From Nitratidesulfovibrio sp. (GTDB lineage: Bacteria > Desulfobacterota > Desulfovibrionia > Desulfovibrionales > Desulfovibrionaceae), in contig NZ_JBDXXH010000010.1 of assembly GCF_040373385.1 (NCBI RefSeq), forward strand, positions 106,623 to 170,622: 64,000 bases of DNA. The letters run 5' to 3'. Each line of letters begins with the position of its first letter. Positions within the stretch are counted from its first letter, which is position 1. Position numbers and translations under genes: made by a program. The notes below the pieces were generated by a model. The model was given only the letters and a program-made list of their open reading frames with translations, searched no databases and was not told where the DNA came from. This document shows positions 1 through 64,000 of this stretch, in pieces.

Positions 1-45
1 GACGTGTTCCGCGAGATCAGCGGCGAAATCATCAGCCGCGCCTAA
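1..45 (+). CDS. C-terminal end of an unidentified protein (partial)
   Basis: An open frame enters from the left edge and stops at a TAA at 43-45. Only 14 residues are visible (DVFREISGEIISRA), which is too little to assign a family. It reads towards the leftward HD-GYP gene, and the hairpin at 121-166 separates the two convergent genes, which supports a real gene end here. Confidence 0.5.
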   Translation, partial: DVFREISGEIISRA

Positions 46-120
46 CGTCCGTGTCGGCGGCGGGCTGCCGGGGCCATCCCCGCGCGCCCCATGCCCCGAC
101 CTTTGCCGATGTGTTCATGC

Positions 121-166
121 CGACGCAAAAGGGCCGCTCCCGGAAGGGGGCGGCCCGTTTGCGTCG
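121..166. terminator. Bidirectional rho-independent terminator between convergent genes
   Basis: A long, nearly perfect inverted repeat has arms at 121-140 and 147-166 with two mismatches. The GC core (gggccgctcc / ggggcggccc) is flanked by AAAA on the left and TTT on the right, so it can terminate in both directions. It lies between the rightward partial gene ending at 45 and the leftward HD-GYP gene ending at 289. Confidence 0.8.
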
Positions 167-288
167 TGTGGGGGGCGTGAAGAAGGCGGAAAAGGGCGCG
201 TGCCGTGCCGAGTACTGTGTGATCGCCGTCTTTCCCCGGCCTGAGGGCAGCCGGGCCTGGGGTGTCTTTTCCGGGTGGGGCGTTCCCC

Positions 289-1323
289 TTACCCCTTGGC
301 CGGGGGGGCGTCGGCCTTGGGCTTGCCGGTGGTGCCGAAGGCGTTGGTCACCAGCGCGTTGAGCAGCAGCGTGGTATAGCGCGCGTCGTAGCGCACCTTG
401 TCCGCCGCCAGTTCCTGCACGGCGGGCACCAGTTCCTTGGCCGGGGCGTAGGGGCGCGTGCTGATCATGGCGGAGAACGAATCGGCCACGGCACAGATGC
501 GGCCCAGTCGGCTGATCTGCTCGCCCTTGAGTTTCTGCGGGTAGCCGGAACCGTCCAGCCGCTCGTGATGCTCCAGGGTGCACTGGCGCAATTCGTCGAA
601 GGCCAGCCCCATCTTGTGCATGATCTTGGCCCCCACCAGCGGATGCAGGGGGATCTTGTCCTTTTCGTCGGGTTTCAGCGGGGTTGTCTTGGACAGGATG
701 AACGCGGGCACCTTGGCCATGCCCAGGTCGTGCAGCAGGAGGGCCAGCGCCGACCGGTCCAGGTCGCGGCGCTTCAGGTTGTCGCCCATGGAAGTAACCA
801 GCAGCCACAGCCCCACCGAAAGGGTGTTCAGCGAATGCTTGGCCAGCGAATGCTCGCGGTGCAGGCGGCGCATGAACTGCTTCACCCGGTGCTTGTCCTG
901 CCACAGGTATTCGGTCAGCACCATCACGTCGCGGTACAGCACCTCGAACACCGGCTTCACGGGCTGGTCGATGAATGCGTTCACCCGCAGGGTCAGGGCC
1001 TGCTGGAAGATGTCGGCGACTTCGCCTTCCTTCAGGTTCTTGTCCACCAGTACCAGGTCCAGTTGGTGCACGATGTGCTGCGAATAGATGGGGTGGTCAG
1101 AGCGCGAGACGAACAGGTCGCCCGCCTCGCACATGCGCTGCACCTCTTCCACCTGCTCGTTGGTAAGCCGTGCGCCCTTGCGGGTGTACGGCTGCAACTG
1201 GGCCAGGTCTTCCCGGAAGCGAAACAGGTCTACCGGGGGACGGTATTTGGGAAAGCTCGACAATATCTCCGTACTGATCTGGTAGTATTCCTCGGAAATA
1301 TTGTCGGGGATGGTTGCCTTCAC
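289..1323 (-). CDS. HD-GYP domain protein (probable cyclic-di-GMP phosphodiesterase)
   Basis: This 344-aa protein has an N-terminal half of about 180 residues without a domain I recognise, followed by an HD-GYP domain. The metal-binding HD is in LLLHDLGMAKVP (near residue 200), then comes the second helix HPLVGAKIMHKMG, and the family-defining HHERLDGSGYP motif follows with all GYP residues intact. The family hydrolyses cyclic-di-GMP to GMP, so an active enzyme is expected in the cytoplasm; no signal or membrane segment is seen. The start is a GTG, with GGGAG about ten bases upstream. It lies 147 bp downstream of pyruvate kinase on the same strand without a clear terminator, so co-transcription is plausible. 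The C-terminal 20 residues are low complexity. Confidence 0.85.
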   Translation of the reverse strand: MKATIPDNISEEYYQISTEILSSFPKYRPPVDLFRFREDLAQLQPYTRKGARLTNEQVEEVQRMCEAGDLFVSRSDHPIYSQHIVHQLDLVLVDKNLKEGEVADIFQQALTLRVNAFIDQPVKPVFEVLYRDVMVLTEYLWQDKHRVKQFMRRLHREHSLAKHSLNTLSVGLWLLVTSMGDNLKRRDLDRSALALLLHDLGMAKVPAFILSKTTPLKPDEKDKIPLHPLVGAKIMHKMGLAFDELRQCTLEHHERLDGSGYPQKLKGEQISRLGRICAVADSFSAMISTRPYAPAKELVPAVQELAADKVRYDARYTTLLLNALVTNAFGTTGKPKADAPPAKG

Positions 1324-1470
1324 CGTGGGTAGCTCCCTTGTGGTGCTCGCGTGGTCCGCGTGGCAAGCGCGGCTGATGTCGTGGCGTCCTGCCCGCTCTG
1401 CCCGTTCTGCCTGTCATGGGGTTCCGGCCCGTTCGGGCCGTTGCTGCATGGGGTCGGACGCAGTCTGCCG

Positions 1471-2883
1471 TTACTTTCTGTAGATCTTCACCATGTTGGT
1501 GCCGCGCGGCTTGCGGCCCGCCTTGGGCTGCCCGGCGGTAATGACCACGTTGTCGCCCTTTTCGAAGTCGGGTGCGGTATCCACGAAGCGTTCGGCCCGT
1601 GCCACGTGGCCGGGGATGTCCAGCGGGATGTCCTGCGGCACGATGCCCCACGAGAAGTTCAGGGCGCGCAGGGCGGCCTGGTCGGGCGTCAGGGCCCAGA
1701 CCATCTGGCGCGGGCGGCGCGACGAGATGAGCCGGGCGGACGCGCCGGTCATGCTGTGCGAGACGATGCCCTTGGCGCCGGTCTTCTCCGCCAGCAGGCA
1801 GGCCGCGTACGCCAGGAAGTCCGCCGTGCCCTTTTCGTCGGCGGGCTCGGCAAGGCGCTGCGTCTCGAAGTGCAACTCTTCTGCTTTTGCGGCAATTTCT
1901 TTCATGAATTCAACGGTTTCAACGGGAAAGTTGCCCATGGCCGTTTCTTCGGAAAGCATCACGCAGTCGGCCCCGTCCAGCACGGCGTTGGCCACGTCGG
2001 TGGTTTCCGCGCGGGTGGGGGAGGGGCTGTTGACCATGGACAGCAGCATCTGGGTGGCCACGATGACCGGCTTGGCCGCGCGGTTGCAGGCGCGGATGAT
2101 GCGCTTCTGCATGGCGGGCAGGGCGGGCAGGGGGCATTCCACTCCCAGGTCGCCGCGGGCCACCATGATCACGTCGGCCTCGGCCAGGATGTCGTCCAGC
2201 CGGTCAACGGCGTTCTGCCGTTCCAGTTTGGCGATGACGGGAATGTGCTTGCGGCCGCTGGCCGCGATGATTTCCTTGGCGTCGCGGATGTCTTCCGGCG
2301 TCTGCACGAAGGACAGGGCCACGGCGTCCACGCCCAGTTCCAGGCCGTCGGCCAGGTCCTTGCGGTCCTTTTCGGTCAGGGCGGGCAGGCGCACCGACTT
2401 GCCGGGCAGGGCCAGGCCCTTGCGCGAGGTGATGATGCCGCTGTTGTCGGCCTCCAGTTCAAAGCATCCTGCCGGGGCGGTGCCCAGCACGCGGAACTGC
2501 AACCCGCCGTCCGACAGCACCAGCCGGTCGCCGGCTTCCAGCCCGTTCAGCACCGGCTGATTGGTGAAGGGAATGAACGGCAGCACGGCGTCGGCCGGGG
2601 CCTTGGGACCCAGCAGCACGCGGTCGCCCTTGCCCACGGAGATGGCGCCGTCCGGAATTTCGCCGATGCGGATCTTGGGGCCGGAAAGGTCCTGCAAGAT
2701 GGTTACCGGGCTGCCGCATTCGGCTTCCAGTTCGCGCAGCAGGCGCACCAGATCCACGAACATGGACGCGTTGCCGTGGGAAAAGTTGAGTCGAAAGATG
2801 CGCACTCCAGCGGCGATGAGGCGCGAAAGCACCTCCCGCGAGCGCGATGCCGGACCTATGGTGGCGATTATCTTCGTTCTCAT
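1471..2883 (-). CDS. pyk: Pyruvate kinase
   Basis: This enzyme converts phosphoenolpyruvate and ADP to pyruvate and ATP in the last step of glycolysis. The 470-aa length is normal for the family. Visible signatures are the N-terminal TKIIATIGPASR, FRLNFSHGN, the ADP/metal site DLSGPKIRIGE, the catalytic-lysine segment VIAKLERQNAV, the metal-binding ARGDLGVE and the SEETAMGNFPVE loop. The longer open frame begins at 2946, but the ATG at 2883 is preferred because an AGGGGTGG ribosome binding site precedes it and because the family starts at this point. The C-terminal domain (TGAKGIVSHSMTGASARLISSRRP) is complete. It is probably the first gene of a two-gene unit with the HD-GYP protein. Confidence 0.95.
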   Translation of the reverse strand: MRTKIIATIGPASRSREVLSRLIAAGVRIFRLNFSHGNASMFVDLVRLLRELEAECGSPVTILQDLSGPKIRIGEIPDGAISVGKGDRVLLGPKAPADAVLPFIPFTNQPVLNGLEAGDRLVLSDGGLQFRVLGTAPAGCFELEADNSGIITSRKGLALPGKSVRLPALTEKDRKDLADGLELGVDAVALSFVQTPEDIRDAKEIIAASGRKHIPVIAKLERQNAVDRLDDILAEADVIMVARGDLGVECPLPALPAMQKRIIRACNRAAKPVIVATQMLLSMVNSPSPTRAETTDVANAVLDGADCVMLSEETAMGNFPVETVEFMKEIAAKAEELHFETQRLAEPADEKGTADFLAYAACLLAEKTGAKGIVSHSMTGASARLISSRRPRQMVWALTPDQAALRALNFSWGIVPQDIPLDIPGHVARAERFVDTAPDFEKGDNVVITAGQPKAGRKPRGTNMVKIYRK

Positions 2884-3250
2884 GATCCACCCCTGTGCAA
2901 TAAGTTGTATCTTGTCAAGCCGTTTGTGCGTCGCGGAGGGTTTCACCGACCATGCGGCGGTGCGTGGCGGATACCCCCGTATATCGTGTCGGCACCCATC
3001 ATGTCCCCATGCGTTTCATAAAAATATCAGCGCAGGTCGCACCTGCTGCCGCAGGGGCAGGCGCATGCCGCCCGGGGGGCGAAATGCCGTGCGGCAGCGC
3101 ACGCCGGGCCCGTGCAGCAGGTGCCGGGCATGTCTTTCTGTGTGGCGCTTTGCTTGGTCGTATTTTGGTGAAATTAAATGGTATTTTTTCTTGTCTCCGC
3201 GCTGGCGGAGGTCCGTTAGAAATTTTCTAGACTCCGCCGGATGCCACGGC

Positions 3251-3263
3251 TTGACAGTGTCAA
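3251..3263 (+). promoter_or_regulatory. TTGACA-containing dyad, candidate -35 of the dcw promoter
   Basis: TTGACAGTGTCAA is a perfect 6-1-6 palindrome whose left arm is the consensus -35 hexamer. The sequence around the expected -10 position (3273-3279) is only a weak match, so the promoter is tentative. It lies 17 bp before the first MraZ box and 175 bp before mraZ. Confidence 0.4.
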
Positions 3264-3279
3264 ACATATCATAGAGAAA

Positions 3280-3305
3280 GTGGGAAATTGTGGTAAAAGG
3301 TGGTA
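3280..3305 (+). promoter_or_regulatory. Three MraZ-binding boxes upstream of mraZ
   Basis: Three direct repeats, GTGGGA, GTGGTA and GTGGTA, begin at 3280, 3290 and 3300, exactly 10 bp apart. MraZ proteins are known to bind TGGG-type repeats spaced by one helical turn upstream of their own gene and to repress the dcw operon. The boxes sit just downstream of the TTGACA dyad, where a bound repressor would block transcription. Confidence 0.75.
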
Positions 3306-3437
3306 GAGTCTCCCTGAAAAGCCCCTTCCTTCCGATGGAAAGCGCCCCGCGTGGCACGTGGGGGAAACGGCGGAAGCAGGGTCCGTTTTTTCGACCCCTC
3401 GCGCAATAGCGCGGGATGACAGGCAAGTGGTGTTTCC

Positions 3438-3887
3438 ATGTTGTTCAGAGGCCGTTCCCACCGCAGTCTCGACCCCAAGGGCCGACTGATGCTGCCGCCG
3501 GATTTCCGCGACATCCTCGTGTCGCGTGCCGACGGTGGCAAGCTGGTGCTGACCAGCTTCGACGACTGCGTCATGGGCTACCCCCTGCCCGACTGGGAAG
3601 ACTTCGAGCGCAAGTTCTCGAACCTGAAGAACCCTTCGCGCAAGATGCGCGACTTCCGCCGCCTGGTCATCGGCAGTGCCGAACTCATGGACCTGGACGG
3701 GCAGGGGCGGGTGCGCATCTCGCGTTCGCACATGGACTACGCGGGCATCACCAAGGACGTGGTGTTGCTGGGCCAGGGCAGTCGCTTCGAAATCTGGGAC
3801 CAGGGCCGCTTCGACGGCATCGTGGCGCAGGACTTCGACGACGTGGCCGCAGAGCTTGCCGACAGTGGCATCGAACTTTCCCTTTAG
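3438..3887 (+). CDS. mraZ: Transcriptional regulator MraZ
   Basis: MraZ is the AbrB/SpoVT-fold DNA-binding protein that heads the division and cell-wall cluster and autoregulates it. The protein is 149 aa, the usual size, and carries both repeated DxxxR signatures: DPKGRL near residue 12 and DGQGRV near residue 87, one in each swapped-hairpin domain. It begins [16 protein letters not shown], typical of the family. The upstream direct repeats at 3280-3305 match its expected operator. It lies 42 bp before rsmH and is the first gene of the rightward dcw run. Confidence 0.95.
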
Positions 3888-3929
3888 GCCCGGCAGGGCA
3901 CAGCCCCTCAAAAACCACAGGACATCGTC

Positions 3930-5015
3930 ATGACCGGCGCACCCGACTCCACCACACCGCAGGCCGCCTCCGTTTCCACGGAAGGGGCTCGCGCCGCCAC
4001 GCTGCATGTGCCCGTGCTGCTGGACGAGGTGCTGGAAGCGCTGGCGCCCCGCCCCGGCGGTCGGTACCTGGACGGTACCGTGGGCCTTGGAGGCCATTCC
4101 GCCGCCATCATGGACCGCATCGGCCCGGACGGCGAACTGTGCTGCCTCGACCGCGACACCACGGCGCTTGAGCTGGCCCGCCAGCGCCTGGCCCCGTGGG
4201 GTGGCCGCGTGCATTTCTTCCACACCCGCTACGCGGATTTCGAGGCCGCGCTGGATCAGCTGGGCTGGGACAAGGTGGATGGCGCGCTCATCGACATCGG
4301 CGTGTCGTCCATGCAGATCGACACCGCCGACCGCGGCTTCAGCTTTAACGCCGACGGCCCGCTGGACATGCGCATGGACCGGGACGGCGACGAGGCCCCG
4401 GCATCGAAGCTGGTGAATCGGGCCACGGCGGACGTGCTCAAGGACATCATCCGTCGCTACGGCGAAGACCCCATGGCCGGGCGCATCGCCCGGGCCATCG
4501 TGGATGCCCGTGCAACGGGGCCCATCGAGACCACGGCCCAGCTCGCGGCCATCGTGGACCGGGCCTACCCGGCCAAATGGCGCGCCACCTCGCGCAACCA
4601 CCCGGCCACCCGCACCTTTCAGGCGTTGCGCATGGCCGTCAACGACGAACTGGGGCAGCTGGAAGGCTTTCTCGACCGCATTCTGGACCGGCTGAACCCC
4701 GGCGGGCGGCTGGCGGTGATCACCTTCCATTCGCTGGAAGACCGCATCGTCAAGCACCGCCTGCGCGACGAATCGCAGGCCTGCGTGTGCCCGCGCGGCG
4801 CGGCCCGCTGCGAATGCGGCCACACGGCCCGCGTGGACGTGCTGACCAGAAAGCCGGTCACCGCCACCGAAGCGGAACTGGCCCGCAACTCCCGCGCGAC
4901 CAGCGCCAAGCTGCGCGCGGCCCAGCGACTGGCGGAAGGCCAGGCCCCGCGCCCCCGGCGGCGCAACAAGTACGCCCCCGAAGACCGCGATGAAGAGGAA
5001 GGGGGCGCGTCATGA
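3930..5015 (+). CDS. rsmH: 16S rRNA (cytosine(1402)-N(4))-methyltransferase RsmH
   Basis: RsmH (MraW) methylates N4 of C1402 in the ribosomal P site of 16S rRNA using S-adenosylmethionine. The 361-aa protein has the SAM-binding segment YLDGTVGLGGHS near residue 47, the LIDIGVSSMQID motif, the F(S)FNADGPLDMRMD loop, and the C-terminal FHSLEDRIVKHRLRDE block. The cysteine-rich stretch that follows (CVCPRGAARCECG) is common in the family. The N-terminal 25 residues are low complexity. Its stop overlaps the start of the next gene (ATGA at 5012), a sign of translational coupling. Confidence 0.95.
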   Translation: MTGAPDSTTPQAASVSTEGARAATLHVPVLLDEVLEALAPRPGGRYLDGTVGLGGHSAAIMDRIGPDGELCCLDRDTTALELARQRLAPWGGRVHFFHTRYADFEAALDQLGWDKVDGALIDIGVSSMQIDTADRGFSFNADGPLDMRMDRDGDEAPASKLVNRATADVLKDIIRRYGEDPMAGRIARAIVDARATGPIETTAQLAAIVDRAYPAKWRATSRNHPATRTFQALRMAVNDELGQLEGFLDRILDRLNPGGRLAVITFHSLEDRIVKHRLRDESQACVCPRGAARCECGHTARVDVLTRKPVTATEAELARNSRATSAKLRAAQRLAEGQAPRPRRRNKYAPEDRDEEEGGAS

Positions 5016-5299
5016 GCCAGGGCGTGGGAAGCTGGGTACTGGCCATGATCCTGTCGGTGCTGACCAGCCTGGTGCTGGGTCTGTCGCTGGTGTGGCTGAA
5101 CATCGAACGCATGGACATGGCCTACACCTTGCGCAAGTTGCAGGGCGAACTGGACGGAAGGGCGGCCCTGACCGCCAAGCTGGAAGTGGAGCGGGACCGG
5201 CTGATGTCTCCGTATGAATTGGGAAGGAAGGCGGAGGCCATGGGCATGCGGGGGGCACGCCCCGGCCAGATCCGCCGCATCGAGGAGGCGGGGCGCTAG
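5012..5299 (+). CDS. ftsL: FtsL-like cell-division protein
   Basis: This small bitopic membrane protein (95 aa) sits exactly where ftsL lies in other dcw clusters, between rsmH and ftsI. It has a short cytoplasmic end, one transmembrane segment (about residues 8-30, VLAMILSVLTSLVLGLSLVW), then a periplasmic coiled-coil-like stretch and the FtsL-type ending SPYELGRKAEAMGM. FtsL joins FtsB and FtsQ to recruit and activate FtsW and FtsI. Sequence identity in this family is low, so the name rests on topology, size and position. It overlaps rsmH by 4 bp. Confidence 0.75.
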   Translation: MSQGVGSWVLAMILSVLTSLVLGLSLVWLNIERMDMAYTLRKLQGELDGRAALTAKLEVERDRLMSPYELGRKAEAMGMRGARPGQIRRIEEAGR

Positions 5300-5313
5300 C
5301 GCCCCGGAACGTC

Positions 5314-7428
5314 ATGCTGCGAGCAGACAGGAAGTCACGCATACTCGGCAGGCCCGCGCCGCGCACCGCACGCGACGCGCGTCCCTCTTTCGAGGCGCGC
5401 GCCCCCCGTGCCGCACGCGCCCTGCGCAACAAGAAGGCCCCCGGTTCGTCGTTCGCAGGCGGGCCGCGCTTCAATCCCTTTGCCCGCTACGGCGAGGCGG
5501 ACTGGAGCAAGGTGCGCCTGTACGGCGTGGGCTGCGTGTTCGCGCTGCTGTGGGTGCTGTTGTGGTCGCGCGCCTGGTACGTGCAGGTGTACGACGGCGA
5601 CCGGCTGGCCGGTCTTGCCCGCCGCCAGCACATGGCGGCGGAGACCGTGTCCGGCAGGCGCGGGGCCATCCTTGACCGCAACGGGCAGATTCTGGCCCGC
5701 AGTGTCGAGGTGCGCTCCGTCTACGTTCGCCCCGGCGAGATCCACGACGTGGATGCCACGGTCAATGCCCTGGTCACGGCGCTGGAAGCCCCGGCCAAAC
5801 AGGTGCGCGAGGCCGTGGCCTCCAAGCGCGGTTTTGCGTGGGTGGCCCGCAAGGTGGACGACCAGGCCGCCGAAAACGTGCGCAAGGCCGGGCTGCCCGG
5901 CGTGTACCTGAGCAGCGAGTACGAACGCATTTATCCGTTCAAGCAGATGGCCGGGCAGTTGCTCGGTTTCGTGGGCATGGAGAGCAAGGGCCTTGAAGGC
6001 CTGGAACTGACCTTCGAGGATGTGCTGAGCGGCGATTCCGCCCGCAACGTGGTGCAGCGCGATGCCGCCGGGCGTCGGCTGGACATGGATGGCGGCGCTG
6101 GCCGCGCGTCCCTGCGTGGCCACGACGTGCATCTGACCATCGATACCCAGGTGCAGTTCTTTGCCGAAGAAGCCTTGGCCCGCTCGGTGGACCAGTTCGA
6201 CGCCACGTGGGGCGGTTGTCTGGTGGTGGACGTGGATTCGGGCGACATCCTGGCCTGGGCGCAGTACCCGTTCTTCAACCCCAACGCCTATCGCGACTAC
6301 AAGCCCGAACGCTGGCGCAACCGCCTTGCCGCCGACGCGCTGGAGCCCGGTTCCACGCTGAAGCCGTTTCTGGTGGCCGCCGCCCTTCAGGAGGGCGTGG
6401 TCAAGGGCGACACCACGTTCAACTGCGAAAAGGGCCGCTGGAAGACCCGCTACATCACCATCCGCGATACGCACAGCTACGACGTGCTGCCGGTGAACAA
6501 GGTGCTGCGCTACTCCAGCAACATCGGCATGGCCAAGATAGGCCTGGAGCTGGGGTCCAAGCGTTACTGGGAATACCTGAACCAGTTGGGCTTCGGCGAC
6601 CGTACCGGCCTGCCCATCACCGAGAGCAAGGGCATCCTGCGTGATCCGCGCCACTGGTCCGAACCGGACCTGATCACCACCTCCTTCGGCCAGTCCATCG
6701 CCGCCACCGGTGTGCAGATGGCCCAGGCCTACCTGACCCTGGCCAACGGCGGTGAACGCAAGCCGCTGCGCCTGGTGGTGGACGACGAAGCCCCGGCCAA
6801 CTCGGCCAGCCAGAAGGTGTACAACGACAAGACGGTGAAGCAGGTCATCTCCATGCTGCGCGAAGTGGTGGAGGAAGACGGCACCGGCACCCGCGCGCGC
6901 ATCCCCGGCATCATGGTGGGCGGCAAGACAGGCACCGCGCAGAAGGCTGACGAAACGGGGCGTTACGGTCACGAACGGCTTGCTTCGTTCGTGGGTTTCG
7001 CGCCCATCGACAAGCCCAAGTACCTGATTTTGGTCATGGTGGACGAACCCCAGAAAAATTCGTACGGCGGCGTGGTCGCAGCGCCCGTGTTCAAGCACGT
7101 GGCCATGCGCACCATGGCCTACCATGGCCTGCTGCCCGATGCGCCCGACCCGGAGGCCCCCACCTACGCCACGCCCCTCGGCAAGACCGGCCCGGTGGAA
7201 GTGCGCCGCGAGGTGGCCGAGGCCGTGCGCGAGGCACCTGACGGGGTGCCCAACGTGGTGGGCAAGTCGGTGCGCCGGGCCGTGGAAGTGTTTGCCCGGC
7301 AAGGCATGGTGCCCGTGCTCAGGGGCGCCGGGCAGACCGTGATCCGCCAGACCCCGGAACCGGGCACCGAATGGCCCAAGGGGCAGCCCACGGGACAGTG
7401 CGTCCTTTGGCTTTCCGAGAATTCCTAG
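5314..7428 (+). CDS. ftsI: Penicillin-binding protein, division transpeptidase FtsI with PASTA domain
   Basis: FtsI is the septal peptidoglycan transpeptidase. The order in the 704-aa protein is: a basic cytoplasmic tail of about 65 residues, one membrane anchor (VFALLWVLLW near 70-85), the dimerisation domain, the transpeptidase domain, and a C-terminal PASTA repeat (about 645-704, GVPNVVGKSVRRAVEVFARQ). The catalytic motifs are STLK (serine near residue 346), YSSN near 400 and KTGTAQ near 537. A PASTA domain is common in Gram-positive PBPs and also in this lineage, but absent from E. coli FtsI. The N-terminal tail is arginine-rich and longer than usual, so a later start is possible. It lies 14 bp after ftsL and 12 bp before murE. 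Confidence 0.93.
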   Translation: MLRADRKSRILGRPAPRTARDARPSFEARAPRAARALRNKKAPGSSFAGGPRFNPFARYGEADWSKVRLYGVGCVFALLWVLLWSRAWYVQVYDGDRLAGLARRQHMAAETVSGRRGAILDRNGQILARSVEVRSVYVRPGEIHDVDATVNALVTALEAPAKQVREAVASKRGFAWVARKVDDQAAENVRKAGLPGVYLSSEYERIYPFKQMAGQLLGFVGMESKGLEGLELTFEDVLSGDSARNVVQRDAAGRRLDMDGGAGRASLRGHDVHLTIDTQVQFFAEEALARSVDQFDATWGGCLVVDVDSGDILAWAQYPFFNPNAYRDYKPERWRNRLAADALEPGSTLKPFLVAAALQEGVVKGDTTFNCEKGRWKTRYITIRDTHSYDVLPVNKVLRYSSNIGMAKIGLELGSKRYWEYLNQLGFGDRTGLPITESKGILRDPRHWSEPDLITTSFGQSIAATGVQMAQAYLTLANGGERKPLRLVVDDEAPANSASQKVYNDKTVKQVISMLREVVEEDGTGTRARIPGIMVGGKTGTAQKADETGRYGHERLASFVGFAPIDKPKYLILVMVDEPQKNSYGGVVAAPVFKHVAMRTMAYHGLLPDAPDPEAPTYATPLGKTGPVEVRREVAEAVREAPDGVPNVVGKSVRRAVEVFARQGMVPVLRGAGQTVIRQTPEPGTEWPKGQPTGQCVLWLSENS

Positions 7429-7440
7429 GAGCATCGGCAG

Positions 7441-8925
7441 ATGACCCGTATATCTTTTGATGACCTTCTGGCCCGTGTCCGCCAGAACACGCCGGACATT
7501 CGTACCGACTCGCGCAGGGTGGGCCGTGGCGACGTGTTCGTGGCCGTGCCCGGCGTTGCCGCCAACGGCGGCGCGGGCGTGGATGGCGCGGACTTCATTG
7601 CCAAGGCATGGGCCGCCGGGGCCGGGGCGGTGGTGTGCCTGCCCGGGCGGGTGGACGCGGCCCTTGCCGATGCGCCCGCAGGCTGCGTGGTGGTCGGGCA
7701 CGAAGACCCGCGCGCGGCCATCGGCCTGCTGGGTCAGGCCCGCTACGGCACCGATGCGCTGCCCTTCCCGGTGGTGGCCGTTACCGGCACCAACGGCAAG
7801 ACCACCATCACCTATCTGCTGGAACACGTATTTTCCGCGCTGGGGCGCCGGGCAGGCGTGCTGGGCACCGTCAGCTACCGTTGGCCGGGGTTCGTCATGG
7901 ACGCCCCCCTGACCACCCCCGACTGCATCGAGACCCACGCCATGCTGGCCCGCATGCGCGACGCCGGGGTGGACGTGGCGCTGATGGAGGTCTCGTCGCA
8001 CGCGCTGGACCAGCGCCGGGCGGCGGGCATTCGCTTTGCCGGGGCCATCCTGACCAACCTGACGCAGGACCATCTGGACTACCACGGCGACATGGAACAC
8101 TACTATGCCGCCAAGGCCCGCCTGTTCACCGAACTGCCCGACGCGGACAAGGCCTGCGCCGTCAATGCCGACGACGCCTGGGGCCGCCGCCTGCTGGGCG
8201 AGGTGCCGCACGCCATCGGCTTCGGGCTCAATGCGGCCAATGCCGTTCCGGGCCGCAGGTACCTGCACGGCGAAATGGTCCACAACGCCACCTCGGGCCT
8301 CACGCTGCGCATGACCCATGAAGGGCGGCAGTGGGAACTTTCCTCGCACCTCGTCGGCGCGCACAACGCCTCCAACCTGCTGGCCGTGCAGGCCGTGTGC
8401 CTGGGCATGGGGCTTGCCCCGGAAGACCTGGCCAGCCTGGCCGACTTCACCGGCGTGCCGGGGCGGCTGGAGCGCATCGTGAACCCGCGGGGGCTGGACA
8501 TTTTCGTTGATTACGCACATACCCCCGACGCGCTGGAAAACGTGCTGCGCGCGCTGCGTGCGGTGGGCTTTTCGCGCATCGTTACCGTGTTCGGCTGCGG
8601 CGGCAACCGCGACCGCACCAAGCGCCCGTTGATGGGGCAGGCGGTGGCGCGTCATGCCGACGTGGCCGTGCTCACGTCCGACAATCCCCGTCACGAAGAC
8701 CCAGAGGCCATCATGGCCGACGTGCTGCCCGGCCTTGCCGACGCGCGCGAGGTGGTCAGCGACCCCGACCGGGCACGGGCCATCGGCAAGGCCCTTGCGC
8801 TGCTGCGGCCCGGCGACGTGCTGCTGGTGGCGGGCAAGGGGCATGAAAGTTACCAGCAGATCGGCGACCGCAAGGTGCCGTACAGCGACCAGCAGGTCAT
8901 TCGGGAGATATTGGGGTGCAACTGA
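7441..8925 (+). CDS. murE: UDP-MurNAc-tripeptide synthetase MurE (diaminopimelate-adding)
   Basis: MurE adds the third stem residue to UDP-MurNAc-L-Ala-D-Glu. The 494-aa protein contains the substrate loop TDSRRVGRGDVFVA, the ATP loop VTGTNGKTTITYLL (near residue 115), the EVSSHALDQRR motif, the carbamylated-lysine region HGDMEHYYAAKARLF, and DNPRHEDP near residue 413. The DNPR motif is diagnostic for meso-diaminopimelate rather than lysine. ATP-binding FGCGGNRDRTKRPLMG is intact. A short open frame starts at the ATG overlapping its stop (8925). In related clusters murF follows immediately; here it does not. Confidence 0.95.
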   Translation: MTRISFDDLLARVRQNTPDIRTDSRRVGRGDVFVAVPGVAANGGAGVDGADFIAKAWAAGAGAVVCLPGRVDAALADAPAGCVVVGHEDPRAAIGLLGQARYGTDALPFPVVAVTGTNGKTTITYLLEHVFSALGRRAGVLGTVSYRWPGFVMDAPLTTPDCIETHAMLARMRDAGVDVALMEVSSHALDQRRAAGIRFAGAILTNLTQDHLDYHGDMEHYYAAKARLFTELPDADKACAVNADDAWGRRLLGEVPHAIGFGLNAANAVPGRRYLHGEMVHNATSGLTLRMTHEGRQWELSSHLVGAHNASNLLAVQAVCLGMGLAPEDLASLADFTGVPGRLERIVNPRGLDIFVDYAHTPDALENVLRALRAVGFSRIVTVFGCGGNRDRTKRPLMGQAVARHADVAVLTSDNPRHEDPEAIMADVLPGLADAREVVSDPDRARAIGKALALLRPGDVLLVAGKGHESYQQIGDRKVPYSDQQVIREILGCN

Positions 8926-9092
8926 TGTCCATCGCCGCGTGCCACACCGCGCGGGTCCGCGCCGTACCCGGCGGGTCCGGTTCCTCCGCGCACACCGGGT
9001 CGTTCCCGTGCGCGGCCGCTGGCGCACGCACCGCCAGTCAGCCGGAAACTTGCCAGGCCGACCACACCACCGGGGGGCGCCATGCTGTATAA
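8925..9092 (+). pseudogene. 55-codon open frame at the expected murF position (possible deletion scar)
   Basis: An ATG overlaps the murE stop codon (TGATG), as a translationally coupled downstream gene would. The frame runs 55 codons and ends at a TAA inside the mraY start. The translation is low complexity ([17 protein letters not shown] and onward) and shows none of the MurF motifs; neither of the other two frames does either. It could be the remains of murF after an internal deletion, or simply a spacer. The 156-bp interval is far too short for murF, which is about 1.4 kb. Confidence 0.35.
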
Positions 9093-10158
9093 CCTGCTGT
9101 ACCCCCTCAGTTCCGAATTCACGGTCCTCAACGTCTTCCGCTACATCACCTTCCGCTCCGTGTGGGCGCTGCTGACGGCGCTGCTGCTGTCCATCCTCAT
9201 GGGGCCGCGCTTCATCGAGTGGCTGCGGCGCGTCAAGTGCGGGCAGCACATCCACGAGGACGTCACCTGCCACATGCAGAAGGCGGGCACCCCCACCATG
9301 GGCGGCCTGCTCATCGCCTTCTGCCTGACGTGCAGCGTGCTGCTGTGGGCCGACCTGACCAACAAGTACGTCTGGCTGACCATGCTCATCTTCCTGGGGT
9401 TCGGGCTGGTCGGGTTTCTGGACGACTACATCAAGATCCGCCGCCGCAACAACAAGGGGCTGTCCGCCCGCGCCAAGTTTCTGGGGCAGGTGGTGGTGGC
9501 GGCCGTGGCCATGTACCTGCTGGTCAGCGAGCCGGTGTACTCCACCCGGTTGGCCTTTCCGTTCTTCAAGGGCCTCGCGCCCGACCTCGGCTGGCTGTAC
9601 ATCCCCTTCGCGGTGACGGTGATGGTGGGTTCTTCCAACGGGGTGAACCTTACCGACGGACTGGACGGCCTGGCCATCGGCCCCACCATCATCGCGGGCA
9701 TGGTCTTTGCCGTGTTCATCTACGTGGCGGGCAACGTGCAGATGGCCACCTACCTGCAAGTGCCCAACATGCCGGGCGTGGGTGAGGTTACCGTGTTCTG
9801 CGGCGCGCTGGTGGGCGCGAGCCTGGGCTTTCTGTGGTTCAACGCCTACCCGGCCCAGGTGTTCATGGGCGATGTGGGCTCGCTGGCCCTTGGCGGCGCG
9901 CTGGGTTTTCTGGCCGTGCTGTGCAAGCAGGAACTGCTGCTGCTCATCGTGGGCGGGCTGTTCGTGGTGGAGACCCTGTCGGTGATCCTGCAGGTGGGCT
10001 ACTTCAAGTTCACCGGGGGCAAGCGCATCTTCCGCATGGCCCCGCTGCATCATCACTTCGAATTGCAGGGCATTCCCGAGTCGAAGATCATCATCAGGTT
10101 CTGGATCATGTCGGCGCTGCTAGGATTGATGGCGCTGTCGGTCCTGAAGCTGCGTTAG
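9082..10158 (+). CDS. mraY: Phospho-N-acetylmuramoyl-pentapeptide-transferase MraY
   Basis: MraY transfers phospho-MurNAc-pentapeptide to undecaprenyl phosphate to form lipid I at the inner membrane. The 358-aa polytopic protein has about ten transmembrane segments. It carries the family signatures PTMGG near residue 73, the aspartate pair in [16 protein letters not shown], the catalytic [13 protein letters not shown] near residue 190, GNA-type loop [12 protein letters not shown], and the C-terminal [15 protein letters not shown] precedes the ATG. It follows the murE gap and lies 15 bp before murD. Confidence 0.96.
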
Positions 10159-10173
10159 GACAAGGATACGGCA

Positions 10174-11511
10174 ATGACCTGCGACAAGCACACGGCGCGG
10201 ACCATCGGCAAGGGCGACCTTGTGGTGGTCGTGGGCGCGGGCCGCTCCGGCATGGCTGCCGCGCGGTTGCTGCACCGCATGGGGGCGCGCGTGCGCCTGC
10301 TGGAACGCAACGCCGACGGGGTGCCGGCCGACTTCCTGCGCTGGGCCGCCGAAGCCGGTGTGGAAATTGCCACCGGCGACCATTCGCCCGCCCAGTTTGC
10401 GGGTGCGCGGGCCGTGGTGCCCAGCCCCGGCATGGCCGTGGCAAAGCTGCGCCCGCTGTTGCCGCAGGGGCCGGGCGCGCCCGAGGTGCTGGCCGAAATG
10501 GAGCTTGCCTGGCGGCAACTGGACGGCGAGCCGGTGCTGGCCGTCACCGGAACCAGCGGCAAGACCACCACGGTTTCGCTGTGCGCCGCCATGCTGCGGG
10601 CGCAGGGCCTTGCCGTGTTCCTGGGCGGCAACATCGGCACTCCCCTCAGCGAGTACGTGTTGTCCGTAGCGCATGGCGGGGCAGAAGGGCAGGGCAGGGC
10701 CGACGCACTGGTCATAGAGATTTCCAGCTTCCAGTTGCAGGCCTGCACCACCTTTCGTCCTCGCGTGGCCATGCTGCTGAACATCAGCGAGAACCACCTC
10801 GACTACCACGCCGACATGGCGGAATACATCGCCGCCAAGTTCCGGCTGTTCCGTTGCATGGAAGAAGGCGACCTGGCCATTTTCGGCGAAGGGCTGCGCG
10901 ACCTGGTGGCCGCGCGCGAACCCAGGGCGCGCACGCTGTTCTTCAACGCGGCATCCAGGCGCTTTCCGCACACCCGCCTGCTGGGCGGGCACAACCAGGC
11001 CAACATCGAGGCCGCATGGCAGGCCTGCCGCGAGTTCGGGGTGACCCCGGAGGCGGCGGAAAAGGCCGTGGCCGACTTTGCCCCGCTGGAGCACCGGCTG
11101 GAGGCCGTGGCCGAGCGCAACGGCGTGCTGTGGGTGAACGATTCCAAGTGCACCACGGTGGAGGCTCTGCGCGTGGCCCTGCTAGCCTTTGACAGGCCGG
11201 TGGTGCTGATGGTGGGCGGCAAGTTCAAGGGCGGCGACCTTGCGTCCCTGCTGCCGCTCATGCTCGGGCGAGTGCGGGCAGTGGTGGGCTTTGGCGCCAG
11301 CCGCGAATATTTCAAGGGGGCCTGGATGGGGCAGGGTGAGTTTTCCATGTCCTGGCATCCTGCCCTGGAACCCGCCGTGGCCGAGGCCGCCGAGGTTGCC
11401 CGACCGGGCGATGCGGTGGTGATGGCCCCGGCCACCTCCAGTTTCGACCTCTTTGCCAACTACAAGGAGCGCGGCCACGCTTTTCGCCGCGCGGTGGAGG
11501 CCCTGCCATGA
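10174..11511 (+). CDS. murD: UDP-N-acetylmuramoylalanine-D-glutamate ligase MurD
   Basis: MurD adds D-glutamate to UDP-MurNAc-L-Ala. The 445-aa protein begins with a Rossmann fold (VVVVGAGRSGMAAARLLHRMG), followed by the ATP-binding VTGTSGKTTTVSL near residue 120, GGNIGTPLSEYV, EISSFQLQ, NISENHLDYHADM with the carbamylated-lysine region after it, and the C-terminal VNDSKCTTVEA and GGKFKGGDL. A short insertion after GTPLSEYVLS (AHGGAEGQGRAD) is unusual but lies in a loop. Its stop overlaps the ftsW start (ATGA at 11508). Confidence 0.95.
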   Translation: MTCDKHTARTIGKGDLVVVVGAGRSGMAAARLLHRMGARVRLLERNADGVPADFLRWAAEAGVEIATGDHSPAQFAGARAVVPSPGMAVAKLRPLLPQGPGAPEVLAEMELAWRQLDGEPVLAVTGTSGKTTTVSLCAAMLRAQGLAVFLGGNIGTPLSEYVLSVAHGGAEGQGRADALVIEISSFQLQACTTFRPRVAMLLNISENHLDYHADMAEYIAAKFRLFRCMEEGDLAIFGEGLRDLVAAREPRARTLFFNAASRRFPHTRLLGGHNQANIEAAWQACREFGVTPEAAEKAVADFAPLEHRLEAVAERNGVLWVNDSKCTTVEALRVALLAFDRPVVLMVGGKFKGGDLASLLPLMLGRVRAVVGFGASREYFKGAWMGQGEFSMSWHPALEPAVAEAAEVARPGDAVVMAPATSSFDLFANYKERGHAFRRAVEALP

Positions 11512-12692
11512 GGTTCGGCGCGAACGCGGACGCCCACCCCTCTGCCGCACTGGCGGACCTGCGCCACGGCGGCAGCTTTGGCGGCATCGCCCACGGCGAC
11601 CACGGCCAGCAGAACGGCGTGGACTGGTGGCTGTTCGCCATCGCCCTGACCCTGCTGGGCATCGGCCTGCTGATGGTGCTGTCCGCCAGCGGCATCGTGG
11701 CCGAGCGCTTCAACGCGGACAAGTACTACTTCTTCAAGCGCCAGCTGCTCTTTGCCTGCGTGGGCGGCGTCTCCATGTTCACCGCTGCGGTGGTGCCCCG
11801 CAACATACTGTACAAATTGCAGTACCCCATTCTGTTCGGGGTGCTGGTCATGCTCATCCTGGTGCTGACCCCGCTGGGCAACAAGGTCAACGGCGCGCGT
11901 CGGTGGATACAGGTGGGGCCGGTGGCCGTGCAGCCCATGGAATTCACCAAGATCGCGCTGGCCTTGTACCTGGCCTATTTCATGAGCACCAAGCAGGATA
12001 TCATCAAGACCTTCAGCCGGGGGGTCATACCGCCGTTCGCCGTGACCGGGGTGTTTTGCGCGCTGCTGCTGCGCCAGCCCGACTTCGGCGGGGCGGCGGT
12101 GCTGGCCATGATCCTGTTCTTCATGTGCCTGGTTGGCGGCACGCGGTTCTTCTATCTGGCCGTATCCGGGGCGGCGGCCGTGGCGGGCGCCATCATGCTG
12201 GTGGTGCATTCGCCGTACCGCTTCCGCCGGTTCACCGCCTTTCTCGACCCCTTCGCCGATGCGCAGGATTCCGGCTACCAGTTGGTGCAATCGCTGTTCG
12301 CGCTGGGGTCGGGCGGCATCACCGGCGTGGGCATCGGCGCCAGCCGCCAGAAGCTGTTCTACCTGCCGGAAGCGCACAACGACTTCATCATCGCCGTGCT
12401 GGGCGAGGAACTGGGGTTCATCGGCATGTCGCTGGTCTTCGTGCTGATGGGCATGCTGTTCTGGCGGAGCTTTCGCATCGCCGCCCGCCAGGACGACCTG
12501 CGCGACAGGTTCACCGCCTTCGGCGTAACCCTGGTGCTGCTGCTGGGCGCCGTGCTGAACATGGCGGTGGTCATGGGCGTGGCGCCTCCCAAGGGCGTGC
12601 CCATGCCCTTCCTGAGCTATGGGGGCAGCAGCCTGCTGACCACCCTGACCTGCGTGGGGCTGTTGCTGAACTATTCGCGAACGGCACGCTGA
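11508..12692 (+). CDS. ftsW: Septal peptidoglycan polymerase FtsW
   Basis: FtsW is the SEDS-family glycosyltransferase that polymerises lipid II at the septum with FtsI. The 394-aa protein has a 38-residue hydrophilic N-terminus and then about ten transmembrane helices. Family motifs include GARRWIQVGPVAVQPMEFTK, the NDFIIAVLGEELGFIG loop and the C-terminal PFLSYGGSSLL. The start is coupled to murD by a 4-bp overlap. murG follows after 52 bp. Confidence 0.95.
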   Translation: MRFGANADAHPSAALADLRHGGSFGGIAHGDHGQQNGVDWWLFAIALTLLGIGLLMVLSASGIVAERFNADKYYFFKRQLLFACVGGVSMFTAAVVPRNILYKLQYPILFGVLVMLILVLTPLGNKVNGARRWIQVGPVAVQPMEFTKIALALYLAYFMSTKQDIIKTFSRGVIPPFAVTGVFCALLLRQPDFGGAAVLAMILFFMCLVGGTRFFYLAVSGAAAVAGAIMLVVHSPYRFRRFTAFLDPFADAQDSGYQLVQSLFALGSGGITGVGIGASRQKLFYLPEAHNDFIIAVLGEELGFIGMSLVFVLMGMLFWRSFRIAARQDDLRDRFTAFGVTLVLLLGAVLNMAVVMGVAPPKGVPMPFLSYGGSSLLTTLTCVGLLLNYSRTAR

Positions 12693-12744
12693 CGGCGTGC
12701 CTTCGCACGTTTTCGCCACCGTTCCGGAAACCGGAGGAAACACC

Positions 12745-13881
12745 ATGCGTCGCGTCATCCTCACCACTGGCGGAACCGGGGGGCACATCTTCCCGGCGCT
12801 TGCCGTGGCCGAGGAGATCACCCGCCGGTACCCCAAGGCCCGCATCCTGTTCCTGGGGGGGCAATACGGGCCGGAAGCCGACCTTGCGGCCCGAGCCGGG
12901 CTCGAGTATGTGGGCCTGCCGGTACGCGGGGTGATGGGGCGCGGCCTGCGTGCGCTGGCCGCCGCCGGGGCCATGGGCCTTGGCGTGTGGCGTGCGGTTT
13001 CCGTGGTGCGCCGGTTCGACCCGGACATCGCCGTGGGCTTCGGCGGTTACGCCGCCTTTGCCGGGGTGCTGGCCGCCCGGCTGTGCGGCAGGCCCGCCGC
13101 CATCCACGAGCAGAACGCCATCCCCGGACTGACCAACCGCCTGTTGGGCCATGTGGTGCAGCGGGTGTTCCTGTCCCTGCCGGACACGGCGGGGGTGTTC
13201 CCCGCGCGGCGCAGCGTGACCACCGGCAACCCGGTGCGCGCGGCCATCGTTGCTGCCGGGGCGGCTGCTGCAGCTGCCGTGACGGCGGGGGGCGCCGCCC
13301 CGCGTTCCGTCCATTCGCGCCGTCTGCTGGTCATGGGCGGCAGCCTTGGCGCCCGCGCCATCAACGAGGCAGTGGTGGCTGCACTGCCTGCCCTGCGCGA
13401 TGCCGGGGTGGAGTTGTGGCACCAGACCGGCACCAGCGATTGGGAACGGGTGCGCACGGGCTACAAGCAGGCCGGAATTTCCGAGGCCCGCGTCGAGGCC
13501 TTCATCGACGACGTGGCCAGCGCCTACACCTGGGCGGACCTTGTGCTGTGCCGCGCCGGGGCCACCTCCGTGGCCGAACTGGCTGTGGCGGGCAAGCCTT
13601 CGGTGCTGGTGCCGTTTCCGTTTGCCACCCACAACCACCAGTTGCACAACGCCCGGCACGTTGCCGACGCAGGCGCGGCACTGGTGGTGGAGCAGAAGGA
13701 CGTCACGCCCGGTGCGGACGGCAAGCCCGCAGTGGCGCTGGACCACGTGCTGGTCGAGCTTCTGGCTGACCGCCAGCGGCTGGCCGACATGAGCCACGCC
13801 GCGCGCGCCATGGGCAGGCCGCAGGCCGCAGCCGCCGTGGTGGACGGCATGGAAGCCATCCTCGCGGGGCGTGGGAAGTAA
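12745..13881 (+). CDS. murG: Lipid II synthase MurG
   Basis: MurG transfers GlcNAc from UDP-GlcNAc to lipid I at the cytoplasmic face of the membrane. The chosen ATG at 12745 has GGAGG just upstream and gives a 378-aa protein beginning MRRVILTTGGTGGHIFPALA, the family start; the longer frame from 12697 lacks a good ribosome binding site. Other motifs are VGFGGYAAFAGVLAA, HEQNAIPGLTNR, GNPVR, GGSLGARAINEAV, and the UDP-binding region CRAGATSVAELAVAGKPSVLVPFP. There is an alanine-rich insertion (AAGAAAAAAVTAGGAA) in the interdomain linker near residue 170. It is the last gene before the inverted-repeat element. Confidence 0.95.
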   Translation: MRRVILTTGGTGGHIFPALAVAEEITRRYPKARILFLGGQYGPEADLAARAGLEYVGLPVRGVMGRGLRALAAAGAMGLGVWRAVSVVRRFDPDIAVGFGGYAAFAGVLAARLCGRPAAIHEQNAIPGLTNRLLGHVVQRVFLSLPDTAGVFPARRSVTTGNPVRAAIVAAGAAAAAAVTAGGAAPRSVHSRRLLVMGGSLGARAINEAVVAALPALRDAGVELWHQTGTSDWERVRTGYKQAGISEARVEAFIDDVASAYTWADLVLCRAGATSVAELAVAGKPSVLVPFPFATHNHQLHNARHVADAGAALVVEQKDVTPGADGKPAVALDHVLVELLADRQRLADMSHAARAMGRPQAAAAVVDGMEAILAGRGK

Positions 13882-13900
13882 GTTGGAGTTTTTTGTGTGA

Positions 13901-14053
13901 CTCCGGCGGGCAAGGGGCTTCGCCCCCTGCACCCCCGTTATGAAAAAGTATTTTGTTTGGTGCGCACCGCGCATCAGTGATGCAGCAGAGAATAACGTAA
14001 GACAGCCCCACTGAAATGGGGGTGCAGGGGGCGAAGCCCCTTGCCCGCCGGAG
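13901..14053. repeat. MITE-like inverted-repeat element inside the dcw cluster
   Basis: Two perfect 36-bp arms (13901-13936 and 14018-14053) face each other across an 81-bp, AT-richer centre. The arms contain the internal palindrome GGGGCTTCGCCCC. The centre holds smaller dyads: GGTGCGCACC and GCATCAGTGATGC. Runs of T to the left and A to the right extend the symmetry, so the whole element could fold as one hairpin and act as a terminator in either direction. There is no open reading frame for a transposase. It interrupts murG and murC, which are adjacent or close in most dcw clusters. Confidence 0.75.
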
Positions 14054-14113
14054 GCGTAAAAAAACGCTTACCTCGCCAAAGGCTGATTTAAAAACCCCAA
14101 TCAGAAAAAATCT

Positions 14114-15481
14114 ATGAATAACAACAAGATCAAGAAAATACACATGGTCGGCATCGGCGGTTCCGGCATGAGCGGCATTGCCGAGGTGCTGTTGAACCTG
14201 GGCTACGAGGTGCGCGGCTCGGACATGTCCGACGGCACGGTGGTGCGCCGTTTGCGCAAGCTGGGGGCCGAAATCTACATCGGCCACGGCGAGGGCAACC
14301 TGACGGACGCCCAGGTGCTGGTGAAGTCCACGGCCATTGGCGACGAGAACCCCGAGGTGGCGGCGGCGCGCAGGCGCGGCATTCCCATCATTCCGCGCGC
14401 CGAGATGCTGGCGGAACTGATGCGCCTGCGCACGGGCATCGCCATCGCAGGCACGCACGGCAAGACCACCACCACCTCGCTGGCGGCGGCCATCTTCGAC
14501 GAGGCGGGCACCGACCCCACAGTGATCATCGGCGGGCGGCTGAATGCCTACGGCGCCAACGCGCGGCTGGGCGACGGGGCCTACCTCATTGCAGAGGCGG
14601 ACGAATCGGACGGCTCGTTCCTGTGCCTGTTCCCCATCGTCACCGTGGTCACCAACGTGGACATGGACCACATGGACCACTACCCCTCGCAGCAGGCCAT
14701 CGACGATGCCTTCGTGGATTTCATGAACAAGGTGCCGTTCTACGGCATGAACGTGGTCTGCGGCGACGACCCCGGCGTGCGGCGCCTGCTGCCCCGGGTG
14801 AAGCGTCCGGTCATCACCTACGGCTTCGGAGATGGCAACGCCATCCGGGCAGAGGTGCTGGCCTGCGCGGACACCAGCCTGTTCAACGTCATCGTCAACG
14901 GCGACGACATCGGTCAGGTGCGCCTCGCCCAGCCGGGCCGCCACAACATCCTGAATGCCCTGGCCGCCATCGGCGTGGCGCTGGAATGCGACATCGCGCC
15001 CGGAAAGATCGTGGCGGGCCTGGCCAAGTTCGGCGGGGTGGGGCGGCGCTTCGAGCGCAAGGGCGAGCGCGACGGCGTGCTGGTGGTGGACGACTACGGG
15101 CACCACCCGGCGGAAATCGCGGCTACCCTGGCCACGGCGCGCCAGTGCTTTCCGCACCGGCGGCTGGTGGTGGTGTTCCAGCCGCACCGGTTCAGCCGCA
15201 CGCAGGCCCTGTTCGGCGAATTCTGCAAGGTGTTCGACGGCGTGGACAAGCTGCTGCTGACGGAAATCTACCCCGCGTCGGAAAAGCCCATCCCCGGCGT
15301 GAGCGGGCAAAGCCTTGCCCAGGGCATCCGCCAGGTATCCAAGACCGACGTGACCTATCATCAGGATTTTGATTCCGTGCTGGCGGCATTGCCCGAAGTG
15401 CTGCAACCCGGCGACCTCTTGCTGACGCTGGGCGCGGGCAACGTGACCACCATCGGCCCCCGTTACCTGGAAAGGGAATAG
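14114..15481 (+). CDS. murC: UDP-N-acetylmuramate-L-alanine ligase MurC
   Basis: MurC adds L-alanine to UDP-MurNAc, the first stem-peptide step. The 455-aa protein shows the Rossmann motif [17 protein letters not shown], the ATP loop [17 protein letters not shown] near residue 115, [31 protein letters not shown] and the C-terminal GAGNVTTIG. The ATG at 14114 has no recognisable ribosome binding site, because the upstream 30 bp are A-rich. The next ATG (14141) has none either. This start lies 60 bp past the inverted-repeat element, so transcription may need a local promoter. Confidence 0.95.
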
Positions 15482-15482
15482 C

Positions 15483-16403
15483 ATGCTCACGGTTCTCGAC
15501 GGCCCCGTGCTTGCGCACCGCACCACGCTCCGCCTTGGCGGCAGGGCGCTGGCAGAGGTGCGCGCGGCCGGGCCGCGTGAACTGGACGAACTGCCCGGAA
15601 CGCTGGCCCGCCTGGGCGGTGAGCCGCGCATGCTGGGCTGCGGCAGCAACATCCTTGCCGACGACGGCGAACTGCCCGTGGTGGTGGTGGCGCTGGATGG
15701 CGGCGGCCCCTTCGACACCGCGCCGGAAGTGACCGGCGAGACGGAGGACGGTCGCGTGCTGGTGCGCGTGGGCGCGGCGCAGCGGCTGCCGCGCCTGGTA
15801 TCGCGCCTGGCCGCGTGGGGCCTGTGCGGCATGGAAGGTCTGGCTGGCATTCCCGGCGGGGTGGGCGGCGCGGTGGCCATGAATGCCGGGTCCTACGGGT
15901 GCGAATGCGGCGCCGCGCTGCATTCCGTATCCGTGTTTTCCCCCCTGCTGGGCCATGTGACCCTGGGGCGCGACAGGTTCCGGTACGGGTATCGGCATTT
16001 CGAGGTGCTGGACGAGGCTAGCGCGCCGCTGGGCGGCTGGTACCTGGTCACCGGGGCCACCTTTGCCCTGACGCGGTGCGACAGTGCCGTGGTGCATGCC
16101 GCCATGCGCGGCAATTACCTGAAGAAGAAAGCGACGCAGCCGGTGCTGTCACACAGTGCGGGTTGTGTATTCCGCAATCCGTCACCGCACAATCCGGCGG
16201 GCAAGCTGCTGGACGCAGCAGGGCTTAAGGGATACCGCATTGGTGGCATGGCATTTTCGATGGTGCATGCCAATTTCATGGTTAACGAAGGCCACGGCAC
16301 TACAAAAGAGGCTTTCAGTTTATTGCAGTTTGCAAAAGTTGCCGTGAGTGAACGTTTTGATGTTGACCTTGAACTTGAAGTGAAGGTCTGGTCATGGCGA
16401 TAG
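15483..16403 (+). CDS. murB: UDP-N-acetylenolpyruvoylglucosamine reductase MurB
   Basis: MurB is the FAD enzyme that reduces UDP-GlcNAc-enolpyruvate to UDP-MurNAc. The 306-aa protein has the FAD-binding GCGSNILADDG, GLAGIPGGVGGAVAMNAGSYG, the active-site SAGCVFRNP (cysteine where E. coli has the proton-donor serine, a known variant), and GLKGYRIGGMAFSMVHANFMVN near the end. The ATG follows the murC stop by one base. The last 130 bp of the gene are markedly AT-richer than its start. Its stop overlaps the ftsQ start by 10 bp. Confidence 0.93.
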   Translation: MLTVLDGPVLAHRTTLRLGGRALAEVRAAGPRELDELPGTLARLGGEPRMLGCGSNILADDGELPVVVVALDGGGPFDTAPEVTGETEDGRVLVRVGAAQRLPRLVSRLAAWGLCGMEGLAGIPGGVGGAVAMNAGSYGCECGAALHSVSVFSPLLGHVTLGRDRFRYGYRHFEVLDEASAPLGGWYLVTGATFALTRCDSAVVHAAMRGNYLKKKATQPVLSHSAGCVFRNPSPHNPAGKLLDAAGLKGYRIGGMAFSMVHANFMVNEGHGTTKEAFSLLQFAKVAVSERFDVDLELEVKVWSWR

Positions 16404-17233
16404 CGTTATCGCGCGGAAAGAAAGGCGCGAAGAATGCGTACAGCAGAAAAAGCGTGAAGCCGCAGAAGGCCACGCTGAATTCCGGCAACGGGATGCTGTC
16501 GTTCGCCAGATGGTTCTTCACCATGGTCTTGTCCGTCTCTTTGCTTGTCGGCATAAGCGTAGGTTTGTTGTACATCTACAGGTATGCGACAAGGTCTGAA
16601 TATTTTGCAGTCAAAACTATTGAAGTCTCGGGCAATTTGAGGTTAAGACAGGAGGAAATCCTGGGGTTGGCGGGCATTGCCCCCGGCGCGAACAGTCTTG
16701 CGGTGAACATCGCGGATATGGAGTCGGGGCTGCTGCGCAACCCGTGGATTACGGAAGTATCCGTAAAAAGGTTGCTTCCTGACGGATTTGCGATAAAAGT
16801 CGCTGAACGGGAACCGAAGTTCTGGGTACAGCGCGGCGCAGAGCTGCTCTACGCCGACGAACACGGCAACATTATCGCCCCGGTGGGGGCGGGCCGGTTC
16901 ACCTCGCTGCCCACGCTGGAAGTTGAAGCAGGGGCCGAGGAAGCGCTGGAGCGACTGCCCGAGATAACCGGCGACCTGAAGCGGGCAAGGCTGCCCGTGG
17001 ATATCGCCCTGGTTTCGTGGGTGCGCCTGAGCCCCGGCAAGGGCGTGGAGCTGTATCTGGAAAACAGCGACCTGCGGCTCAGCGTTGCGCTGGAAGACTG
17101 GCGCGGCAACCTCGACAGGCTGGGTAAGGTGCTCGACGACCTTGCCCGTCGGGGTGAACTGAAGCAGGTGCGCGAGGTGAAGGCGGGGGGCGTCAACGTC
17201 TGGGTACAGAAGGACGCCGCCCTCGGCGGCTGA
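16394..17233 (+). CDS. ftsQ: Cell-division protein FtsQ
   Basis: FtsQ is a bitopic inner-membrane protein that recruits FtsL/FtsB and later septal proteins. The 279-aa protein has a basic cytoplasmic tail of about 40 residues, one transmembrane segment (FFTMVLSVSLLVGISVGLLYIY, about 41-62) and a POTRA domain (VKTIEVSGNLRLRQEEILGLAGI to VKRLLPDGFAIKVAEREP). A beta domain follows (LLYADEHGNIIAP onward). The 5' half uses more A/T-ending codons than its neighbours. The gene overlaps murB and lies 70 bp before ftsA. Confidence 0.9.
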   Translation: MAIALSRGKKGAKNAYSRKSVKPQKATLNSGNGMLSFARWFFTMVLSVSLLVGISVGLLYIYRYATRSEYFAVKTIEVSGNLRLRQEEILGLAGIAPGANSLAVNIADMESGLLRNPWITEVSVKRLLPDGFAIKVAEREPKFWVQRGAELLYADEHGNIIAPVGAGRFTSLPTLEVEAGAEEALERLPEITGDLKRARLPVDIALVSWVRLSPGKGVELYLENSDLRLSVALEDWRGNLDRLGKVLDDLARRGELKQVREVKAGGVNVWVQKDAALGG

Positions 17234-17303
17234 CCCGGCAGTGCGAAACCGCACGGGCAGCCCCCATGGCACCCGTTCGGCATCGCGTAAACAGGAGTAG
17301 CAG

Positions 17304-18530
17304 ATGCCCAAGTCGGATCTGATTGTCGGCCTTGATATCGGTACCACCAAAATCTGCGCGGTCGTGGGTGAAGCCACGCCCGACGGAGTCGATATCGTCG
17401 GCATCGGCACCAGTCCCTCCACCGGCCTGCGCAAGGGCGTGGTGGTCAACATCGAGCAGACCGTCCAGTCCATCAAGAAAGCTCTCGAAGAAGCCGAGCT
17501 GATGGCTGGCTGCGAAATCCGTTCGGTCTATGCGGGTATCGCGGGCAGCCACATCAAGGGCTTCAACAGTCATGGCGTCATCGCCGTAAAAGGCGGCGAG
17601 GTGGGCCCCAAAGACGTCGAACGCGCGCTGGACGCGGCGAAAGCCGTGGCCATTCCGCTGGACCGCGAGGTCATCCACATCCTTCCGCAGGAATACATCG
17701 TGGACGACCAGCGCGGCATTGCCGATCCCCTCGGCATGGCGGGCGTGCGGCTGGAGGTCAAGGTGCACATCGTGACGGGCGCCGTGACGTCCGCCCAGAA
17801 CATCGTGCGTTCCTGCCACAGGAGCGGGCTCGACGTGTCGGACATCGTGCTCGAGGCGCTGGCCTCCAGCAAGGCCGTGCTGACCGAGGAAGAGAGGGAG
17901 ATTGGCGTCGCCCTCGTCGACCTTGGCGGCGGCACCACCGACATCGCCGTGTTCTCCAACGATTCCATCAAGCACACGGGCGTGCTTGCGCTGGGCGGAC
18001 AGAACCTGACCAACGACATCGCGTTCGGGTTGCGCACCCCCATGGTTTCGGCCGAAAAGATCAAGGTCAAGTATGGCTGCGCCATGGCCGACCTTGTGCG
18101 CAACGACGACCTCATCGAGGTGCCGAGCGTGGGCGGGCGCGATCCGCGCCGCCTGTCGCGCCAGGTGCTTGCCGAAATCTGCGAACCCCGCATGGAGGAG
18201 ATCCTGTCGCTGGTGGATCAGGAACTCGTCCGCTCCGGCTTCAAGAACATGATCGGAGCGGGCGTGGTGCTGACCGGCGGGACGGCCCTCATCGACGGGT
18301 GCCAGGAGCTTGGCGAGCAGATTTTCAACATGCCTACCCGCATCGGCTACCCCCGGAATGTGGGCGGGCTGCGTGACGTGGTGAACAGCCCGAAGTTCGC
18401 CACCGCCGTGGGGCTTTTGCGCTACGGCGCGGAAAAGGAGGGCCTTGAACTCAAGTTCCGCATCCGCGACGGAAACGTGTTCAACCGCGTGCTGTCGCGC
18501 ATGCGCAAATGGTTCTCCGACATCTCGTAA
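17304..18530 (+). CDS. ftsA: Cell-division protein FtsA
   Basis: FtsA is the actin-like ATPase that tethers FtsZ to the membrane. The 408-aa protein has phosphate loop 1 [17 protein letters not shown], phosphate loop 2 [13 protein letters not shown] near residue 205, the adenosine motif [14 protein letters not shown], and the C-terminal amphipathic tail [13 protein letters not shown], which matches the membrane-targeting helix. An AACAGGAGTAG ribosome binding site precedes the ATG. ftsZ starts 44 bp downstream. Confidence 0.95.
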
Positions 18531-18574
18531 ACCGCGGGTCCAACGGAATCAGCCAGTCGGACAAGGAGAGGCGT

Positions 18575-19864
18575 ATGGAATTTCACGAGATCGATGCCGA
18601 AAGCACTGCGAAGATAAAGGTCATCGGCGTCGGCGGCGGTGGCGGCAACGCTGTCCAGAACATGATATCCTCTGCGCTGAAGGGCGTTACCTTCATCGCG
18701 GCGAACACCGATATCCAGGCCCTCAGCCGGTCTTCCGCCGAACTCAAGATCCAGCTCGGCGACAAGCTGACCAAGGGCCTTGGCGCGGGCGCCAACCCCG
18801 GCATCGGCCGCGATGCCGCCCTTGAAAGCATGAGCGCCATCAAGGATGCCATCGGCGAGGCCGACATGGTCTTCGTTACCGCAGGCATGGGCGGCGGCAC
18901 CGGTACCGGCGCGGCCCCCGTCATCGCGCAGGCCGCCAAGGAAATGGGCGCGCTGACCGTGGGCGTGGTCACCAAGCCGTTCTTTTTCGAAGGCAAGAAG
19001 CGCCTGGAAGCCGCGGAACAGGGCATTTCCGAATTCCGCGAGCATGTGGACAGCCTGATCACCATCCCCAACGACCGCCTGCTTTCCCTGGCCCCCAAGA
19101 AGGCCACCTTCGTGGAAATGCTGAAGAAGGCGGATGAAGTGCTGTACTTCGCGGTGAAGGGCATTTCCGACCTGATCATGGTGCCCGGCCTCATCAACCT
19201 CGACTTCGCGGACGTGAAGGCGGTGATGGGCGAATCGGGTCTGGCCATGATGGGCGCGGGCATCGCACGCGGCGAATCGCGCGCCCGCGAGGCCGCCATG
19301 AAGGCCATCACCAGCCCGCTGCTGGAAGACGTGTCCATCGACGGCGCGCGCGGCGTGCTCATGAACATCACCTGCGGCCCCGACCTGACCATTGATGAAG
19401 TCAGCGAAGCCGCCGGGATCATCCAGGAAGCCGCACACGAAGACGCGCGCATCTTCTTCGGCACCGTGTTCGACGACACGGCGGGCGAGGAAATGCGCAT
19501 CACCGTCATTGCCACCGGCATCGACGCGGACATGGTGGGCATTGAAGGCGCCGGCAAGTCGGGCACCGTCACCCCGTTCCGCAAGGGCGGGTCCATGGGG
19601 CAGGCCCAGCCCGCACCCCGTTCCGCCGCGCAGCCGCGTGCCGAGCAGGTGCAGCAGGCCAAGCCCGCTCCCCAGTCCATGCAGCCGCGCGGCATGGGCG
19701 GCTTCTCTGACGACGACCGCAACATTCCCGCCTACCTGCGCAAGCAGGGCCAGGCGCAGCCCACGGTGAACCGTGCCAATACCCACGCCCCCGGCGAAGA
19801 AGACTTCATCTTCGACGAGGACGAGTTCGAGATTCCGTCCTTCATCCGCAAGCAGGCGGACTAG
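18575..19864 (+). CDS. ftsZ: Cell-division protein FtsZ
   Basis: FtsZ is the tubulin-like GTPase forming the division ring. The ATG at 18575 is preceded by AAGGAGAGG and gives 429 aa; an upstream in-frame ATG at 18509 overlaps ftsA and lacks a binding site. Key motifs are [13 protein letters not shown] near residue 16, NTDIQAL, the GTP signature [10 protein letters not shown] near residue 105, and NDRLL followed by the T7 loop [12 protein letters not shown] 50-residue glutamine/proline-rich linker precedes the C-terminal peptide [14 protein letters not shown], which binds FtsA. It is the last gene of the dcw run. Confidence 0.97.
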
Positions 19865-20328
19865 CGGGCGGAAGTCCTGGCCGCTTTCCGCCCCGCCCGC
19901 GAGGCAGGGGGGATGCGGTTACCGGCCCTGCGGAACCGGCGTGCAACCGGGGGGGTACACCGCAGGCACCGGATTCCTACGCGCCACGCGCGCACGATAG
20001 ACCCCGCGCTCGGGACGAAGAAGACGCCTCTCCATCCCGGCACGGTTTACGGGAGGGCCGCCCCCAAAAGGGGTGGCCTTTTCTCGTTGCGGGGCTGGAT
20101 TTTTCCGTGGCAGTGGTTACGCTATATGCCGTGCGTGACTGCACGCATGCCCGCATGCCTGCCGGAAGATGACGGAGAGAGCCCCCACGTGCGCGTGCAC
20201 GACACGGTGGCTTCGGGTGGGTGTGGTACGTCCGGCATGCCGCTGGCCTTGTCCGCCAGCCCCGTCCGCAGTCGTGTCCGGCGAACGGCTTAATGAATGC
20301 GCATATGCGGTCCGCAAAGGAGACAACC
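19865..20328. other. Intergenic region after ftsZ
   Basis: These 464 bp contain no supported gene. A GGCGGAA/TTCCGCC hairpin follows the ftsZ stop immediately (about 19866-19895) but has no T-run. The true terminator is at 20056-20084. Between them lies a GC-rich stretch with several small dyads that I cannot match to a known riboswitch. A TATAT segment at 20122-20128 is a weak -10 candidate for the lipoprotein gene. Confidence 0.4.
20056..20084 (+). terminator. Rho-independent terminator of the dcw cluster
   Basis: GGCCGCCCC and GGGGTGGCC form a 9-bp stem with one G-T pair around a CAAAA loop, followed by TTTTCT. It lies 190 bp after the ftsZ stop. Confidence 0.8.
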
Positions 20329-21150
20329 ATGCTTCCGCAACGTCTTTCCGGGGTGCGTCGTACCCCCTTTGCAACATCGGTTTCGTTGGTCATTCCACTG
20401 TTGTTGGGGGTGCTGCTTGCGGCCTGCGCCCCGCTTACGCGCGGCCTGAGCGGCAACGCCGTGGTGTCGTCGTCGCGCCCGCCGGTGGTGGTGCGTCCGG
20501 CATCTGGGTTCGACCTGCTGGGCAGCGGTACCGCATCGCCCTTGCTGGATACCGAGTTGGGGCTGCGTCATGCCGACGTGGGCTGGGCCTTTTACGCCGA
20601 TGCCACGCGCGAACGGCAACTTGCCGTCTTGCTGAGCGAAACGCCCACAGGCTGGCAGTGGGAACTGGACGTTTCCAGTCCCTGGCGCGAGGTGCGGCGC
20701 GACGTGTACGCCGTCGGCCCCGCGCGCTTTGCCGGTGCAACTTTTCTGATGCCCGCCCCTGCCGACCCGTTCGCCTCCATGTTGCCCGCGCCGCCCAGAC
20801 TGGCGCCCGACGAGGGCGAGTGGCGCTGGCTGGTGCGGCGCTACACGCAACTGTTCGACTTCCGGGCGGTGAAGCTGGTGGTGGAATACCGCGAGCCCGT
20901 ACCCGCCGGGGTGGGGGAACAACTGGCCGACGCGCTCGATGCCGGGCAATTGCCTGCCGGGCGTGCGGCGGCACTGCTGGGCGAGTTCGAGGCGCGGTCC
21001 CGCGCGGCCTTCACGGTGTTGGCCTACCCCGAGGGCGGTCTGCCTGCGGAGAACTTCGCGCATGATGCCAGCAGGGTGCAGGTGCGCAACCTGGGGGGCA
21101 TGGCCGGGCGCATGGAGCCCATTCGCAACCTGCCGAGCGACGACAGGTAA
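20329..21150 (+). CDS. Predicted lipoprotein of unknown function, paralogue of the next gene
   Basis: The ATG at 20329 follows an AAAGGAGA ribosome binding site and gives 273 aa. A type II signal peptide is clear: basic start, hydrophobic core VIPLLLGVLLA, and a lipobox LAAC, so the mature protein should be anchored by a lipidated cysteine. I do not recognise a catalytic motif. It resembles families of uncharacterised Desulfovibrio lipoproteins (possibly the one catalogued as DUF4851, from memory). It shares with the following gene the segments VRPASGF / VRPAPGL, a central WxLDV, VEYREPVPAG / VEYREPLARI, and EFEARSRAAF / AFEARAEQAF, so the two arose by duplication. The role is unknown. Confidence 0.8.
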   Translation: MLPQRLSGVRRTPFATSVSLVIPLLLGVLLAACAPLTRGLSGNAVVSSSRPPVVVRPASGFDLLGSGTASPLLDTELGLRHADVGWAFYADATRERQLAVLLSETPTGWQWELDVSSPWREVRRDVYAVGPARFAGATFLMPAPADPFASMLPAPPRLAPDEGEWRWLVRRYTQLFDFRAVKLVVEYREPVPAGVGEQLADALDAGQLPAGRAAALLGEFEARSRAAFTVLAYPEGGLPAENFAHDASRVQVRNLGGMAGRMEPIRNLPSDDR

Positions 21151-21281
21151 CGGGCAGGGCAGTGGCGGTCGGGCGCGGCCCCTGCCCCGGACATGCGCCA
21201 CGCGATCTCGTGGCGGCCCTGTGCGCTCATGATTCCTCTGGCCCGCGCGCCTCGCGTGCACGCGCAACCGTCAGGTGACCC

Positions 21282-22091
21282 ATGCCCAAGCTGATAGTCC
21301 TTGCCCTTGTCCTGCTGCTGGTCGGCTTCGTCTACGCGTTCATGTACCGCAACCCGGTTCGCAGGGGCCTTGCAGGGGACATGCTGGCATCGTCGGCGCG
21401 CCCAGTGCTGCTGGTGCGCCCGGCGCCCGGGCTGGCGCCCGCAGGGGCGGGCGTGGCGGACATAGCGCCGGATACGGCCAGCGCCACCGGCTCGGCCAGG
21501 GTGTATTATGCCCTGCATGCCAGCCCCACGCCCGGCGGGGGCGGCGGCACCCCGGTTCGCCTGGCAGCCCTGCTGGCGGAAGCTTCCAGCGAATACCGCT
21601 GGCCGCTGGACGTGGCGCCGGGGCCCGGCGTGGTGCTGGCCGAGGTGCGTGCCGCCACCGGCCAACTGGCGGGCATGACCATGCACGCCGCCACCTTCGC
21701 GTTGCCGCCGGACAGGGACGTGCTGGCCCCGGCCTTCGCCGACGACCCTGCGCCGTGGCGTTCCGGCGCGTTGGTGCGCAGGTTTACCGGACTTGCGGAG
21801 ATGCGCCACGTGAAGGTGATGGTGGAATACCGCGAGCCACTGGCAAGGATCGGTGATGCGCCCGGAGAGGGTGCGCCCCGCTTCGGCCGCCCGACGGTGC
21901 TGGACGATCCGGCGGCGCTGGCGGCCTTCGAGGCGCGGGCGGAACAGGCCTTTCGCCTGGAACGCCCCGATGGCGACTGGACCAGGGGCAAGGACATCGC
22001 CCGGCTGGACGCCGCGCCGGAGCAGGTGAAACGCCGCGAAATCACCCGCATGCTCGGCATTCTGGAGCGCGACCGGGGGGACGACCGCTGA
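21282..22091 (+). CDS. Membrane-anchored paralogue of the preceding lipoprotein
   Basis: This 269-aa protein starts with a hydrophobic segment (LIVLALVLLLVGFVYAFMY, residues 4-22) without a lipobox cysteine, so it is probably anchored by an uncleaved N-terminal helix. The rest aligns in blocks with the previous protein (VLLVRPAPGL, EYRWPLDVAPG, VKVMVEYREPL, AAFEARAEQAF) and is expected outside the cytoplasm. A glycine-rich loop (TPGGGGGTP) is inserted near residue 87. No enzyme motif is seen. It lies 131 bp after its paralogue and is followed by a strong terminator, so the two may form one transcription unit. Confidence 0.75.
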   Translation: MPKLIVLALVLLLVGFVYAFMYRNPVRRGLAGDMLASSARPVLLVRPAPGLAPAGAGVADIAPDTASATGSARVYYALHASPTPGGGGGTPVRLAALLAEASSEYRWPLDVAPGPGVVLAEVRAATGQLAGMTMHAATFALPPDRDVLAPAFADDPAPWRSGALVRRFTGLAEMRHVKVMVEYREPLARIGDAPGEGAPRFGRPTVLDDPAALAAFEARAEQAFRLERPDGDWTRGKDIARLDAAPEQVKRREITRMLGILERDRGDDR

Positions 22092-22145
22092 GGCGGGTCT
22101 TGCGGCGCCCGGAGGGGGGCGCTTTCACTGTTTTCGCGCATCTGC

Positions 22146-22183
22146 AAGGGCGCCCGTGCCGTGTCGGCAGGGGCGCCCCTTTC
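22146..22183 (+). terminator. Rho-independent terminator after the paralogue pair
   Basis: AAGGGCGCCC and GGGCGCCCCTTT form a long GC stem with an inner TGCC/GGCA extension, followed by TTTC. It lies 55 bp downstream of the second paralogue. Confidence 0.75.
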
Positions 22184-22273
22184 ATTGTGCATTTTGTTGC
22201 GGTCGCCACGCGTGTCGCGCCCGTTCGCACCGTACGCGTGGGCCCGGATTGCTCGGGCCGCGCTCTTCGTCTT

Positions 22274-22303
22274 GGTTCTGGTGCCTTTTGGTTCTGGTGC
22301 CTT
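22274..22303 (+). repeat. 14-bp perfect direct repeat
   Basis: GGTTCTGGTGCCTT occurs twice, at 22274-22287 and 22290-22303, in the gap between convergent genes. No function is evident. Confidence 0.6.
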
Positions 22304-22343
22304 GCGGAAAGGGTTGTGGATTCGGCTTGGCTGAACGAAGGCG

Positions 22344-22769
22344 TTATTCGGCGCGCTTCACGTAGCAGACGATGCGGCCTTCGGCCACAGCCACGCCTGG
22401 CGCGGATTCGGAGGCGATGCGCACGAAGATGTTGCCGATGCGGTAGCCCTGCAACCGCACGTCGGCCTCGGCTATCAGATCGGCGAAGGGGGCGGGCCGC
22501 AGGAAGTCCACGCGCATGTCCACGGTGGAAACCATGTCGTTGGGGCCGAAGTGGGTCCACAGGGCCACGTTGCCGCAGATGTCCGTCAGGGTGGAGATGA
22601 CCCCGCCGTGCAGCGCCCCGCGCGACTTGTTGCCCGCGAATTCTTCGCGGAAGGGCAGGCGCAGCCGGGCGTAGCCGGTGCGAACCTCCTCCACCCGGAT
22701 GCCCAGGTGGCGGTGCCAGTCCACGTGCTGTTCGACAAAGGCGACAAGGTCTTCATGGACGGTGCTCAC
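22344..22769 (-). CDS. PaaI/4HBT-type hot-dog fold thioesterase
   Basis: This 141-aa protein belongs to the hot-dog acyl-CoA thioesterase superfamily. The defining block is NKSRGALHGGVISTLTDICGNVAL, which holds the HGG turn and the catalytic acidic residue on the central helix, followed by VSTVDMRVDFLRPA and the strand YRIGNIFVRIAS. The start is a GTG at 22769 with GGGAGG seven bases upstream; the open frame extends further upstream but through a terminator hairpin. The substrate is not predictable. It lies downstream of htpX on the same strand, with the hairpin at 22796-22826 between them. Confidence 0.8.
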   Translation of the reverse strand: MSTVHEDLVAFVEQHVDWHRHLGIRVEEVRTGYARLRLPFREEFAGNKSRGALHGGVISTLTDICGNVALWTHFGPNDMVSTVDMRVDFLRPAPFADLIAEADVRLQGYRIGNIFVRIASESAPGVAVAEGRIVCYVKRAE

Positions 22770-22795
22770 GGAGCCTCCCTGGGGCGGTTGCAAGA

Positions 22796-22826
22796 AAAGG
22801 GGCGAGGAACATTGCCCCGCCCCTTT
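22796..22826 (-). terminator. Rho-independent terminator after htpX
   Basis: A 12-bp stem with one mismatch surrounds a 7-base loop and is followed on the minus strand by TTTTCTT. It is only 27 bp before the thioesterase start, so that gene's messenger either begins inside this short space or carries the hairpin in its leader. Confidence 0.7.
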
Positions 22827-23001
22827 GTATATCCGATGTGGGTCGTGCGCGCCACTGGCGGAGGCAATCGCCTCCTTGGACAACTGTCCGATCAGGCCGG
22901 ACCGGCCTTGCGCCGATTCGTGAAGTCCGCCCGATGCACGAAGTCTGCCCGATGCGCGCAATTCGTCCGGTACGCTCGGTTCGCCCGGTACGCCGGTTAG
23001 C

Positions 23002-23859
23002 CTAGCGCCGTGCGGCCATGGCCTGCAAGCGGGCGATGCGTTCCTCCATGGGAGGGTGGGTGCTGAACAGGCTGGCCATGCTGGCCCCGCTGAACGGGTT
23101 CACGATGAACATGTGCGCGGTGGCCTGGCTGCCGTGCTGCATGGGCACCTTTTGCGACCACGCCTGCAACTTGGCCAGGGCACCGGCCAGGTACAGCGGG
23201 TTGCCCGCGAGCCTCGCGCCCGTCTCGTCGGCCAGATACTCGCGCGAGCGGGAAATGGCGAACTGGATCAGCGAGGCGGCGATGGGCGCCACGATGGCCA
23301 TCATGATGGCCACCAGCGGGCTGGTGCCACCCTCTTCGTCGTCGCTGCGGCCAAAGCCGAAGATGGCCGCCCACTGCATCATGTTGGCGACGGACACGAT
23401 GACCGAGGCGAGCACCCCGGCCACGGTCTGCACCAGGATGTCGCGGTTGGCGATGTGTCCGATCTCGTGGGCCAGCACGCCCTTCAGCTCTTCTGGCGAG
23501 AGGATGCGCATGATGCCGTGGGTTACCGCCACCACGCCGTGGGCCGGGTCGCGCCCCGTGGCGAAGGCGTTGGGGGCGTCTTCGGGTATGACGCACACGC
23601 GCGGCTTGGGAATGCCCGCGCGGGCGGCAAGTTCCTCTACCATGGTGTGCAGCATGGGGGCGTCCTGGGGGGCAACCTCCTGCGCGCCGTACATGGAAAG
23701 GACGATCTTGTCGGAATACCAATAGCTGCCGACGTTCATCACCAGGGCCAGGATCAGTGCGATCATGATGCCCGTCTTGCCGCCCATGGCCCCGCCAAGG
23801 ACGATGATGATGCCCGAAAGAAGGGCAAGCAGCATGGCGGTCTTGATCTGACTGGTCAC
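23002..23859 (-). CDS. htpX: Membrane-bound zinc metalloprotease HtpX
   Basis: HtpX is the inner-membrane protease that takes part in quality control of membrane proteins. The GTG at 23859 with AAGGAG upstream gives 285 aa, the normal length; the longer open frame upstream has no family similarity. There are two N-terminal transmembrane helices (LLALLSGIIIVLGGAMGG and GIMIALILALVMNVGSYWY), then the zinc motif LAHEIGH near residue 133, two further helices, the third ligand region SREYLADETGA, and the C-terminal STHPPMEERI. A 460-bp upstream gap probably holds its promoter. Confidence 0.93.
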   Translation of the reverse strand: MTSQIKTAMLLALLSGIIIVLGGAMGGKTGIMIALILALVMNVGSYWYSDKIVLSMYGAQEVAPQDAPMLHTMVEELAARAGIPKPRVCVIPEDAPNAFATGRDPAHGVVAVTHGIMRILSPEELKGVLAHEIGHIANRDILVQTVAGVLASVIVSVANMMQWAAIFGFGRSDDEEGGTSPLVAIMMAIVAPIAASLIQFAISRSREYLADETGARLAGNPLYLAGALAKLQAWSQKVPMQHGSQATAHMFIVNPFSGASMASLFSTHPPMEERIARLQAMAARR

Positions 23860-24321
23860 GGTCTGTGCTCCTTGCGTAGGGTATGCGCGGGATGGACCGC
23901 GCGGTTGGTTGTCGGGCGGATGGGCCGTGCGCGGGCCGGAGGCCGCCACGCCTGAACGGGCCGGGCCGCATGGCCGCGCGGCGCGTCTTTCCGTCTGCCC
24001 GCCTGCGCAACTATGTAATATCGCAGCGGGAGATGACAAGGGGGGTGACGCCGCAATGCTGAGGCAGCGGGCCGTGACGGAAGAGGGGGGCGCTTTTGTC
24101 GGCGGCAGGGTGGGGCACGGCCTTGTCGGCGTGCTGCGTAACCCCATCGACCCATTGCGGAAGGGGATACGCAGCGCGAAGGTGCGGCAACGGATGTGGC
24201 GCATGCGCATCCCGGCACCGCCAAATTCCTTTCGGACGGGGCGCCGGGATGCGTCGCGGATGGTGCGACGCGTGTGTGCGCAACGCAAAAACAGGGGAGG
24301 CTCCGGGAAGCCGTGGTCCCC
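23860..24321. other. Intergenic region upstream of htpX
   Basis: These 462 bp hold no supported gene. An AT-rich patch around 24008-24022 (TATGTAATAT) is the likeliest site of the leftward htpX promoter, with TTGTCA upstream on the minus strand, but the spacing to a -10 is poor and no heat-shock consensus is evident. The remainder is GC-rich and unstructured to my reading. Confidence 0.35.
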
Positions 24322-25329
24322 CTAGTGGGTGATCATGCCTGCCCGCAGCATCATGTGGAAGCGGCGGGCCATGGACTGCGGCAGGGGCGAATCCCACATG
24401 CCCAATGCCTGCGCAATACCCCAGGCCGCCAGCAGCACCAGCACGCACCCGGCGGCAATGGACCAGGCGGGCAGGCGGCGTTTGCCGGGCAGGCTTACCG
24501 ACAGGCAGCCGTCCACGGGGCAGGCGCTAATGCATTCCGTGCAGCCCACGCATTCGCCGGAAGATAACCGCTCCAGCCGTTGCACGGGCAGGGCGGCGGG
24601 GCAGGCGCGCGAGCAGCGCCCGCAGTCCACGCAGGCTGCCGGGTCGCGCCGCAGCGCCACCGGGGAAAGGCGCGCCAGCAACGACAGCAGCGCGCCGTAC
24701 GGACACAGCACCCGGCACCAGAAATAGGGCAGCAGCAGCGAACCCACGCCCAGCACGGCGAACACGATCAGCGCGGTGTTGCTGGGCGCCAGAAAGAACT
24801 GGAGCATCCGGGTATCGGCCACGAAGTTGTAGGGCGAAAGCAGGAAGCCCTCTATGGATTCCACGTCCATGGACACCACGGATATCCACGCGAACTGCGC
24901 CAGCAGCAGGTATTTGGGCAGCGAGAGCAGGCGCGCAACGCGCGGCCCGGTGCGCCGGGCAATGCCAAGCCGCGTGCCCAGCCGGGCCAGCAGCGACGAG
25001 ACGAAGCCCACGGGGCAGATGTACCCGCAAAAGCCCTTGCGCAGCAGCAGGGCCATAAGCAGCACGCCGATGAAGATGAACAGTCCGGCGGGGTGCACCG
25101 GGTCCCACTGGCCGGTGACCAGCAGCCGCTTGAAGGCGATCAGCGCGCTGATGGGCAGAAAGCCTTCCACGGAAGGGGGCTTGGGCACGAAGTCTTCGGT
25201 TTCGCCCATGGCCCAGCGCACGTACAGGAAAAAGCGCCATCCGGCGTAGAGCAGGAACAGGGAGTAGGCGGCCTGCACGCCAAGGCGGATGCGGGCGGGG
25301 GATGGCAGGCGGAACGGGGAACGCGGCAC
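24322..25329 (-). CDS. NapH/polyferredoxin-family membrane iron-sulfur protein
   Basis: This 335-aa inner-membrane protein has about five transmembrane helices, two CxxxCP motifs at the membrane boundary (CGYICPVGF near residue 95 and CRVLCPYGA near 207), then two ferredoxin-type clusters (CVDCGRCSRACP and CVGCTECISACP), and a final membrane helix. This layout is that of NapH, CcoG and related quinol- or flavin-linked electron-transfer proteins. The partner is not adjacent, so the specific electron route is unknown. The start is GTG with AAGGAG upstream. A CRP/FNR-type palindrome lies 330 bp upstream. Confidence 0.85.
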   Translation of the reverse strand: MPRSPFRLPSPARIRLGVQAAYSLFLLYAGWRFFLYVRWAMGETEDFVPKPPSVEGFLPISALIAFKRLLVTGQWDPVHPAGLFIFIGVLLMALLLRKGFCGYICPVGFVSSLLARLGTRLGIARRTGPRVARLLSLPKYLLLAQFAWISVVSMDVESIEGFLLSPYNFVADTRMLQFFLAPSNTALIVFAVLGVGSLLLPYFWCRVLCPYGALLSLLARLSPVALRRDPAACVDCGRCSRACPAALPVQRLERLSSGECVGCTECISACPVDGCLSVSLPGKRRLPAWSIAAGCVLVLLAAWGIAQALGMWDSPLPQSMARRFHMMLRAGMITH

Positions 25330-25417
25330 GGAATGCTCCTTGGGGCTTGGGCTGGCGAAACGGGCCGATGGCCCTTGGTACTGGCGGGATACGGCTGGCC
25401 GGGCTGGGGGCGTGCCC

Positions 25418-25470
25418 GAGCCGGGCCGAGCCGGGCCGAGCCGAGTCGGATCGAGCCGAGTCGGGCTTCA
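25418..25470. repeat. Degenerate GC-rich short tandem repeat
   Basis: Units of about ten bases built from GAGCCGGGCC and variants (GAGCCGAGTC, GATCGAGCC) run head to tail. The array is one of many similar tracts in this window. Confidence 0.65.
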
Positions 25471-25658
25471 TCGGGCAGGGCGGCGGGGTGGCACCCACCC
25501 CGCGCGCCGATTTTGCGCCCCAAGTGCGAAACTGTCCGTCGGGCAGGCGACAGTTGCGGCACGGCGGGCGCATGGTGTCCGGCATCTGATGGCGGTGCGT
25601 GGCCAGGTGCGGAGCCACGGATGCCCGCAGCCACCGTGGCACGGAGGGGCGGGCATGT

Positions 25659-25676
25659 CCGTGACATGGGTCACGG
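25659..25676. promoter_or_regulatory. CRP/FNR-family operator-like palindrome
   Basis: CCGTGACATGGGTCACGG has half-sites GTGA and TCAC separated by six bases, the geometry of CRP-family sites (TGTGA-N6-TCACA), and its outer arms CCGTGA / TCACGG are perfectly symmetrical. It lies 330 bp upstream of the NapH-like gene and downstream of the EamA gene. In Desulfovibrio the HcpR regulator is reported to use TTGTGA-N6-TCACAA, to which this is similar but not identical. Confidence 0.4.
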
Positions 25677-25868
25677 TGAAGCATGCGGAGCGTTGCGTCC
25701 ATGCCCTGACGGCGGCGAAAACCGCCATGCCGGGCAGTGGGGCATATGCCTGCCGGGCCAGGGCGTCATCGCCCTCACCATGCCGCGCAAAGGCGAACGG
25801 ACGGGATATGCCTTCCCGCCCGTTGCGTGCACCGGCTTTCGAGCCTGTGCCCTTGAAAGATGGCGCGT

Positions 25869-26759
25869 CTACCCCGCGCGGGTCAGGATGGCCCCGGCAA
25901 CGATGACGCAGGCTGCCACCGCGCGCCAGCGGGTAAGGGGTTCCTTCAGCACCAGCACGGAGATGGCTGCGGCAAACAGCACGCTTGTTTCGCGCAGGGT
26001 GGCAACCAGGGCGATGGGGGCGGATGCCATGGCCCAGATGACGATCCAGTATCCGCCAACGGCCATCAAGCCGCCCGCCGCGCCGCCGCGCCAGTTGGCG
26101 CGGATGTCCACCAGCCCTTTCCGACCGCGTCGGGCCAGCAGGATGGCGAACATGATCAGGCCGTCGAACAGGAACAGCCACACGGCGTAGCCATGCGGCG
26201 TGGCTCCGGCGCGTGCGCCGATGCCGTCGGTGACGGTGTAGCAGGCGATGAACAGAGCGGTGGCCAGCGCAAAGGCCACCGCGCGCCCGACGGGCAGGCC
26301 ACGGGCGCGTCCGGCCTGTTCGGCCTGTTCGGCCCGTCCGTCTCGTCCACCCTGCCCACCCTGTAAGGACATCAGGCAGATGCCCCCCGCCAGCACGGCC
26401 ACGCCCGCACTGGCAGCGGGGGAAAGCCGTTCGCCGAAGGCTGTGGCCATGACCAGGGCCACGATGAGTGGCGCGCTGCCACGGGCTATGGGGTAGACCT
26501 GTCCCAGGTCGCCCATGCGGTAGGCCTGGGCCAGGAACAGGTTGTACCCGGTGTGAAATGCCAGCGAAGCGGCCAGCCATGGCCATGCGGCGGGCGGCGG
26601 AGGGGCGACGAAAGGCAACACCGCCAGGGCCACGCATGTCTCGGTCAGGGTTACTATGGTAACGGCAAGAAACCTGTCCAGGTCCGCCTTGACCATGGCG
26701 TTCCATGCCGCGTGCAGTGCGGCGGCGGAAAGGACGGCGACAAGCACGACCGGTTCCAT
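25869..26759 (-). CDS. EamA/DMT-superfamily transporter
   Basis: This 296-aa protein of the drug/metabolite transporter superfamily has about ten transmembrane helices in two EamA halves. The first half contains YRMGDLGQVYPIARGSAPLIVAL, and the second the matching ASAPIALVATLRETSVLFAA. The halves are joined by a linker of short repeats (GGQGGRDGRAEQAEQAG) encoded by a 9-bp-period tract. The substrate cannot be predicted. The ATG at 26759 has GGAAGG upstream; the open frame continues further but without family similarity. Confidence 0.85.
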   Translation of the reverse strand: MEPVVLVAVLSAAALHAAWNAMVKADLDRFLAVTIVTLTETCVALAVLPFVAPPPPAAWPWLAASLAFHTGYNLFLAQAYRMGDLGQVYPIARGSAPLIVALVMATAFGERLSPAASAGVAVLAGGICLMSLQGGQGGRDGRAEQAEQAGRARGLPVGRAVAFALATALFIACYTVTDGIGARAGATPHGYAVWLFLFDGLIMFAILLARRGRKGLVDIRANWRGGAAGGLMAVGGYWIVIWAMASAPIALVATLRETSVLFAAAISVLVLKEPLTRWRAVAACVIVAGAILTRAG

Positions 26760-26875
26760 GGGGACCTTCCTCGCTGATGGAGTGGGGGCGGGATGCGTTG
26801 GCGTTGCGTCCGTTCCTACGGCAAACGGGGACGGCGTCAAGCCTGCGGGAAGCGGAAGGATGCAGCGGGCCGGGT

Positions 26876-26908
26876 ACGGCGGGCATGGCGGACATGGCGG
26901 GCACGGCG
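26876..26908. repeat. 9-bp-period degenerate tandem repeat
   Basis: Three units of the form GGCGGGCAT, GGCGGACAT and GGCGGGCAC follow each other in the gap between the EamA gene and the 31-aa peptide gene. Confidence 0.6.
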
Positions 26909-26926
26909 CCCTGGAGCGTGGACCCG

Positions 26927-26959
26927 GAAAACGCGAAACGGACGGCCGGGGCCGTCCGC
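26927..26959 (-). terminator. Rho-independent terminator after the 31-aa peptide gene
   Basis: On the minus strand GCGGACGGCC and GGCCGTCCG pair in a tight hairpin centred near 26949, followed by TTTCGCGTTTTC. It lies about 70 bp past the stop of the small gene and before the EamA start. Confidence 0.75.
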
Positions 26960-27029
26960 TTCCTGCGCGGGCCATGGCCGAGCGTGAACCCGGCGCAGGC
27001 CGCATGCCCGTGAGGGCGAAAACCGTGTT

Positions 27030-27125
27030 CTAGTGGTGGTGCGGATCGTTAGGGGTGGTGCACTTGATGTAGCGCAGCGCGATGGCCACGCCCAGAATAC
27101 CCGCGATGAACCATGCGAAATCCAT
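27030..27125 (-). CDS. 31-aa single-pass membrane peptide
   Basis: The frame begins with an ATG at 27125, preceded on the minus strand by AAGGAGG at ideal spacing, and ends in TAG at 27030-27032. The product starts MDFAWFIAGILGVAIALRYI, one hydrophobic helix, followed by a polar tail with a single cysteine and three terminal histidines (KCTTPNDPHHH). Size and shape recall small subunits or regulators of membrane complexes such as CydX or CcoQ-type peptides, but I see no sequence match and the neighbours are not an oxidase. Its own candidate promoter and terminator make it a separate transcription unit. Confidence 0.65.
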   Translation of the reverse strand: MDFAWFIAGILGVAIALRYIKCTTPNDPHHH

Positions 27126-27196
27126 GACAGCCTCCTTCTGGTGCCCCGGCGCGGAACGCGCGCGGGTTGTGCGCAATTTCCCAATCCTCAGCTCAA

Positions 27197-27225
27197 GGTG
27201 TAGCGGAAAGAATCAGGAAGTTCAA
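27197..27225 (-). promoter_or_regulatory. Candidate sigma-70 promoter of the 31-aa peptide
   Basis: On the minus strand TTGAAC (27225-27220) is separated by 17 bases from TACACC (27202-27197). The -35 is good and the -10 is weak. It lies about 70 bp before the start codon. Confidence 0.35.
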
Positions 27226-27354
27226 GGGGCTTGCCGCAGGAGGGGGAGGGCTTGCGCGGGGGGCACGGGCGGTACGCGGCGGACACTGGTGCCCGGTCCT
27301 GCCCGGATGCACCGGGCGACGGAAGGTTGCGGAGACGCGGGATGTTCGCCGGGA

Positions 27355-28107
27355 TCAGGCCCGGTGCAGGCCTGCTGCCGCAAAGCCCCGCCGGGCCTCG
27401 TCCACGAAGCGGCGCAGCCTGTCCGGGCACTTGCGGCCATCCGGGCCTTCCACGCCGGTGTGCGCGTCCACCCCTGCCGGGCGCACCCGCAGGATGGCCG
27501 CGCGCACGTTATCCGGATTCAGCCCCCCGGCAAGAATCACCGGGCGGGGCGAGCGGCGCACCAGTTCTGCGCTCACTGCCCAGTCGTGGGTGCGGCCGGT
27601 GGCCCCGTCCGCGCCGGTGGCCGGGTCGTGGGTGTCGGTGATGAAGGCGTCGGTCAGGGGGGCCAGTTCGCGCACGGTGTCCAGCAGTTCCGGCAGGTTG
27701 CCATCGGTGCGCACCACCAGGCTCTTGATCAGGAACAGGTCCGGCAAAGCGCGCCGCAGCCGGGCCAGTTCGCTGGCCGCCACCGGGCCGTGCAGTTGCA
27801 GGCGGCGCAGCCCCAGCGCGCGGCAGAACGCCGCCGCCTCGGCCCCGTCGGTGATGTAGGTGATGCCCACGGCCAGCAGGGGCGGTGCGGGCAGGCGTTC
27901 CACCTCGGCCACCAGCCGGGCGGCCTCGGCTTCCGTCAGGTCTTCCGCGTTCACCGGCAGGCGCAGGGGCAGCCCCATGGCGTGCACCCCGGCCTCGCGC
28001 AGGGCCAGCGCCTCGGCCATGTCGTGCACGCCCGCCACCTGGATCAGCCCGGTGCAGGGCGCGCCGCGCTCCAGCCGGGGGATGGCGGAAAGCGCGTCGC
28101 CGGTCAT
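27355..28107 (-). CDS. TrpF-like (phosphoribosylanthranilate isomerase family) protein
   Basis: This 250-aa predicted TIM barrel resembles phosphoribosylanthranilate isomerase. Family-like parts are LRRLQLHG, FITDTHDPATG with the aspartate, ILAGGLNPDNVRAAI and the C-terminal GVDAHTGVEGPDGRKCPDRLRRFV. However, the N-terminal strand that normally reads KICG, with the catalytic cysteine, here reads IQVAGV, with alanine in its place, so standard PRA isomerase activity is doubtful. No other trp gene is nearby. The start overlaps the stop of the double ABC ATPase upstream (ATGA), so the two are translationally coupled. A role linked to that ATPase is more likely than tryptophan synthesis, but this is inference. 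Confidence 0.7.
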   Translation of the reverse strand: MTGDALSAIPRLERGAPCTGLIQVAGVHDMAEALALREAGVHAMGLPLRLPVNAEDLTEAEAARLVAEVERLPAPPLLAVGITYITDGAEAAAFCRALGLRRLQLHGPVAASELARLRRALPDLFLIKSLVVRTDGNLPELLDTVRELAPLTDAFITDTHDPATGADGATGRTHDWAVSAELVRRSPRPVILAGGLNPDNVRAAILRVRPAGVDAHTGVEGPDGRKCPDRLRRFVDEARRGFAAAGLHRA

Positions 28108-29747
28108 GCGGTCACGCCGGGCACCATGCCGCCGTCCCCGCGCGGGCCGCAGTGGGTGATGCGGCCATCGGCCAGGCGCAGCACGTGGCTGATTTCCGGA
28201 ATCAGGTCGCCCTCGTGGTGGGTGACCAGCACCATCTGCACGCCCGCGCGGGCCAGTTGCCCCAGCAGGGCCAGGAACGCGGCGCGGCTGGCCGGGTCCA
28301 GCCCGGAGCACGGCTCGTCCAGCAGCAGCAGGTCCGGCGCGCCCGCCAGGGCGCGGGCCAGCAGCACCCGGCGCAACTGCCCGGTGGACAGGGTGCGGAT
28401 GCGCTGCCCGGCAAGGCCCGCCGCGCCCAGCATGCGTAGCCAGTGGGCGGCCTCGGCCCGCTGGTCGTCGTCCGGCTCGTCGTACAGGCCGATGGTGCCG
28501 GAAAATCCGGTAAGCACCAGTTCCTCGGCGGTCAGGTCGTACCCGTAGGTGGCCTGCAACTGGTCGGACACCAGGGCCACGCGGCGGTGCAGCAGGGGCA
28601 GGTCGCGCAGGGATGCCTGTTGCGCCTGTTGCGCCTGTTGTGCCTGTCCGCGCCGGGCCACCCCGCAGGATGCCTCGTCCGCGAACCACACGATGTCGCC
28701 GCCCACGGCCACGTTTTCCTCGCCGTGCAGCAGGCGCAGCAGGGTGGACTTGCCCGAGCCGTTGGGGCCGATGACGCACCAGTTTTCGCCGCGCCGGATG
28801 GTCCAGTCGATGGCATGCAGCACGTGCACCCGTTCGACGAACACGTCGGCGCGTTCGATGCGGGCCAGCACCGGGGCCAGCGCCACACCGCCGTTCACGC
28901 CGGGCATGCCGGGCACGGCAATGTCCTTCGTATCCGGGGTGTCCAGCCCGTCCCCCCCGCACACGCCGGAATCGGAGGGCAGGTTGGCCATGACTTCCGC
29001 CAGCGGGCCTTCCGCCATGATGCGCCCCCCCTGCACCAGCAGGGCACGGGTGAGGCAGGCGGGCAACTGGTCGGTGCGGTGGGTGGCGAACAGCACGGTC
29101 ACCCCCAGCGCGGCGGCATGGTCCACGGCGCCCAGCACGGCGGCGCGGGCCGTGGCGTCCAGCCCTTCGCACACCTCGTCCAGCAGCAGCACGGCGGGCT
29201 GGCGCACCAGGGCGCGGGCCACCAGCAGCAAGCGCAGTTGCCCCTGCGACATGGCGGGCACCTTGACGTCCAGCAGGTGGGCGGCGCCCAGGCGGCGGGC
29301 AAGGTCGCGCGCGGCGGCGATGCGTTCCGCGCCGGGGTCTTCGTAGAGCAAGGGGGTGTCGTAATAGCCGGTGAGCAGCAGTTCCTCGCCGGTGAGCAGC
29401 CAGCCCTGGCGCATGTAGCGCTCCTGCTGGGCTGACGACACGCTGGTGCACAGGGCGCGCCCGGCGAGGGGCGACGTTTCGGGATGTGGCAAGGCGTCGT
29501 CGCCCGCGGGCGGGAACCAGGTCACCTGCCCCCCGTCGATCTGGTCGGGCCGGGTGGTGCCGCGCACCACGCGCAGCAGGGTGGACTTGCCCGCGCCATT
29601 GCGGCCGAATACGGCCCAGCATTCCCCGGCGCGCAGGGTCCAGCATGCGCCGTCCAGGGCGCGGCGCCCGCCGAAGCTGACGCGGACATCATCCAGCACC
29701 GCCAGGGGGGCGGCGCGGTCGGCAGGGGGCGAAGGTGTGGTGGTCAT
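28104..29747 (-). CDS. ModF-like protein with two ABC ATPase domains
   Basis: This 547-aa protein is made of two ATP-binding cassettes and no membrane part. The first has Walker A GRNGAGKST near residue 48, signature MSQGQLRLL and Walker B VLLLDE. The second has GPNGSGKST near 320, signature LSTGQLRRVL, and LLLLDEPCSGLDPASR. The arrangement and size match ModF (PhrA) of E. coli, a protein linked to molybdate transport genes but of unclear function. The interdomain linker and a second-domain insertion are low complexity (QAQQAQQAQQAS from a 9-bp repeat). The ATG is weakly supported because no clear ribosome binding site precedes it. It is coupled to the TrpF-like gene downstream. Confidence 0.75.
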   Translation of the reverse strand: MTTTPSPPADRAAPLAVLDDVRVSFGGRRALDGACWTLRAGECWAVFGRNGAGKSTLLRVVRGTTRPDQIDGGQVTWFPPAGDDALPHPETSPLAGRALCTSVSSAQQERYMRQGWLLTGEELLLTGYYDTPLLYEDPGAERIAAARDLARRLGAAHLLDVKVPAMSQGQLRLLLVARALVRQPAVLLLDEVCEGLDATARAAVLGAVDHAAALGVTVLFATHRTDQLPACLTRALLVQGGRIMAEGPLAEVMANLPSDSGVCGGDGLDTPDTKDIAVPGMPGVNGGVALAPVLARIERADVFVERVHVLHAIDWTIRRGENWCVIGPNGSGKSTLLRLLHGEENVAVGGDIVWFADEASCGVARRGQAQQAQQAQQASLRDLPLLHRRVALVSDQLQATYGYDLTAEELVLTGFSGTIGLYDEPDDDQRAEAAHWLRMLGAAGLAGQRIRTLSTGQLRRVLLARALAGAPDLLLLDEPCSGLDPASRAAFLALLGQLARAGVQMVLVTHHEGDLIPEISHVLRLADGRITHCGPRGDGGMVPGVTA

Positions 29748-29824
29748 GATGATTGGGGATAATGGGAGAAATGGGGAGTGGTACAGGAAGGGCCGGGAAC
29801 AACGGCGTGCCGTTTGGCGCGCCC

Positions 29825-30649
29825 CTAGAAAGGCCGCTGGTGCATCACACCCTTCTGAAACCACACGCTGTGCGTGTAGCCGAAGCGGCGGGCGTATTCT
29901 TCCAGCTGGTCGAAGCCCCAGGCCACGGTGGAGGTGCAGTGCGCGTCCGAGCCGAAGGTGATGGGCAGTTCCAGTTCGCGGGCCATTTCCATGATGGTGG
30001 GGCAGGGATAGATTTCCTTGCACAGCTTGCGCAGCCCGGCAGAGGATATTTCCATGGCCATGCCCGCCGCGCGCAGGGTGGCGAGGGCATCGCGCACCTG
30101 CTGGCGCGATTCCGGGCGCTCCAGCCATTCGTGAAAGGCCTCCACCGCGAATATCTTGATGATGTCCGGGTGGGCGGCGATGTTGAACATGCCCGACGCT
30201 CCCATGCGGCGCAGGCTGTCGAAATAGCGGACGAAGGCGTCGTGGGTCTGTTCGGGCGCAAGGTCCTTCCAGTCGTCCACGGTGCAGTCGAAGCCCCAGG
30301 TGCCCAGAAAGTGGATGCCCCCGATGATGTAGTCGAAGGGGTAGCGGTGGATGGTTTCCGCCGTGAAGGGTTCCTGCCCCGGCAGCCAGTCCATTTCCAG
30401 GCCCAGCAGCACGGTCTTGCCGTCCTGCCGTCCATTGGCCAGGGCGCGTACCTCGTCCACGTAGCGGGGAAAGCCTGCCGTCAGTTTGTCGCGGTAGTCC
30501 CTGGGATAGGAATAGGCGAGGGGGCGGGGCGAATGTTCGGAAAAGCCGAAGACTTCCATGCCGCGATCCATGGCGGTGGCGAACATTTCCTCCACGGTGG
30601 CCTGCCCGTGGGAATGGCTGGTGTGGGTGTGCAGGTCGACGGTGATCAC
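29825..30649 (-). CDS. PHP-domain phosphatase, histidinol-phosphatase-like
   Basis: This 274-aa PHP-family metallohydrolase begins ITVDLHTHTSHSHG, which holds the first metal-binding histidines. It also contains GFSEHSPRP, the GLEMDWLPG strand, DYIIGGIHFLG, the FNIAAHPDIIK motif and the C-terminal ITFGSDAHCTSTVAWGFD. These metal ligands are complete, so the enzyme should be active as a phosphoesterase. HisK/HisJ-type histidinol phosphatase is the closest family by layout, but no his gene is adjacent, so the substrate is open. It lies 77 bp upstream of the ModF-like gene, same strand. Confidence 0.75.
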   Translation of the reverse strand: MITVDLHTHTSHSHGQATVEEMFATAMDRGMEVFGFSEHSPRPLAYSYPRDYRDKLTAGFPRYVDEVRALANGRQDGKTVLLGLEMDWLPGQEPFTAETIHRYPFDYIIGGIHFLGTWGFDCTVDDWKDLAPEQTHDAFVRYFDSLRRMGASGMFNIAAHPDIIKIFAVEAFHEWLERPESRQQVRDALATLRAAGMAMEISSAGLRKLCKEIYPCPTIMEMARELELPITFGSDAHCTSTVAWGFDQLEEYARRFGYTHSVWFQKGVMHQRPF

Positions 30650-30709
30650 GGCGGTGTGTCCATGGCCGCCCGGTGCTGGCGGGCGGGTTGGGGTGGGATG
30701 CTCCGGGGG

Positions 30710-30790
30710 GATGAGCCGCCCGAACTGGCCTGACGGACTGGTTGCCCGAACTGGCTTGGTGGACTGGCTTGGCGGACGGGCTGCGCGGGG
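30710..30790. repeat. Degenerate 13- to 15-bp tandem repeat
   Basis: Units around the core GAACTGGCTTGGTG / GACTGGCTTGGCG follow each other between the ComFB and PHP genes. The tract is noncoding on both strands to my reading. Confidence 0.6.
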
Positions 30791-30804
30791 AGCGCTGGTG
30801 GTGA

Positions 30805-31095
30805 TTATTCCTTGGGGCGTTCCATGACCCGCACGAAGGCGTTGCGCACGGCCTCGATGATCTGCTCGTCGCGCACCGGATCACGCAGCACGATGGTGCC
30901 GGTCTGGGCGTAGCGCGGGGCCAGGTTGTTCAGCGCCAGCGCGTAGATGTCCTGAATGTCCTTGGGGTCCGGGGTGTACACGGGCGGTTCGCGCAGCACC
31001 TGTTCCATGGCCTTGATGACCCGCAGTTCGTTGCGGTTGCGGATGTCGGTCAGGTCGATGTCGCCGATGCGGTACTTTTCGCTTCTGGGCGCCAT
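30805..31095 (-). CDS. ComFB-family protein
   Basis: This 96-aa protein matches the ComFB family, small cytoplasmic proteins named after a Bacillus competence gene and widespread in bacteria and cyanobacteria. The core is DIYALALNNLAPRYAQTGTI, followed by VRDEQIIEAVRNAFVRVMERP. In Bacillus its function is not known; in some bacteria homologues bind cyclic dinucleotides, so a link to the HD-GYP protein elsewhere in the window is conceivable but unproven. The ATG at 31095 has GAGGAGG upstream. A promoter with an overlapping palindrome lies at 31202-31252. Confidence 0.8.
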   Translation of the reverse strand: MAPRSEKYRIGDIDLTDIRNRNELRVIKAMEQVLREPPVYTPDPKDIQDIYALALNNLAPRYAQTGTIVLRDPVRDEQIIEAVRNAFVRVMERPKE

Positions 31096-31201
31096 GGGCA
31101 GGCCTCCTCGGGTGGGGGGGGGGGATGGATGTCCGGGGGCGAAGGCGCGGGATTTCACCGTGCGCGCTGTGGGGCACCATGCTGCGTATCCACGTCGTGC
31201 G

Positions 31202-31252
31202 TGCGGCACGTGCCGCATTCATGAACATAGCAACGGCGCAGGCTGGTCGCAA
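31202..31252 (-). promoter_or_regulatory. Candidate comFB promoter with a 16-bp perfect palindrome at the start site
   Basis: On the minus strand TTGCGA (31252-31247) and TATGTT (31229-31224) are separated by 17 bases. The palindrome TGCGGCACGTGCCGCA occupies 31202-31217, where transcription would begin, a typical place for a repressor site. Confidence 0.45.
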
Positions 31253-31279
31253 GCGCGCGTACCCTTGCCGCAATGCGAA

Positions 31280-31320
31280 GCCGCCGCCCCTTCGACCCGT
31301 GCGGACGAAAGGGCGGCGGC
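31280..31320 (-). terminator. GC-rich hairpin after nfnAB
   Basis: GCCGCCGCCC pairs with GGGCGGCGGC, with an inner TTCG/CGAA extension and an 11-base loop. On the minus strand it is followed only by TTCGC, so termination may be inefficient. Confidence 0.5.
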
Positions 31321-31444
31321 GGGCGTTCGATGCAGCAGACAGGAAAGATGTGCCTGCGGATGGAGCGCGTGGGCAGGTGCTGCGCGCGCATCCCGCCTTC
31401 GGCGTCATCCGGTGCCCTGTCCGTCCTGTCCGCGTGGTGAAGCG

Positions 31445-32890
31445 CTACTCCCCGCCCTTCAGGCGGCGGCGGATTTCCTTGGCAGCCCTGCGTCCCGCGC
31501 CCATGGCCAGGATGACCGTGGCCGCGCCGGTAACGATGTCGCCCCCGGCGAACACGTTGGGAATGGAGGTTTCGCCGGTGTTCTCGTCCACCTCGATGTA
31601 GCCGCGCCTGCTCAGCTTCAGCTGCGGCGTGGCTTCCAGCAGGATGGGGTTGGGCCGGGTGCCCACGGCGATGATGGCAAGGTCGGTGGGCAGTTCGTAG
31701 GTGTCGCCTTCCACCGGCACCGGGCTGCGGCGGCCCGATGCGTCCGGTTCGCCAAGCTGCATGCGTTGCAGGGTGACGCCGGTCAGGCGGCCCATCTCGT
31801 CGCCGTGGAAGGCCACGGGATTGGCCAGCAGTTCCAGGATCACGCCTTCTTCCTCGGCGTGTTCCAGTTCCTCGTGCCGGGCGGGCAGTTCGTCGCGGGT
31901 GCGGCGATAGACGATGCGCACCGATTCCGCGCCCAGGCGCAGCGCCGTGCGCGCGGCGTCCATGGCCACGTTGCCGCCGCCGTACACCGTCACGTCGCGG
32001 CCCTGGTAGACGGGGGTGTCGTAGTCCGGAAAGGCGTAGGCCCGGCCCAGGTTGACGCGGGTAAGATATTCGTTGGCGGAAAACACCCCGGTCAGGTTTT
32101 CGCCGGGCACGCCGAGAAAGCGCGGCAGCCCCGCGCCCACGCCGATGAATACGGCGCGGTAGCCTTCCGCGAACAGGTCATCCACGGAAAAGGTGCGGCC
32201 ACCCACCCAGTTGGTGACGAAATCCACTTCCTGGGTGCGCAGGGCCTGCACTTCCTTTTCCACGATGGCCGATTTCGGCAGGCGGAATTCGGGAATGCCG
32301 TACACCAGCACTCCGCCCACCTCGTGCAGGGCCTCGAACACGGTCACCTTGATCCCGCGCGAGGAAAGGTACCCCGCCACGGTCAGGCTGGCCGGGCCGC
32401 TGCCGATGCAGGCCACGCGCAGTTCCGGGTCCACCGCCGGGCAGGTCAGCCTGGCGGCAAGGTGGTCGCAGGCGTCGAGGGCCATGTAGGTGTCGGCCAC
32501 GTAGCGTTCCAGGCGGCCGATGGCCACGGGCTGGCCCTTGGCGTTCAGCACGCAGGCGCCCTCGCACTGGTTTTCCTGCGGGCATACCCGACCGCACACG
32601 CCGGGCAGGCTGTTGGTCGACTTGATGGTGCGGTAGGCGCCTTCCAGGTCGCCCTTGGCAAGCTGGCCGATGAAGTCCTTGATGGGCACTTCCACGGGGC
32701 AGCCCTTGACGCACTTGGGGTTCTTGCATTGCAGGCAGCGTCGGGCCTCTTCCGTGGCCATCTGCTGCGTGTAGCCCACGGCCACTTCTTCGAAGTTGCG
32801 GATGCGCTCCTTGGCGGGCTGGCAGGGCATGTCCACGCGCGGGGTGATCTTGCGGCCCCCGGCGGGCTTGCGTTCGGCGGTGGCGGTCAT
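31445..32890 (-). CDS. nfnB: NfnB subunit / homotetrameric glutamate-synthase-type NADPH oxidoreductase
   Basis: This 481-aa flavoprotein has an N-terminal double [4Fe-4S] domain (CLQCKNPKCVKGCP near residue 50 and CGRVCPQENQCEGAC), an FAD Rossmann segment ACIGSGPASLTVAGYL, an NADP-binding YGGGNVAMDAARTALRLGAESV, and the closing NVFAGGDIVTGAATVILAMGAGRRAA. The sequence alone could be called glutamate synthase small chain (gltA), but the partner immediately upstream is an NfnA-type subunit. The pair is therefore best read as the electron-bifurcating NADH-dependent ferredoxin:NADP oxidoreductase (also called sulfide dehydrogenase SudAB). The ATG at 32890 follows GGGGAGAAG. The gap to nfnA is 4 bp. 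Confidence 0.85.
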   Translation of the reverse strand: MTATAERKPAGGRKITPRVDMPCQPAKERIRNFEEVAVGYTQQMATEEARRCLQCKNPKCVKGCPVEVPIKDFIGQLAKGDLEGAYRTIKSTNSLPGVCGRVCPQENQCEGACVLNAKGQPVAIGRLERYVADTYMALDACDHLAARLTCPAVDPELRVACIGSGPASLTVAGYLSSRGIKVTVFEALHEVGGVLVYGIPEFRLPKSAIVEKEVQALRTQEVDFVTNWVGGRTFSVDDLFAEGYRAVFIGVGAGLPRFLGVPGENLTGVFSANEYLTRVNLGRAYAFPDYDTPVYQGRDVTVYGGGNVAMDAARTALRLGAESVRIVYRRTRDELPARHEELEHAEEEGVILELLANPVAFHGDEMGRLTGVTLQRMQLGEPDASGRRSPVPVEGDTYELPTDLAIIAVGTRPNPILLEATPQLKLSRRGYIEVDENTGETSIPNVFAGGDIVTGAATVILAMGAGRRAAKEIRRRLKGGE

Positions 32891-32894
32891 GGTC

Positions 32895-33743
32895 TTACTT
32901 CTCCCCCGCGCAGGTACACTTGCAGTGGTGGTCGTACGATGCCTTCTCCTGCGGCTTGAAGGCGGCAAGGCGCTGGCGCAGTTCGTTGAAGTCCACCTTG
33001 TGGCCGTCGAATTCGGGGCCGTCCACGCAGGCGAAGCGGGTTTCGCCGCCCACGCTCACCCGGCAGGCACCGCACATGCCGATGCCGTCCACCATGATGG
33101 AGTTCAGGCTGACCGTGGTCTTCACGCCGAAGGGTTCCGTGGTTTTCGCCACCGCCGCCATCATGGGCACGGGGCCGACGGCCACCACCTCGGACACGGT
33201 CTTGTCGGCCTCCAGCCGCTGGCGCAGCAGGTCGGTGACCAGGCCCTTGTGACCGAAGCTGCCGTCGTCGGTGGACACCAGCACTTCGGGGCAGAAGGAG
33301 GACAGTTCGTTGTAGAACAGCAGCAGGTCCTTGCTGCGCGCGCCGATGACGGCCACCACGTGGTTGCCCGCCTTGTGGTGCCCCTTGGCGATGTGATGCA
33401 TGGCCGCGATGCCCGTGCCCCCGCCCACGCAGATGACCGTGCCCGCCTTTTCGATGTGGGTGGGCTTGCCCAGCGGGCCGCACAGGTCAAGGATGGAATC
33501 GCCCGCGTCCAGGGTTTCCAGCAGGGCGGTGGACTTGCCCATGACCAGATAGACGATGGTGATGGTGCCGCGTTCGGGATCGGCGTCGGCGATGGTGAGG
33601 GGAATGCGTTCGCCCTTTTCGCAGACGCGCAGGATGACGAAGTTGCCCGGTAGCGCCTTTTTGGCGATGTGCGGCGCGTCGATGACCAGCTTGCTGGTCT
33701 GGCCGGGGATCAGGCGCTCTTTTTCCAGTATCTTGCAGGGCAT
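32895..33743 (-). CDS. nfnA: NfnA subunit / ferredoxin-NADP reductase alpha subunit
   Basis: This 282-aa protein has an FAD domain (GERIPLTIADADPERGTITIVYLVMGKST), a nucleotide-binding domain (VICVGGGTGIAAMHHIAKGHH) and a C-terminal [2Fe-2S] site (DGIGMCGACRVSVGGETRFACVDGPEFDG), the hallmark of NfnA/SudB. With NfnB it couples NADH and reduced ferredoxin oxidation to NADP reduction, which in anaerobes balances the ferredoxin and pyridine nucleotide pools. The ATG at 33743 has GGAAGGA upstream. It is the first gene of the leftward pair. Confidence 0.88.
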   Translation of the reverse strand: MPCKILEKERLIPGQTSKLVIDAPHIAKKALPGNFVILRVCEKGERIPLTIADADPERGTITIVYLVMGKSTALLETLDAGDSILDLCGPLGKPTHIEKAGTVICVGGGTGIAAMHHIAKGHHKAGNHVVAVIGARSKDLLLFYNELSSFCPEVLVSTDDGSFGHKGLVTDLLRQRLEADKTVSEVVAVGPVPMMAAVAKTTEPFGVKTTVSLNSIMVDGIGMCGACRVSVGGETRFACVDGPEFDGHKVDFNELRQRLAAFKPQEKASYDHHCKCTCAGEK

Positions 33744-34030
33744 GCGCGTGCTTCCTTCCTTGCGGGGATTGGCTGTCCGCCGTGGTGCTGTCGCGTGGTG
33801 CCACAGTATGCCGTGCTTGCGCGGGCCGCGCCGTGGCGGACGACGGTTGCCGGGGCGCCGTGGCGAAAACGGCTGCAACCGGTTGAACGGTCAGCGACCT
33901 TCGTAAGTTCTGCGCCCGTTCAATGCAAGAAAAATGCGGGTTGCGCGGGCGCTCGGTCGTATGTAAATTAATGTATCACGTCAGCGGTGGAACAGGGCGC
34001 GCACACCATCCTCCCCAATGGGGGACGGCC

Positions 34031-34072
34031 ATGAGCTGGCAGGTTCCGCCTGCCTGGGCTGTTTTCGCCTGA
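34031..34072 (+). CDS. Possible 13-codon leader peptide
   Basis: ATG at 34031 preceded by GGGGGA opens a frame MSWQVPPAWAVFA that stops at TGA (34070-34072). Two of 13 codons are tryptophan. Its own DNA forms the first of two GGCAGG/CCTGCC hairpins. This is a weak case for a translated leader. Confidence 0.2.
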   Translation: MSWQVPPAWAVFA

Positions 34073-34118
34073 CCGGACCGTGACCGGAGACGGCAGGAAC
34101 GGGACGTTCCGCCTGCCG
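34038..34118 (+). promoter_or_regulatory. Two related hairpins in the leader of the 152-aa gene
   Basis: Hairpin one is GGCAGG-TTCCG-CCTGCC at 34038-34054. Hairpin two is CGGCAGGAAC / GTTCCGCCTGCCG at 34091-34118. Both share the segment GTTCCGCCTGCC, so the first and second arms could exchange partners, as in an attenuator. No T-run follows. Confidence 0.35.
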
Positions 34119-34190
34119 AAGGCGCCAGGGGACCATGTCGGCAGGGTCACCGGCAAACGCACCAGCACGCACCATAGCCAAGGAACGGCC

Positions 34191-34649
34191 ATGGACATCG
34201 GCGACGCAACCTCGTCACGCGGCCTTGCCGCGTACAGCCGCGCACTGACCCGCGATGCGGGCGATGCGCTGGGGCTGCTTTCCGCCAGGCGAACGAAGAC
34301 GGCCTTCTCCCTTGGCCCGCTGACGGTCAGCTACGAGACCGAAACCACCCCCACGGAGCAGGACGCCGCCGTACAGGCCGCCGAATCGCTGCACCGCATG
34401 CGGGCCTTCAACTTCGCCGACAGCCTGCAAACGCAGCAACTGCTGGCGGAACTGGCCCCCGCCGAAGCCTCGGCTCAGGCCACCGACTCCACGGCCCCCC
34501 TTGCCGCCCAGGACGCCGGGACCCGGACAGCCCAGGCCGTGTTGACGGGAGAGGCAACCCCCACCCGTACCCCCGCCGCAGGCGCGCGGGCCTATGCCCG
34601 TTCCGCCTCGTTGGTGGACCGGCCTTCCATGATCCAGACCGCCGTGTAG
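34191..34649 (+). CDS. Hypothetical protein, 152 aa
   Basis: The ATG at 34191 is preceded by AAGGAAC. The product has no signal peptide or membrane segment. Its first half (AAYSRALTRDAGDALGLLSARRTKTAFSLGPLTVSYETE and onward) looks structured, while the second half is alanine/threonine-rich. I do not recognise a family. Flanks are the nfnA promoter region on the left and a convergent GH57-type gene on the right. Confidence 0.55.
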   Translation: MDIGDATSSRGLAAYSRALTRDAGDALGLLSARRTKTAFSLGPLTVSYETETTPTEQDAAVQAAESLHRMRAFNFADSLQTQQLLAELAPAEASAQATDSTAPLAAQDAGTRTAQAVLTGEATPTRTPAAGARAYARSASLVDRPSMIQTAV

Positions 34650-34702
34650 GCGTGGGTATCGCACCAACTCTTGGTGTGTTGCGCATGTTTTGCAATTGAC
34701 TT

Positions 34703-34763
34703 TTGTTATCATTGTGATAGCAACGGCCTCGTGGCACCGGAGCGTGCCGCGAGGCCGTCGTCA
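34703..34763. other. Dyads in the gap between convergent genes
   Basis: TTGTTATCA-TTG-TGATAGCAA (34703-34723, one mismatch) directly follows a TTGACT hexamer (34696-34701). Next comes a long GC hairpin (ACGGCCTCG... / ...CGAGGCCGT, about 34722-34760) without a T-run. It may serve as a terminator for either gene or as part of a small RNA. Confidence 0.35.
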
Positions 34764-34781
34764 TGATCGGCACGGGATGCG

Positions 34782-37250
34782 CTATACCCGAAAGCCCAGC
34801 AGGGCCGCGCATTGCCGGGCCTGCGCCCCGGCAGTCGCGCCGCTGGCCTGCAATCGCTCCCACATCCGGTTCTGCACGGTCCACCAGTCGAAGTCGGGTG
34901 CCACCTCGCGGGTGCGCGCCACGGTACCGCACAGTTCGTTCCAGTCCGGCGCGGGGGCGGCCAGCAGTTCCAGCAGGTGGTCCCGCAGCAGCAGGTGCAG
35001 CCCGTGCCGCTGGCGTGGGGATGGTTGCAGCGAGCGCAGCAGATCCAACCCCTGCCGCCACGCGGCGTCGTTGCGGGTGTCGTCACCGGAGAGGGTGGAC
35101 GCAGGCGGCCCTGTGACCAACGCCAGCCCAAGCTGCGGGGCAAGGTCGGCCCACAGGTGGCTGGCGGGCATGTCGTGCTGGGCTTCTTCCCACGGGTCGA
35201 CAAGGGCGAGTGCCTGGCTGGCCAGCGCGGCGCGCCGGGCGCCCTGGTTGCGTTCCTCGCCGCGCAGCAGGGACAGCAGCAGGGCCTGCCGGGCGTTCAG
35301 CGGCAGGTCTGCCACGGAAAGGGACGTTGCGGCGGCATGGGGTTCCGCCTCGGGGCGCACGGTGATGCGCGAGGCGCGGGCAGGCGTGGACGGCCCCGGC
35401 GGGGTCCAGGCGAAGCGCACGGTGCGGCCTTCCGCCTCCAGCGGCAGGCGCAGCGCGGCGGTGCCCGTAATGTTTCCCGTGCCGAGGGGGCCGGTTTCCG
35501 GGCTGCCAGATATGTCAGGCCCGGCAGGTGTGTCAGGCCGGGCAGGCGTGTCAGGCGCATCCTGTGCGCCATGTGCATCCTGTGCATCGAGGATCACGTC
35601 CACCTCGGCGCCCGGCCAGGCATGGGTGGCCGTGGTGCCCGGCGCGGGCAGTCCCTGTTCCGCGCGCAGGCGCCACAGGGCCTGAAGCACCAGGCTGGCG
35701 TCCGTGCCGCGTCGGGGCAGTACGGTGCGGGACAGGATGTCCGCCCCGGTGCCTTCCTCCGGTTTGTTGGAAAGGGCGTGGGTCAGGTGTTCCGCCAGAC
35801 GCGGCAACAGGTCCGGACCGCCGGTGGCGGTGCACAGGTCCAGGGCGCGCAGGGCGTAGGTCATGGCGTTCACCGGCTCGATGCGCGAAATTTCGTCGAA
35901 GAACCAGGCGCAACTGGCAAAGGACGCCAGCCCCGCCTCCTGCATGGCCAGCAGCTTCCACGCCGCGTCGGCCTGCCGCCCGGTGATGCCGGGGACCAAG
36001 TGCGCGGCGGCAAAGGATTCTCGCGCGGCGGTGTCCCCGGGCTGCGTCAGCACCTGCCCGTAGGCCAGCAGTGCGGCCTTGGGGTTGCGGAACAGCGCGG
36101 ATCCGGCGGCGGTGAAATGGGCGTCCAGCCCCTGTTTCACCGCGTCCAGCCCCTGACGCAGGGGGCCGCGCCAGCGCTGGTTCCAGCCGGGGTGGCCGCC
36201 GTCTGTGCAGCCGCAGTCGGACCGCCAGCGTTCCACGCCATGGGCGCAGCTCCACGACGAAGGCTCGTGCAGCAGCACCCGCATGCGCGGCGGGTTGCGA
36301 TGGCGGAACGCGGCAAAATTGGTCAGCGCCACGCCGTCGCGCCCGGCGTAGCCCTGGGCCAGCACGTGGGCCAGGGCCATTTCGCCGAAGGTGAAGTGGT
36401 GGCCGTAGGTTTCGCCATCGGTGCATACGGTCAGCAGCCGGTCCCCGTTTCCGCCGTCCCCCCGTTCCTCGCCGGGGGGCACGGGCAGGGCGCGGGCCGC
36501 GTCGGCCAGCCTGCGCCAGAAGATTTCGCCGTCGCGCAAAAGTTGCTCGAACGCCACGGCTCGCGAGATGGGGCCGTCGTAGAAGAAGATGTCGATGCTC
36601 CGACCGGAGGGCAGTTCCGCCCGGTAGGGCAGGCCGATGTCCAGCGAGCCTTCGTGCACCGGCTGCCACGCGGCATTGGCCTGGTCGATGCCGTCCAGCG
36701 CGGCCACGGCACGGGCCTGGCGCGGGGCCAGCACGGTGAAGGCGATGCCCGCCTCCGCCAGGGTTTCCAGCGTGGGGGTATCCACGGCGGCCTCGGGCAG
36801 CCACATGCCTTCGGGCGTACGTCCGAAACGCGCCGTGAAGTCGGCCACGGCCCATGCGGTTTCCACCTCGCGGTCGAGCGGGGTGGCCAGGGGCATGATG
36901 ACGTGATGGTACACCTGGGCCATGGCGTTGCCGTGCCCCCAGCGCGCCGCGCTTGTCCGGTCGCCTTCCACCATGCGGCGCAGGGTGTCCGGCGCGTGGC
37001 GGTCCATCCAGCGCAGCAGGGTGGGCCCGGCGTTGAAGCTGGTCCATTCGTAGCAGTTCAGGATGTCGCCGATGCGCCCTTCGCGGTCCAGGCGGCGCGC
37101 CCAACCCAACGGGGCATAACTTTCGTGCAGGATGCGGGTGTTCCAGTCGGTGGCGGGGGCTGCGCTGCCTTCGGGCAAAATATCATCCAGCCACGGATCT
37201 TCGCGGGGCGGCTGATAGAAGTGGCCATGGATGCACAGGCTGCGGGGCAT
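34782..37250 (-). CDS. Glycoside hydrolase family 57-like protein (DUF3536 type)
   Basis: This 822-aa cytoplasmic protein starts PRSLCIHGHFYQPPREDPW, the GH57 N-terminal signature. It continues with FNAGPTLLRWMDRHAP, HGNAMAQVYHHVIMPL, the PEGMWLPEAAVD segment with the likely catalytic glutamate region, CTDGETYGHHFTFGEMAL, and a long helical C-terminal part of the DUF3536 type. GH57 enzymes act on alpha-glucans (amylase, branching, pullulanase activities); the precise reaction is not predictable. A repeat-rich linker near residue 560 (DAQDAHGAQDAPDTPARPD) comes from a 15-bp tract. The ATG at 37250 with GGAGG upstream is preferred over longer frames. Confidence 0.8.
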   Translation of the reverse strand: MPRSLCIHGHFYQPPREDPWLDDILPEGSAAPATDWNTRILHESYAPLGWARRLDREGRIGDILNCYEWTSFNAGPTLLRWMDRHAPDTLRRMVEGDRTSAARWGHGNAMAQVYHHVIMPLATPLDREVETAWAVADFTARFGRTPEGMWLPEAAVDTPTLETLAEAGIAFTVLAPRQARAVAALDGIDQANAAWQPVHEGSLDIGLPYRAELPSGRSIDIFFYDGPISRAVAFEQLLRDGEIFWRRLADAARALPVPPGEERGDGGNGDRLLTVCTDGETYGHHFTFGEMALAHVLAQGYAGRDGVALTNFAAFRHRNPPRMRVLLHEPSSWSCAHGVERWRSDCGCTDGGHPGWNQRWRGPLRQGLDAVKQGLDAHFTAAGSALFRNPKAALLAYGQVLTQPGDTAARESFAAAHLVPGITGRQADAAWKLLAMQEAGLASFASCAWFFDEISRIEPVNAMTYALRALDLCTATGGPDLLPRLAEHLTHALSNKPEEGTGADILSRTVLPRRGTDASLVLQALWRLRAEQGLPAPGTTATHAWPGAEVDVILDAQDAHGAQDAPDTPARPDTPAGPDISGSPETGPLGTGNITGTAALRLPLEAEGRTVRFAWTPPGPSTPARASRITVRPEAEPHAAATSLSVADLPLNARQALLLSLLRGEERNQGARRAALASQALALVDPWEEAQHDMPASHLWADLAPQLGLALVTGPPASTLSGDDTRNDAAWRQGLDLLRSLQPSPRQRHGLHLLLRDHLLELLAAPAPDWNELCGTVARTREVAPDFDWWTVQNRMWERLQASGATAGAQARQCAALLGFRV
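35505..35592. repeat. 15-bp-period degenerate repeat encoding a linker in the GH57-type protein
   Basis: Units resembling GGCAGGTGTGTCAGG and GTGCATCCTGTGCAT succeed one another in frame, giving D/A/P-rich protein. The period is a multiple of three, so the reading frame is kept. Confidence 0.6.
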
Positions 37251-37348
37251 GGGAACCTCCTGGTTTCCGGCAGGATACACCGCCCCGCCGAACGGGGAAA
37301 GGTGCCCCACCCGACTATGGGGGCACAAGCAGGGTTTACGGGGGAGCA

Positions 37349-38254
37349 ATGCAAGGCTATCATCATGCCGTAGACAACCGGGGGTTCGCCGTGAACGTCG
37401 ATACGGAAATGGTGAAAGATTTTCCCGTGCTGGGCGAAAAGCCCAGACGCGGGGTCTTTTCCACGACGGCCGATATGAAAATCGGTTTCGGCGGAACGCG
37501 ACGTACCGTGCAGCAGAACGTGATGATTTACGTGAACCAGCGCGAGGATGGCCGCTACGATGCCCAGGTGCTGAACGACAATCACGTGCCCACTGGCGAG
37601 ACCACCATCGTCACCTACGAGGACCTCGTCCTCGACTACATTCCCGAACCCGCCATTTACCACGAGAAGGTGTATCCGGCCATGCGCGAGTTGGCCGGGC
37701 ACATCGCGCGCGGCGAGCGCCACCGCGAACGCGGCGAGACCTGGAGCGCCGAATTCGAGTTCCAGAACGCCCTGGCCATCGACGAGCAGAACGTGCGCGC
37801 CACCTTCGGGCTGGGGCTCACCTACCTTGCCCGCGAAGACCTGGACAAGGCGCGCGAGGTGTTCCAGCGGCTCATTGCCCTGCCCGGCGCCTTCGACCCG
37901 CGTCACAAGCACATGTTCAACGATTTCGGCATCAAGCTGCGCAAAAGCCGCATGTTCGGAGAGGCGTTGCGCTTCTACGCCCGCGCCGCGCAACTGGCGC
38001 CCAAGGACGACCACCTGCTGTACAACATCGCCCGGACCCTGTTCGAGTCCGGCGATTACGAGAAGGCCAACGGCTTTCTGTGCCGCGCCCTGGCCCTGAA
38101 CCCCCGGCTGGAGGAAGGGCAGCAGTTGCGCGCGGTCATCGCGGTGCGCAAGGGGCACGATGTGGGGCACCCCATGGACATGCCGCAGGAACTTCTGCTG
38201 AACGATCCGTGCGATGTGCCGGAATCGTTGGCGGACACCGTGGAAAGCTATTAG
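37349..38254 (+). CDS. Tetratricopeptide-repeat protein
   Basis: This 301-aa protein has an N-terminal region of about 120 residues (MVKDFPVLGEKPRRGVFSTT and a segment resembling a small beta domain) followed by about four TPR units from residue 125, for example AEFEFQNALAIDEQNVRATF and GEALRFYARAAQLAPKDDHL. TPR proteins are scaffolds; the partner is unknown. The ATG at 37349 has GGGGGAG only two bases away; a GTG at 37391 and an ATG at 37409 are possible alternatives, and conservation suggests the core starts near the latter. It is divergent from the GH57-type gene and ends at a strong terminator. Confidence 0.75.
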   Translation: MQGYHHAVDNRGFAVNVDTEMVKDFPVLGEKPRRGVFSTTADMKIGFGGTRRTVQQNVMIYVNQREDGRYDAQVLNDNHVPTGETTIVTYEDLVLDYIPEPAIYHEKVYPAMRELAGHIARGERHRERGETWSAEFEFQNALAIDEQNVRATFGLGLTYLAREDLDKAREVFQRLIALPGAFDPRHKHMFNDFGIKLRKSRMFGEALRFYARAAQLAPKDDHLLYNIARTLFESGDYEKANGFLCRALALNPRLEEGQQLRAVIAVRKGHDVGHPMDMPQELLLNDPCDVPESLADTVESY

Positions 38255-38287
38255 CTGCAAGGGCCTTGAAGCCTGTGGAAATATCAC

Positions 38288-38320
38288 GGGGCGGCGTTCT
38301 TCCGAACGCCGCCCCGTTTT
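38288..38320 (+). terminator. Rho-independent terminator after the TPR gene
   Basis: GGGGCGGCGTT and AACGCCGCCCC form a perfect 11-bp stem around a 6-base loop, followed by GTTTTC. It also separates the convergent dmsC-like gene. Confidence 0.88.
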
Positions 38321-38357
38321 CATTCAGGCAAAAGCCCTGCGGCAGCAGGGTACGCCG

Positions 38358-39191
38358 TTAGTACGGGATGCCCAGATTCACCGCGGCATGCACGGTAGCC
38401 CCGAAGAACACGGCCCGGCCCGCCAGTTCGCCCAGCAGCACCAGCGGCCCCATCCAGCGGGGGATGCGCGGGCTGCGGATCATCACCACCAGCGGCACCA
38501 CGATGCCCAGTACCAGCCGCGCCCAGTACAGGGGCGATGCCAGCCACGCGCGCGCGGTCATCTGCATGACCGTGCCGCCCGATGCCCACACGCAGGGCAC
38601 GATGACGTACACCGCCAGCGCCGCCGCCAGACTGCCCAGCAGCACGGCGCGCAGCATGGGCTGGCTGCCTTCGCCCGCGAACCAGCTGCCGAAGGAGGCC
38701 CCCAGCAGCAGCGCCGACAGCAGGAAGAACCCCAGCGGCGCGGCGTTGTGCAGGGCGGGCATGGCGGGCGGCGCATAGGTCATGCCCGAGGTGTACAGGG
38801 CGGCCAGGCCCACCAGCGCGGCGGCCCCGCGCAGGCCCGCGCCCGCCTTGCCGGTGACGGCGGCCACGGCAAGCAGCACGGCGAACGCGCCAAAGGCCAG
38901 AATCTCGCGGCTCAGCCAGGCCCTTTCCAGATGAGCCAGGGTGCGCACCGCCCCTTCCGGATGGCCCAGATGGAACAGCGAGGCCAGCAGGGCCACGCCC
39001 ATGACGATGGTGGCTGTCAGCCATTCCGCGCGGCTTCCGGGGGCGCCGCCGCCCGTGCCCGTCGTGGTCGGCGTGGTCGCGCAGGCCCCGCCCGCGCAGC
39101 CGCACGAGCGAACGGCCAGCAGCAGGGCCATGCCCACGGCGGCTTGCGACAGCACGGTGAACAGCACGAGGGGAAGTTCTATGTTCTGCAT
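38358..39191 (-). CDS. dmsC: DmsC-like membrane anchor of a molybdopterin oxidoreductase
   Basis: This 277-aa polytopic protein of the DmsC family has about eight transmembrane helices. The family-like parts are FTVLSQAAVGMALLLA at the start, ATIVMGVALLASLFHLGHPEGA, and LSREILAFGAFAVLL. It anchors the catalytic and iron-sulfur subunits to the membrane and exchanges electrons with the quinol pool. A cysteine/glycine/threonine-rich insertion (GCAGGACATTPTTTGTGGG) lies after the first helix. The start lies 2 bp after the dmsB stop, so it is coupled. Confidence 0.85.
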   Translation of the reverse strand: MQNIELPLVLFTVLSQAAVGMALLLAVRSCGCAGGACATTPTTTGTGGGAPGSRAEWLTATIVMGVALLASLFHLGHPEGAVRTLAHLERAWLSREILAFGAFAVLLAVAAVTGKAGAGLRGAAALVGLAALYTSGMTYAPPAMPALHNAAPLGFFLLSALLLGASFGSWFAGEGSQPMLRAVLLGSLAAALAVYVIVPCVWASGGTVMQMTARAWLASPLYWARLVLGIVVPLVVMIRSPRIPRWMGPLVLLGELAGRAVFFGATVHAAVNLGIPY

Positions 39192-39193
39192 GG

Positions 39194-39781
39194 CTACCTC
39201 CTCACCACGCGGGGTGTTCTGGGCATGATGAAGCGGGTGGACGGGTTGACCTGCGGCATTTCCGGGTACCCTGCCGGGTACTGCACGGCGTTGGCGGCGT
39301 CCGCCGTGGACAGGGCGGCAATGTCCACCAGCCGCAGCGCCCGCACCGGGCAGCTTTGCACGCAGGCGGGCTGTTCACCGGCGTCCAGCCGTTCGTGGCA
39401 CAGGCTGCACTTTTCCGCCTTCTTCAGCACCGGATTGTAGCGCGGCGCGCCGTACGGACAGGAACGGATGCAGTTGCCACAGCCGATGCAGCGGTCCTGA
39501 TGATGCACCACCACGCCGTCCTCGCGCTTTTCGTACGCCTTCACCGGGCAGGCGTTGAGACAGGCGGGGTTTTCACAGTGGTTGCATGCCAGCGAAAAGA
39601 AGGCCCGCTCGCGGTGGGGGTAGATGGCCTCGTCCAGCGGATACAGCTGCCGCCAGACCACGCCGGTTTCCTGTTGGTAATAGTTCTTGCAGGCCATGGC
39701 GCAGGTGAAGCAGCCGATGCAGCGCTCCACGTCCACCAGAAAGGCGCGTTGCCCGGGACGGGATGTCTTTTGTGTGGTCAT
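39194..39781 (-). CDS. dmsB: DmsB-like iron-sulfur subunit
   Basis: This 195-aa protein has four ferredoxin-type cysteine groups: CIGCFTCAMACK near residue 21, CNHCENPACLNACP near 67, CIGCGNCIRSCPYGAP near 100, and CSLCHERLDAGEQPACVQSCP. They would carry four [4Fe-4S] clusters that pass electrons between the DmsC anchor and the molybdenum subunit. The ATG at 39781 is 10 bp from the dmsA stop. The order dmsA-dmsB-dmsC on one strand supports one complex. Confidence 0.92.
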   Translation of the reverse strand: MTTQKTSRPGQRAFLVDVERCIGCFTCAMACKNYYQQETGVVWRQLYPLDEAIYPHRERAFFSLACNHCENPACLNACPVKAYEKREDGVVVHHQDRCIGCGNCIRSCPYGAPRYNPVLKKAEKCSLCHERLDAGEQPACVQSCPVRALRLVDIAALSTADAANAVQYPAGYPEMPQVNPSTRFIMPRTPRVVRR

Positions 39782-39791
39782 GGGCCGCCTC

Positions 39792-42083
39792 CTATGCTCT
39801 CGCCACGTCGGCGAACTGGTCGTGAATGGCCACGCCGGGGGCACCGGTCTTGTAGGCGCCCATGTCCGCCGACTCGTCATCCACAAGGTTCTGCACGTTG
39901 AAGTCCAGCTTGCGGAACCACGCCTCGTACACCAGCAGGCAGTCGCCGGGCACCGTATTGGTGATCTTGGCGCGCAGCTTCACCTCGCCGGTGGGGTTGA
40001 ACACCCGCACCGTGTCCAGGTCGGCGATGCCCTTGGCCTTGGCCAGCGCGGGGTTCAGGTAGACGAAGGGTTCCTTCTGGAATTCTTCCATCCAGTCCAG
40101 GTTGGCGAACTGCGAATGGATGGCGAACTTGCTGTGCGGGGTCAGCAGGCGGTAGGGGGCGTAGGCCTTGCGGCCTTCCTTGTATTCCGGCAGGGCCTTG
40201 TGCCCGTGGCTGGCGCACAGGTCGGACCGGAACTCGTACTTGCCCGACGGCGTCTTGAACTTGCGGTCGCTCCACGAGGCGGACGACGGCATCTTCGCCT
40301 TGGCCGGGCCCTTGCGCAGGTCCTGCCAGTGGCTGATGCCCAGCAACTCGTACACGCCCTTGTTGAACTCCTTCTCCATCCACTCCTTGGTGTCGATGTC
40401 CTGCGGATAGGTGCAGGAACCGGGAGACAGGCGGTTCATGTGCTTCGAGAGCAGCGCCGCGATCTCGATGTTCGACTTGGCCTCGTGCAGGGGGGCGATG
40501 GCCTGCTCGTTCAGTGATACCCAGTAGTGCCAGTAAGATGCGTTGACGGTCCATTCCTCGAACAGGGTGGTCACCGGCAGCACGATGTCGGAGTGGCGCA
40601 CCGTTTCGGTGAAAAACTGTTCGACGCTGACCACCATTTCCAGCTTGTTGAAGGCCTTTTCCAGCTTGTTGCGGTCGAAGTCCTGCGCAAAGGGGTTCTT
40701 GCACGACGACCACAGCACGCGCACCGGCGGGTTCTGGGCGTCCAGCAGTTCCTGGGCGGTCTTGTTGATGTTCAGGGCGCGGTCGGTGTAGGCGGCTGCC
40801 GCCGCCGCACCTGCGGTCACGTCGAATTCGCCCTTGGGACCCGCCTTGCCCACGAAGCCGGTGGACCCCGCCGGGGCCTTCTGGATCATGGCGTGGTAGT
40901 TGAATCCCCAGGTTTGCAGGTGGCCGTAGCGCGCGCCGCCGCCCACCTTGCCCACGTTGCCGGTCATGGCCACCAGCGCGTCGATGGCGCGCACGGCGGC
41001 CCCGCCGTTGACGTGGCGCTGCATGCCGTAGCCGATCCAGATGGTGGCGGGCTTGGCGGTGGCGAATTCCTCTGCCACGCGGCGGATCTCGTCGGCGGGG
41101 ATGCCGGACTTTTCCGCCGCCCAGTCCACGGTGACGTTGTTGCGCAGGTACGCGGCGAATTCCTCGAAGCCCACGGCGTTGTTGGCCACGAAGTCGCGGT
41201 CCACCAGCCCCAGGTCAAGCACGTGCCGGGCCATGCCCAGCGCCAGCGCGCCGTCGCTGCCGGTTTCCGGCTGCCAGGCCACGTCGCCCTTGGCGGCGGT
41301 CTGGGTCAGCACCGGGTCGATGACCACGATCTTGGCCCCCCGGTCGCGGGCGGCGTAGACGTACTTCATGGAATGCACGGAACACCACGCGGGGTTGGCG
41401 CCCCAGATGATGACGTAGCGCGACTTTTCCATGTCTTCCGGGTCGTTGCACCACATGTCGCCCAGGTCGTAGTTCTGGGCGTCTATGCCTGCGGGCCAGC
41501 AGGGCGTGCCCACGAGGCGGGTGGTGTAGCCCAACGAGGACATCATGCCCTCGACCCCATAGTTGGTGATGCCGAAGTTGCCGGAATACTTGGTAAGGGC
41601 AAGACCCAGCAGGTTGCCGTCCTTTTCCTTGATCTCCAGCAGCTTGCGGGCGATGCGTTCCATGGCCTCATCCCACGAGACGCGCCGCCAGTTGCCGCTG
41701 CCGCGCCCGTCCTGGACCATGGGGTACTTGATGCGGTCGGGGCTGTAGACGCGGCGGGGGTAGGCATAGCCCTTCACGCACAGCCCGCCCGCCGTGAAGG
41801 TGGATTCCGGCGCGCCTTCCACGAACCTGACCACCCCATCCTTGACGTAGGTGACGATGCTGCACGTGTCGTAACAGTTGCGCGGGCAGGCGTTGCGGAA
41901 GATCTGGAAATCCGCCTTGTTGAAGGGCGCGGCGGATGCGCTGCGGGGCGTCAGCAGTCCGCAGGGCAGCGTGGCCAGCGCGCCGGATGCGATGAGCCCC
42001 TTGAGGAAGCTGCGCCTGGTCATGGCGTAGGATGGCGTGCGGGATGGCGCTCCGCGCGAGGGGGCGCCGAGGGAATCGGACAT
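39792..42083 (-). CDS. dmsA: DmsA-like molybdopterin oxidoreductase catalytic subunit
   Basis: This 763-aa catalytic subunit carries a twin-arginine signal (TRRSFLKGLIASGALA, arginines near residues 23-24), so it is exported folded to the periplasmic side. After cleavage comes the [4Fe-4S] motif CPRNCYDTC with GGLCVKG, then molybdopterin-guanine-dinucleotide binding regions such as VIIWGANPAW and the C-terminal MPSSASWSDRK domain. Near residue 190 the segment RLVGTPCWPAG offers a cysteine that might ligate molybdenum, which would favour a polysulfide or thiosulfate-type substrate over DMSO; the assignment is uncertain. The ATG at 42083 has GGAGGT upstream. Confidence 0.9.
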   Translation of the reverse strand: MSDSLGAPSRGAPSRTPSYAMTRRSFLKGLIASGALATLPCGLLTPRSASAAPFNKADFQIFRNACPRNCYDTCSIVTYVKDGVVRFVEGAPESTFTAGGLCVKGYAYPRRVYSPDRIKYPMVQDGRGSGNWRRVSWDEAMERIARKLLEIKEKDGNLLGLALTKYSGNFGITNYGVEGMMSSLGYTTRLVGTPCWPAGIDAQNYDLGDMWCNDPEDMEKSRYVIIWGANPAWCSVHSMKYVYAARDRGAKIVVIDPVLTQTAAKGDVAWQPETGSDGALALGMARHVLDLGLVDRDFVANNAVGFEEFAAYLRNNVTVDWAAEKSGIPADEIRRVAEEFATAKPATIWIGYGMQRHVNGGAAVRAIDALVAMTGNVGKVGGGARYGHLQTWGFNYHAMIQKAPAGSTGFVGKAGPKGEFDVTAGAAAAAAYTDRALNINKTAQELLDAQNPPVRVLWSSCKNPFAQDFDRNKLEKAFNKLEMVVSVEQFFTETVRHSDIVLPVTTLFEEWTVNASYWHYWVSLNEQAIAPLHEAKSNIEIAALLSKHMNRLSPGSCTYPQDIDTKEWMEKEFNKGVYELLGISHWQDLRKGPAKAKMPSSASWSDRKFKTPSGKYEFRSDLCASHGHKALPEYKEGRKAYAPYRLLTPHSKFAIHSQFANLDWMEEFQKEPFVYLNPALAKAKGIADLDTVRVFNPTGEVKLRAKITNTVPGDCLLVYEAWFRKLDFNVQNLVDDESADMGAYKTGAPGVAIHDQFADVARA

Positions 42084-42124
42084 GGTGACCTCCGTGGTGT
42101 TCGTGATTTGCGGAAGATTGTTGG

Positions 42125-42862
42125 CTATGCGTCCTGCCGGCCTTGCATTCCGGTGATCGTCTCTTCGATGCTGGCGGTGGAACAGGCTGCTGCGGCATCT
42201 TCCTGCCAGCACAGCAGCATGGCCAGCGCACGGGCGATGGCGGGCGGCACGTCGGGTTCGGCCAGGGCGTGCTGCACGAAGCGCGGCACCCATGCCCCCA
42301 TGTGCTCGGCCACAAGCCAGCGCCATGCTTCCTGCGTGTCGGTGGCGAGCGTGGAGGGGGAAGGCTCCGGAGCGGAAGATGGCGGAGCGGCGTTCGCCGC
42401 CTCTCGCAGGGCCAGCAGCGCAAGCGCCGCATCCAGCTCGAAGCTCAGGTGGTCGTCGGGCGTGGCGCCTTCATCGGGTACGGCATACCCGAGGGAGTGG
42501 TACAGGTTGCGGACGTCCATGGCGGCTTCACCCATCAGGCGGGGTTCCGTTTCCAGCCATGCAGAGGCGTAGGGCGGGGCGGGCACGGCCATGGGCCCCA
42601 CGAATAGCCGGTTGAAGGCGTACTCGGTAGTGCGCCAGTGGTCGGGGGTATCAATGGTGTCTAGGCCGGATAGAGGGCCGGATGGGGCGCAGGGGGGAGC
42701 GCCGCGCGTGGAGCGGGAGCATCCGAACATGGTGCGGCACGCATCCAGCGCCAGCGAGGCCGCACGCAGGCCGTCCGCACCCCGCGCGGAGAACAGGTCG
42801 CGCAGGGCGCGCAACAGGCATGCATCGCGGGGCGTGCCGGGGGTGGGAAAAATGTGATTCAT
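42125..42862 (-). CDS. torD: TorD/DmsD-family chaperone
   Basis: This 245-aa all-helical protein contains the TorD-family core EYAFNRLFVGPMAVPAPPYASAWLE near residue 85 and the later helix PDDHLSFELDAALALLALRE. Such chaperones bind the twin-arginine signal of the molybdoenzyme and hold it until cofactor insertion. It is the first gene of the leftward operon torD-dmsA-dmsB-dmsC, which fits that job. The N-terminal 80 residues are less conserved. The ATG at 42862 has GAGGAGA upstream. Confidence 0.82.
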   Translation of the reverse strand: MNHIFPTPGTPRDACLLRALRDLFSARGADGLRAASLALDACRTMFGCSRSTRGAPPCAPSGPLSGLDTIDTPDHWRTTEYAFNRLFVGPMAVPAPPYASAWLETEPRLMGEAAMDVRNLYHSLGYAVPDEGATPDDHLSFELDAALALLALREAANAAPPSSAPEPSPSTLATDTQEAWRWLVAEHMGAWVPRFVQHALAEPDVPPAIARALAMLLCWQEDAAAACSTASIEETITGMQGRQDA

Positions 42863-43231
42863 TGCGTCTCCTCGGTCTGTCCGGGCCGCACACGCGGATG
42901 CAGGCGGATGCGGGCAGTGGCCTGTTTTTGGACATATGCAGGCTAGTCCGGGAGCGTTGTCGTCACAAGGCTATGAAATGGGGTGATAATGGGTAGGGGA
43001 CACTACCCGATGCGGGCGGAACCGTCCGGATGAGGAGGGGGGTGGCGAAGGCCGTGGCCGGAATGGAGGGGGCAACCCTTTGCGCGTGCAGGAGTTCGGG
43101 CGGCTGCATCGTCAGGCGGCGGCAAGGGGGGGGGCGGCATGCCGCGCCGGTCGCAAGGGAGGATTGCCGGGCCTGGCGGCTGCCGGGCCGTGGCGGAAAA
43201 ATCATGCCCGCCGCAAGAAAATCATCCCGCG
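42863..43231. other. Promoter region of the torD-dmsABC operon
   Basis: These 369 bp contain the heptamer/dyad at 42989-43008 and otherwise GC-rich DNA. Two near-identical segments, AAAATCATGCCCG and AAAATCATCCCG, lie at about 43197-43230, just past the stop of the regulator gene. No gene is supported. Confidence 0.5.
42989..43008. promoter_or_regulatory. Dyad with NarL-type heptamer upstream of torD-dmsABC
   Basis: ATGGGTA (42989-42995), the complement of the NarL-type heptamer TACCCAT, opens a dyad GGGTAG-N6-CTACCC (42991-43008). The downstream TACCCGATG is repeated upstream of the regulator gene. It lies about 130 bp before torD. Confidence 0.45.
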
Positions 43232-44725
43232 TCACTCCGCGCCGGAGGGAGAGCGCGGCCCCGGTGCACTACGCAGGTAGGCGCACAGGCTGGCGTCCTT
43301 GCCGTGCAGGCCCAGTTTGCGGCGGATGTTCTTGCGGTGGGTCTGCACCGTTTCCACGGACAGGTTGAGGGCGCTGGCGATGTCCTTGGTGGGGCTGCCC
43401 GCCTGGATGAACTGGCAGATGCGCATTTCTGCCGGGCTCAGGCGCAGCAGCAGCGGGTCCGGCCCGGCATCGTCGGGGGCCAGGCGCAGCAACTGGTCGC
43501 GGATCACGGTCAGGTAGCCGCGCCGCACTTCCGGTTCCATGTCCGCCTCCAGGTGGTCCAGCGCGGGCAGCAGCATGGCGTGCACCTTGCGCGCCACCTC
43601 GCGGTTGATTTCGGCGCGTTCGCCGTCGATGTTGCGCAGCACCGTGCGCAGGGTGATGTTCATTTCCTCCAGGTGGGCCTTTTCCTCGCGCAGGGCCTCG
43701 GTGCGTTCGGCCACCACGCGTTCAAGCGCCTCGCGCTGGTGCACGTGGCTGGTGACGTCGGTGAGCATGACCAGATACCCGTCGCTGGCCAGGCTGACGG
43801 CGTTGAGCGGCGAGATGCGCATGCGGAAGACCTGCGCGGCGTGGGGCGGCCCCACTTCGGGGCGATTGGGAGCGGTGGCAAGCGCCGCGTCCGGTGCGGC
43901 GGCGGGGGTGATCTCGCACGAGACCCCCAGGGGGTAGAAGCGCAGCAGGTCCTGCATGCTTTCGCCCTCCAGCCCCAGCGCCGTCCAGATGGGCAACCCC
44001 GGCACCGCACGCCCGGCCAGGTGCCGGTGCGCGGTGCGGTTGACGCTGGTGATGATGCCTGCGGCGTCGATGGCCAACACCATGTCCGAGGTGGAGTCGA
44101 GGAAATTTTCCACCTTGCATTTTTCCAGCGTAAGCAGGCGGTTGGCATCGTCAAGCTGGGTGGTGTCCACCTCTGCCCGGCGGGATTCCCAGTGCCGGGT
44201 GAACAGCACCGAAAAGGCGTCGCCGTACAGGCGCACCACCTGCGCTGCGGCGTCGCGGGCGCGGCGGGGGGCGGGCATGGCCTCCACCACGTCCAGTACC
44301 GCGTGCACGAGGGTGTGGAAGCAGCCCAGAAACATGGCCTCGGTCACGCCGCGCATGCGGTGGCGCCGGGCAGAGGTCAGCAGGTCGTGCCCCCAGCCGT
44401 GCGGGGCACCGCTGGTCAGGCCGTCTTCGATTTCGCGCACCAGGTCGCCGAAGGTGGGGGCAAGCCCGGCGTGCAGCGCGGCGCGCAGGGGGTGCAGGAA
44501 CCCCAGCAGCGAATCGATGCAGTCCTGCCGCTTGGCCGTGGTGTGGCGCAGGTAGCCCGCCTCGCGCATGCGCTCGGACCAGCGGGTCAGGAAAGGTTCC
44601 ATCTGCCCTTCGATGTCCAGCAGCACGGGCCGGGCCGCAGTGAAAAGCGCCGTATCGGCGGCGTCTGCGCGTGCTCCGGACCTGGCCGGATTTGCGGCGG
44701 GGGGGCGGCGGGTATGCTTGGTCAT
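43232..44725 (-). CDS. PAS-LuxR transcriptional regulator, likely regulator of the dms operon
   Basis: This 497-aa cytoplasmic protein has an N-terminal sensory region of about 190 residues that I cannot name, a PAS domain (about 205-340, VENFLDSTSDMVLAIDAAGIITSVNRTA onward), a coiled coil (RVVAERTEALREEKAHLEEMN), a conserved four-helix-like connector, and a C-terminal LuxR helix-turn-helix (LSPAEMRICQFIQAGSPTKDIASALNLSVETVQTHRKNI). There is no phosphoacceptor receiver domain, so control is by ligand or cofactor in the sensory part. It lies directly upstream of torD in the same direction. Shared ATGGGTA/TACCCGATG motifs in both promoters suggest that it controls the operon and itself. The ATG at 44725 has GGAG upstream. 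Confidence 0.82.
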   Translation of the reverse strand: MTKHTRRPPAANPARSGARADAADTALFTAARPVLLDIEGQMEPFLTRWSERMREAGYLRHTTAKRQDCIDSLLGFLHPLRAALHAGLAPTFGDLVREIEDGLTSGAPHGWGHDLLTSARRHRMRGVTEAMFLGCFHTLVHAVLDVVEAMPAPRRARDAAAQVVRLYGDAFSVLFTRHWESRRAEVDTTQLDDANRLLTLEKCKVENFLDSTSDMVLAIDAAGIITSVNRTAHRHLAGRAVPGLPIWTALGLEGESMQDLLRFYPLGVSCEITPAAAPDAALATAPNRPEVGPPHAAQVFRMRISPLNAVSLASDGYLVMLTDVTSHVHQREALERVVAERTEALREEKAHLEEMNITLRTVLRNIDGERAEINREVARKVHAMLLPALDHLEADMEPEVRRGYLTVIRDQLLRLAPDDAGPDPLLLRLSPAEMRICQFIQAGSPTKDIASALNLSVETVQTHRKNIRRKLGLHGKDASLCAYLRSAPGPRSPSGAE

Positions 44726-44868
44726 GGAAACTCCGGAAGGTATGCGCCCGGCCTGCATGGAGGCCGGGCTTGATCGGAGCGGGGCCGGGAAACGGACGGG
44801 GCGCGGGAAAGCCGGGTGGCGGACGGCGATGCGCGGTGCAGCGCGCGCCCGCGCCTTGCCATGCGGCA

Positions 44869-44925
44869 TACCCGATGGGTACCCGGTGCGTTGCGCCCCC
44901 GCGCGGGTATGCTATTCTTTACCCA
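44869..44925. promoter_or_regulatory. GGGTA/TACCC motifs in the divergent promoter of the regulator
   Basis: TACCCGATGGGTA (44870-44882) is a 5-3-5 dyad containing the heptamer ATGGGTA and the 9-mer TACCCGATG also found before torD. A looser pair GGGTA...TACCC follows at about 44904-44923. Within it TATTCT (44913-44918), 16 bases after TTGCGC, could be the -10 of the rightward gene. Confidence 0.4.
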
Positions 44926-44977
44926 AGTCACGCGTGGACACAAGGGCGTGTCTGGCGGAACGCGAGGGGAGGCCGTG

Positions 44978-45646
44978 GTGGAGGAACGCAGGGGATATGC
45001 AGGGGGCGGGCGGATAGCCGGAAACGCTGCGCAATGCCTGCCGGTCAGGCTGTACCGGCGGTCAAGGTTCGCCTGTCTGGTTGCCCGCCGAGGCGGCGGG
45101 CGACTGCCCGGTGTGGCGGCACTGCGTGTCTGGCTGCTGGCCTGGATGCTTGCCGGGGCGTTGGGCGCGGCATCGGGCGCAACATCGGCCATGGCGGCCG
45201 ACCCGATCATGCCCGCCAGCGGTTCTTTCGGTATCGCCAGCCCGGCAGGAGAGCCGTGCCCGCTTACCTCGCCGGAACACACCGCCCGACTGGTGGCACC
45301 CGACCTGCCAGGACAGGCGGGACTGGCGGGGTTGGGCGAACAGGCGGGGCGGGGGGACGCTTTCGCCTTGGCCCACGTGGGTGCACCCCTTGCGGTGGTC
45401 GTTGCGCTGGAAGGGCCGCCCCTGCCATCCGGCGTGTTTCCGGTGGTGAACATCGACAGGGCAGCCGGGCCGGACGGTGGGCGGGTGTCCGCCACCACCG
45501 GGTACCCGGATTCCGAAGTGCGCTTCAGCGCGCCGGGCCGCTACGAACTGGACCTGACGGTGACCCTGGTGGCCCGTTCCAGTTGCGGCGGGGCCAAGGC
45601 CCGCACGGTGCTGGAGCGGCGTGTGGTGATACGGGTGCAGCCGTAG
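44978..45646 (+). CDS. Predicted secreted protein of unknown function
   Basis: The GTG at 44978 has AGGGGAGG five bases upstream and opens a 222-aa frame. A hydrophobic segment (LRVWLLAWMLAGALGAASG) followed by SAMAADP looks like a signal peptide cut after AMA, although the preceding basic tail is unusually long and a GTG at 45113 is an alternative start. The mature part contains a short repetitive stretch (GQAGLAGLGEQAGRGD) and a C-terminal beta-rich domain (GYPDSEVRFSAPGRYELDLTVTLVA) resembling an immunoglobulin-like fold. I do not recognise the family. It is divergent from the PAS-LuxR regulator and could share its promoter region. Confidence 0.55.
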   Translation: MEERRGYAGGGRIAGNAAQCLPVRLYRRSRFACLVARRGGGRLPGVAALRVWLLAWMLAGALGAASGATSAMAADPIMPASGSFGIASPAGEPCPLTSPEHTARLVAPDLPGQAGLAGLGEQAGRGDAFALAHVGAPLAVVVALEGPPLPSGVFPVVNIDRAAGPDGGRVSATTGYPDSEVRFSAPGRYELDLTVTLVARSSCGGAKARTVLERRVVIRVQP

Positions 45647-45756
45647 CCGCGTCATTCTCCCTCGCCCCCCGCGCACGCGCCGTTCGTCCACCCCGTCGGG
45701 CACCGCCCGTCCATCCGGGCCGACTCACGCATCTATCCTGCCAAGCCCATCTGGCT

Positions 45757-45833
45757 CGTCCGATTCCCCGGTCGATCTGGTCCGTCTGGCCAGTCTGGGT
45801 TGTCTGGCCTGTCTGGCCCTCCCTCCCGTCCAT
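45757..45833. repeat. 9-bp-period degenerate tandem repeat
   Basis: Units GTCTGGCCA, GTCTGGGTT, GTCTGGCCT and GTCTGGCCC and variants run head to tail between the convergent secreted-protein and histidine-kinase genes. Confidence 0.7.
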
Positions 45834-45842
45834 CTCGCCCGG

Positions 45843-48827
45843 CTATACGGGCAGGGTGATGGTGAAGGTGGTGCCCCGGCCCGTGGTGCTGGTGAAATCA
45901 ATGGTGCCGCCGTGCCGCTTGACCACGATGTCGTGGGCGATGGCCAACCCCTGCCCGGTGCCCTTGCCCACCTCCTTGGTGGTGAAGAACGGGTCGAACA
46001 CCCGGTCGCGCAGGGCCTCTGGTATGCCGGTACCCGTGTCCGCGATGCGGATTTCCACATGGCCGCGCCCCGCCGATGCGCCAGTCGATGTGCCAACCGA
46101 TGTGCCAGCCGGGGCGCCGAGGGATTCGCTGGTGGCCCCGCTGCCCGGCAGCATCCGCGTGGTGATGGTGATGCGCCCCGGCGGCGGGGGCGTGCCGTCC
46201 GTCATCCCGGTGGCCCCGGCCTCGTCGCCGTGCATCACCTCGGTCGCCTGGCGCGCCTCGGCGATGGCGTGGGCCGCGTTGACCACCACGTTCAGCAACA
46301 CCTGCGCGAGGTCGCCGGGCAGGCAGGGTATCAGCGGCAGGTCGGGCGCAAGGCGCGTCTCCACCTCGGCCACGTACTTCCATTCGTTGCGGGAGACGGT
46401 CACCGTGTCCTGCACCAGCTGGTTGATGTCCGCCGGGCGTTTTTCCGTCGTTTCCGGGTGCGAGAATTTCTTCATGGCCAGCACGATGGAGGCCACGCGC
46501 TCCACCCCCTCCAGCGCCTGGGTGATGGCGCGGGGCACCTCGTCGGCCAGGAAGTCGGCATCGGAGGCGGCCAGGGTGTCGCGCAGGCGGGTCAGGCGTT
46601 CACCAGCGTCTGCTGACGGCGGGGAAGGCCCGGCAGCGGCCCCACCCCCGGTTTCCGTGTCCTGCCGGGCCCCCTTGCCCGTCGTGTCTTCCCCTTCTTC
46701 CTTTTCTTGCCCTTTTGGCGCATCCCCGCTCTTCACGGGTACCCCGGCCAGGGCGCCGCACTCGGCCAGGGGCCGCAGCAGATCTTCGAAGGCGCCACCC
46801 AGAAAACGCAGGTTGTCTCCCACGTACTGGATGGGCGTGTTGATTTCGTGCGCCACCCCGGCCGCCAACTGGCCTATGGATTCCAGCTTCTGGGCTTGGG
46901 TCAGGCGGCGTTCCATGGCCTTTTGCGCGGTGGCGTCGAAGAATACCAACGCCAGGTGCGGCGCCCCCTGCCACGGCACGGGCAGCAGGCTCCAGCGCAC
47001 GGGAATGTTGCGCCCGTCGGGACGACGCAGCACATGCTCCTGGTCCAGCATCGTGGCAAACCCGGTCTCGCCGGGCAGCAGGCAGGTTCCCTTGGTGATC
47101 TGGCGATACAGGTCGGCGCATTGTTCTTCCGCGTCGCCGCAGCCCAGCAGGTCGCGGGCCACGGTGTTGACCTCGGCCACGGCGCAGTCGCCGGGGCGGA
47201 CGATGACAATGGCCGCCCGCAGCCCCGAGAAGATGCGCGACAGCAGTTCCTCTCGTTCCGCCAGGTCGCGGGTACGGTCGCGGATGCGCGCCTCCAGTTC
47301 CTCGTTGGCGGCGCGCAGGGCCTTTTCCAGTGCGTATTCGGTGGTCACGTCGCGGCCCACGCCCTGGAACCCGGCAAGTTGCCCCCGGTCGTCGTACAGG
47401 GTGCGCCGGGTCCATTGCAGGCGGCGTTCCTCGCCCGATCCGGCGACAACCCAGTGATCGAAGGTGGCGATGGCGGGCAGGGAAGGATCAAGGGAGTCGT
47501 TGAAGATGTCCCGTTCCGCTCCCGGTGCCGTCCGGGCCCGGAACACGCTGCCGACCAATCCTTCGCGTTCTACGCCGAAGAACGCGCAGAAGGCGTCGTT
47601 GGCGAAGGTGATGGTGCCGTCAGGCAGGTAGCGGCAGATCAGTTCCGTCTGGTCGCTGATGATGGCCGAAAGCAGGGCCTCGCTTTCCTCCAGAAGGCGC
47701 GATTTGGTTTCCAGCAGCGTATCCACCTGCTGCTGTTCCTGGATCACCCGCTCCAGCCTGCGGTTGCGGTCTTCCAGTTCGTGCCGCAGTGATTGCAGCG
47801 CTTCCTGCGGGGCCACGAACAGCCGGTGCCCCAGCAGATGGAACACCACCACCAGCCCGGACGTGCCCGCCAGCAGCAGCGGCAGGATGCGCAGCAGCAG
47901 GCCCGTCGAGCGCGCCTGTATGCCCGAATCGTCCGTTTCAAGGGCAATGCGCATGCCCGGCACGGAAAGGGCGTGCTCCGTGCGCAGGGCCACCTGCATG
48001 TCCGGCCCCATGACGGCCGCCGGTTGTCCGTCACGCAGCAGCACCTTGCGCAGCCTGTGGTCGGTGGGGTCGTGCGGCAGGAAGGTGATGTCCACGGGCA
48101 GCAACGCGCTCAGCACGCCCACGGGAACGCCGTCCCGCAGCACCGCCCGGGCCAGCCGCCAGTATGCGGCCTTCTGATTCGCCCCGCCGGTCTCGACCGT
48201 GGCGCCCGTGCCGTCGCGCACCTCGCTTTGGAGGAGTACCGCCTGCGGCGCGGCAAGGGCCTGTTCCAGCCATGGCGGCGAAATGCCGTCCTTGTCGCAC
48301 GGCGCGCCGTTGACCAGAACGGGCTTGCCGTCGGCTCCGTACAGGGCCGTGCAGGCCCCGCGCCCCACGGTGGCGAACAGATCCATGGTTTCCGAAAGCT
48401 GTGGCGGTGGGTGACCCGCCTGTCTTTCCCGTTGCTCCTGTCCTTCCCGTTGCGCCGCTGGCTCCAGGGCGCGGCGCAGGGGCGGGAATGCCGCGTAGCT
48501 GTCCAGCATCTGCCTGCGGTTGTTCAGGTACCTGTCCACAAGGGCGGCGTACACTGTGGCTTCGTCGGCCAGGGTTTCGGCGCGCAGGCTGGCCATGGTG
48601 TCGCGTGCCTGCACGCGAGTGAGCCAGTAGGCCCAGGCCGACTGAAAGGCGATGAACGCCAGCAGGAACCAGGCGAACAAGACACGCACCGGTCGATGAT
48701 GGCTGGCAGGGCGGGGTTGTGCCTGGCGCGGCTCTGCCGGGCGGGGCGGTGGGGCCGGAGTGGCGTTGTCGCGGGTGTTCTGGGGCATGCGGTGTGTCTG
48801 GTCCGTGGGGGGAAGGGCGGGGGGCAT
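45843..48827 (-). CDS. Membrane sensor histidine kinase with two PAS domains
   Basis: This 994-aa kinase has a proline-rich cytoplasmic tail, a membrane helix (about 49-67), a periplasmic sensor of about 240 residues, a second helix (ILPLLLAGTSGLVVVFHLLG near 310), then two PAS domains separated by coiled coil, and a transmitter core. The H box is GQLAAGVAHEINTPIQYV (near residue 655), the N box VLLNVVVNAAHAI, the G1 box DTGTGIPEAL, the F box FDPFFTTKEVGKGTGQGL and the ATP lid closes at TTFTITLPV. Two low-complexity insertions interrupt it: one after the H-box helix (KGQEKEEGEDTTGKG onward) and one before G1 (GTSVGTSTGASAG). No response regulator is adjacent, so the pathway is unknown. The ATG has GGAGG upstream. 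Confidence 0.9.
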   Translation of the reverse strand: MPPALPPTDQTHRMPQNTRDNATPAPPPRPAEPRQAQPRPASHHRPVRVLFAWFLLAFIAFQSAWAYWLTRVQARDTMASLRAETLADEATVYAALVDRYLNNRRQMLDSYAAFPPLRRALEPAAQREGQEQRERQAGHPPPQLSETMDLFATVGRGACTALYGADGKPVLVNGAPCDKDGISPPWLEQALAAPQAVLLQSEVRDGTGATVETGGANQKAAYWRLARAVLRDGVPVGVLSALLPVDITFLPHDPTDHRLRKVLLRDGQPAAVMGPDMQVALRTEHALSVPGMRIALETDDSGIQARSTGLLLRILPLLLAGTSGLVVVFHLLGHRLFVAPQEALQSLRHELEDRNRRLERVIQEQQQVDTLLETKSRLLEESEALLSAIISDQTELICRYLPDGTITFANDAFCAFFGVEREGLVGSVFRARTAPGAERDIFNDSLDPSLPAIATFDHWVVAGSGEERRLQWTRRTLYDDRGQLAGFQGVGRDVTTEYALEKALRAANEELEARIRDRTRDLAEREELLSRIFSGLRAAIVIVRPGDCAVAEVNTVARDLLGCGDAEEQCADLYRQITKGTCLLPGETGFATMLDQEHVLRRPDGRNIPVRWSLLPVPWQGAPHLALVFFDATAQKAMERRLTQAQKLESIGQLAAGVAHEINTPIQYVGDNLRFLGGAFEDLLRPLAECGALAGVPVKSGDAPKGQEKEEGEDTTGKGARQDTETGGGAAAGPSPPSADAGERLTRLRDTLAASDADFLADEVPRAITQALEGVERVASIVLAMKKFSHPETTEKRPADINQLVQDTVTVSRNEWKYVAEVETRLAPDLPLIPCLPGDLAQVLLNVVVNAAHAIAEARQATEVMHGDEAGATGMTDGTPPPPGRITITTRMLPGSGATSESLGAPAGTSVGTSTGASAGRGHVEIRIADTGTGIPEALRDRVFDPFFTTKEVGKGTGQGLAIAHDIVVKRHGGTIDFTSTTGRGTTFTITLPV

Positions 48828-48911
48828 GGCGGGCCTCCTGGATGCGGCGCGGGCCGTGTGTCGCGGGAAGATGACGGGGCCGCCCTTGTCAGAGTGCCAG
48901 AGGATTGTTAC

Positions 48912-48940
48912 CTATCAGGGCTGGAGCGGCGTATTATAAT
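48912..48940 (+). promoter_or_regulatory. Candidate promoter of the Bax-inhibitor-1 gene
   Basis: A perfect -10 hexamer TATAAT occupies 48935-48940. The -35 position (48912-48917, CTATCA) is poor. The start codon is 65 bp further on. Confidence 0.5.
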
Positions 48941-49004
48941 CTGGATGCTTTTACCGGCCCCGCCGGAACGGTCGCTTCGCACAAACGTTACAGGAGGTTT
49001 CGAC

Positions 49005-49712
49005 ATGCTCGGACGCACGGTCTCCGCACCTACGAGGGCGCGGGCAGAAACCGTCAACGCCTTCATGCGTGGTGTATACAACTGGATGTTCGTGGGGCTT
49101 GCCGTGACGGCAGGTGCCGCGTGGTTCACTGCGTCAAGCCCGGCCATGCTGCAACTGGTGTTCGGCAACAGCTTCGTGCTGATCGGCCTGATCCTTGCCG
49201 AACTCGGCCTGGTCATGGGCATCAGCGCGGGCATCGCACGCCTTTCCGGCGGCGCGGCCACCGGGCTTTTCGTGCTGTACAGCGCGCTGAACGGCATCAC
49301 CCTTTCTGCGGTGCTGCTGGCCTACACAGCGGGTACGGTGTTCCAGGCCTTCGCCACGGCGGCGGGCATGTTCGGCGCCATGTCCCTCTACGGCCTGACC
49401 ACCAAGAAGGACCTCACCTCGTGGGGCAGCTTTTTGTTCATGGGCCTCATCGGCATTCTCATCGCCAGCGTGGTGAACATTTTCGTGGGCAGCTCGGCCA
49501 TGTCGCTGGTCATCAGCGCCATCGGCGTCATCGTGTTCACGGGGCTGACCGCCTACGACAGCCAGAAGCTGCGCATGATGGGCGAAACCGCCCCCATGGA
49601 CGACGCCACGGCCATCCGGCGTGGTACCATCCTGGGCGCGTTGACCCTGTACCTGGACTTCATCAACCTGTTCCTGATGATGCTGCGCCTGTTCGGTTCT
49701 TCGCGCGACTAG
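49005..49712 (+). CDS. Bax inhibitor-1 / YccA family membrane protein
   Basis: The ATG at 49005 follows CAGGAGG and gives 235 aa with seven transmembrane helices. Family signatures are YNWMFVGLAVTAGAAW near the start, the ALNGITLSAVLLAYT helix, YGLTTKKDLTSWGSFLFMGLIG, and the C-terminal TAYDSQKLRMM with LTLYLDFINLFLMMLRLFG. Bacterial members such as YccA interact with the FtsH protease or leak calcium; the precise role here is unknown. It is a single-gene unit with its own promoter and terminator. Confidence 0.92.
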   Translation: MLGRTVSAPTRARAETVNAFMRGVYNWMFVGLAVTAGAAWFTASSPAMLQLVFGNSFVLIGLILAELGLVMGISAGIARLSGGAATGLFVLYSALNGITLSAVLLAYTAGTVFQAFATAAGMFGAMSLYGLTTKKDLTSWGSFLFMGLIGILIASVVNIFVGSSAMSLVISAIGVIVFTGLTAYDSQKLRMMGETAPMDDATAIRRGTILGALTLYLDFINLFLMMLRLFGSSRD

Positions 49713-49746
49713 CCTGCATCGCCTGCGTGATCGACTGTGACTGCCA

Positions 49747-49771
49747 GGGGGGGCGCTTCGCCCCCCTTTTT
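49747..49771 (+). terminator. Rho-independent terminator after the Bax-inhibitor-1 gene
   Basis: GGGGGGCG and CGCCCCCC pair around a CTT loop, followed by TTTTT. Confidence 0.9.
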
Positions 49772-49825
49772 CATGGTGCGGTGCTGCGCGTCCCGCCGTG
49801 TCCGACCGGAACGTCGTCCCGTCCT

Positions 49826-49905
49826 TCCTTACTCGGCCCGGCCCCGCCCTTCCCGGCCCGGCCCAGTCCCGACCAGTCCTGTCCTGTCCCGCCCCGCCCC
49901 CCTGC
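49826..49905. repeat. Pyrimidine-rich degenerate tandem tract
   Basis: Variants of CCCGGCCC, CCCAGTCC and TGTCCTGTCC repeat with a period of 5 to 10 bases upstream of lpxK. The tract is strongly C/T-rich on the plus strand. Confidence 0.6.
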
Positions 49906-49998
49906 CTGCATTACCCCGGCGACAAGCGCGCCCGCACATGCTAGACTTGTATCCATGCGCACATCGTTGCCCTTTTCTGGATTGATCGGGGCGGCGTC

Positions 49999-51141
49999 AT
50001 GAACATCGCCGCCGTGCAGAAGACCTGTGCCCCCCTTCTGCGCCCGTTGGGCGCGGCCTACGCAGCGTGCATGGCCGCCCGCCGCGCCGCGTACGAGGCG
50101 GGCGTGCTGCCGCGCTTTGCTCCTCCGCGCCCGGTGGTGTCGGTGGGCAACATCTGCTGGGGCGGCACGGGCAAGACGCCACTGGTGCACTGGCTGCTAC
50201 GCTGGTGCGGCGCGCACGGGCTGTCCGCCGCCGTACTCACGCGCGGCTACGGGGCGAAACCGCCGCAACTTCCCCTGCTGGTGCGGGCCGAAAACTCGGC
50301 GGCGGAGGCGGGCGACGAACCGCTGATGCTGGCCCGCCAGAACCCCGACGCGGCCGTGCTGGTGGACCCGGTGCGGCGCAGGGCCGGACACTGGGCAGAG
50401 GCGCACCTTGCCCCGCACCTGTACCTGCTGGACGACGGTTTTCAGCACCTGGCGGTGCGCCGCGACCTGGACATCGTGGTGTTGCGCCCGGCGGACCTGA
50501 CCGGTGAATGGGGCCGGACCATCCCGGCGGGATCGTGGCGCGAGGGTGCGTCCGCGCTGGGCCGCGCTCATGCCTTCTGCGTGAAGGCGGAGCCGGACAT
50601 GTTCAATGCCCTGGGCCCTCAACTGGAACGCCGCCTGATTCGCTACGGCATGCCGGTGTTCAGCTTTCGTCTTGCCCCGCGCGGCCTTGTGCGGGTGGGC
50701 CGGGGACTGGACCCGCGCCCGGCGGAGCAGGGGGCGGTAACCCGTGCGCATCTGGACGGCGCGCCCTACGTGCTGGTCAGCGGCGTGGGCGAACCGGCGC
50801 AGGTGCACGCAACGGCCACGCGCTTTTTCGGCTATCCGCCCCTGCTCCACCGCGTTTTTCCCGACCATCATCCCTACGGCCCCGGCGATGTGCGCCTGCT
50901 GGCGGGCGAGGGGTGCGCGGTGGTGTGCACCCCCAAGGACGCCGTCAAACTGGCGCCGTTGTGCGGCGAAGGTGACGGGTGCCGTGGCCATGACGGTTCC
51001 GGGGGCGACGGCGCCAACCCGCCGGACCTGTGGGCCTTCGACCTGGTGACCGAATTCGGACCGGCATTGTGGTCCACGACGAATTTTCCCGAATGGTGGG
51101 CCGCCCGCTGGGCGGGGCTTTCCGCAGCCCGCCGGGCCTGA
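49999..51141 (+). CDS. lpxK: Tetraacyldisaccharide 4'-kinase LpxK
   Basis: LpxK phosphorylates the 4' position of the lipid A disaccharide at the inner membrane. The 380-aa protein contains the P-loop [19 protein letters not shown] near residue 50, the LTRGYGAK segment, [33 protein letters not shown] and the C-terminal [12 protein letters not shown] and [10 protein letters not shown] small glycine-rich loop ([16 protein letters not shown]) is inserted near the end. The ATG at 49999 has only a weak ribosome binding site (GGGGCGG). Confidence 0.94.
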
Positions 51142-51312
51142 CCTGCCGCAGTCCGGCCCGGTTGACCGCCCCTTGCCGGGGGCGCCGACCCTGATCGGTT
51201 CCGGCTGGTCCCGGCTGACACGACCGGCGGCAACGGACCTTCCGTGGCCGAAGTCGGCAGCCCGCCCGCATTCGACATCTTTCACTCCGGCACGGCCGGA
51301 AAGGACATCCAT

Positions 51313-54300
51313 ATGACAAAGAAGAAACGCGACGAGAGCTACGTGCTGCCCGACGCGAACGACCTGACGGCCCTGTTTCGCGAGGCGCACCGCCCGCTGA
51401 CCATCGACGCGCTGATGCGCATGCTGGGCCTGCACCGCCGCATGAAGAAGGAACTGGAGGGCCGCCTGGAGGACCTCGTCCGGCAGGGGCGCACCATCCG
51501 CCTGCGCGGCGGGGCCTGGGGCCTTGTGGAACAGCTGCGGCTGGTCACGGGTACCCTGTCCATCCAGCGTTCCGGAATGGGCTTCGTGCTGCCCGAGGAA
51601 AAGGGGCGCGACGACATCTACGTGCATTCCTACCAGATGGGCGATGCCTGGCACGGCGACAAGGTGGTGGTGGCCCTGCTGCCCGGACGCCACGGCAAGA
51701 ATCCGGAAGGGCGCATCGTGCGCGTGCTGGAGCGGGGCCGCAAGGAAATACCCGCCCGCGTGGTGCGCAGCATGGGCAAGCACAGCCTGCTGTGCCGCCC
51801 GGCCGACCCGCGCATGGCCGTCAGCTTCATGGTGGACATGAGCGCCGTGGAAGAGAAGGCCGAAAAGGGCGACCTTGTGGTTGCCGCCCCCGGTGACAAG
51901 GTGGAGGACGGCCTGTGGGCGGCCACCGGGCTTGCCGTGCTGGGCGCCGACGACAACGTGCTGGTGCAGGAACGGTTGGTGAAGATCAACCACGACGTGC
52001 CCACCGACTTTCCGCCCGAGGTGCTGGAAGAAGCCCGCGACCTGCCCGCCGAGCCAAGCCGCGACGACATGGAAGGCCGCATCGACTTGCGCCACCTGGA
52101 GTTCGTCACCATAGACGGGGCCAAGGCCCGCGACTTCGACGACGCCGTGTACGTGGAGGAACAGAGCACCGGCTACCGCCTGTGGGTGGCCATCGCCGAC
52201 GTGGCCCACTACGTGCGGCCCGGTTCGGCCATGGACCGCGAGGCGCAGGCCCGGTCCAACTCGTACTATTTCCCGCAGTCGGTGGAACCCATGCTGCCCG
52301 AGGCCCTTTCCAACGGGCTGTGCAGCCTGAACCCGCGCGTGCCCCGGCTGGCCATGGTGGCGGAAACCTTCTTCTACGCCGACGGCAGCCCCGGCCGCAG
52401 CAAGTTCTATGCGGCCATCATCGAATCCAAGGCCCGGCTTACCTACGGGCAGGTCAACCGGGCGCTGATCGAGAAGGACGAGAAGGAGCGCCGCCTGCTC
52501 ACCCCGGTGCTGCCCCTGCTGGAACGCGCCGAAGGGCTGGCCCGCCTGCTGAACGCCAAGCGTTCGGAACGCGGCAGCCTGGACTTCGACCTGCCCGAGC
52601 CGGAGGTGATCTTCAACATCTACGGCGAGACGGTGGACATTGGCCGCAAGGTGCGCCACTTCGGCCACCAGATCATCGAAGAGTTCATGATCGCCGCCAA
52701 CGAGGCGGTGGCCCGCTTCCTGACCGAAAAGAACGCCCGCTTCCTGTACCGGGTGCACCCGGAGCCGGACACCGAGAAGCTGGAGGGGCTGTTCAAGGTG
52801 CTGGCCCGCACCTCGCTGGCGCAGCACCTGCCCGGCAAGCCTTCGGCCAAGGCGTTGCAGGGCGTGTTGCAGGCGGCCAAGGGCACCGACCAGGAATTCG
52901 TGGTCAACCGCATGGCCCTGCGCACCATGATGCAGGCCCGTTACGCGCCCGACCACGAAGGCCATTTCGGCCTGGCTTCGGAATGCTACTGCCATTTCAC
53001 CTCGCCCATCCGCCGGTACGCCGACCTGATCGTGCACCGCGCGCTGCGCCGCACGCTGGGGCTGCCGGTGAACGGGCCGCTGCCGGGCGAACGGGCCCTG
53101 CTGACCATTGCCGACACCCTGAACGTGAACGAGCGCGTGGCCATGGAGGCCGAGCGCGAGATACTCAAGCGCATCACCGTGCTGTTCCTGTCCGAACGGG
53201 TGGGTGAAGAGTTCACCGGGGTCATTTCCGGCATCATCGACTTCGGCTTTTTCGTGGAATTCAACGAGGTGATGGCCGAGGGCATGGTGCGCCTGTCGTC
53301 GCTGGACGACGACTACTACGGCTACCTGCCGGAGCGGCAGGAACTGGTGGGCGAGCGCACGGGACGCAGCTTCCGGCTGGGCCAGGCCGTGACGGTGCGC
53401 CTTGCGGATGTCAACGTGGCGCGGCTGGAGGTGAACCTGGCGTTGGCCGGTCCGGACGCCGTGGCGTCCACCGGGGTGCGCAAGGAACGCCGCGATCATG
53501 CTGGCCGGAGCGGGCGGGACGCCCGTGGCGGGCGCGGTGCGCGTCCCGGCACTCCCGACGGGCGTGACGGTCGCACCGGTCGCCGTGAACCCGATAGCGT
53601 GGCCGCAGCGCCCGCGCGGGCTGGTGCCCTTGACGAACGCGCCGCCCGCAAGGCCCGCGCGCGCGCGGCTACCGATGCCGGGTTGGACGATCCGATGCCC
53701 ACACCCATTCCGGAACCGTTGGAGAATGCCCCGCGCCGTGGACGAAAGCCCGCGCAGCCCGGCAAGGGGCGGGCCGCCGCCGAGCCCGCTCCCGGTCGCA
53801 AGGATGGCGCCGCGAAGAAGGCTGGCAGTGTCTTTGGGCAAGCCCCGGCAAAGCCGGATTCGGCCCGCCGTGGCAAGGGCGGTGACGCCAAGGCCCGGAC
53901 GCAGGAAGACAAGGCGTCCTCTCCGGTGAAACCGGGCGGCAAGGGAAACGCTGGCGACGCAGGCAAGGCGTCTGCCAAGGGCAACGGCAAGACCGTCGCC
54001 AAGGCCGGGGATAGCGGCATGGCCGCCACCGCCGCAAAGGGTGGTGCGGGCACAGCCAAGGCAGCCCCTGTATCCGACAGGCCCGCGTCGGGCACGAAGG
54101 CCGGGGGCACGACCACCAAGGGGGGCAATGCCCCGAAAGCTCCGGTCCGGTCAGGTGATGCAGGCACGTCGGGCCCGAACACGTCGGGCAGGGACACGTC
54201 GGGCAGGGGCACGTCGAGCAGGGACACGTCCGACCAAAACAAAGCGGACAGGGACACGTCGGGCAGGGGCAAGGCCTCCGGGAACGATTCCGCCAAGGGC

Positions 54301-54477
54301 ACGCCGCCCGCGAAAGGCAGGCCCGCGTCCGCCAAGGCCGAATCCGCCAGAACCGAGTCCCCCAAGTCCGAATCGGCCAGGACCGGCGCGCCTGGGTCCA
54401 AGTCTCCTGCGCCCGCCAAGCCCGCCCCCATTAAGCCTGCCAAGGCCCCAAAGCCCCCAAAGGACGGCAAAGGCTAG
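51313..54477 (+). CDS. rnr: Ribonuclease R with long disordered C-terminal tail
   Basis: RNase R degrades structured RNA 3' to 5'. The ATG at 51313 with AAGGA upstream gives 1054 aa, where the family is usually 700-820. The catalytic part is complete: N-terminal helix-turn-helix and cold-shock domains, the RNB domain with the aspartate cluster KARDFDDAVYVEE near residue 275, FGLASECYCHFTSPIRRYADLIVHR, and an S1 domain (FTGVISGIIDFGFFVEFNEVM near 635). From about residue 720 the protein becomes a tail of over 300 residues rich in K, A, G, S and D, including repeats of the form DTSGRGTSSRDTS. Such basic tails bind RNA or ribosomes in other species, but this one is exceptionally long. Confidence 0.93.
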   Translation: MTKKKRDESYVLPDANDLTALFREAHRPLTIDALMRMLGLHRRMKKELEGRLEDLVRQGRTIRLRGGAWGLVEQLRLVTGTLSIQRSGMGFVLPEEKGRDDIYVHSYQMGDAWHGDKVVVALLPGRHGKNPEGRIVRVLERGRKEIPARVVRSMGKHSLLCRPADPRMAVSFMVDMSAVEEKAEKGDLVVAAPGDKVEDGLWAATGLAVLGADDNVLVQERLVKINHDVPTDFPPEVLEEARDLPAEPSRDDMEGRIDLRHLEFVTIDGAKARDFDDAVYVEEQSTGYRLWVAIADVAHYVRPGSAMDREAQARSNSYYFPQSVEPMLPEALSNGLCSLNPRVPRLAMVAETFFYADGSPGRSKFYAAIIESKARLTYGQVNRALIEKDEKERRLLTPVLPLLERAEGLARLLNAKRSERGSLDFDLPEPEVIFNIYGETVDIGRKVRHFGHQIIEEFMIAANEAVARFLTEKNARFLYRVHPEPDTEKLEGLFKVLARTSLAQHLPGKPSAKALQGVLQAAKGTDQEFVVNRMALRTMMQARYAPDHEGHFGLASECYCHFTSPIRRYADLIVHRALRRTLGLPVNGPLPGERALLTIADTLNVNERVAMEAEREILKRITVLFLSERVGEEFTGVISGIIDFGFFVEFNEVMAEGMVRLSSLDDDYYGYLPERQELVGERTGRSFRLGQAVTVRLADVNVARLEVNLALAGPDAVASTGVRKERRDHAGRSGRDARGGRGARPGTPDGRDGRTGRREPDSVAAAPARAGALDERAARKARARAATDAGLDDPMPTPIPEPLENAPRRGRKPAQPGKGRAAAEPAPGRKDGAAKKAGSVFGQAPAKPDSARRGKGGDAKARTQEDKASSPVKPGGKGNAGDAGKASAKGNGKTVAKAGDSGMAATAAKGGAGTAKAAPVSDRPASGTKAGGTTTKGGNAPKAPVRSGDAGTSGPNTSGRDTSGRGTSSRDTSDQNKADRDTSGRGKASGNDSAKGTPPAKGRPASAKAESARTESPKSESARTGAPGSKSPAPAKPAPIKPAKAPKPPKDGKG
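54150..54290. repeat. 15-bp-period repeat encoding the RNase R tail
   Basis: Units around GACACGTCGGGCAGG follow one another in frame, giving DTSGR-type peptide repeats. Confidence 0.7.
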
Positions 54478-54511
54478 CCGCCGTTACCCGTCCGCCGAGA
54501 CTGCAACACAA

Positions 54512-54549
54512 CGCCGCCCCGGAGATTTCTCTCCGGGGCGGCGATTTGT
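54512..54549. terminator. Rho-independent terminator after rnr
   Basis: CGCCGCCCCGGAGA pairs perfectly with TCTCCGGGGCGGCG around a four-base loop and is followed by ATTTGTT. It lies between the convergent rnr and hypothetical genes and may serve both. Confidence 0.82.
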
Positions 54550-54639
54550 TCATGGGTGCGGCAGTCCGGGCCGATTGCGTCTTGCGGGGGGCGAAAGGGG
54601 CAGGTCCGCCGGACTCCGTCCGCCGGGCTCCCGGTCCGG

Positions 54640-56205
54640 CTACAGCCGGGTGATGCCGAAGCGGGCCAGCAGTTCCGCCAGACGCTGGTTCAGGTTGGTG
54701 GTGGAGCGCGACAGCAGGTCCAGGCTGACGTACAGGGCAAATTCCACCCGGAACGAGGCGTCGGTCCACAGCGAGCCGATTTCGCGGGCCAGTTGCGGCT
54801 CTATCTGCAACAGATGCAGCAGTGATTCCAGTTCCGTCGCCGTCTGGGGGCGGAAGAGCTGCATGGTGGGCCTGCCGGGGTCCGGCTGCCACAATTTGTT
54901 GCGGCGGATGCGCGTCAGCCCGGAATCGAACAGCGTCTCCACGGCGGCCACCGAGGTGCGCCGCTCCTTGCGGGTGCGGATATGGATCTTGCCCATGTCC
55001 TCGCCAGCGCGGCGGCGCAGCAGGGTGACGAACTGGAATTCCAACAGCGATTGCAGGGCCTTGCCCAGACACGGCAGTGAAAAGTCGCCCAGGGTGCGGC
55101 GCACGATGCCCGTCTCCTTGGGCGAAAAACCGTCCAGCGCCCGCAGGAAGTCCTCGCGCAGCAGGTTCAGGGTGATGGCCACGCTGCATGCCATGCCCAC
55201 CACCTGCTCGCGCAGGAACTGCACCTGCTCGGCGTTGACCTCTGGCGCGGGCTGTGCGGGTGCATCGGGTGTTTCGCCTTCCGCATCGGGCGCAGCACCG
55301 CCCGCTGCATCGCCAGTCAGGCCGCCGGACAGCAGCAGGGTTTGCAGCTTCTCCATTTCCTTGGCGGCGGGGTCGATGCACACGATCTGGCTGATGAAGT
55401 CGATGTCGCCCGTGGCAAAGGGGTAGTCGGGCCGTGCGGCCATGCCCTGCAGGATGTCGTGCACCAGCTTGCGCGCCTTGCGGCTGACGAAGTCGCGCGT
55501 CTCGAACTCGAACAGGGTCTGCACCCGCGTCTTGTCCAGGGGTTTCGGCGTGCGGCACAGTCGTTCCAGCAGGGCGTCGAAGGGGTAGCGGATGACCAGC
55601 AGCGAGCGTTCCTTGGACAGGGTGAACGCTTCCTGCGTCATGATGGCGTCGTAGGCCTCGTCCACCATGCGCACCACGAAGTGTTCGAAGTGCTTGCGCC
55701 AGAACTGTTCGTCCAGTTCGGTGGATTCGGTGATCGCGTCCGAGGGGCCAAGGGCTTCTTCGCCGTAGGCGCGGACCAGGGTTTCGATGAAATTGTCGGT
55801 ACACAGGGCGGTGGTGTACACCACGCCCTGCACGCATTTCAGCAACTGGGTCTCGGTGTTCACCAGGCGGGTGCGCAGCTGGCTGGAATCGCCCCCGCCG
55901 GGCTTGGCGTACTGCCCCAACTGGGCCACGAATTCGCCCACCAGCTTGCGGATGTGCCCGTGCAGCGGGTCCACGGCGCCGCGCGCGGCCACGATCTCGA
56001 TGATGGACCGTTGCTGCGTTTCCAGCAGGGGATATTCGTTGATGCGGTCACTGTTGGTGCGGATGAGGCTGAGCAGCACCTCGCGCTCCACCACTTCGCG
56101 CACGGCGCGGCGATCCTTGGTGGCGGCAAGGCAGGCCACGTAGGTGGCCAGGCGTTCATCGGGTGGCGGGCCTTGCGTCGGTTCGTGGTTTCGCGCGTCG
56201 GTCAT
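54640..56205 (-). CDS. Conserved hypothetical protein, 521 aa
   Basis: This large cytoplasmic protein has no signal peptide, membrane helix or motif I recognise. It is mostly helical, with well-ordered stretches (LIRTNSDRINEYPLLETQQRSIIEIVAARG near the start, KHFEHFVVRMVDEAYDAIM in the middle, IEPQLAREIGSLWTDASFRVEF near the end) separated by an alanine/proline-rich linker near residue 300 (GGAAPDAEGETPDAPAQP). The composition and codon use are like those of its neighbours, so it is a real resident gene. The ATG at 56205 is acceptable with AGGAACC upstream. It lies between rnr and recN, and its function is unknown. Confidence 0.7.
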   Translation of the reverse strand: MTDARNHEPTQGPPPDERLATYVACLAATKDRRAVREVVEREVLLSLIRTNSDRINEYPLLETQQRSIIEIVAARGAVDPLHGHIRKLVGEFVAQLGQYAKPGGGDSSQLRTRLVNTETQLLKCVQGVVYTTALCTDNFIETLVRAYGEEALGPSDAITESTELDEQFWRKHFEHFVVRMVDEAYDAIMTQEAFTLSKERSLLVIRYPFDALLERLCRTPKPLDKTRVQTLFEFETRDFVSRKARKLVHDILQGMAARPDYPFATGDIDFISQIVCIDPAAKEMEKLQTLLLSGGLTGDAAGGAAPDAEGETPDAPAQPAPEVNAEQVQFLREQVVGMACSVAITLNLLREDFLRALDGFSPKETGIVRRTLGDFSLPCLGKALQSLLEFQFVTLLRRRAGEDMGKIHIRTRKERRTSVAAVETLFDSGLTRIRRNKLWQPDPGRPTMQLFRPQTATELESLLHLLQIEPQLAREIGSLWTDASFRVEFALYVSLDLLSRSTTNLNQRLAELLARFGITRL

Positions 56206-56319
56206 GGCAGGTTCCTGCGTGCGGCGTTCTGCGGGTGCGAGACTGGGGGTAATCCCCCATTCGCATGTGGGGGCGCTCCATGTCTCTGTCCGCTGACGGG
56301 CGGATTGTCAATCCCGATA

Positions 56320-57972
56320 TCATGAAGTCAGCTCTCGTGCCATGGCTTCGCCCTGTCCGCCGCCCCCGGCCATGCGGGCCAGTTCCTTGCGGATGTCCTC
56401 GCCATCCAGTCTGCGGCACAGGGTGAAGGTGGCATTGTCCGCCACCTCCTTGCTGACCTGGAAGTGCCTGCCCGCGCGGGCGGCCAACTGCGGCCAATGG
56501 GTAATCAGGATCACCTGCCTGCGCCCGGCCAGCGCGGCCAGCCGGTCCGAGACCCGGTTCAAGGTCAGCCCGCCCACGCCGGAATCCACTTCGTCGAAGA
56601 TCAGTGTGGCGGTCTCGTCGCGGGCCATCAGCCCCACCACGGCCAGCAGGAAGCGCGAAAGTTCGCCCCCGGAGGCTATGCGGTCCAGCGGCTGCGGCGG
56701 CTGGCCGGGGTTGGGCACCCACATCAGGCGCGCCCGGTCTTCCACGCAGCCGGGCCACGGCTCGTGCGGGGTGAAGTCGAAGGCCACGCGCACATGCTCT
56801 GAAAAGCCCAGGCCCGCCAGTTCGCCCTCCAGCGCCTGGGCCAGCCGTGCGGCGGCCTCGTGCCGGGCGGGGTTCAGTTCGGCCAGCACGGCGCACAGCC
56901 GTTCCTTCAGGGCCTCTTCCTCACGCTCCAGGGTGCGCAGGTCCAGGCGGCAGGCATCCAGAAACGAAAGATTTTCCTCGATCTCGCGGCGCAGATCCAC
57001 GATCTCGTCCAGGGTGCGGCGCAACTTGCGCTTGAGCTGGGCCAGTTCGTACAGCCGCTTTTCGATGGATTCCACGTCCATGTCGTCGTCACCATCGGAT
57101 GCGGCGGGGGCGGGGCGGCGGCGCAGGCGGCGCTCCAGGTCGGCCAGCCCCTGCCGGAAGGCCGAAATGGTGGCCACGTCACCAGACCAGCCGGAGGCAT
57201 CACCAGACGAGTCGGGGGCGTCACCGGCGGCAGAGGCATGCAGCCGGGCAAGCCCGTCCAGCGCCCGTTCCAGCAGGCCAAGGGCCTCGGCCACGCCGGG
57301 GCCGTCCTCGCCGCGCAGCACGGCCAGGGCGCGTTCCTGCGCCTGCTGGGCCGACGCCACGTCGCGCAGGGCGCGGCGGCGTTCCTCCAGCCGGTCTTCC
57401 TCGCCCGCCTCGGGGGCTACCTTGTCGATCTCGCGCTGCTGGAATTCCAGCACATCGCGCCGATCCTCCAGCGTGCGCGCACGGGTTGCCAGTTCCTCGC
57501 GTCTCGCGGCCACATCGCGCAGTTCCTTCAGTCCTTCGTCGCGGGCGGCCAGCAGGTCGGGCCGGTTCAGGAATTCATCCAGCAGCCGGGCCTGGAAGGC
57601 GGGTTGCAGCAGTTTCTGCTGGCCGTGCTGACTGGTGTGTACCACCAGCGAGGCGCGCATGTCGCGCACCGCGTCCTGCGAGCTCAGCCGGTCGTTGATG
57701 AACAGGCGGCTGCGGCCCGTGTCCGCCGTCAGTTCGCGGCGCAGCACCATGTCGCCGTCGGCAAGGGCGAACAAGGCCTCCACATGGGCCTTTTCCTTGC
57801 CGGGGCGGACCATGTCGGCCGTCAGCCGGTCGCCGATGAGGAAGTTGAGCGCCTTGAGGATGAAGCTCTTTCCCGCGCCCGTTTCGCCGGTAAGGGCGTT
57901 GAGGCCGGGGGCGAAGTCTAGTTCCATGTCCTCGATGAGCGCGAGGTCCCGAATGCGCAGATATTCCAGCAT
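56320..57972 (-). CDS. recN: DNA repair protein RecN
   Basis: RecN is an SMC-like ATPase that acts early at double-strand breaks. The ATG at 57972 with AAGGA upstream gives 550 aa, the family length. It begins MLEYLRIRDLALIEDMELDF and has Walker A GETGAGKSFILKALN near residue 34, long coiled-coil arms, the signature IASGGELSRFLLAVVGL, Walker B TLIFDEVDSGVGGLTL and a final HWPQLAARAGRHF. A repeat-type insertion (GDAPDSSGDASGWSGD) interrupts the arm near residue 245. It lies 13 bp after the CgeB-like gene, so they are likely co-transcribed. Confidence 0.95.
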   Translation of the reverse strand: MLEYLRIRDLALIEDMELDFAPGLNALTGETGAGKSFILKALNFLIGDRLTADMVRPGKEKAHVEALFALADGDMVLRRELTADTGRSRLFINDRLSSQDAVRDMRASLVVHTSQHGQQKLLQPAFQARLLDEFLNRPDLLAARDEGLKELRDVAARREELATRARTLEDRRDVLEFQQREIDKVAPEAGEEDRLEERRRALRDVASAQQAQERALAVLRGEDGPGVAEALGLLERALDGLARLHASAAGDAPDSSGDASGWSGDVATISAFRQGLADLERRLRRRPAPAASDGDDDMDVESIEKRLYELAQLKRKLRRTLDEIVDLRREIEENLSFLDACRLDLRTLEREEEALKERLCAVLAELNPARHEAAARLAQALEGELAGLGFSEHVRVAFDFTPHEPWPGCVEDRARLMWVPNPGQPPQPLDRIASGGELSRFLLAVVGLMARDETATLIFDEVDSGVGGLTLNRVSDRLAALAGRRQVILITHWPQLAARAGRHFQVSKEVADNATFTLCRRLDGEDIRKELARMAGGGGQGEAMARELTS

Positions 57973-57985
57973 GAGGTGTCCTTGC

Positions 57986-59785
57986 TCAGGTCCGGTGGCC
58001 GTCGTCCGCCGGGGGGGCGGTGATGGCGTTCGGTGAAAGGTCGATTTCGGCGTTCGGATTCGCGGTCTGCGGGGTGCCTGGTGGTGCGGCGGATGATGGC
58101 GCGGGCGCTGCTGCGGATGGCGTGGCGGGCGCCATATCCAGTCCCCGGCGCAGGTGCCCGCCCGGGCCGTGCCCGTCCAGCAGCCGCAGGAAGGCCCGTT
58201 CCTGGCCCTCCGTGGTGGCGCGTCGTCCGGCCTCGGCAAGTTCGTGCAGCCCTTGTTCCACGCGGTAGGCGCGCAGGCTGGCCAGGCCGTACTCCGCCTG
58301 GGTGCGCCACGGCGCGCCGGGCTCCAGCGCCAGACGTGCCAGAATGCCGAGCCTGTAGAAAGTGAGCGCCTTGCGGCGTGAAGTCAAGCGCTCAACCCCC
58401 CGCATCCATTCAAGGTCGCCGCCGTTGTGGCGTTGCGCCAGCACCAGCATCTCGAAGGCAGCTTCCGGGCAGTGGCGCTCCGGATCATAGGTGAACCCCG
58501 GCTGGGCATCGCGGTCTTCGCGGCGCAGCAGTTCCGCCCACAGCAGGCAGGCGTGGTATACTGATTGCGGCTTTTCCGGGGCGCGCGGTTGCCGGGCCTG
58601 GTGCAGGCGGTACCAGAAGGGTTTGGCGGCCTTCAGGTCGCCGCGCAGCAGCGCCGCCCCGGCGGCGGCCACGTTGACGTCCACGTCGTCCGCGTGGGCT
58701 CCGGTGGCCAGCAGCCGGTCGAACAGTTCCGCCAGGGCAGGCGTTTCGCGTACCGGCAGGGGAGGCTGCCCCTTGGGCGGTTCCGCAGCCGCGCGCAGCC
58801 GCGCGGCCATGTTCGCCGGGGTTTCGGGCAGGGTGTCCAGGGCGGTGGACACCGCGTCCGGCGGCAGGTCCAGGGCACCGCCGCGCATGCGGTGGAACAG
58901 CGTCAGCCACAGGGCCTCCGCGCCTGCCGCACCGGTGGCGGCGTTGCCCGGCGCCCTGTCCACGGCATCCAGCACCGTGGCCGCCCGGTGGCCCGGCAGG
59001 TGGTGCGCTTGCACCCGCTCCCATGCGGCCCGACCGATGCGTTCGGCCACATCCGGCTTGCGCAGCAGGAAACGCAGTTTTTCCAGCAGGTCCAGCCCGT
59101 CGGTGTAGACCACCATTTCGTGGCCGTCCTCGAACAGCGCGTCCTGATCCGGCCCCACGTCGGGCGTGAGCACGCAGGCCCCGCACGAAGCACCCTCCGT
59201 GAGCCGGAAATTGACCTCGAACCCGATGGATTCGTTGGGAATGATGCGCGTGTCGCCGTACAGGTGCAGCATTTCGGCAAAGGGCACGCCCTGCCGGGCC
59301 TGCACGCCGAACCGGTCCCGCAGAAGTTCGGCCAGCCAGCCGCGCAGGGGGCGGTACTTGTCCAGCACGCCCACCAGGGAAATGTCGTGCCCGCGCCCGG
59401 CATGCGGCTGCCACGGGCGGGCGTGCCCGTACATGGCCAGGTGCACGGCATGCGGGTGGCGCCATTGCGGCGGCAGCGCCCGGAACAGCGAAAGGTGGGG
59501 AGTGAACAGCACGTCGAACAGCCGCGCGTAGTGGCGGTGCCAGTGCATGTTCAGGTGGCTGTCGATGGCCCAGTAAGCCTTGCGGCAACGCAGGGTTTCC
59601 AGTCCGGCCAGGATCACCCGCGCGCCCAGCGTTTCCTGCTGCACCAGCAGGTCGGGGGCAAAGCCGCGCGCATCCAGCAGGGCGGTGATGTCCACGATGC
59701 CGCCGGGCGGGTGCAGGTCCAGCACCTCGTGCCCCATGCGCCGGAACTCGGCGGTCAGGTGCGTGCCGATGCAGGCGATGCGCAT
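57986..59785 (-). CDS. CgeB-like glycosyltransferase-family protein
   Basis: This 599-aa protein has an N-terminal half that resembles GT-B glycosyltransferases of the CgeB type. Visible pieces are MRIACIGTHLTAEFRRMGHEVLDL, AYWAIDSHLNMHWHRHYARLFD, and the nucleotide-sugar-binding segment NFRLTEGASCGACVLTPDVG with EDGHEMVVYTDGLDLLEKLRFLL. The C-terminal 300 residues are helical and alanine-rich with no recognised domain, ending in a low-complexity tail (ATPSAAAPAPSSAAPPG). The sugar and acceptor are unknown. The gene starts 3 bp after the oppC stop and precedes recN, so it may be part of one leftward unit. Confidence 0.72.
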   Translation of the reverse strand: MRIACIGTHLTAEFRRMGHEVLDLHPPGGIVDITALLDARGFAPDLLVQQETLGARVILAGLETLRCRKAYWAIDSHLNMHWHRHYARLFDVLFTPHLSLFRALPPQWRHPHAVHLAMYGHARPWQPHAGRGHDISLVGVLDKYRPLRGWLAELLRDRFGVQARQGVPFAEMLHLYGDTRIIPNESIGFEVNFRLTEGASCGACVLTPDVGPDQDALFEDGHEMVVYTDGLDLLEKLRFLLRKPDVAERIGRAAWERVQAHHLPGHRAATVLDAVDRAPGNAATGAAGAEALWLTLFHRMRGGALDLPPDAVSTALDTLPETPANMAARLRAAAEPPKGQPPLPVRETPALAELFDRLLATGAHADDVDVNVAAAGAALLRGDLKAAKPFWYRLHQARQPRAPEKPQSVYHACLLWAELLRREDRDAQPGFTYDPERHCPEAAFEMLVLAQRHNGGDLEWMRGVERLTSRRKALTFYRLGILARLALEPGAPWRTQAEYGLASLRAYRVEQGLHELAEAGRRATTEGQERAFLRLLDGHGPGGHLRRGLDMAPATPSAAAPAPSSAAPPGTPQTANPNAEIDLSPNAITAPPADDGHRT

Positions 59786-59788
59786 GGC

Positions 59789-60639
59789 CTATCGCTTCAG
59801 GCGCGGATCCAGCAGGTCGCGCAGGCTTTCACCCAGCAGATTGTAGCCGAGCACGGTGAGCAGTATGGCGCAGCCCGGAAAGACGGACAGCCACGGGGCT
59901 ATCTCCAGCACGTCCTTGCCCTCCAGCAGCATGTTGCCCCAACTGGGCATGGGCGGCTGTACGCCAAGCCCCAGAAAGCTCAGGGCCGATTCGGTCAGGA
60001 TGGCCCCGGCAACGCCCAGCGTGGCGGAAACCAGCACCGGGGCCACGGCGTTGGGCAGCACGTGCAGGGCCAGGATGCGCACCGGACCCGCCCCGGCCAG
60101 CCGGGCGGCGGCGATGAAGTCGCGTTCGCGCAGGGACAGGGTTTCCGCCCGCACCAGCCGGGCCACGCCCATCCACGAGGTGAGCCCGATCACCGCCATG
60201 ATGTTCAGCAGGCTGGGCTCCAGAAAGGCGATGACCGCAAGGATCAGGAAGAACGACGGGAAGCACAGCATGATGTCCACGCAGCGCATGATCAGTTCGT
60301 CCGCCAGCCCGCCGAAGTAGCCCGCCGCCAGCCCCAGCGCGAGGCCAATCGCGACGGAAATGCCCACCGAGACAAAGCCCACCCACAGCGACACCCGCGC
60401 GCCGTGCAGCATGCGCGAGAGCACGTCGCGGCCAAGGGCATCCGTGCCCAGCAGGTGCGCGGAAGACGGCGGGTGCAGGATGGCGGTAAGGTTCAGCGCG
60501 GTGGGGTCGTGCGGGGCTATCCACGGGGCCAGCAGGGCCGCCGCCGACATGACCAGCACCAGCGAAAGGCCGGTGGCCAGCATGGGGTGGCGCATCCAGA
60601 AACGCAGCCACAGGCGGGGAGAGAACAGGGCGGCCGCAG

Positions 60640-60643
<4 letters not shown>
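59789..60643 (-). CDS. Peptide/nickel ABC transporter permease, OppC/DppC type
   Basis: This 284-aa inner-membrane permease has about six helices. The ABC-2-type EAA loop is well preserved ([25 protein letters not shown] near residue 170), as is the C-terminal [21 protein letters not shown] typical of OppC. It would import oligopeptides, dipeptides or nickel. Its start overlaps the OppB stop by 4 bp, so the pair is coupled, but no binding protein or ATPase gene is adjacent. Confidence 0.88.
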
Positions 60644-61851
<1,208 letters not shown>

Positions 61852-61878
61852 GTCGTCGTTGTCCTTGTCATCGTCCTC

Positions 61879-61974
61879 GTGCCGGTCGTCGTGCCGATCG
61901 TCGTGCCGATCGTCGTGCCGATCGGCATGCCGGTCCTCATGTCGGTTCTCGTGCTGCCCTCCGTGCCGGTTTTC
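61879..61974. repeat. 12-bp tandem repeat upstream of OppB
   Basis: Eight 12-bp units of the type GTGCCGATCGTC lie head to tail, the central four nearly identical and the outer ones degenerate. Read on the minus strand in the oppB frame they encode RHDD repeats; in the next frame they encode an IGTT repeat beginning at an ATG with GGAGGG upstream and ending at a TGA that overlaps the oppB GTG. Confidence 0.8.
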
Positions 61975-61977
61975 CTG

Positions 61978-62000
61978 CCTTGCGGGTAATGCCCGCAAGG
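61978..62000. terminator. Hairpin between rdgC-C and OppB
   Basis: CCTTGCGGG and CCCGCAAGG pair perfectly around a TAATG loop. No T-run follows on either strand, so it is terminator-like at best. Confidence 0.4.
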
Positions 62001-62028
62001 CACGTGGGCCAGGGCGCCGGGGACGGGG

Positions 62029-62559
62029 CTACGCCTCGTGTTCCATCCACCCGCGCAGGTCGCGCACTTCCTCGGCCCAGCGGTTCGAAAGGCGCACCTC
62101 CATGAACTGGCGGTACACCTCGTCCAGAAAGCCGAGGCAGGTTTCGATCAGGTAGATCTTTTCCAGCAGGCGGGCGTCGGGATCATCGTCCTCGCCGTCC
62201 TTTTCCACGGTGGGGGTCTTCAGGCTGTTGAGGGAAAAGTCCTCGGCCCGCAGGCTGACCTGCCAGGAATCGGCCTCGCGTTCAAAGCGCAGCAGGGCGC
62301 GGGTCACCTTCTTTCCGGTGGTCAGGCCCATGCGCGCCTCGCGCAGGGGGGACATGGAGCCGGAAACGGTGGCGGTTTCCAGGCTTTCGCCCTCGCCGCC
62401 CTGCACCGAAATGCGCTGTTCCATGTGCACGCCAAAGGGGCTGCCGTCAGGCATGCGGAACGAGCCGGGCGCGGTTTCGCTGCGGTACCAAAGCCAGGTC
62501 AGGAATTCCTGGCCCAGGATCACGTCGGTGGTCTGGCCGAGATAGGGGGTGTCGCTCAT
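62029..62559 (-). CDS. C-terminal part of a split RdgC recombination protein
   Basis: This 176-aa protein begins SDTPYLGQTTDVILGQEFLTWLWYRSE and contains GLTTGKKVTRALLRFEREADSWQVSLRAEDFSLNSLKTP. I align this stretch with the C-terminal third of E. coli RdgC (HIEAGKVVTKLALDW... then GSLKRLKF), followed in both by an acidic loop and a closing helical segment (here LIETCLGFLDEVYRQFMEVRL). RdgC is a ring-shaped DNA-binding dimer that limits RecA-dependent recombination. It follows the N-terminal half gene by 22 bp and would supply the missing half. The split is inference from alignment by eye. Confidence 0.6.
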   Translation of the reverse strand: MSDTPYLGQTTDVILGQEFLTWLWYRSETAPGSFRMPDGSPFGVHMEQRISVQGGEGESLETATVSGSMSPLREARMGLTTGKKVTRALLRFEREADSWQVSLRAEDFSLNSLKTPTVEKDGEDDDPDARLLEKIYLIETCLGFLDEVYRQFMEVRLSNRWAEEVRDLRGWMEHEA

Positions 62560-62581
62560 CGTGTATCCTTGTCCGGCGCGC

Positions 62582-63199
62582 CTACCCGGCGAACCGGGTG
62601 GGTTCCAGCGTGTCCAGCCGGGTCATGGCGGCCTCGTCCAGCATCGAGGCGGCCAGCGCGTACGGCGTCAGCGGCTCCAGGTGCAGGTCGAAGGTCAGCG
62701 TGAAATAGTCGCAGAACAGGTCGATCATCTTCGACTGCGTGGAGGCGAAGTAGACGACGCCCGTGTCGATGGCCCACAGCACGTTGAATTCAGCGGGGAT
62801 GGGCAGAAAGCGCGACATCAGGCGCAGCCGGGTCTGTTCCTTCAGTTCCTTCTTGCGCTCGCGCGAGACGAACTTCTTGCCCTGTTCCTTGTTGCGGGCC
62901 TCTTCCTCGCGCAGGGCAAGGCTCAGGTGCTTCTTCAGCACGGCGGCGGGAATGCGCCGGGTGTCCTGCCGCAGCGAAAAGGCGATGTACCCGCCTTTCT
63001 CGGGCGGGGCAGTGCGCCAGGCCATGTCGAGCATGTCATCGAAGCAGACCCAGCCCCACGAGCGTTCGTCGGACGTGGCGTCGATATCACGGAAGCAGAA
63101 CTGCTTCAGCTTGTCGGTCAGGGTGGGCCAGAGGGTGGCGGGCACCGGGTCCGCGATGCGGAACCGGGTGAAGCTGCTGCTGGCGTTAAGAAAACCCAT
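62582..63199 (-). CDS. N-terminal part of RdgC-like recombination protein
   Basis: The ATG at 63199 with GGGAGA upstream gives 205 aa. The segment from RRIPAAVLKKHLSLALREEE through KKELKEQTRLRLMSRFLPIPAEFNVLWAIDTGVVYFASTQSKMIDLF aligns block by block with the first two-thirds of E. coli RdgC (LPSPVIKQALE, then LKDEVLHSLLPRAF, then WIDTVNGLIMVDCAS). Normal RdgC is about 300 aa; this gene stops where the C-terminal third should start, and the next gene carries that part. The two would have to assemble in trans. Confidence 0.75.
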   Translation of the reverse strand: MGFLNASSSFTRFRIADPVPATLWPTLTDKLKQFCFRDIDATSDERSWGWVCFDDMLDMAWRTAPPEKGGYIAFSLRQDTRRIPAAVLKKHLSLALREEEARNKEQGKKFVSRERKKELKEQTRLRLMSRFLPIPAEFNVLWAIDTGVVYFASTQSKMIDLFCDYFTLTFDLHLEPLTPYALAASMLDEAAMTRLDTLEPTRFAG

Positions 63200-63700
63200 T
63201 GGTGTCTCCCTTGATTGCGGATTGGGCACATACCTAGCCTATCTTGCCGTGGCGCGCCACCCCGTGGCCCACGGTGCGCAGGACGGGACGGTGGTGGCTG
63301 GGAGGGGCGACCAGACCCGCCAAGGCCGGCAAATCGGGCGGACGCGGCAGGGCGGCGAACGGCAGGGGGCGGTGTCCTTGTCGATGCGTCGGCGGTTAGG
63401 GTTGCATACATATATATGCAAGGTGCCGACGACGGACGTGCAAGCCGACCATGAAGAAAGGGTGGATTGAGAAAGGGCGGGGGAGGGGGAGCTGCAATGG
63501 TCGGCAGAGGGGCAAGGCGATGGACTGTCCGGGCGGGGCACAAAAAGGGGGGAACGCACCCCGCCATGGTGGTCCCGGAGACGACCACGCACGCCACGGG
63601 GGCTGGATACCCCGGCACGGGGTACTTTTGCCGTTGGCAAATGCGTTTTTTATGCTTTGATTATCAGTGTGTTGGGTTACAATTTCAAGAAATTTGAAAA
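63200..63700. other. Intergenic region between rdgC and the rRNA promoter zone
   Basis: The first 200 bp are GC-rich and without structure I can name. An AT-rich palindrome is at 63402-63421. A small hairpin (ATACCCC/GGGGTA, 63607-63624, followed by CTTTT) could be a terminator. The DNA becomes AT-rich from about 63640. No gene is supported; a 69-aa open frame at 63451-63660 has no ribosome binding site. Confidence 0.45.
63402..63421. promoter_or_regulatory. AT-rich 20-bp palindrome upstream of rdgC
   Basis: TTGCATACATATATATGCAA is symmetrical over 9 of 10 base pairs per half and stands out in GC-rich DNA. It lies 200 bp before the leftward rdgC start and could be an operator. Confidence 0.4.
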
Positions 63701-63706
63701 ACGGTG

Positions 63707-63734
63707 TTGACTTCAGTTGGGTTTCGCGTAGAAA
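63707..63734 (+). promoter_or_regulatory. Candidate rRNA operon promoter P1
   Basis: TTGACT (63707-63712) and TAGAAA (63729-63734) are separated by 16 bases. AT-rich DNA precedes it, as in rRNA promoters with an UP element. Confidence 0.55.
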
Positions 63735-63842
63735 CCACCTCCGCGCCGAACGGAACCGGCAACGCCTTCTGCAAGGGGGCTGCGCAGGACCGGGCGGAGC
63801 AAAGGTCAGCATGGCCGTCGCGAAAAAAAACGCGAAAGAGTG

Positions 63843-63871
63843 TTGACGGATGTCTCCGAAAGGAGCATAGC
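63843..63871 (+). promoter_or_regulatory. Candidate rRNA operon promoter P2
   Basis: TTGACG (63843-63848) and CATAGC (63866-63871) are separated by 17 bases. A run of A (63823-63830) lies just upstream and could act as an UP element. Confidence 0.5.
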
Positions 63872-63883
63872 TGAAAGTCCGCC

Positions 63884-64000
63884 TGCACGCACAACGTGCA
63901 CGGCGAAAAGGTTCGGACAGTGGTCCGAGCTAGGTTCAAGACCTTGGTTCTTTGACAAGTAAATAGCGAGTCGGGAAGGAATCAGCCTTTACGATAGTAA
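63884..64000 (+). other. rRNA operon leader with boxB-boxA-like antitermination elements
   Basis: A small hairpin TGCACG-CACAA-CGTGCA (63884-63900) resembles boxB. A second hairpin, TCGGAC/GTCCGA, follows at about 63913-63928. GGTTCTTTGACA (63946-63957) matches the boxA consensus TGYTCTTTRACA closely. TTCTTTGACAAGTAAATAGCG is the kind of sequence found just upstream of bacterial 16S genes, and the window ends before the 16S start. Confidence 0.75.

Follow-up and report, generated by a model that had tools for sequence, protein, structure and literature searches.

The DNA analysed here (64,000 nucleotides in full, hereafter the window) is part of contig C10 of a Nitratidesulfovibrio sp. genome of 4.2 Mb, which is assembled in 18 contigs and is 99.88% complete. 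The window carries a dcw cluster running from mraZ to ftsZ (Table 1), in which 11 genes (mraZ, rsmH, mraY, ftsW, murG, murB, ftsA, ftsZ, murE, murD and murC) pass the cut-offs of their own models. For the ftsI frame, matches to FtsI/PBP2-type models are strong yet stay under the cut-offs, and a search of NCBIfam at E <= 1e-20 found nothing for the frame at the ftsQ position (window 16394-17233).

Table 1 Features of the dcw cluster and of the cassette on contig C1 (positions are those of the window unless another sequence is named)
Feature	Position	Strand	Remarks
mraZ	3438..3887	+	TIGR00242, 112.5 bits; start of dcw cluster
ftsI-type D,D-transpeptidase	5314..7428	+	Best matches, under model cut-offs
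murE	7441..8925	+	TIGR01085, 468.2 bits; upstream neighbour of the gap
Open frame, 55 codons	8925..9092	+	murE stop to mraY start; no MurF similarity
Spacer, 156 bp	8926..9081		Slot that holds murF in same-family genomes
mraY	9082..10158	+	TIGR00445, 419.4 bits; downstream neighbour of the gap
murD	10174..11511	+	TIGR01087, 338.8 bits
murC	14114..15481	+	TIGR01082, 535.5 bits
ftsZ	18509..19864	+	TIGR00065, 412.7 bits; end of dcw cluster
ddl, alpha/beta hydrolase and mMurF cassette	contig C1, about 468871-473048	-	Gene content
alpha/beta hydrolase	L034:9499-10596	-	Overlaps mMurF; directly upstream

The junction between murE and mraY lies well away from the ends of the contig. With the murE stop at 8925 and the mraY start at 9082, 156 bp separate the two genes, and when the entire genome was searched in six frames with TIGR01143, the model for MurF, no match fell inside 8926-9081 in any frame. 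The gap is spanned by a 55-codon frame, whose ATG at 8925 overlaps the TGA of murE and whose stop at 9090-9092 overlaps the start of mraY. The original prediction, which described a gap without murF and a frame of this length, opening on the murE stop and lacking a MurF match in every frame, is borne out on both points, and murF is truly missing from the dcw cluster of this genome. Beyond what had been predicted, ddl is missing from its usual dcw position too. D,D-transpeptidases of the ftsI type require pentapeptide donors, and since the cluster, by best matches, encodes such an enzyme, D-Ala-D-Ala has to be added somewhere.

A separate observation from this region is a 1573-aa open frame on the minus strand (window 5335-10056), which runs antisense to ftsI, murE and mraY and most likely owes its existence to the high GC content.

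The junction in related genomes

A short murE-mraY junction without murF is found in all five genomes of the genus that could be read there, the source genome included, with spacers of 213 (G001), 189 (G004), 108 (G005) and 132 bp (G007) beside the 156 bp described above; the other three of the eight genus genomes sampled could not be judged, as murE is cut by a contig end (G003), only a fragment is available (G002) or murE gave no match (G006). By comparison, the gap holds a MurF-like stop-to-stop frame of 474-498 aa in nine of nine genomes fetched from the same family (ten were listed, the fragmented G010 being left out), so the absence of murF in the genus is not a matter of chance. One explanation originally offered was that murF had been collapsed or lost during assembly, as might be suspected of a draft in 18 contigs. 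We consider this excluded for practical purposes, because four other assemblies of the genus, among them a single contig of 4.26 Mb (G007), have the same murF-less junction of 108-213 bp, and no MurF of canonical score was found anywhere in the source genome.

Across the five genus genomes the spacer is conserved at its ends but not in the middle. In every case its length is divisible by three, and an open frame in the same phase links the murE stop with the mraY start, beginning with ATG in four of the five (G005 has none). GC content by codon position is 72/72/84 in the 55-codon frame versus 74/48/87 in murE, which makes the frame unlike a protein gene. The idea that it might be the remnant of a coupled murF consequently finds little to recommend it: although the phase is kept in all five genomes, the frame has no similarity to MurF, a codon composition that is not that of a gene and an unconserved middle. 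As the five multiples of three and the uniformly open frame would suggest, it could instead be a small gene with a function of its own or, following the loss of murF, serve as a bridge on which ribosomes pass from murE to mraY. However, a shared phase would arise by chance about once in 81 even for independent genomes, and these five are relatives; given also the codon-position GC values, the lack of a conserved protein and the missing ATG in G005, we regard a small gene or bridge as unlikely. The spacer may have a role in coupling the translation of mraY to that of murE, though the support for this is weak.

A predicted membrane MurF-like ligase and its cassette

The Mur ligases found in the source genome are MurE, MurD, MurC and one more, a protein of 544 aa encoded on contig C1, which we here name mMurF. 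Its best NCBIfam model is that of MurF (TIGR01143), whose cut-off of 288.6 bits it misses with a score of 182.4 (181.5 when the genome was searched); no canonical murF was detected elsewhere in the genome with this model in six frames over all contigs. The match to the MurF profile starts only at model position 68. In place of the UDP-binding domain, the N-terminus of mMurF consists of a hydrophobic helical domain of about 175 residues, predicted to lie in the membrane, for which we found no convincing match in the PDB; PF01225 does not match mMurF, although this model also misses the MurE of the same genome. Alignment to structures 1gg4 and 4cvk places the catalytic motifs: the Walker A GKT/S, the catalytic Glu and His, HNxxN, the Arg and the D-Ala-D-Ala motif DDxYNxN are all invariant or nearly so among 78 sequences. 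The C-terminal motif of mMurF is ENDLPD, whereas canonical MurF has a KGS-type ending. In both NCBIfam and PDB comparisons the closest family is MurF, not MurT, and four other copies from the genus are 94-96% identical to that of the source genome.

By its defining features, therefore, mMurF is not a canonical MurF, and it appears to form a distinct subfamily that functions like MurF; we infer its MurF activity from sequence. The search for a MurF-type ligase proposed in the original prediction thus returned one candidate, with catalytic motifs kept and a subcanonical score. Among the explanations put forward there, replacement by another ligase is supported, while relocation falls on the score of 181.5 versus 288.6 bits and misassembly on the genus junctions. 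That the canonical gene has merely moved is suggested by the existence of a MurF-like gene on another contig, and simple relocation was considered and rejected. The gene on contig C1 belongs to another subfamily, with its hydrophobic helical domain replacing the Mur ligase N-domain; moreover, mMurF branches within a clade of mainly alphaproteobacterial sequences and is separated from the nine MurFs of its own family with an SH-aLRT of 100. We therefore find relocation extremely improbable.

The cassette genes lie on one strand in the order ddl, alpha/beta hydrolase and mMurF, the end of the hydrolase gene overlapping the start of mMurF. This ddl is the only clear one in the source genome (PF07478), with two weaker matches to the same model, in frames of 1234 and 438 aa, probably representing other ATP-grasp enzymes. 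The cassette Ddl is found in all seven other genomes of the genus at 92-97% identity. In comparisons with 13 other members of the family and order, it gave no match at E <= 1e-8 in eight and a partial match (31-37%) in five. The association extends over several phyla: a scan of named genomes for mMurF yielded at least 80 loci, and of 80 the hydrolase is present in 77 and ddl in 70, both occurring together in 70. No ddl was found beside mMurF in the remaining ten and no hydrolase in three, with L113, L141 and L157 lacking both, but some of these misses fall on short stretches of sequence.

Distribution, origin and the fate of the old murF

Within the phylum, the mMurF query matches proteins in 94 of 297 genomes (E <= 1e-28), yet only in the source genome and in G086 does the match reach the membrane domain. 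The G086 protein is 38% identical over 7-539, membrane domain included, and its genes are ordered hydrolase, mMurF, ddl. Loci of alphaproteobacterial type show full-length homology, again with the membrane domain, at 42-54% identity. Among the matches listed, the closest outside the genus come from Alphaproteobacteria (Marivibrio halodurans, 54%), followed by Clostridia including Lachnospiraceae, Bacillales, Bacteroidota, Acidobacteriota and Nitrospirota.

A quick IQ-TREE phylogeny of 92 sequences (midpoint-rooted, with composition warnings, genus rows included) places the genus mMurF within a clade whose record titles are mostly alphaproteobacterial (SH-aLRT 99 and 95); this clade also contains four Micavibrio records labelled Bdellovibrionota by NCBI and one titled Acidimicrobiales. 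The genus is sister to Marivibrio with an SH-aLRT of 90 only. Nested as it is among largely alphaproteobacterial sequences, the cassette was probably acquired horizontally, and the simplest reading is that murF and the old Ddl were lost after the cassette had arrived in this way. The mMurF of G086 clusters with a sequence from Acidobacteria (98), and its acquisition was apparently a separate event.

Canonical MurF and mMurF come close to excluding each other. TIGR01143 was run on 83 mMurF-carrying genomes (48 at E <= 1e-25 and 35 at E <= 1e-30); of the 80 loci listed, only the genome of L096 was left out. No additional full-profile MurF (>= 200 bits) occurs in 79 of the 83. The other four, all Bacteroidota (G345, G346, G365 and G376; loci L113, L114, L125 and L131), have both types, the second frame measuring 838-852 aa. 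In G346 this second MurF is confirmed as a MurF-Alr fusion (NF008897, 1062 bits), and for G345, G365 and G376 the same label follows from frame length and profile coverage. Weaker matches of 110-126 bits in G336, G339 and G401, which span most of the profile, are MurE; G341 shows a decayed frame, dealt with below, and the remaining secondary matches have lengths and scores resembling those of MurE, MurD or MurC. The control comprised 197 phylum genomes with a completeness of 90% or more (the source genome, G000, counted), of which 191 exceed the TIGR01143 cut-off, with G000 and G086 among the six that fail it. In a side observation on G000, no FolC-type protein with PF08245 was detected at E <= 0.001, and G001, G002 and G003 gave weak matches of about 20 bits; this absence is probably a limit of sensitivity.

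The four Bacteroidota indicate that mMurF need not be the sole MurF everywhere, and they possibly mark a transitional state or two enzymes that share the work. They also lend something to the view that mMurF serves another polymer, recycling or resistance, with the pentapeptide made by another ligase or tripeptide stems being sufficient, all the more as the function of mMurF is read from sequence. Nevertheless, no further Mur ligase was found in the source genome, the cassette contains its only clear ddl, the dcw cluster has an ftsI-type transpeptidase and a second full-profile MurF is lacking in 79 of 83 carriers, so that we judge such another role to be quite improbable.

What became of the old murF was followed in 20 genomes, 19 with mMurF of alphaproteobacterial type together with G086, and murE was located in 18. 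An intact canonical murF after murE was found in none of these 18. Four have a short gap after murE (G334, 143 bp; G086, 54 bp; G333, 57 bp; G342, 152 bp), and three have a decayed MurF-like frame there (stretches L178, L181 and L184). That of G331 is 447 aa long, with a MurF N-domain at 30 bits, no P-loop and PF08245 under its cut-off; that of G340, cut where the stretch ends, measures about 240 aa and scores 26 bits, also without a P-loop; and that of G341 (L184), likewise cut, is fused to MurE and keeps the P-loop, HN and DDxYNxN being lost when the translation is read. For G340 and G341, mraY lies outside the stretch examined. In ten further genomes (L174, L176, L177, L179, L182, L183, L185, L187, L188 and L189) the murF position is taken by a conserved frame measuring about 150 aa. 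This frame is homologous to the tail of the decayed frame of G331 (L178); homology to the C-domain of MurF was not detectable, and Pfam gave no match for two examples. Finally, in Marivibrio halodurans (G326, L175:2847-3656) a frame of about 270 aa lies between murE and mraY, to which neither the MurF profile nor Pfam assigns a family. Taken together, this looks like repeated loss of murF following replacement.

Proposed function and comparison with known systems

Our main reading, to which we assign a probability of roughly 0.87, is that murF is absent from every readable genome of the genus and that a foreign ddl-hydrolase-mMurF cassette took over the addition of D-Ala-D-Ala. Ddl joins two D-Ala, and MurF, using ATP, links the resulting D-Ala-D-Ala dipeptide to the MurNAc-tripeptide. 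In the cassette, Ddl would make D-Ala-D-Ala, and mMurF, working close to MraY on the inner side of the membrane, would use ATP to attach it to the MurNAc-tripeptide; this would have made the native murF and native Ddl redundant, leading to their loss.

A tentative extension, which we hold to be somewhat less probable than its negation, concerns the acceptor. MraY might first move UDP-MurNAc-tripeptide to the carrier lipid, with mMurF then adding D-Ala-D-Ala to the lipid-linked tripeptide. Such an order would fit the lack of a UDP-binding domain, the presence of a membrane domain and the precedent of MurT. Residues Q27, Y31, K97, K98, T103, R105, R108 and E160 of the membrane domain are polar and invariant or nearly so, and as part of the same tentative proposal they might hold the pyrophosphate. 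Alternatively, a tethered mMurF may still use UDP-MurNAc-tripeptide.

In textbooks, MurF is a soluble enzyme that performs the last cytoplasmic step, and a drug target. Under our main reading, a polytopic membrane MurF without the UDP-binding domain would serve many Clostridia, some Alphaproteobacteria and these sulfate reducers, and inhibitors or models based on the UDP-binding pocket may not transfer to such bacteria. A lipid-linked acceptor, if confirmed, would mean that not all bacteria assemble their precursors in the accepted order. A "missing murF" thereby becomes a testable prediction.

Canonical MurF (TIGR01143; PDB 1gg4, 4cvm and 3zl8) shares with mMurF the central ATPase and C-terminal ligase domains, the catalytic residues and DDxYNxN, whereas mMurF differs in having a helical domain for the UDP-binding N-domain, a score under the cut-off, another C-terminal motif and a position outside the dcw cluster of the genus. 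The MurF-Alr fusion of Bacteroidota (NF008897) is likewise a MurF in a non-standard layout but, unlike mMurF, joins a complete MurF portion to an alanine racemase.

Helicobacter presumably has the same grouping of murF, hydrolase and ddl. In Campylobacter jejuni, the available part of one report has MurF (Cj0795c), a hydrolase (Cj0796c) and Ddl (Cj0798c) as neighbours, and its authors, who did not achieve deletion of Cj0796c, suppose that this hydrolase may be essential (PMC5530802); cj0795c and cj0798c are listed as essential in the available part of another report, by flux-balance analysis only (PMC3229698). As far as these partial sources go, the trio resembles our cassette in that the same three kinds of gene lie close together.

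MurT of S. aureus offers a further parallel. According to the available portions of two reports, it lacks a UDP-binding domain; lipid I and lipid II are amidated, soluble UDP-linked precursors are not, and the authors of its structure consider that a UDP-binding domain would be likely to clash with the membrane (PMC6113224, PMC6085368). However, MurT, as part of the lipid II isoglutaminyl synthase MurT/GatD, amidates D-Glu together with GatD, whereas mMurF carries the catalytic motifs of MurF, a membrane domain and, as its usual neighbour, ddl.
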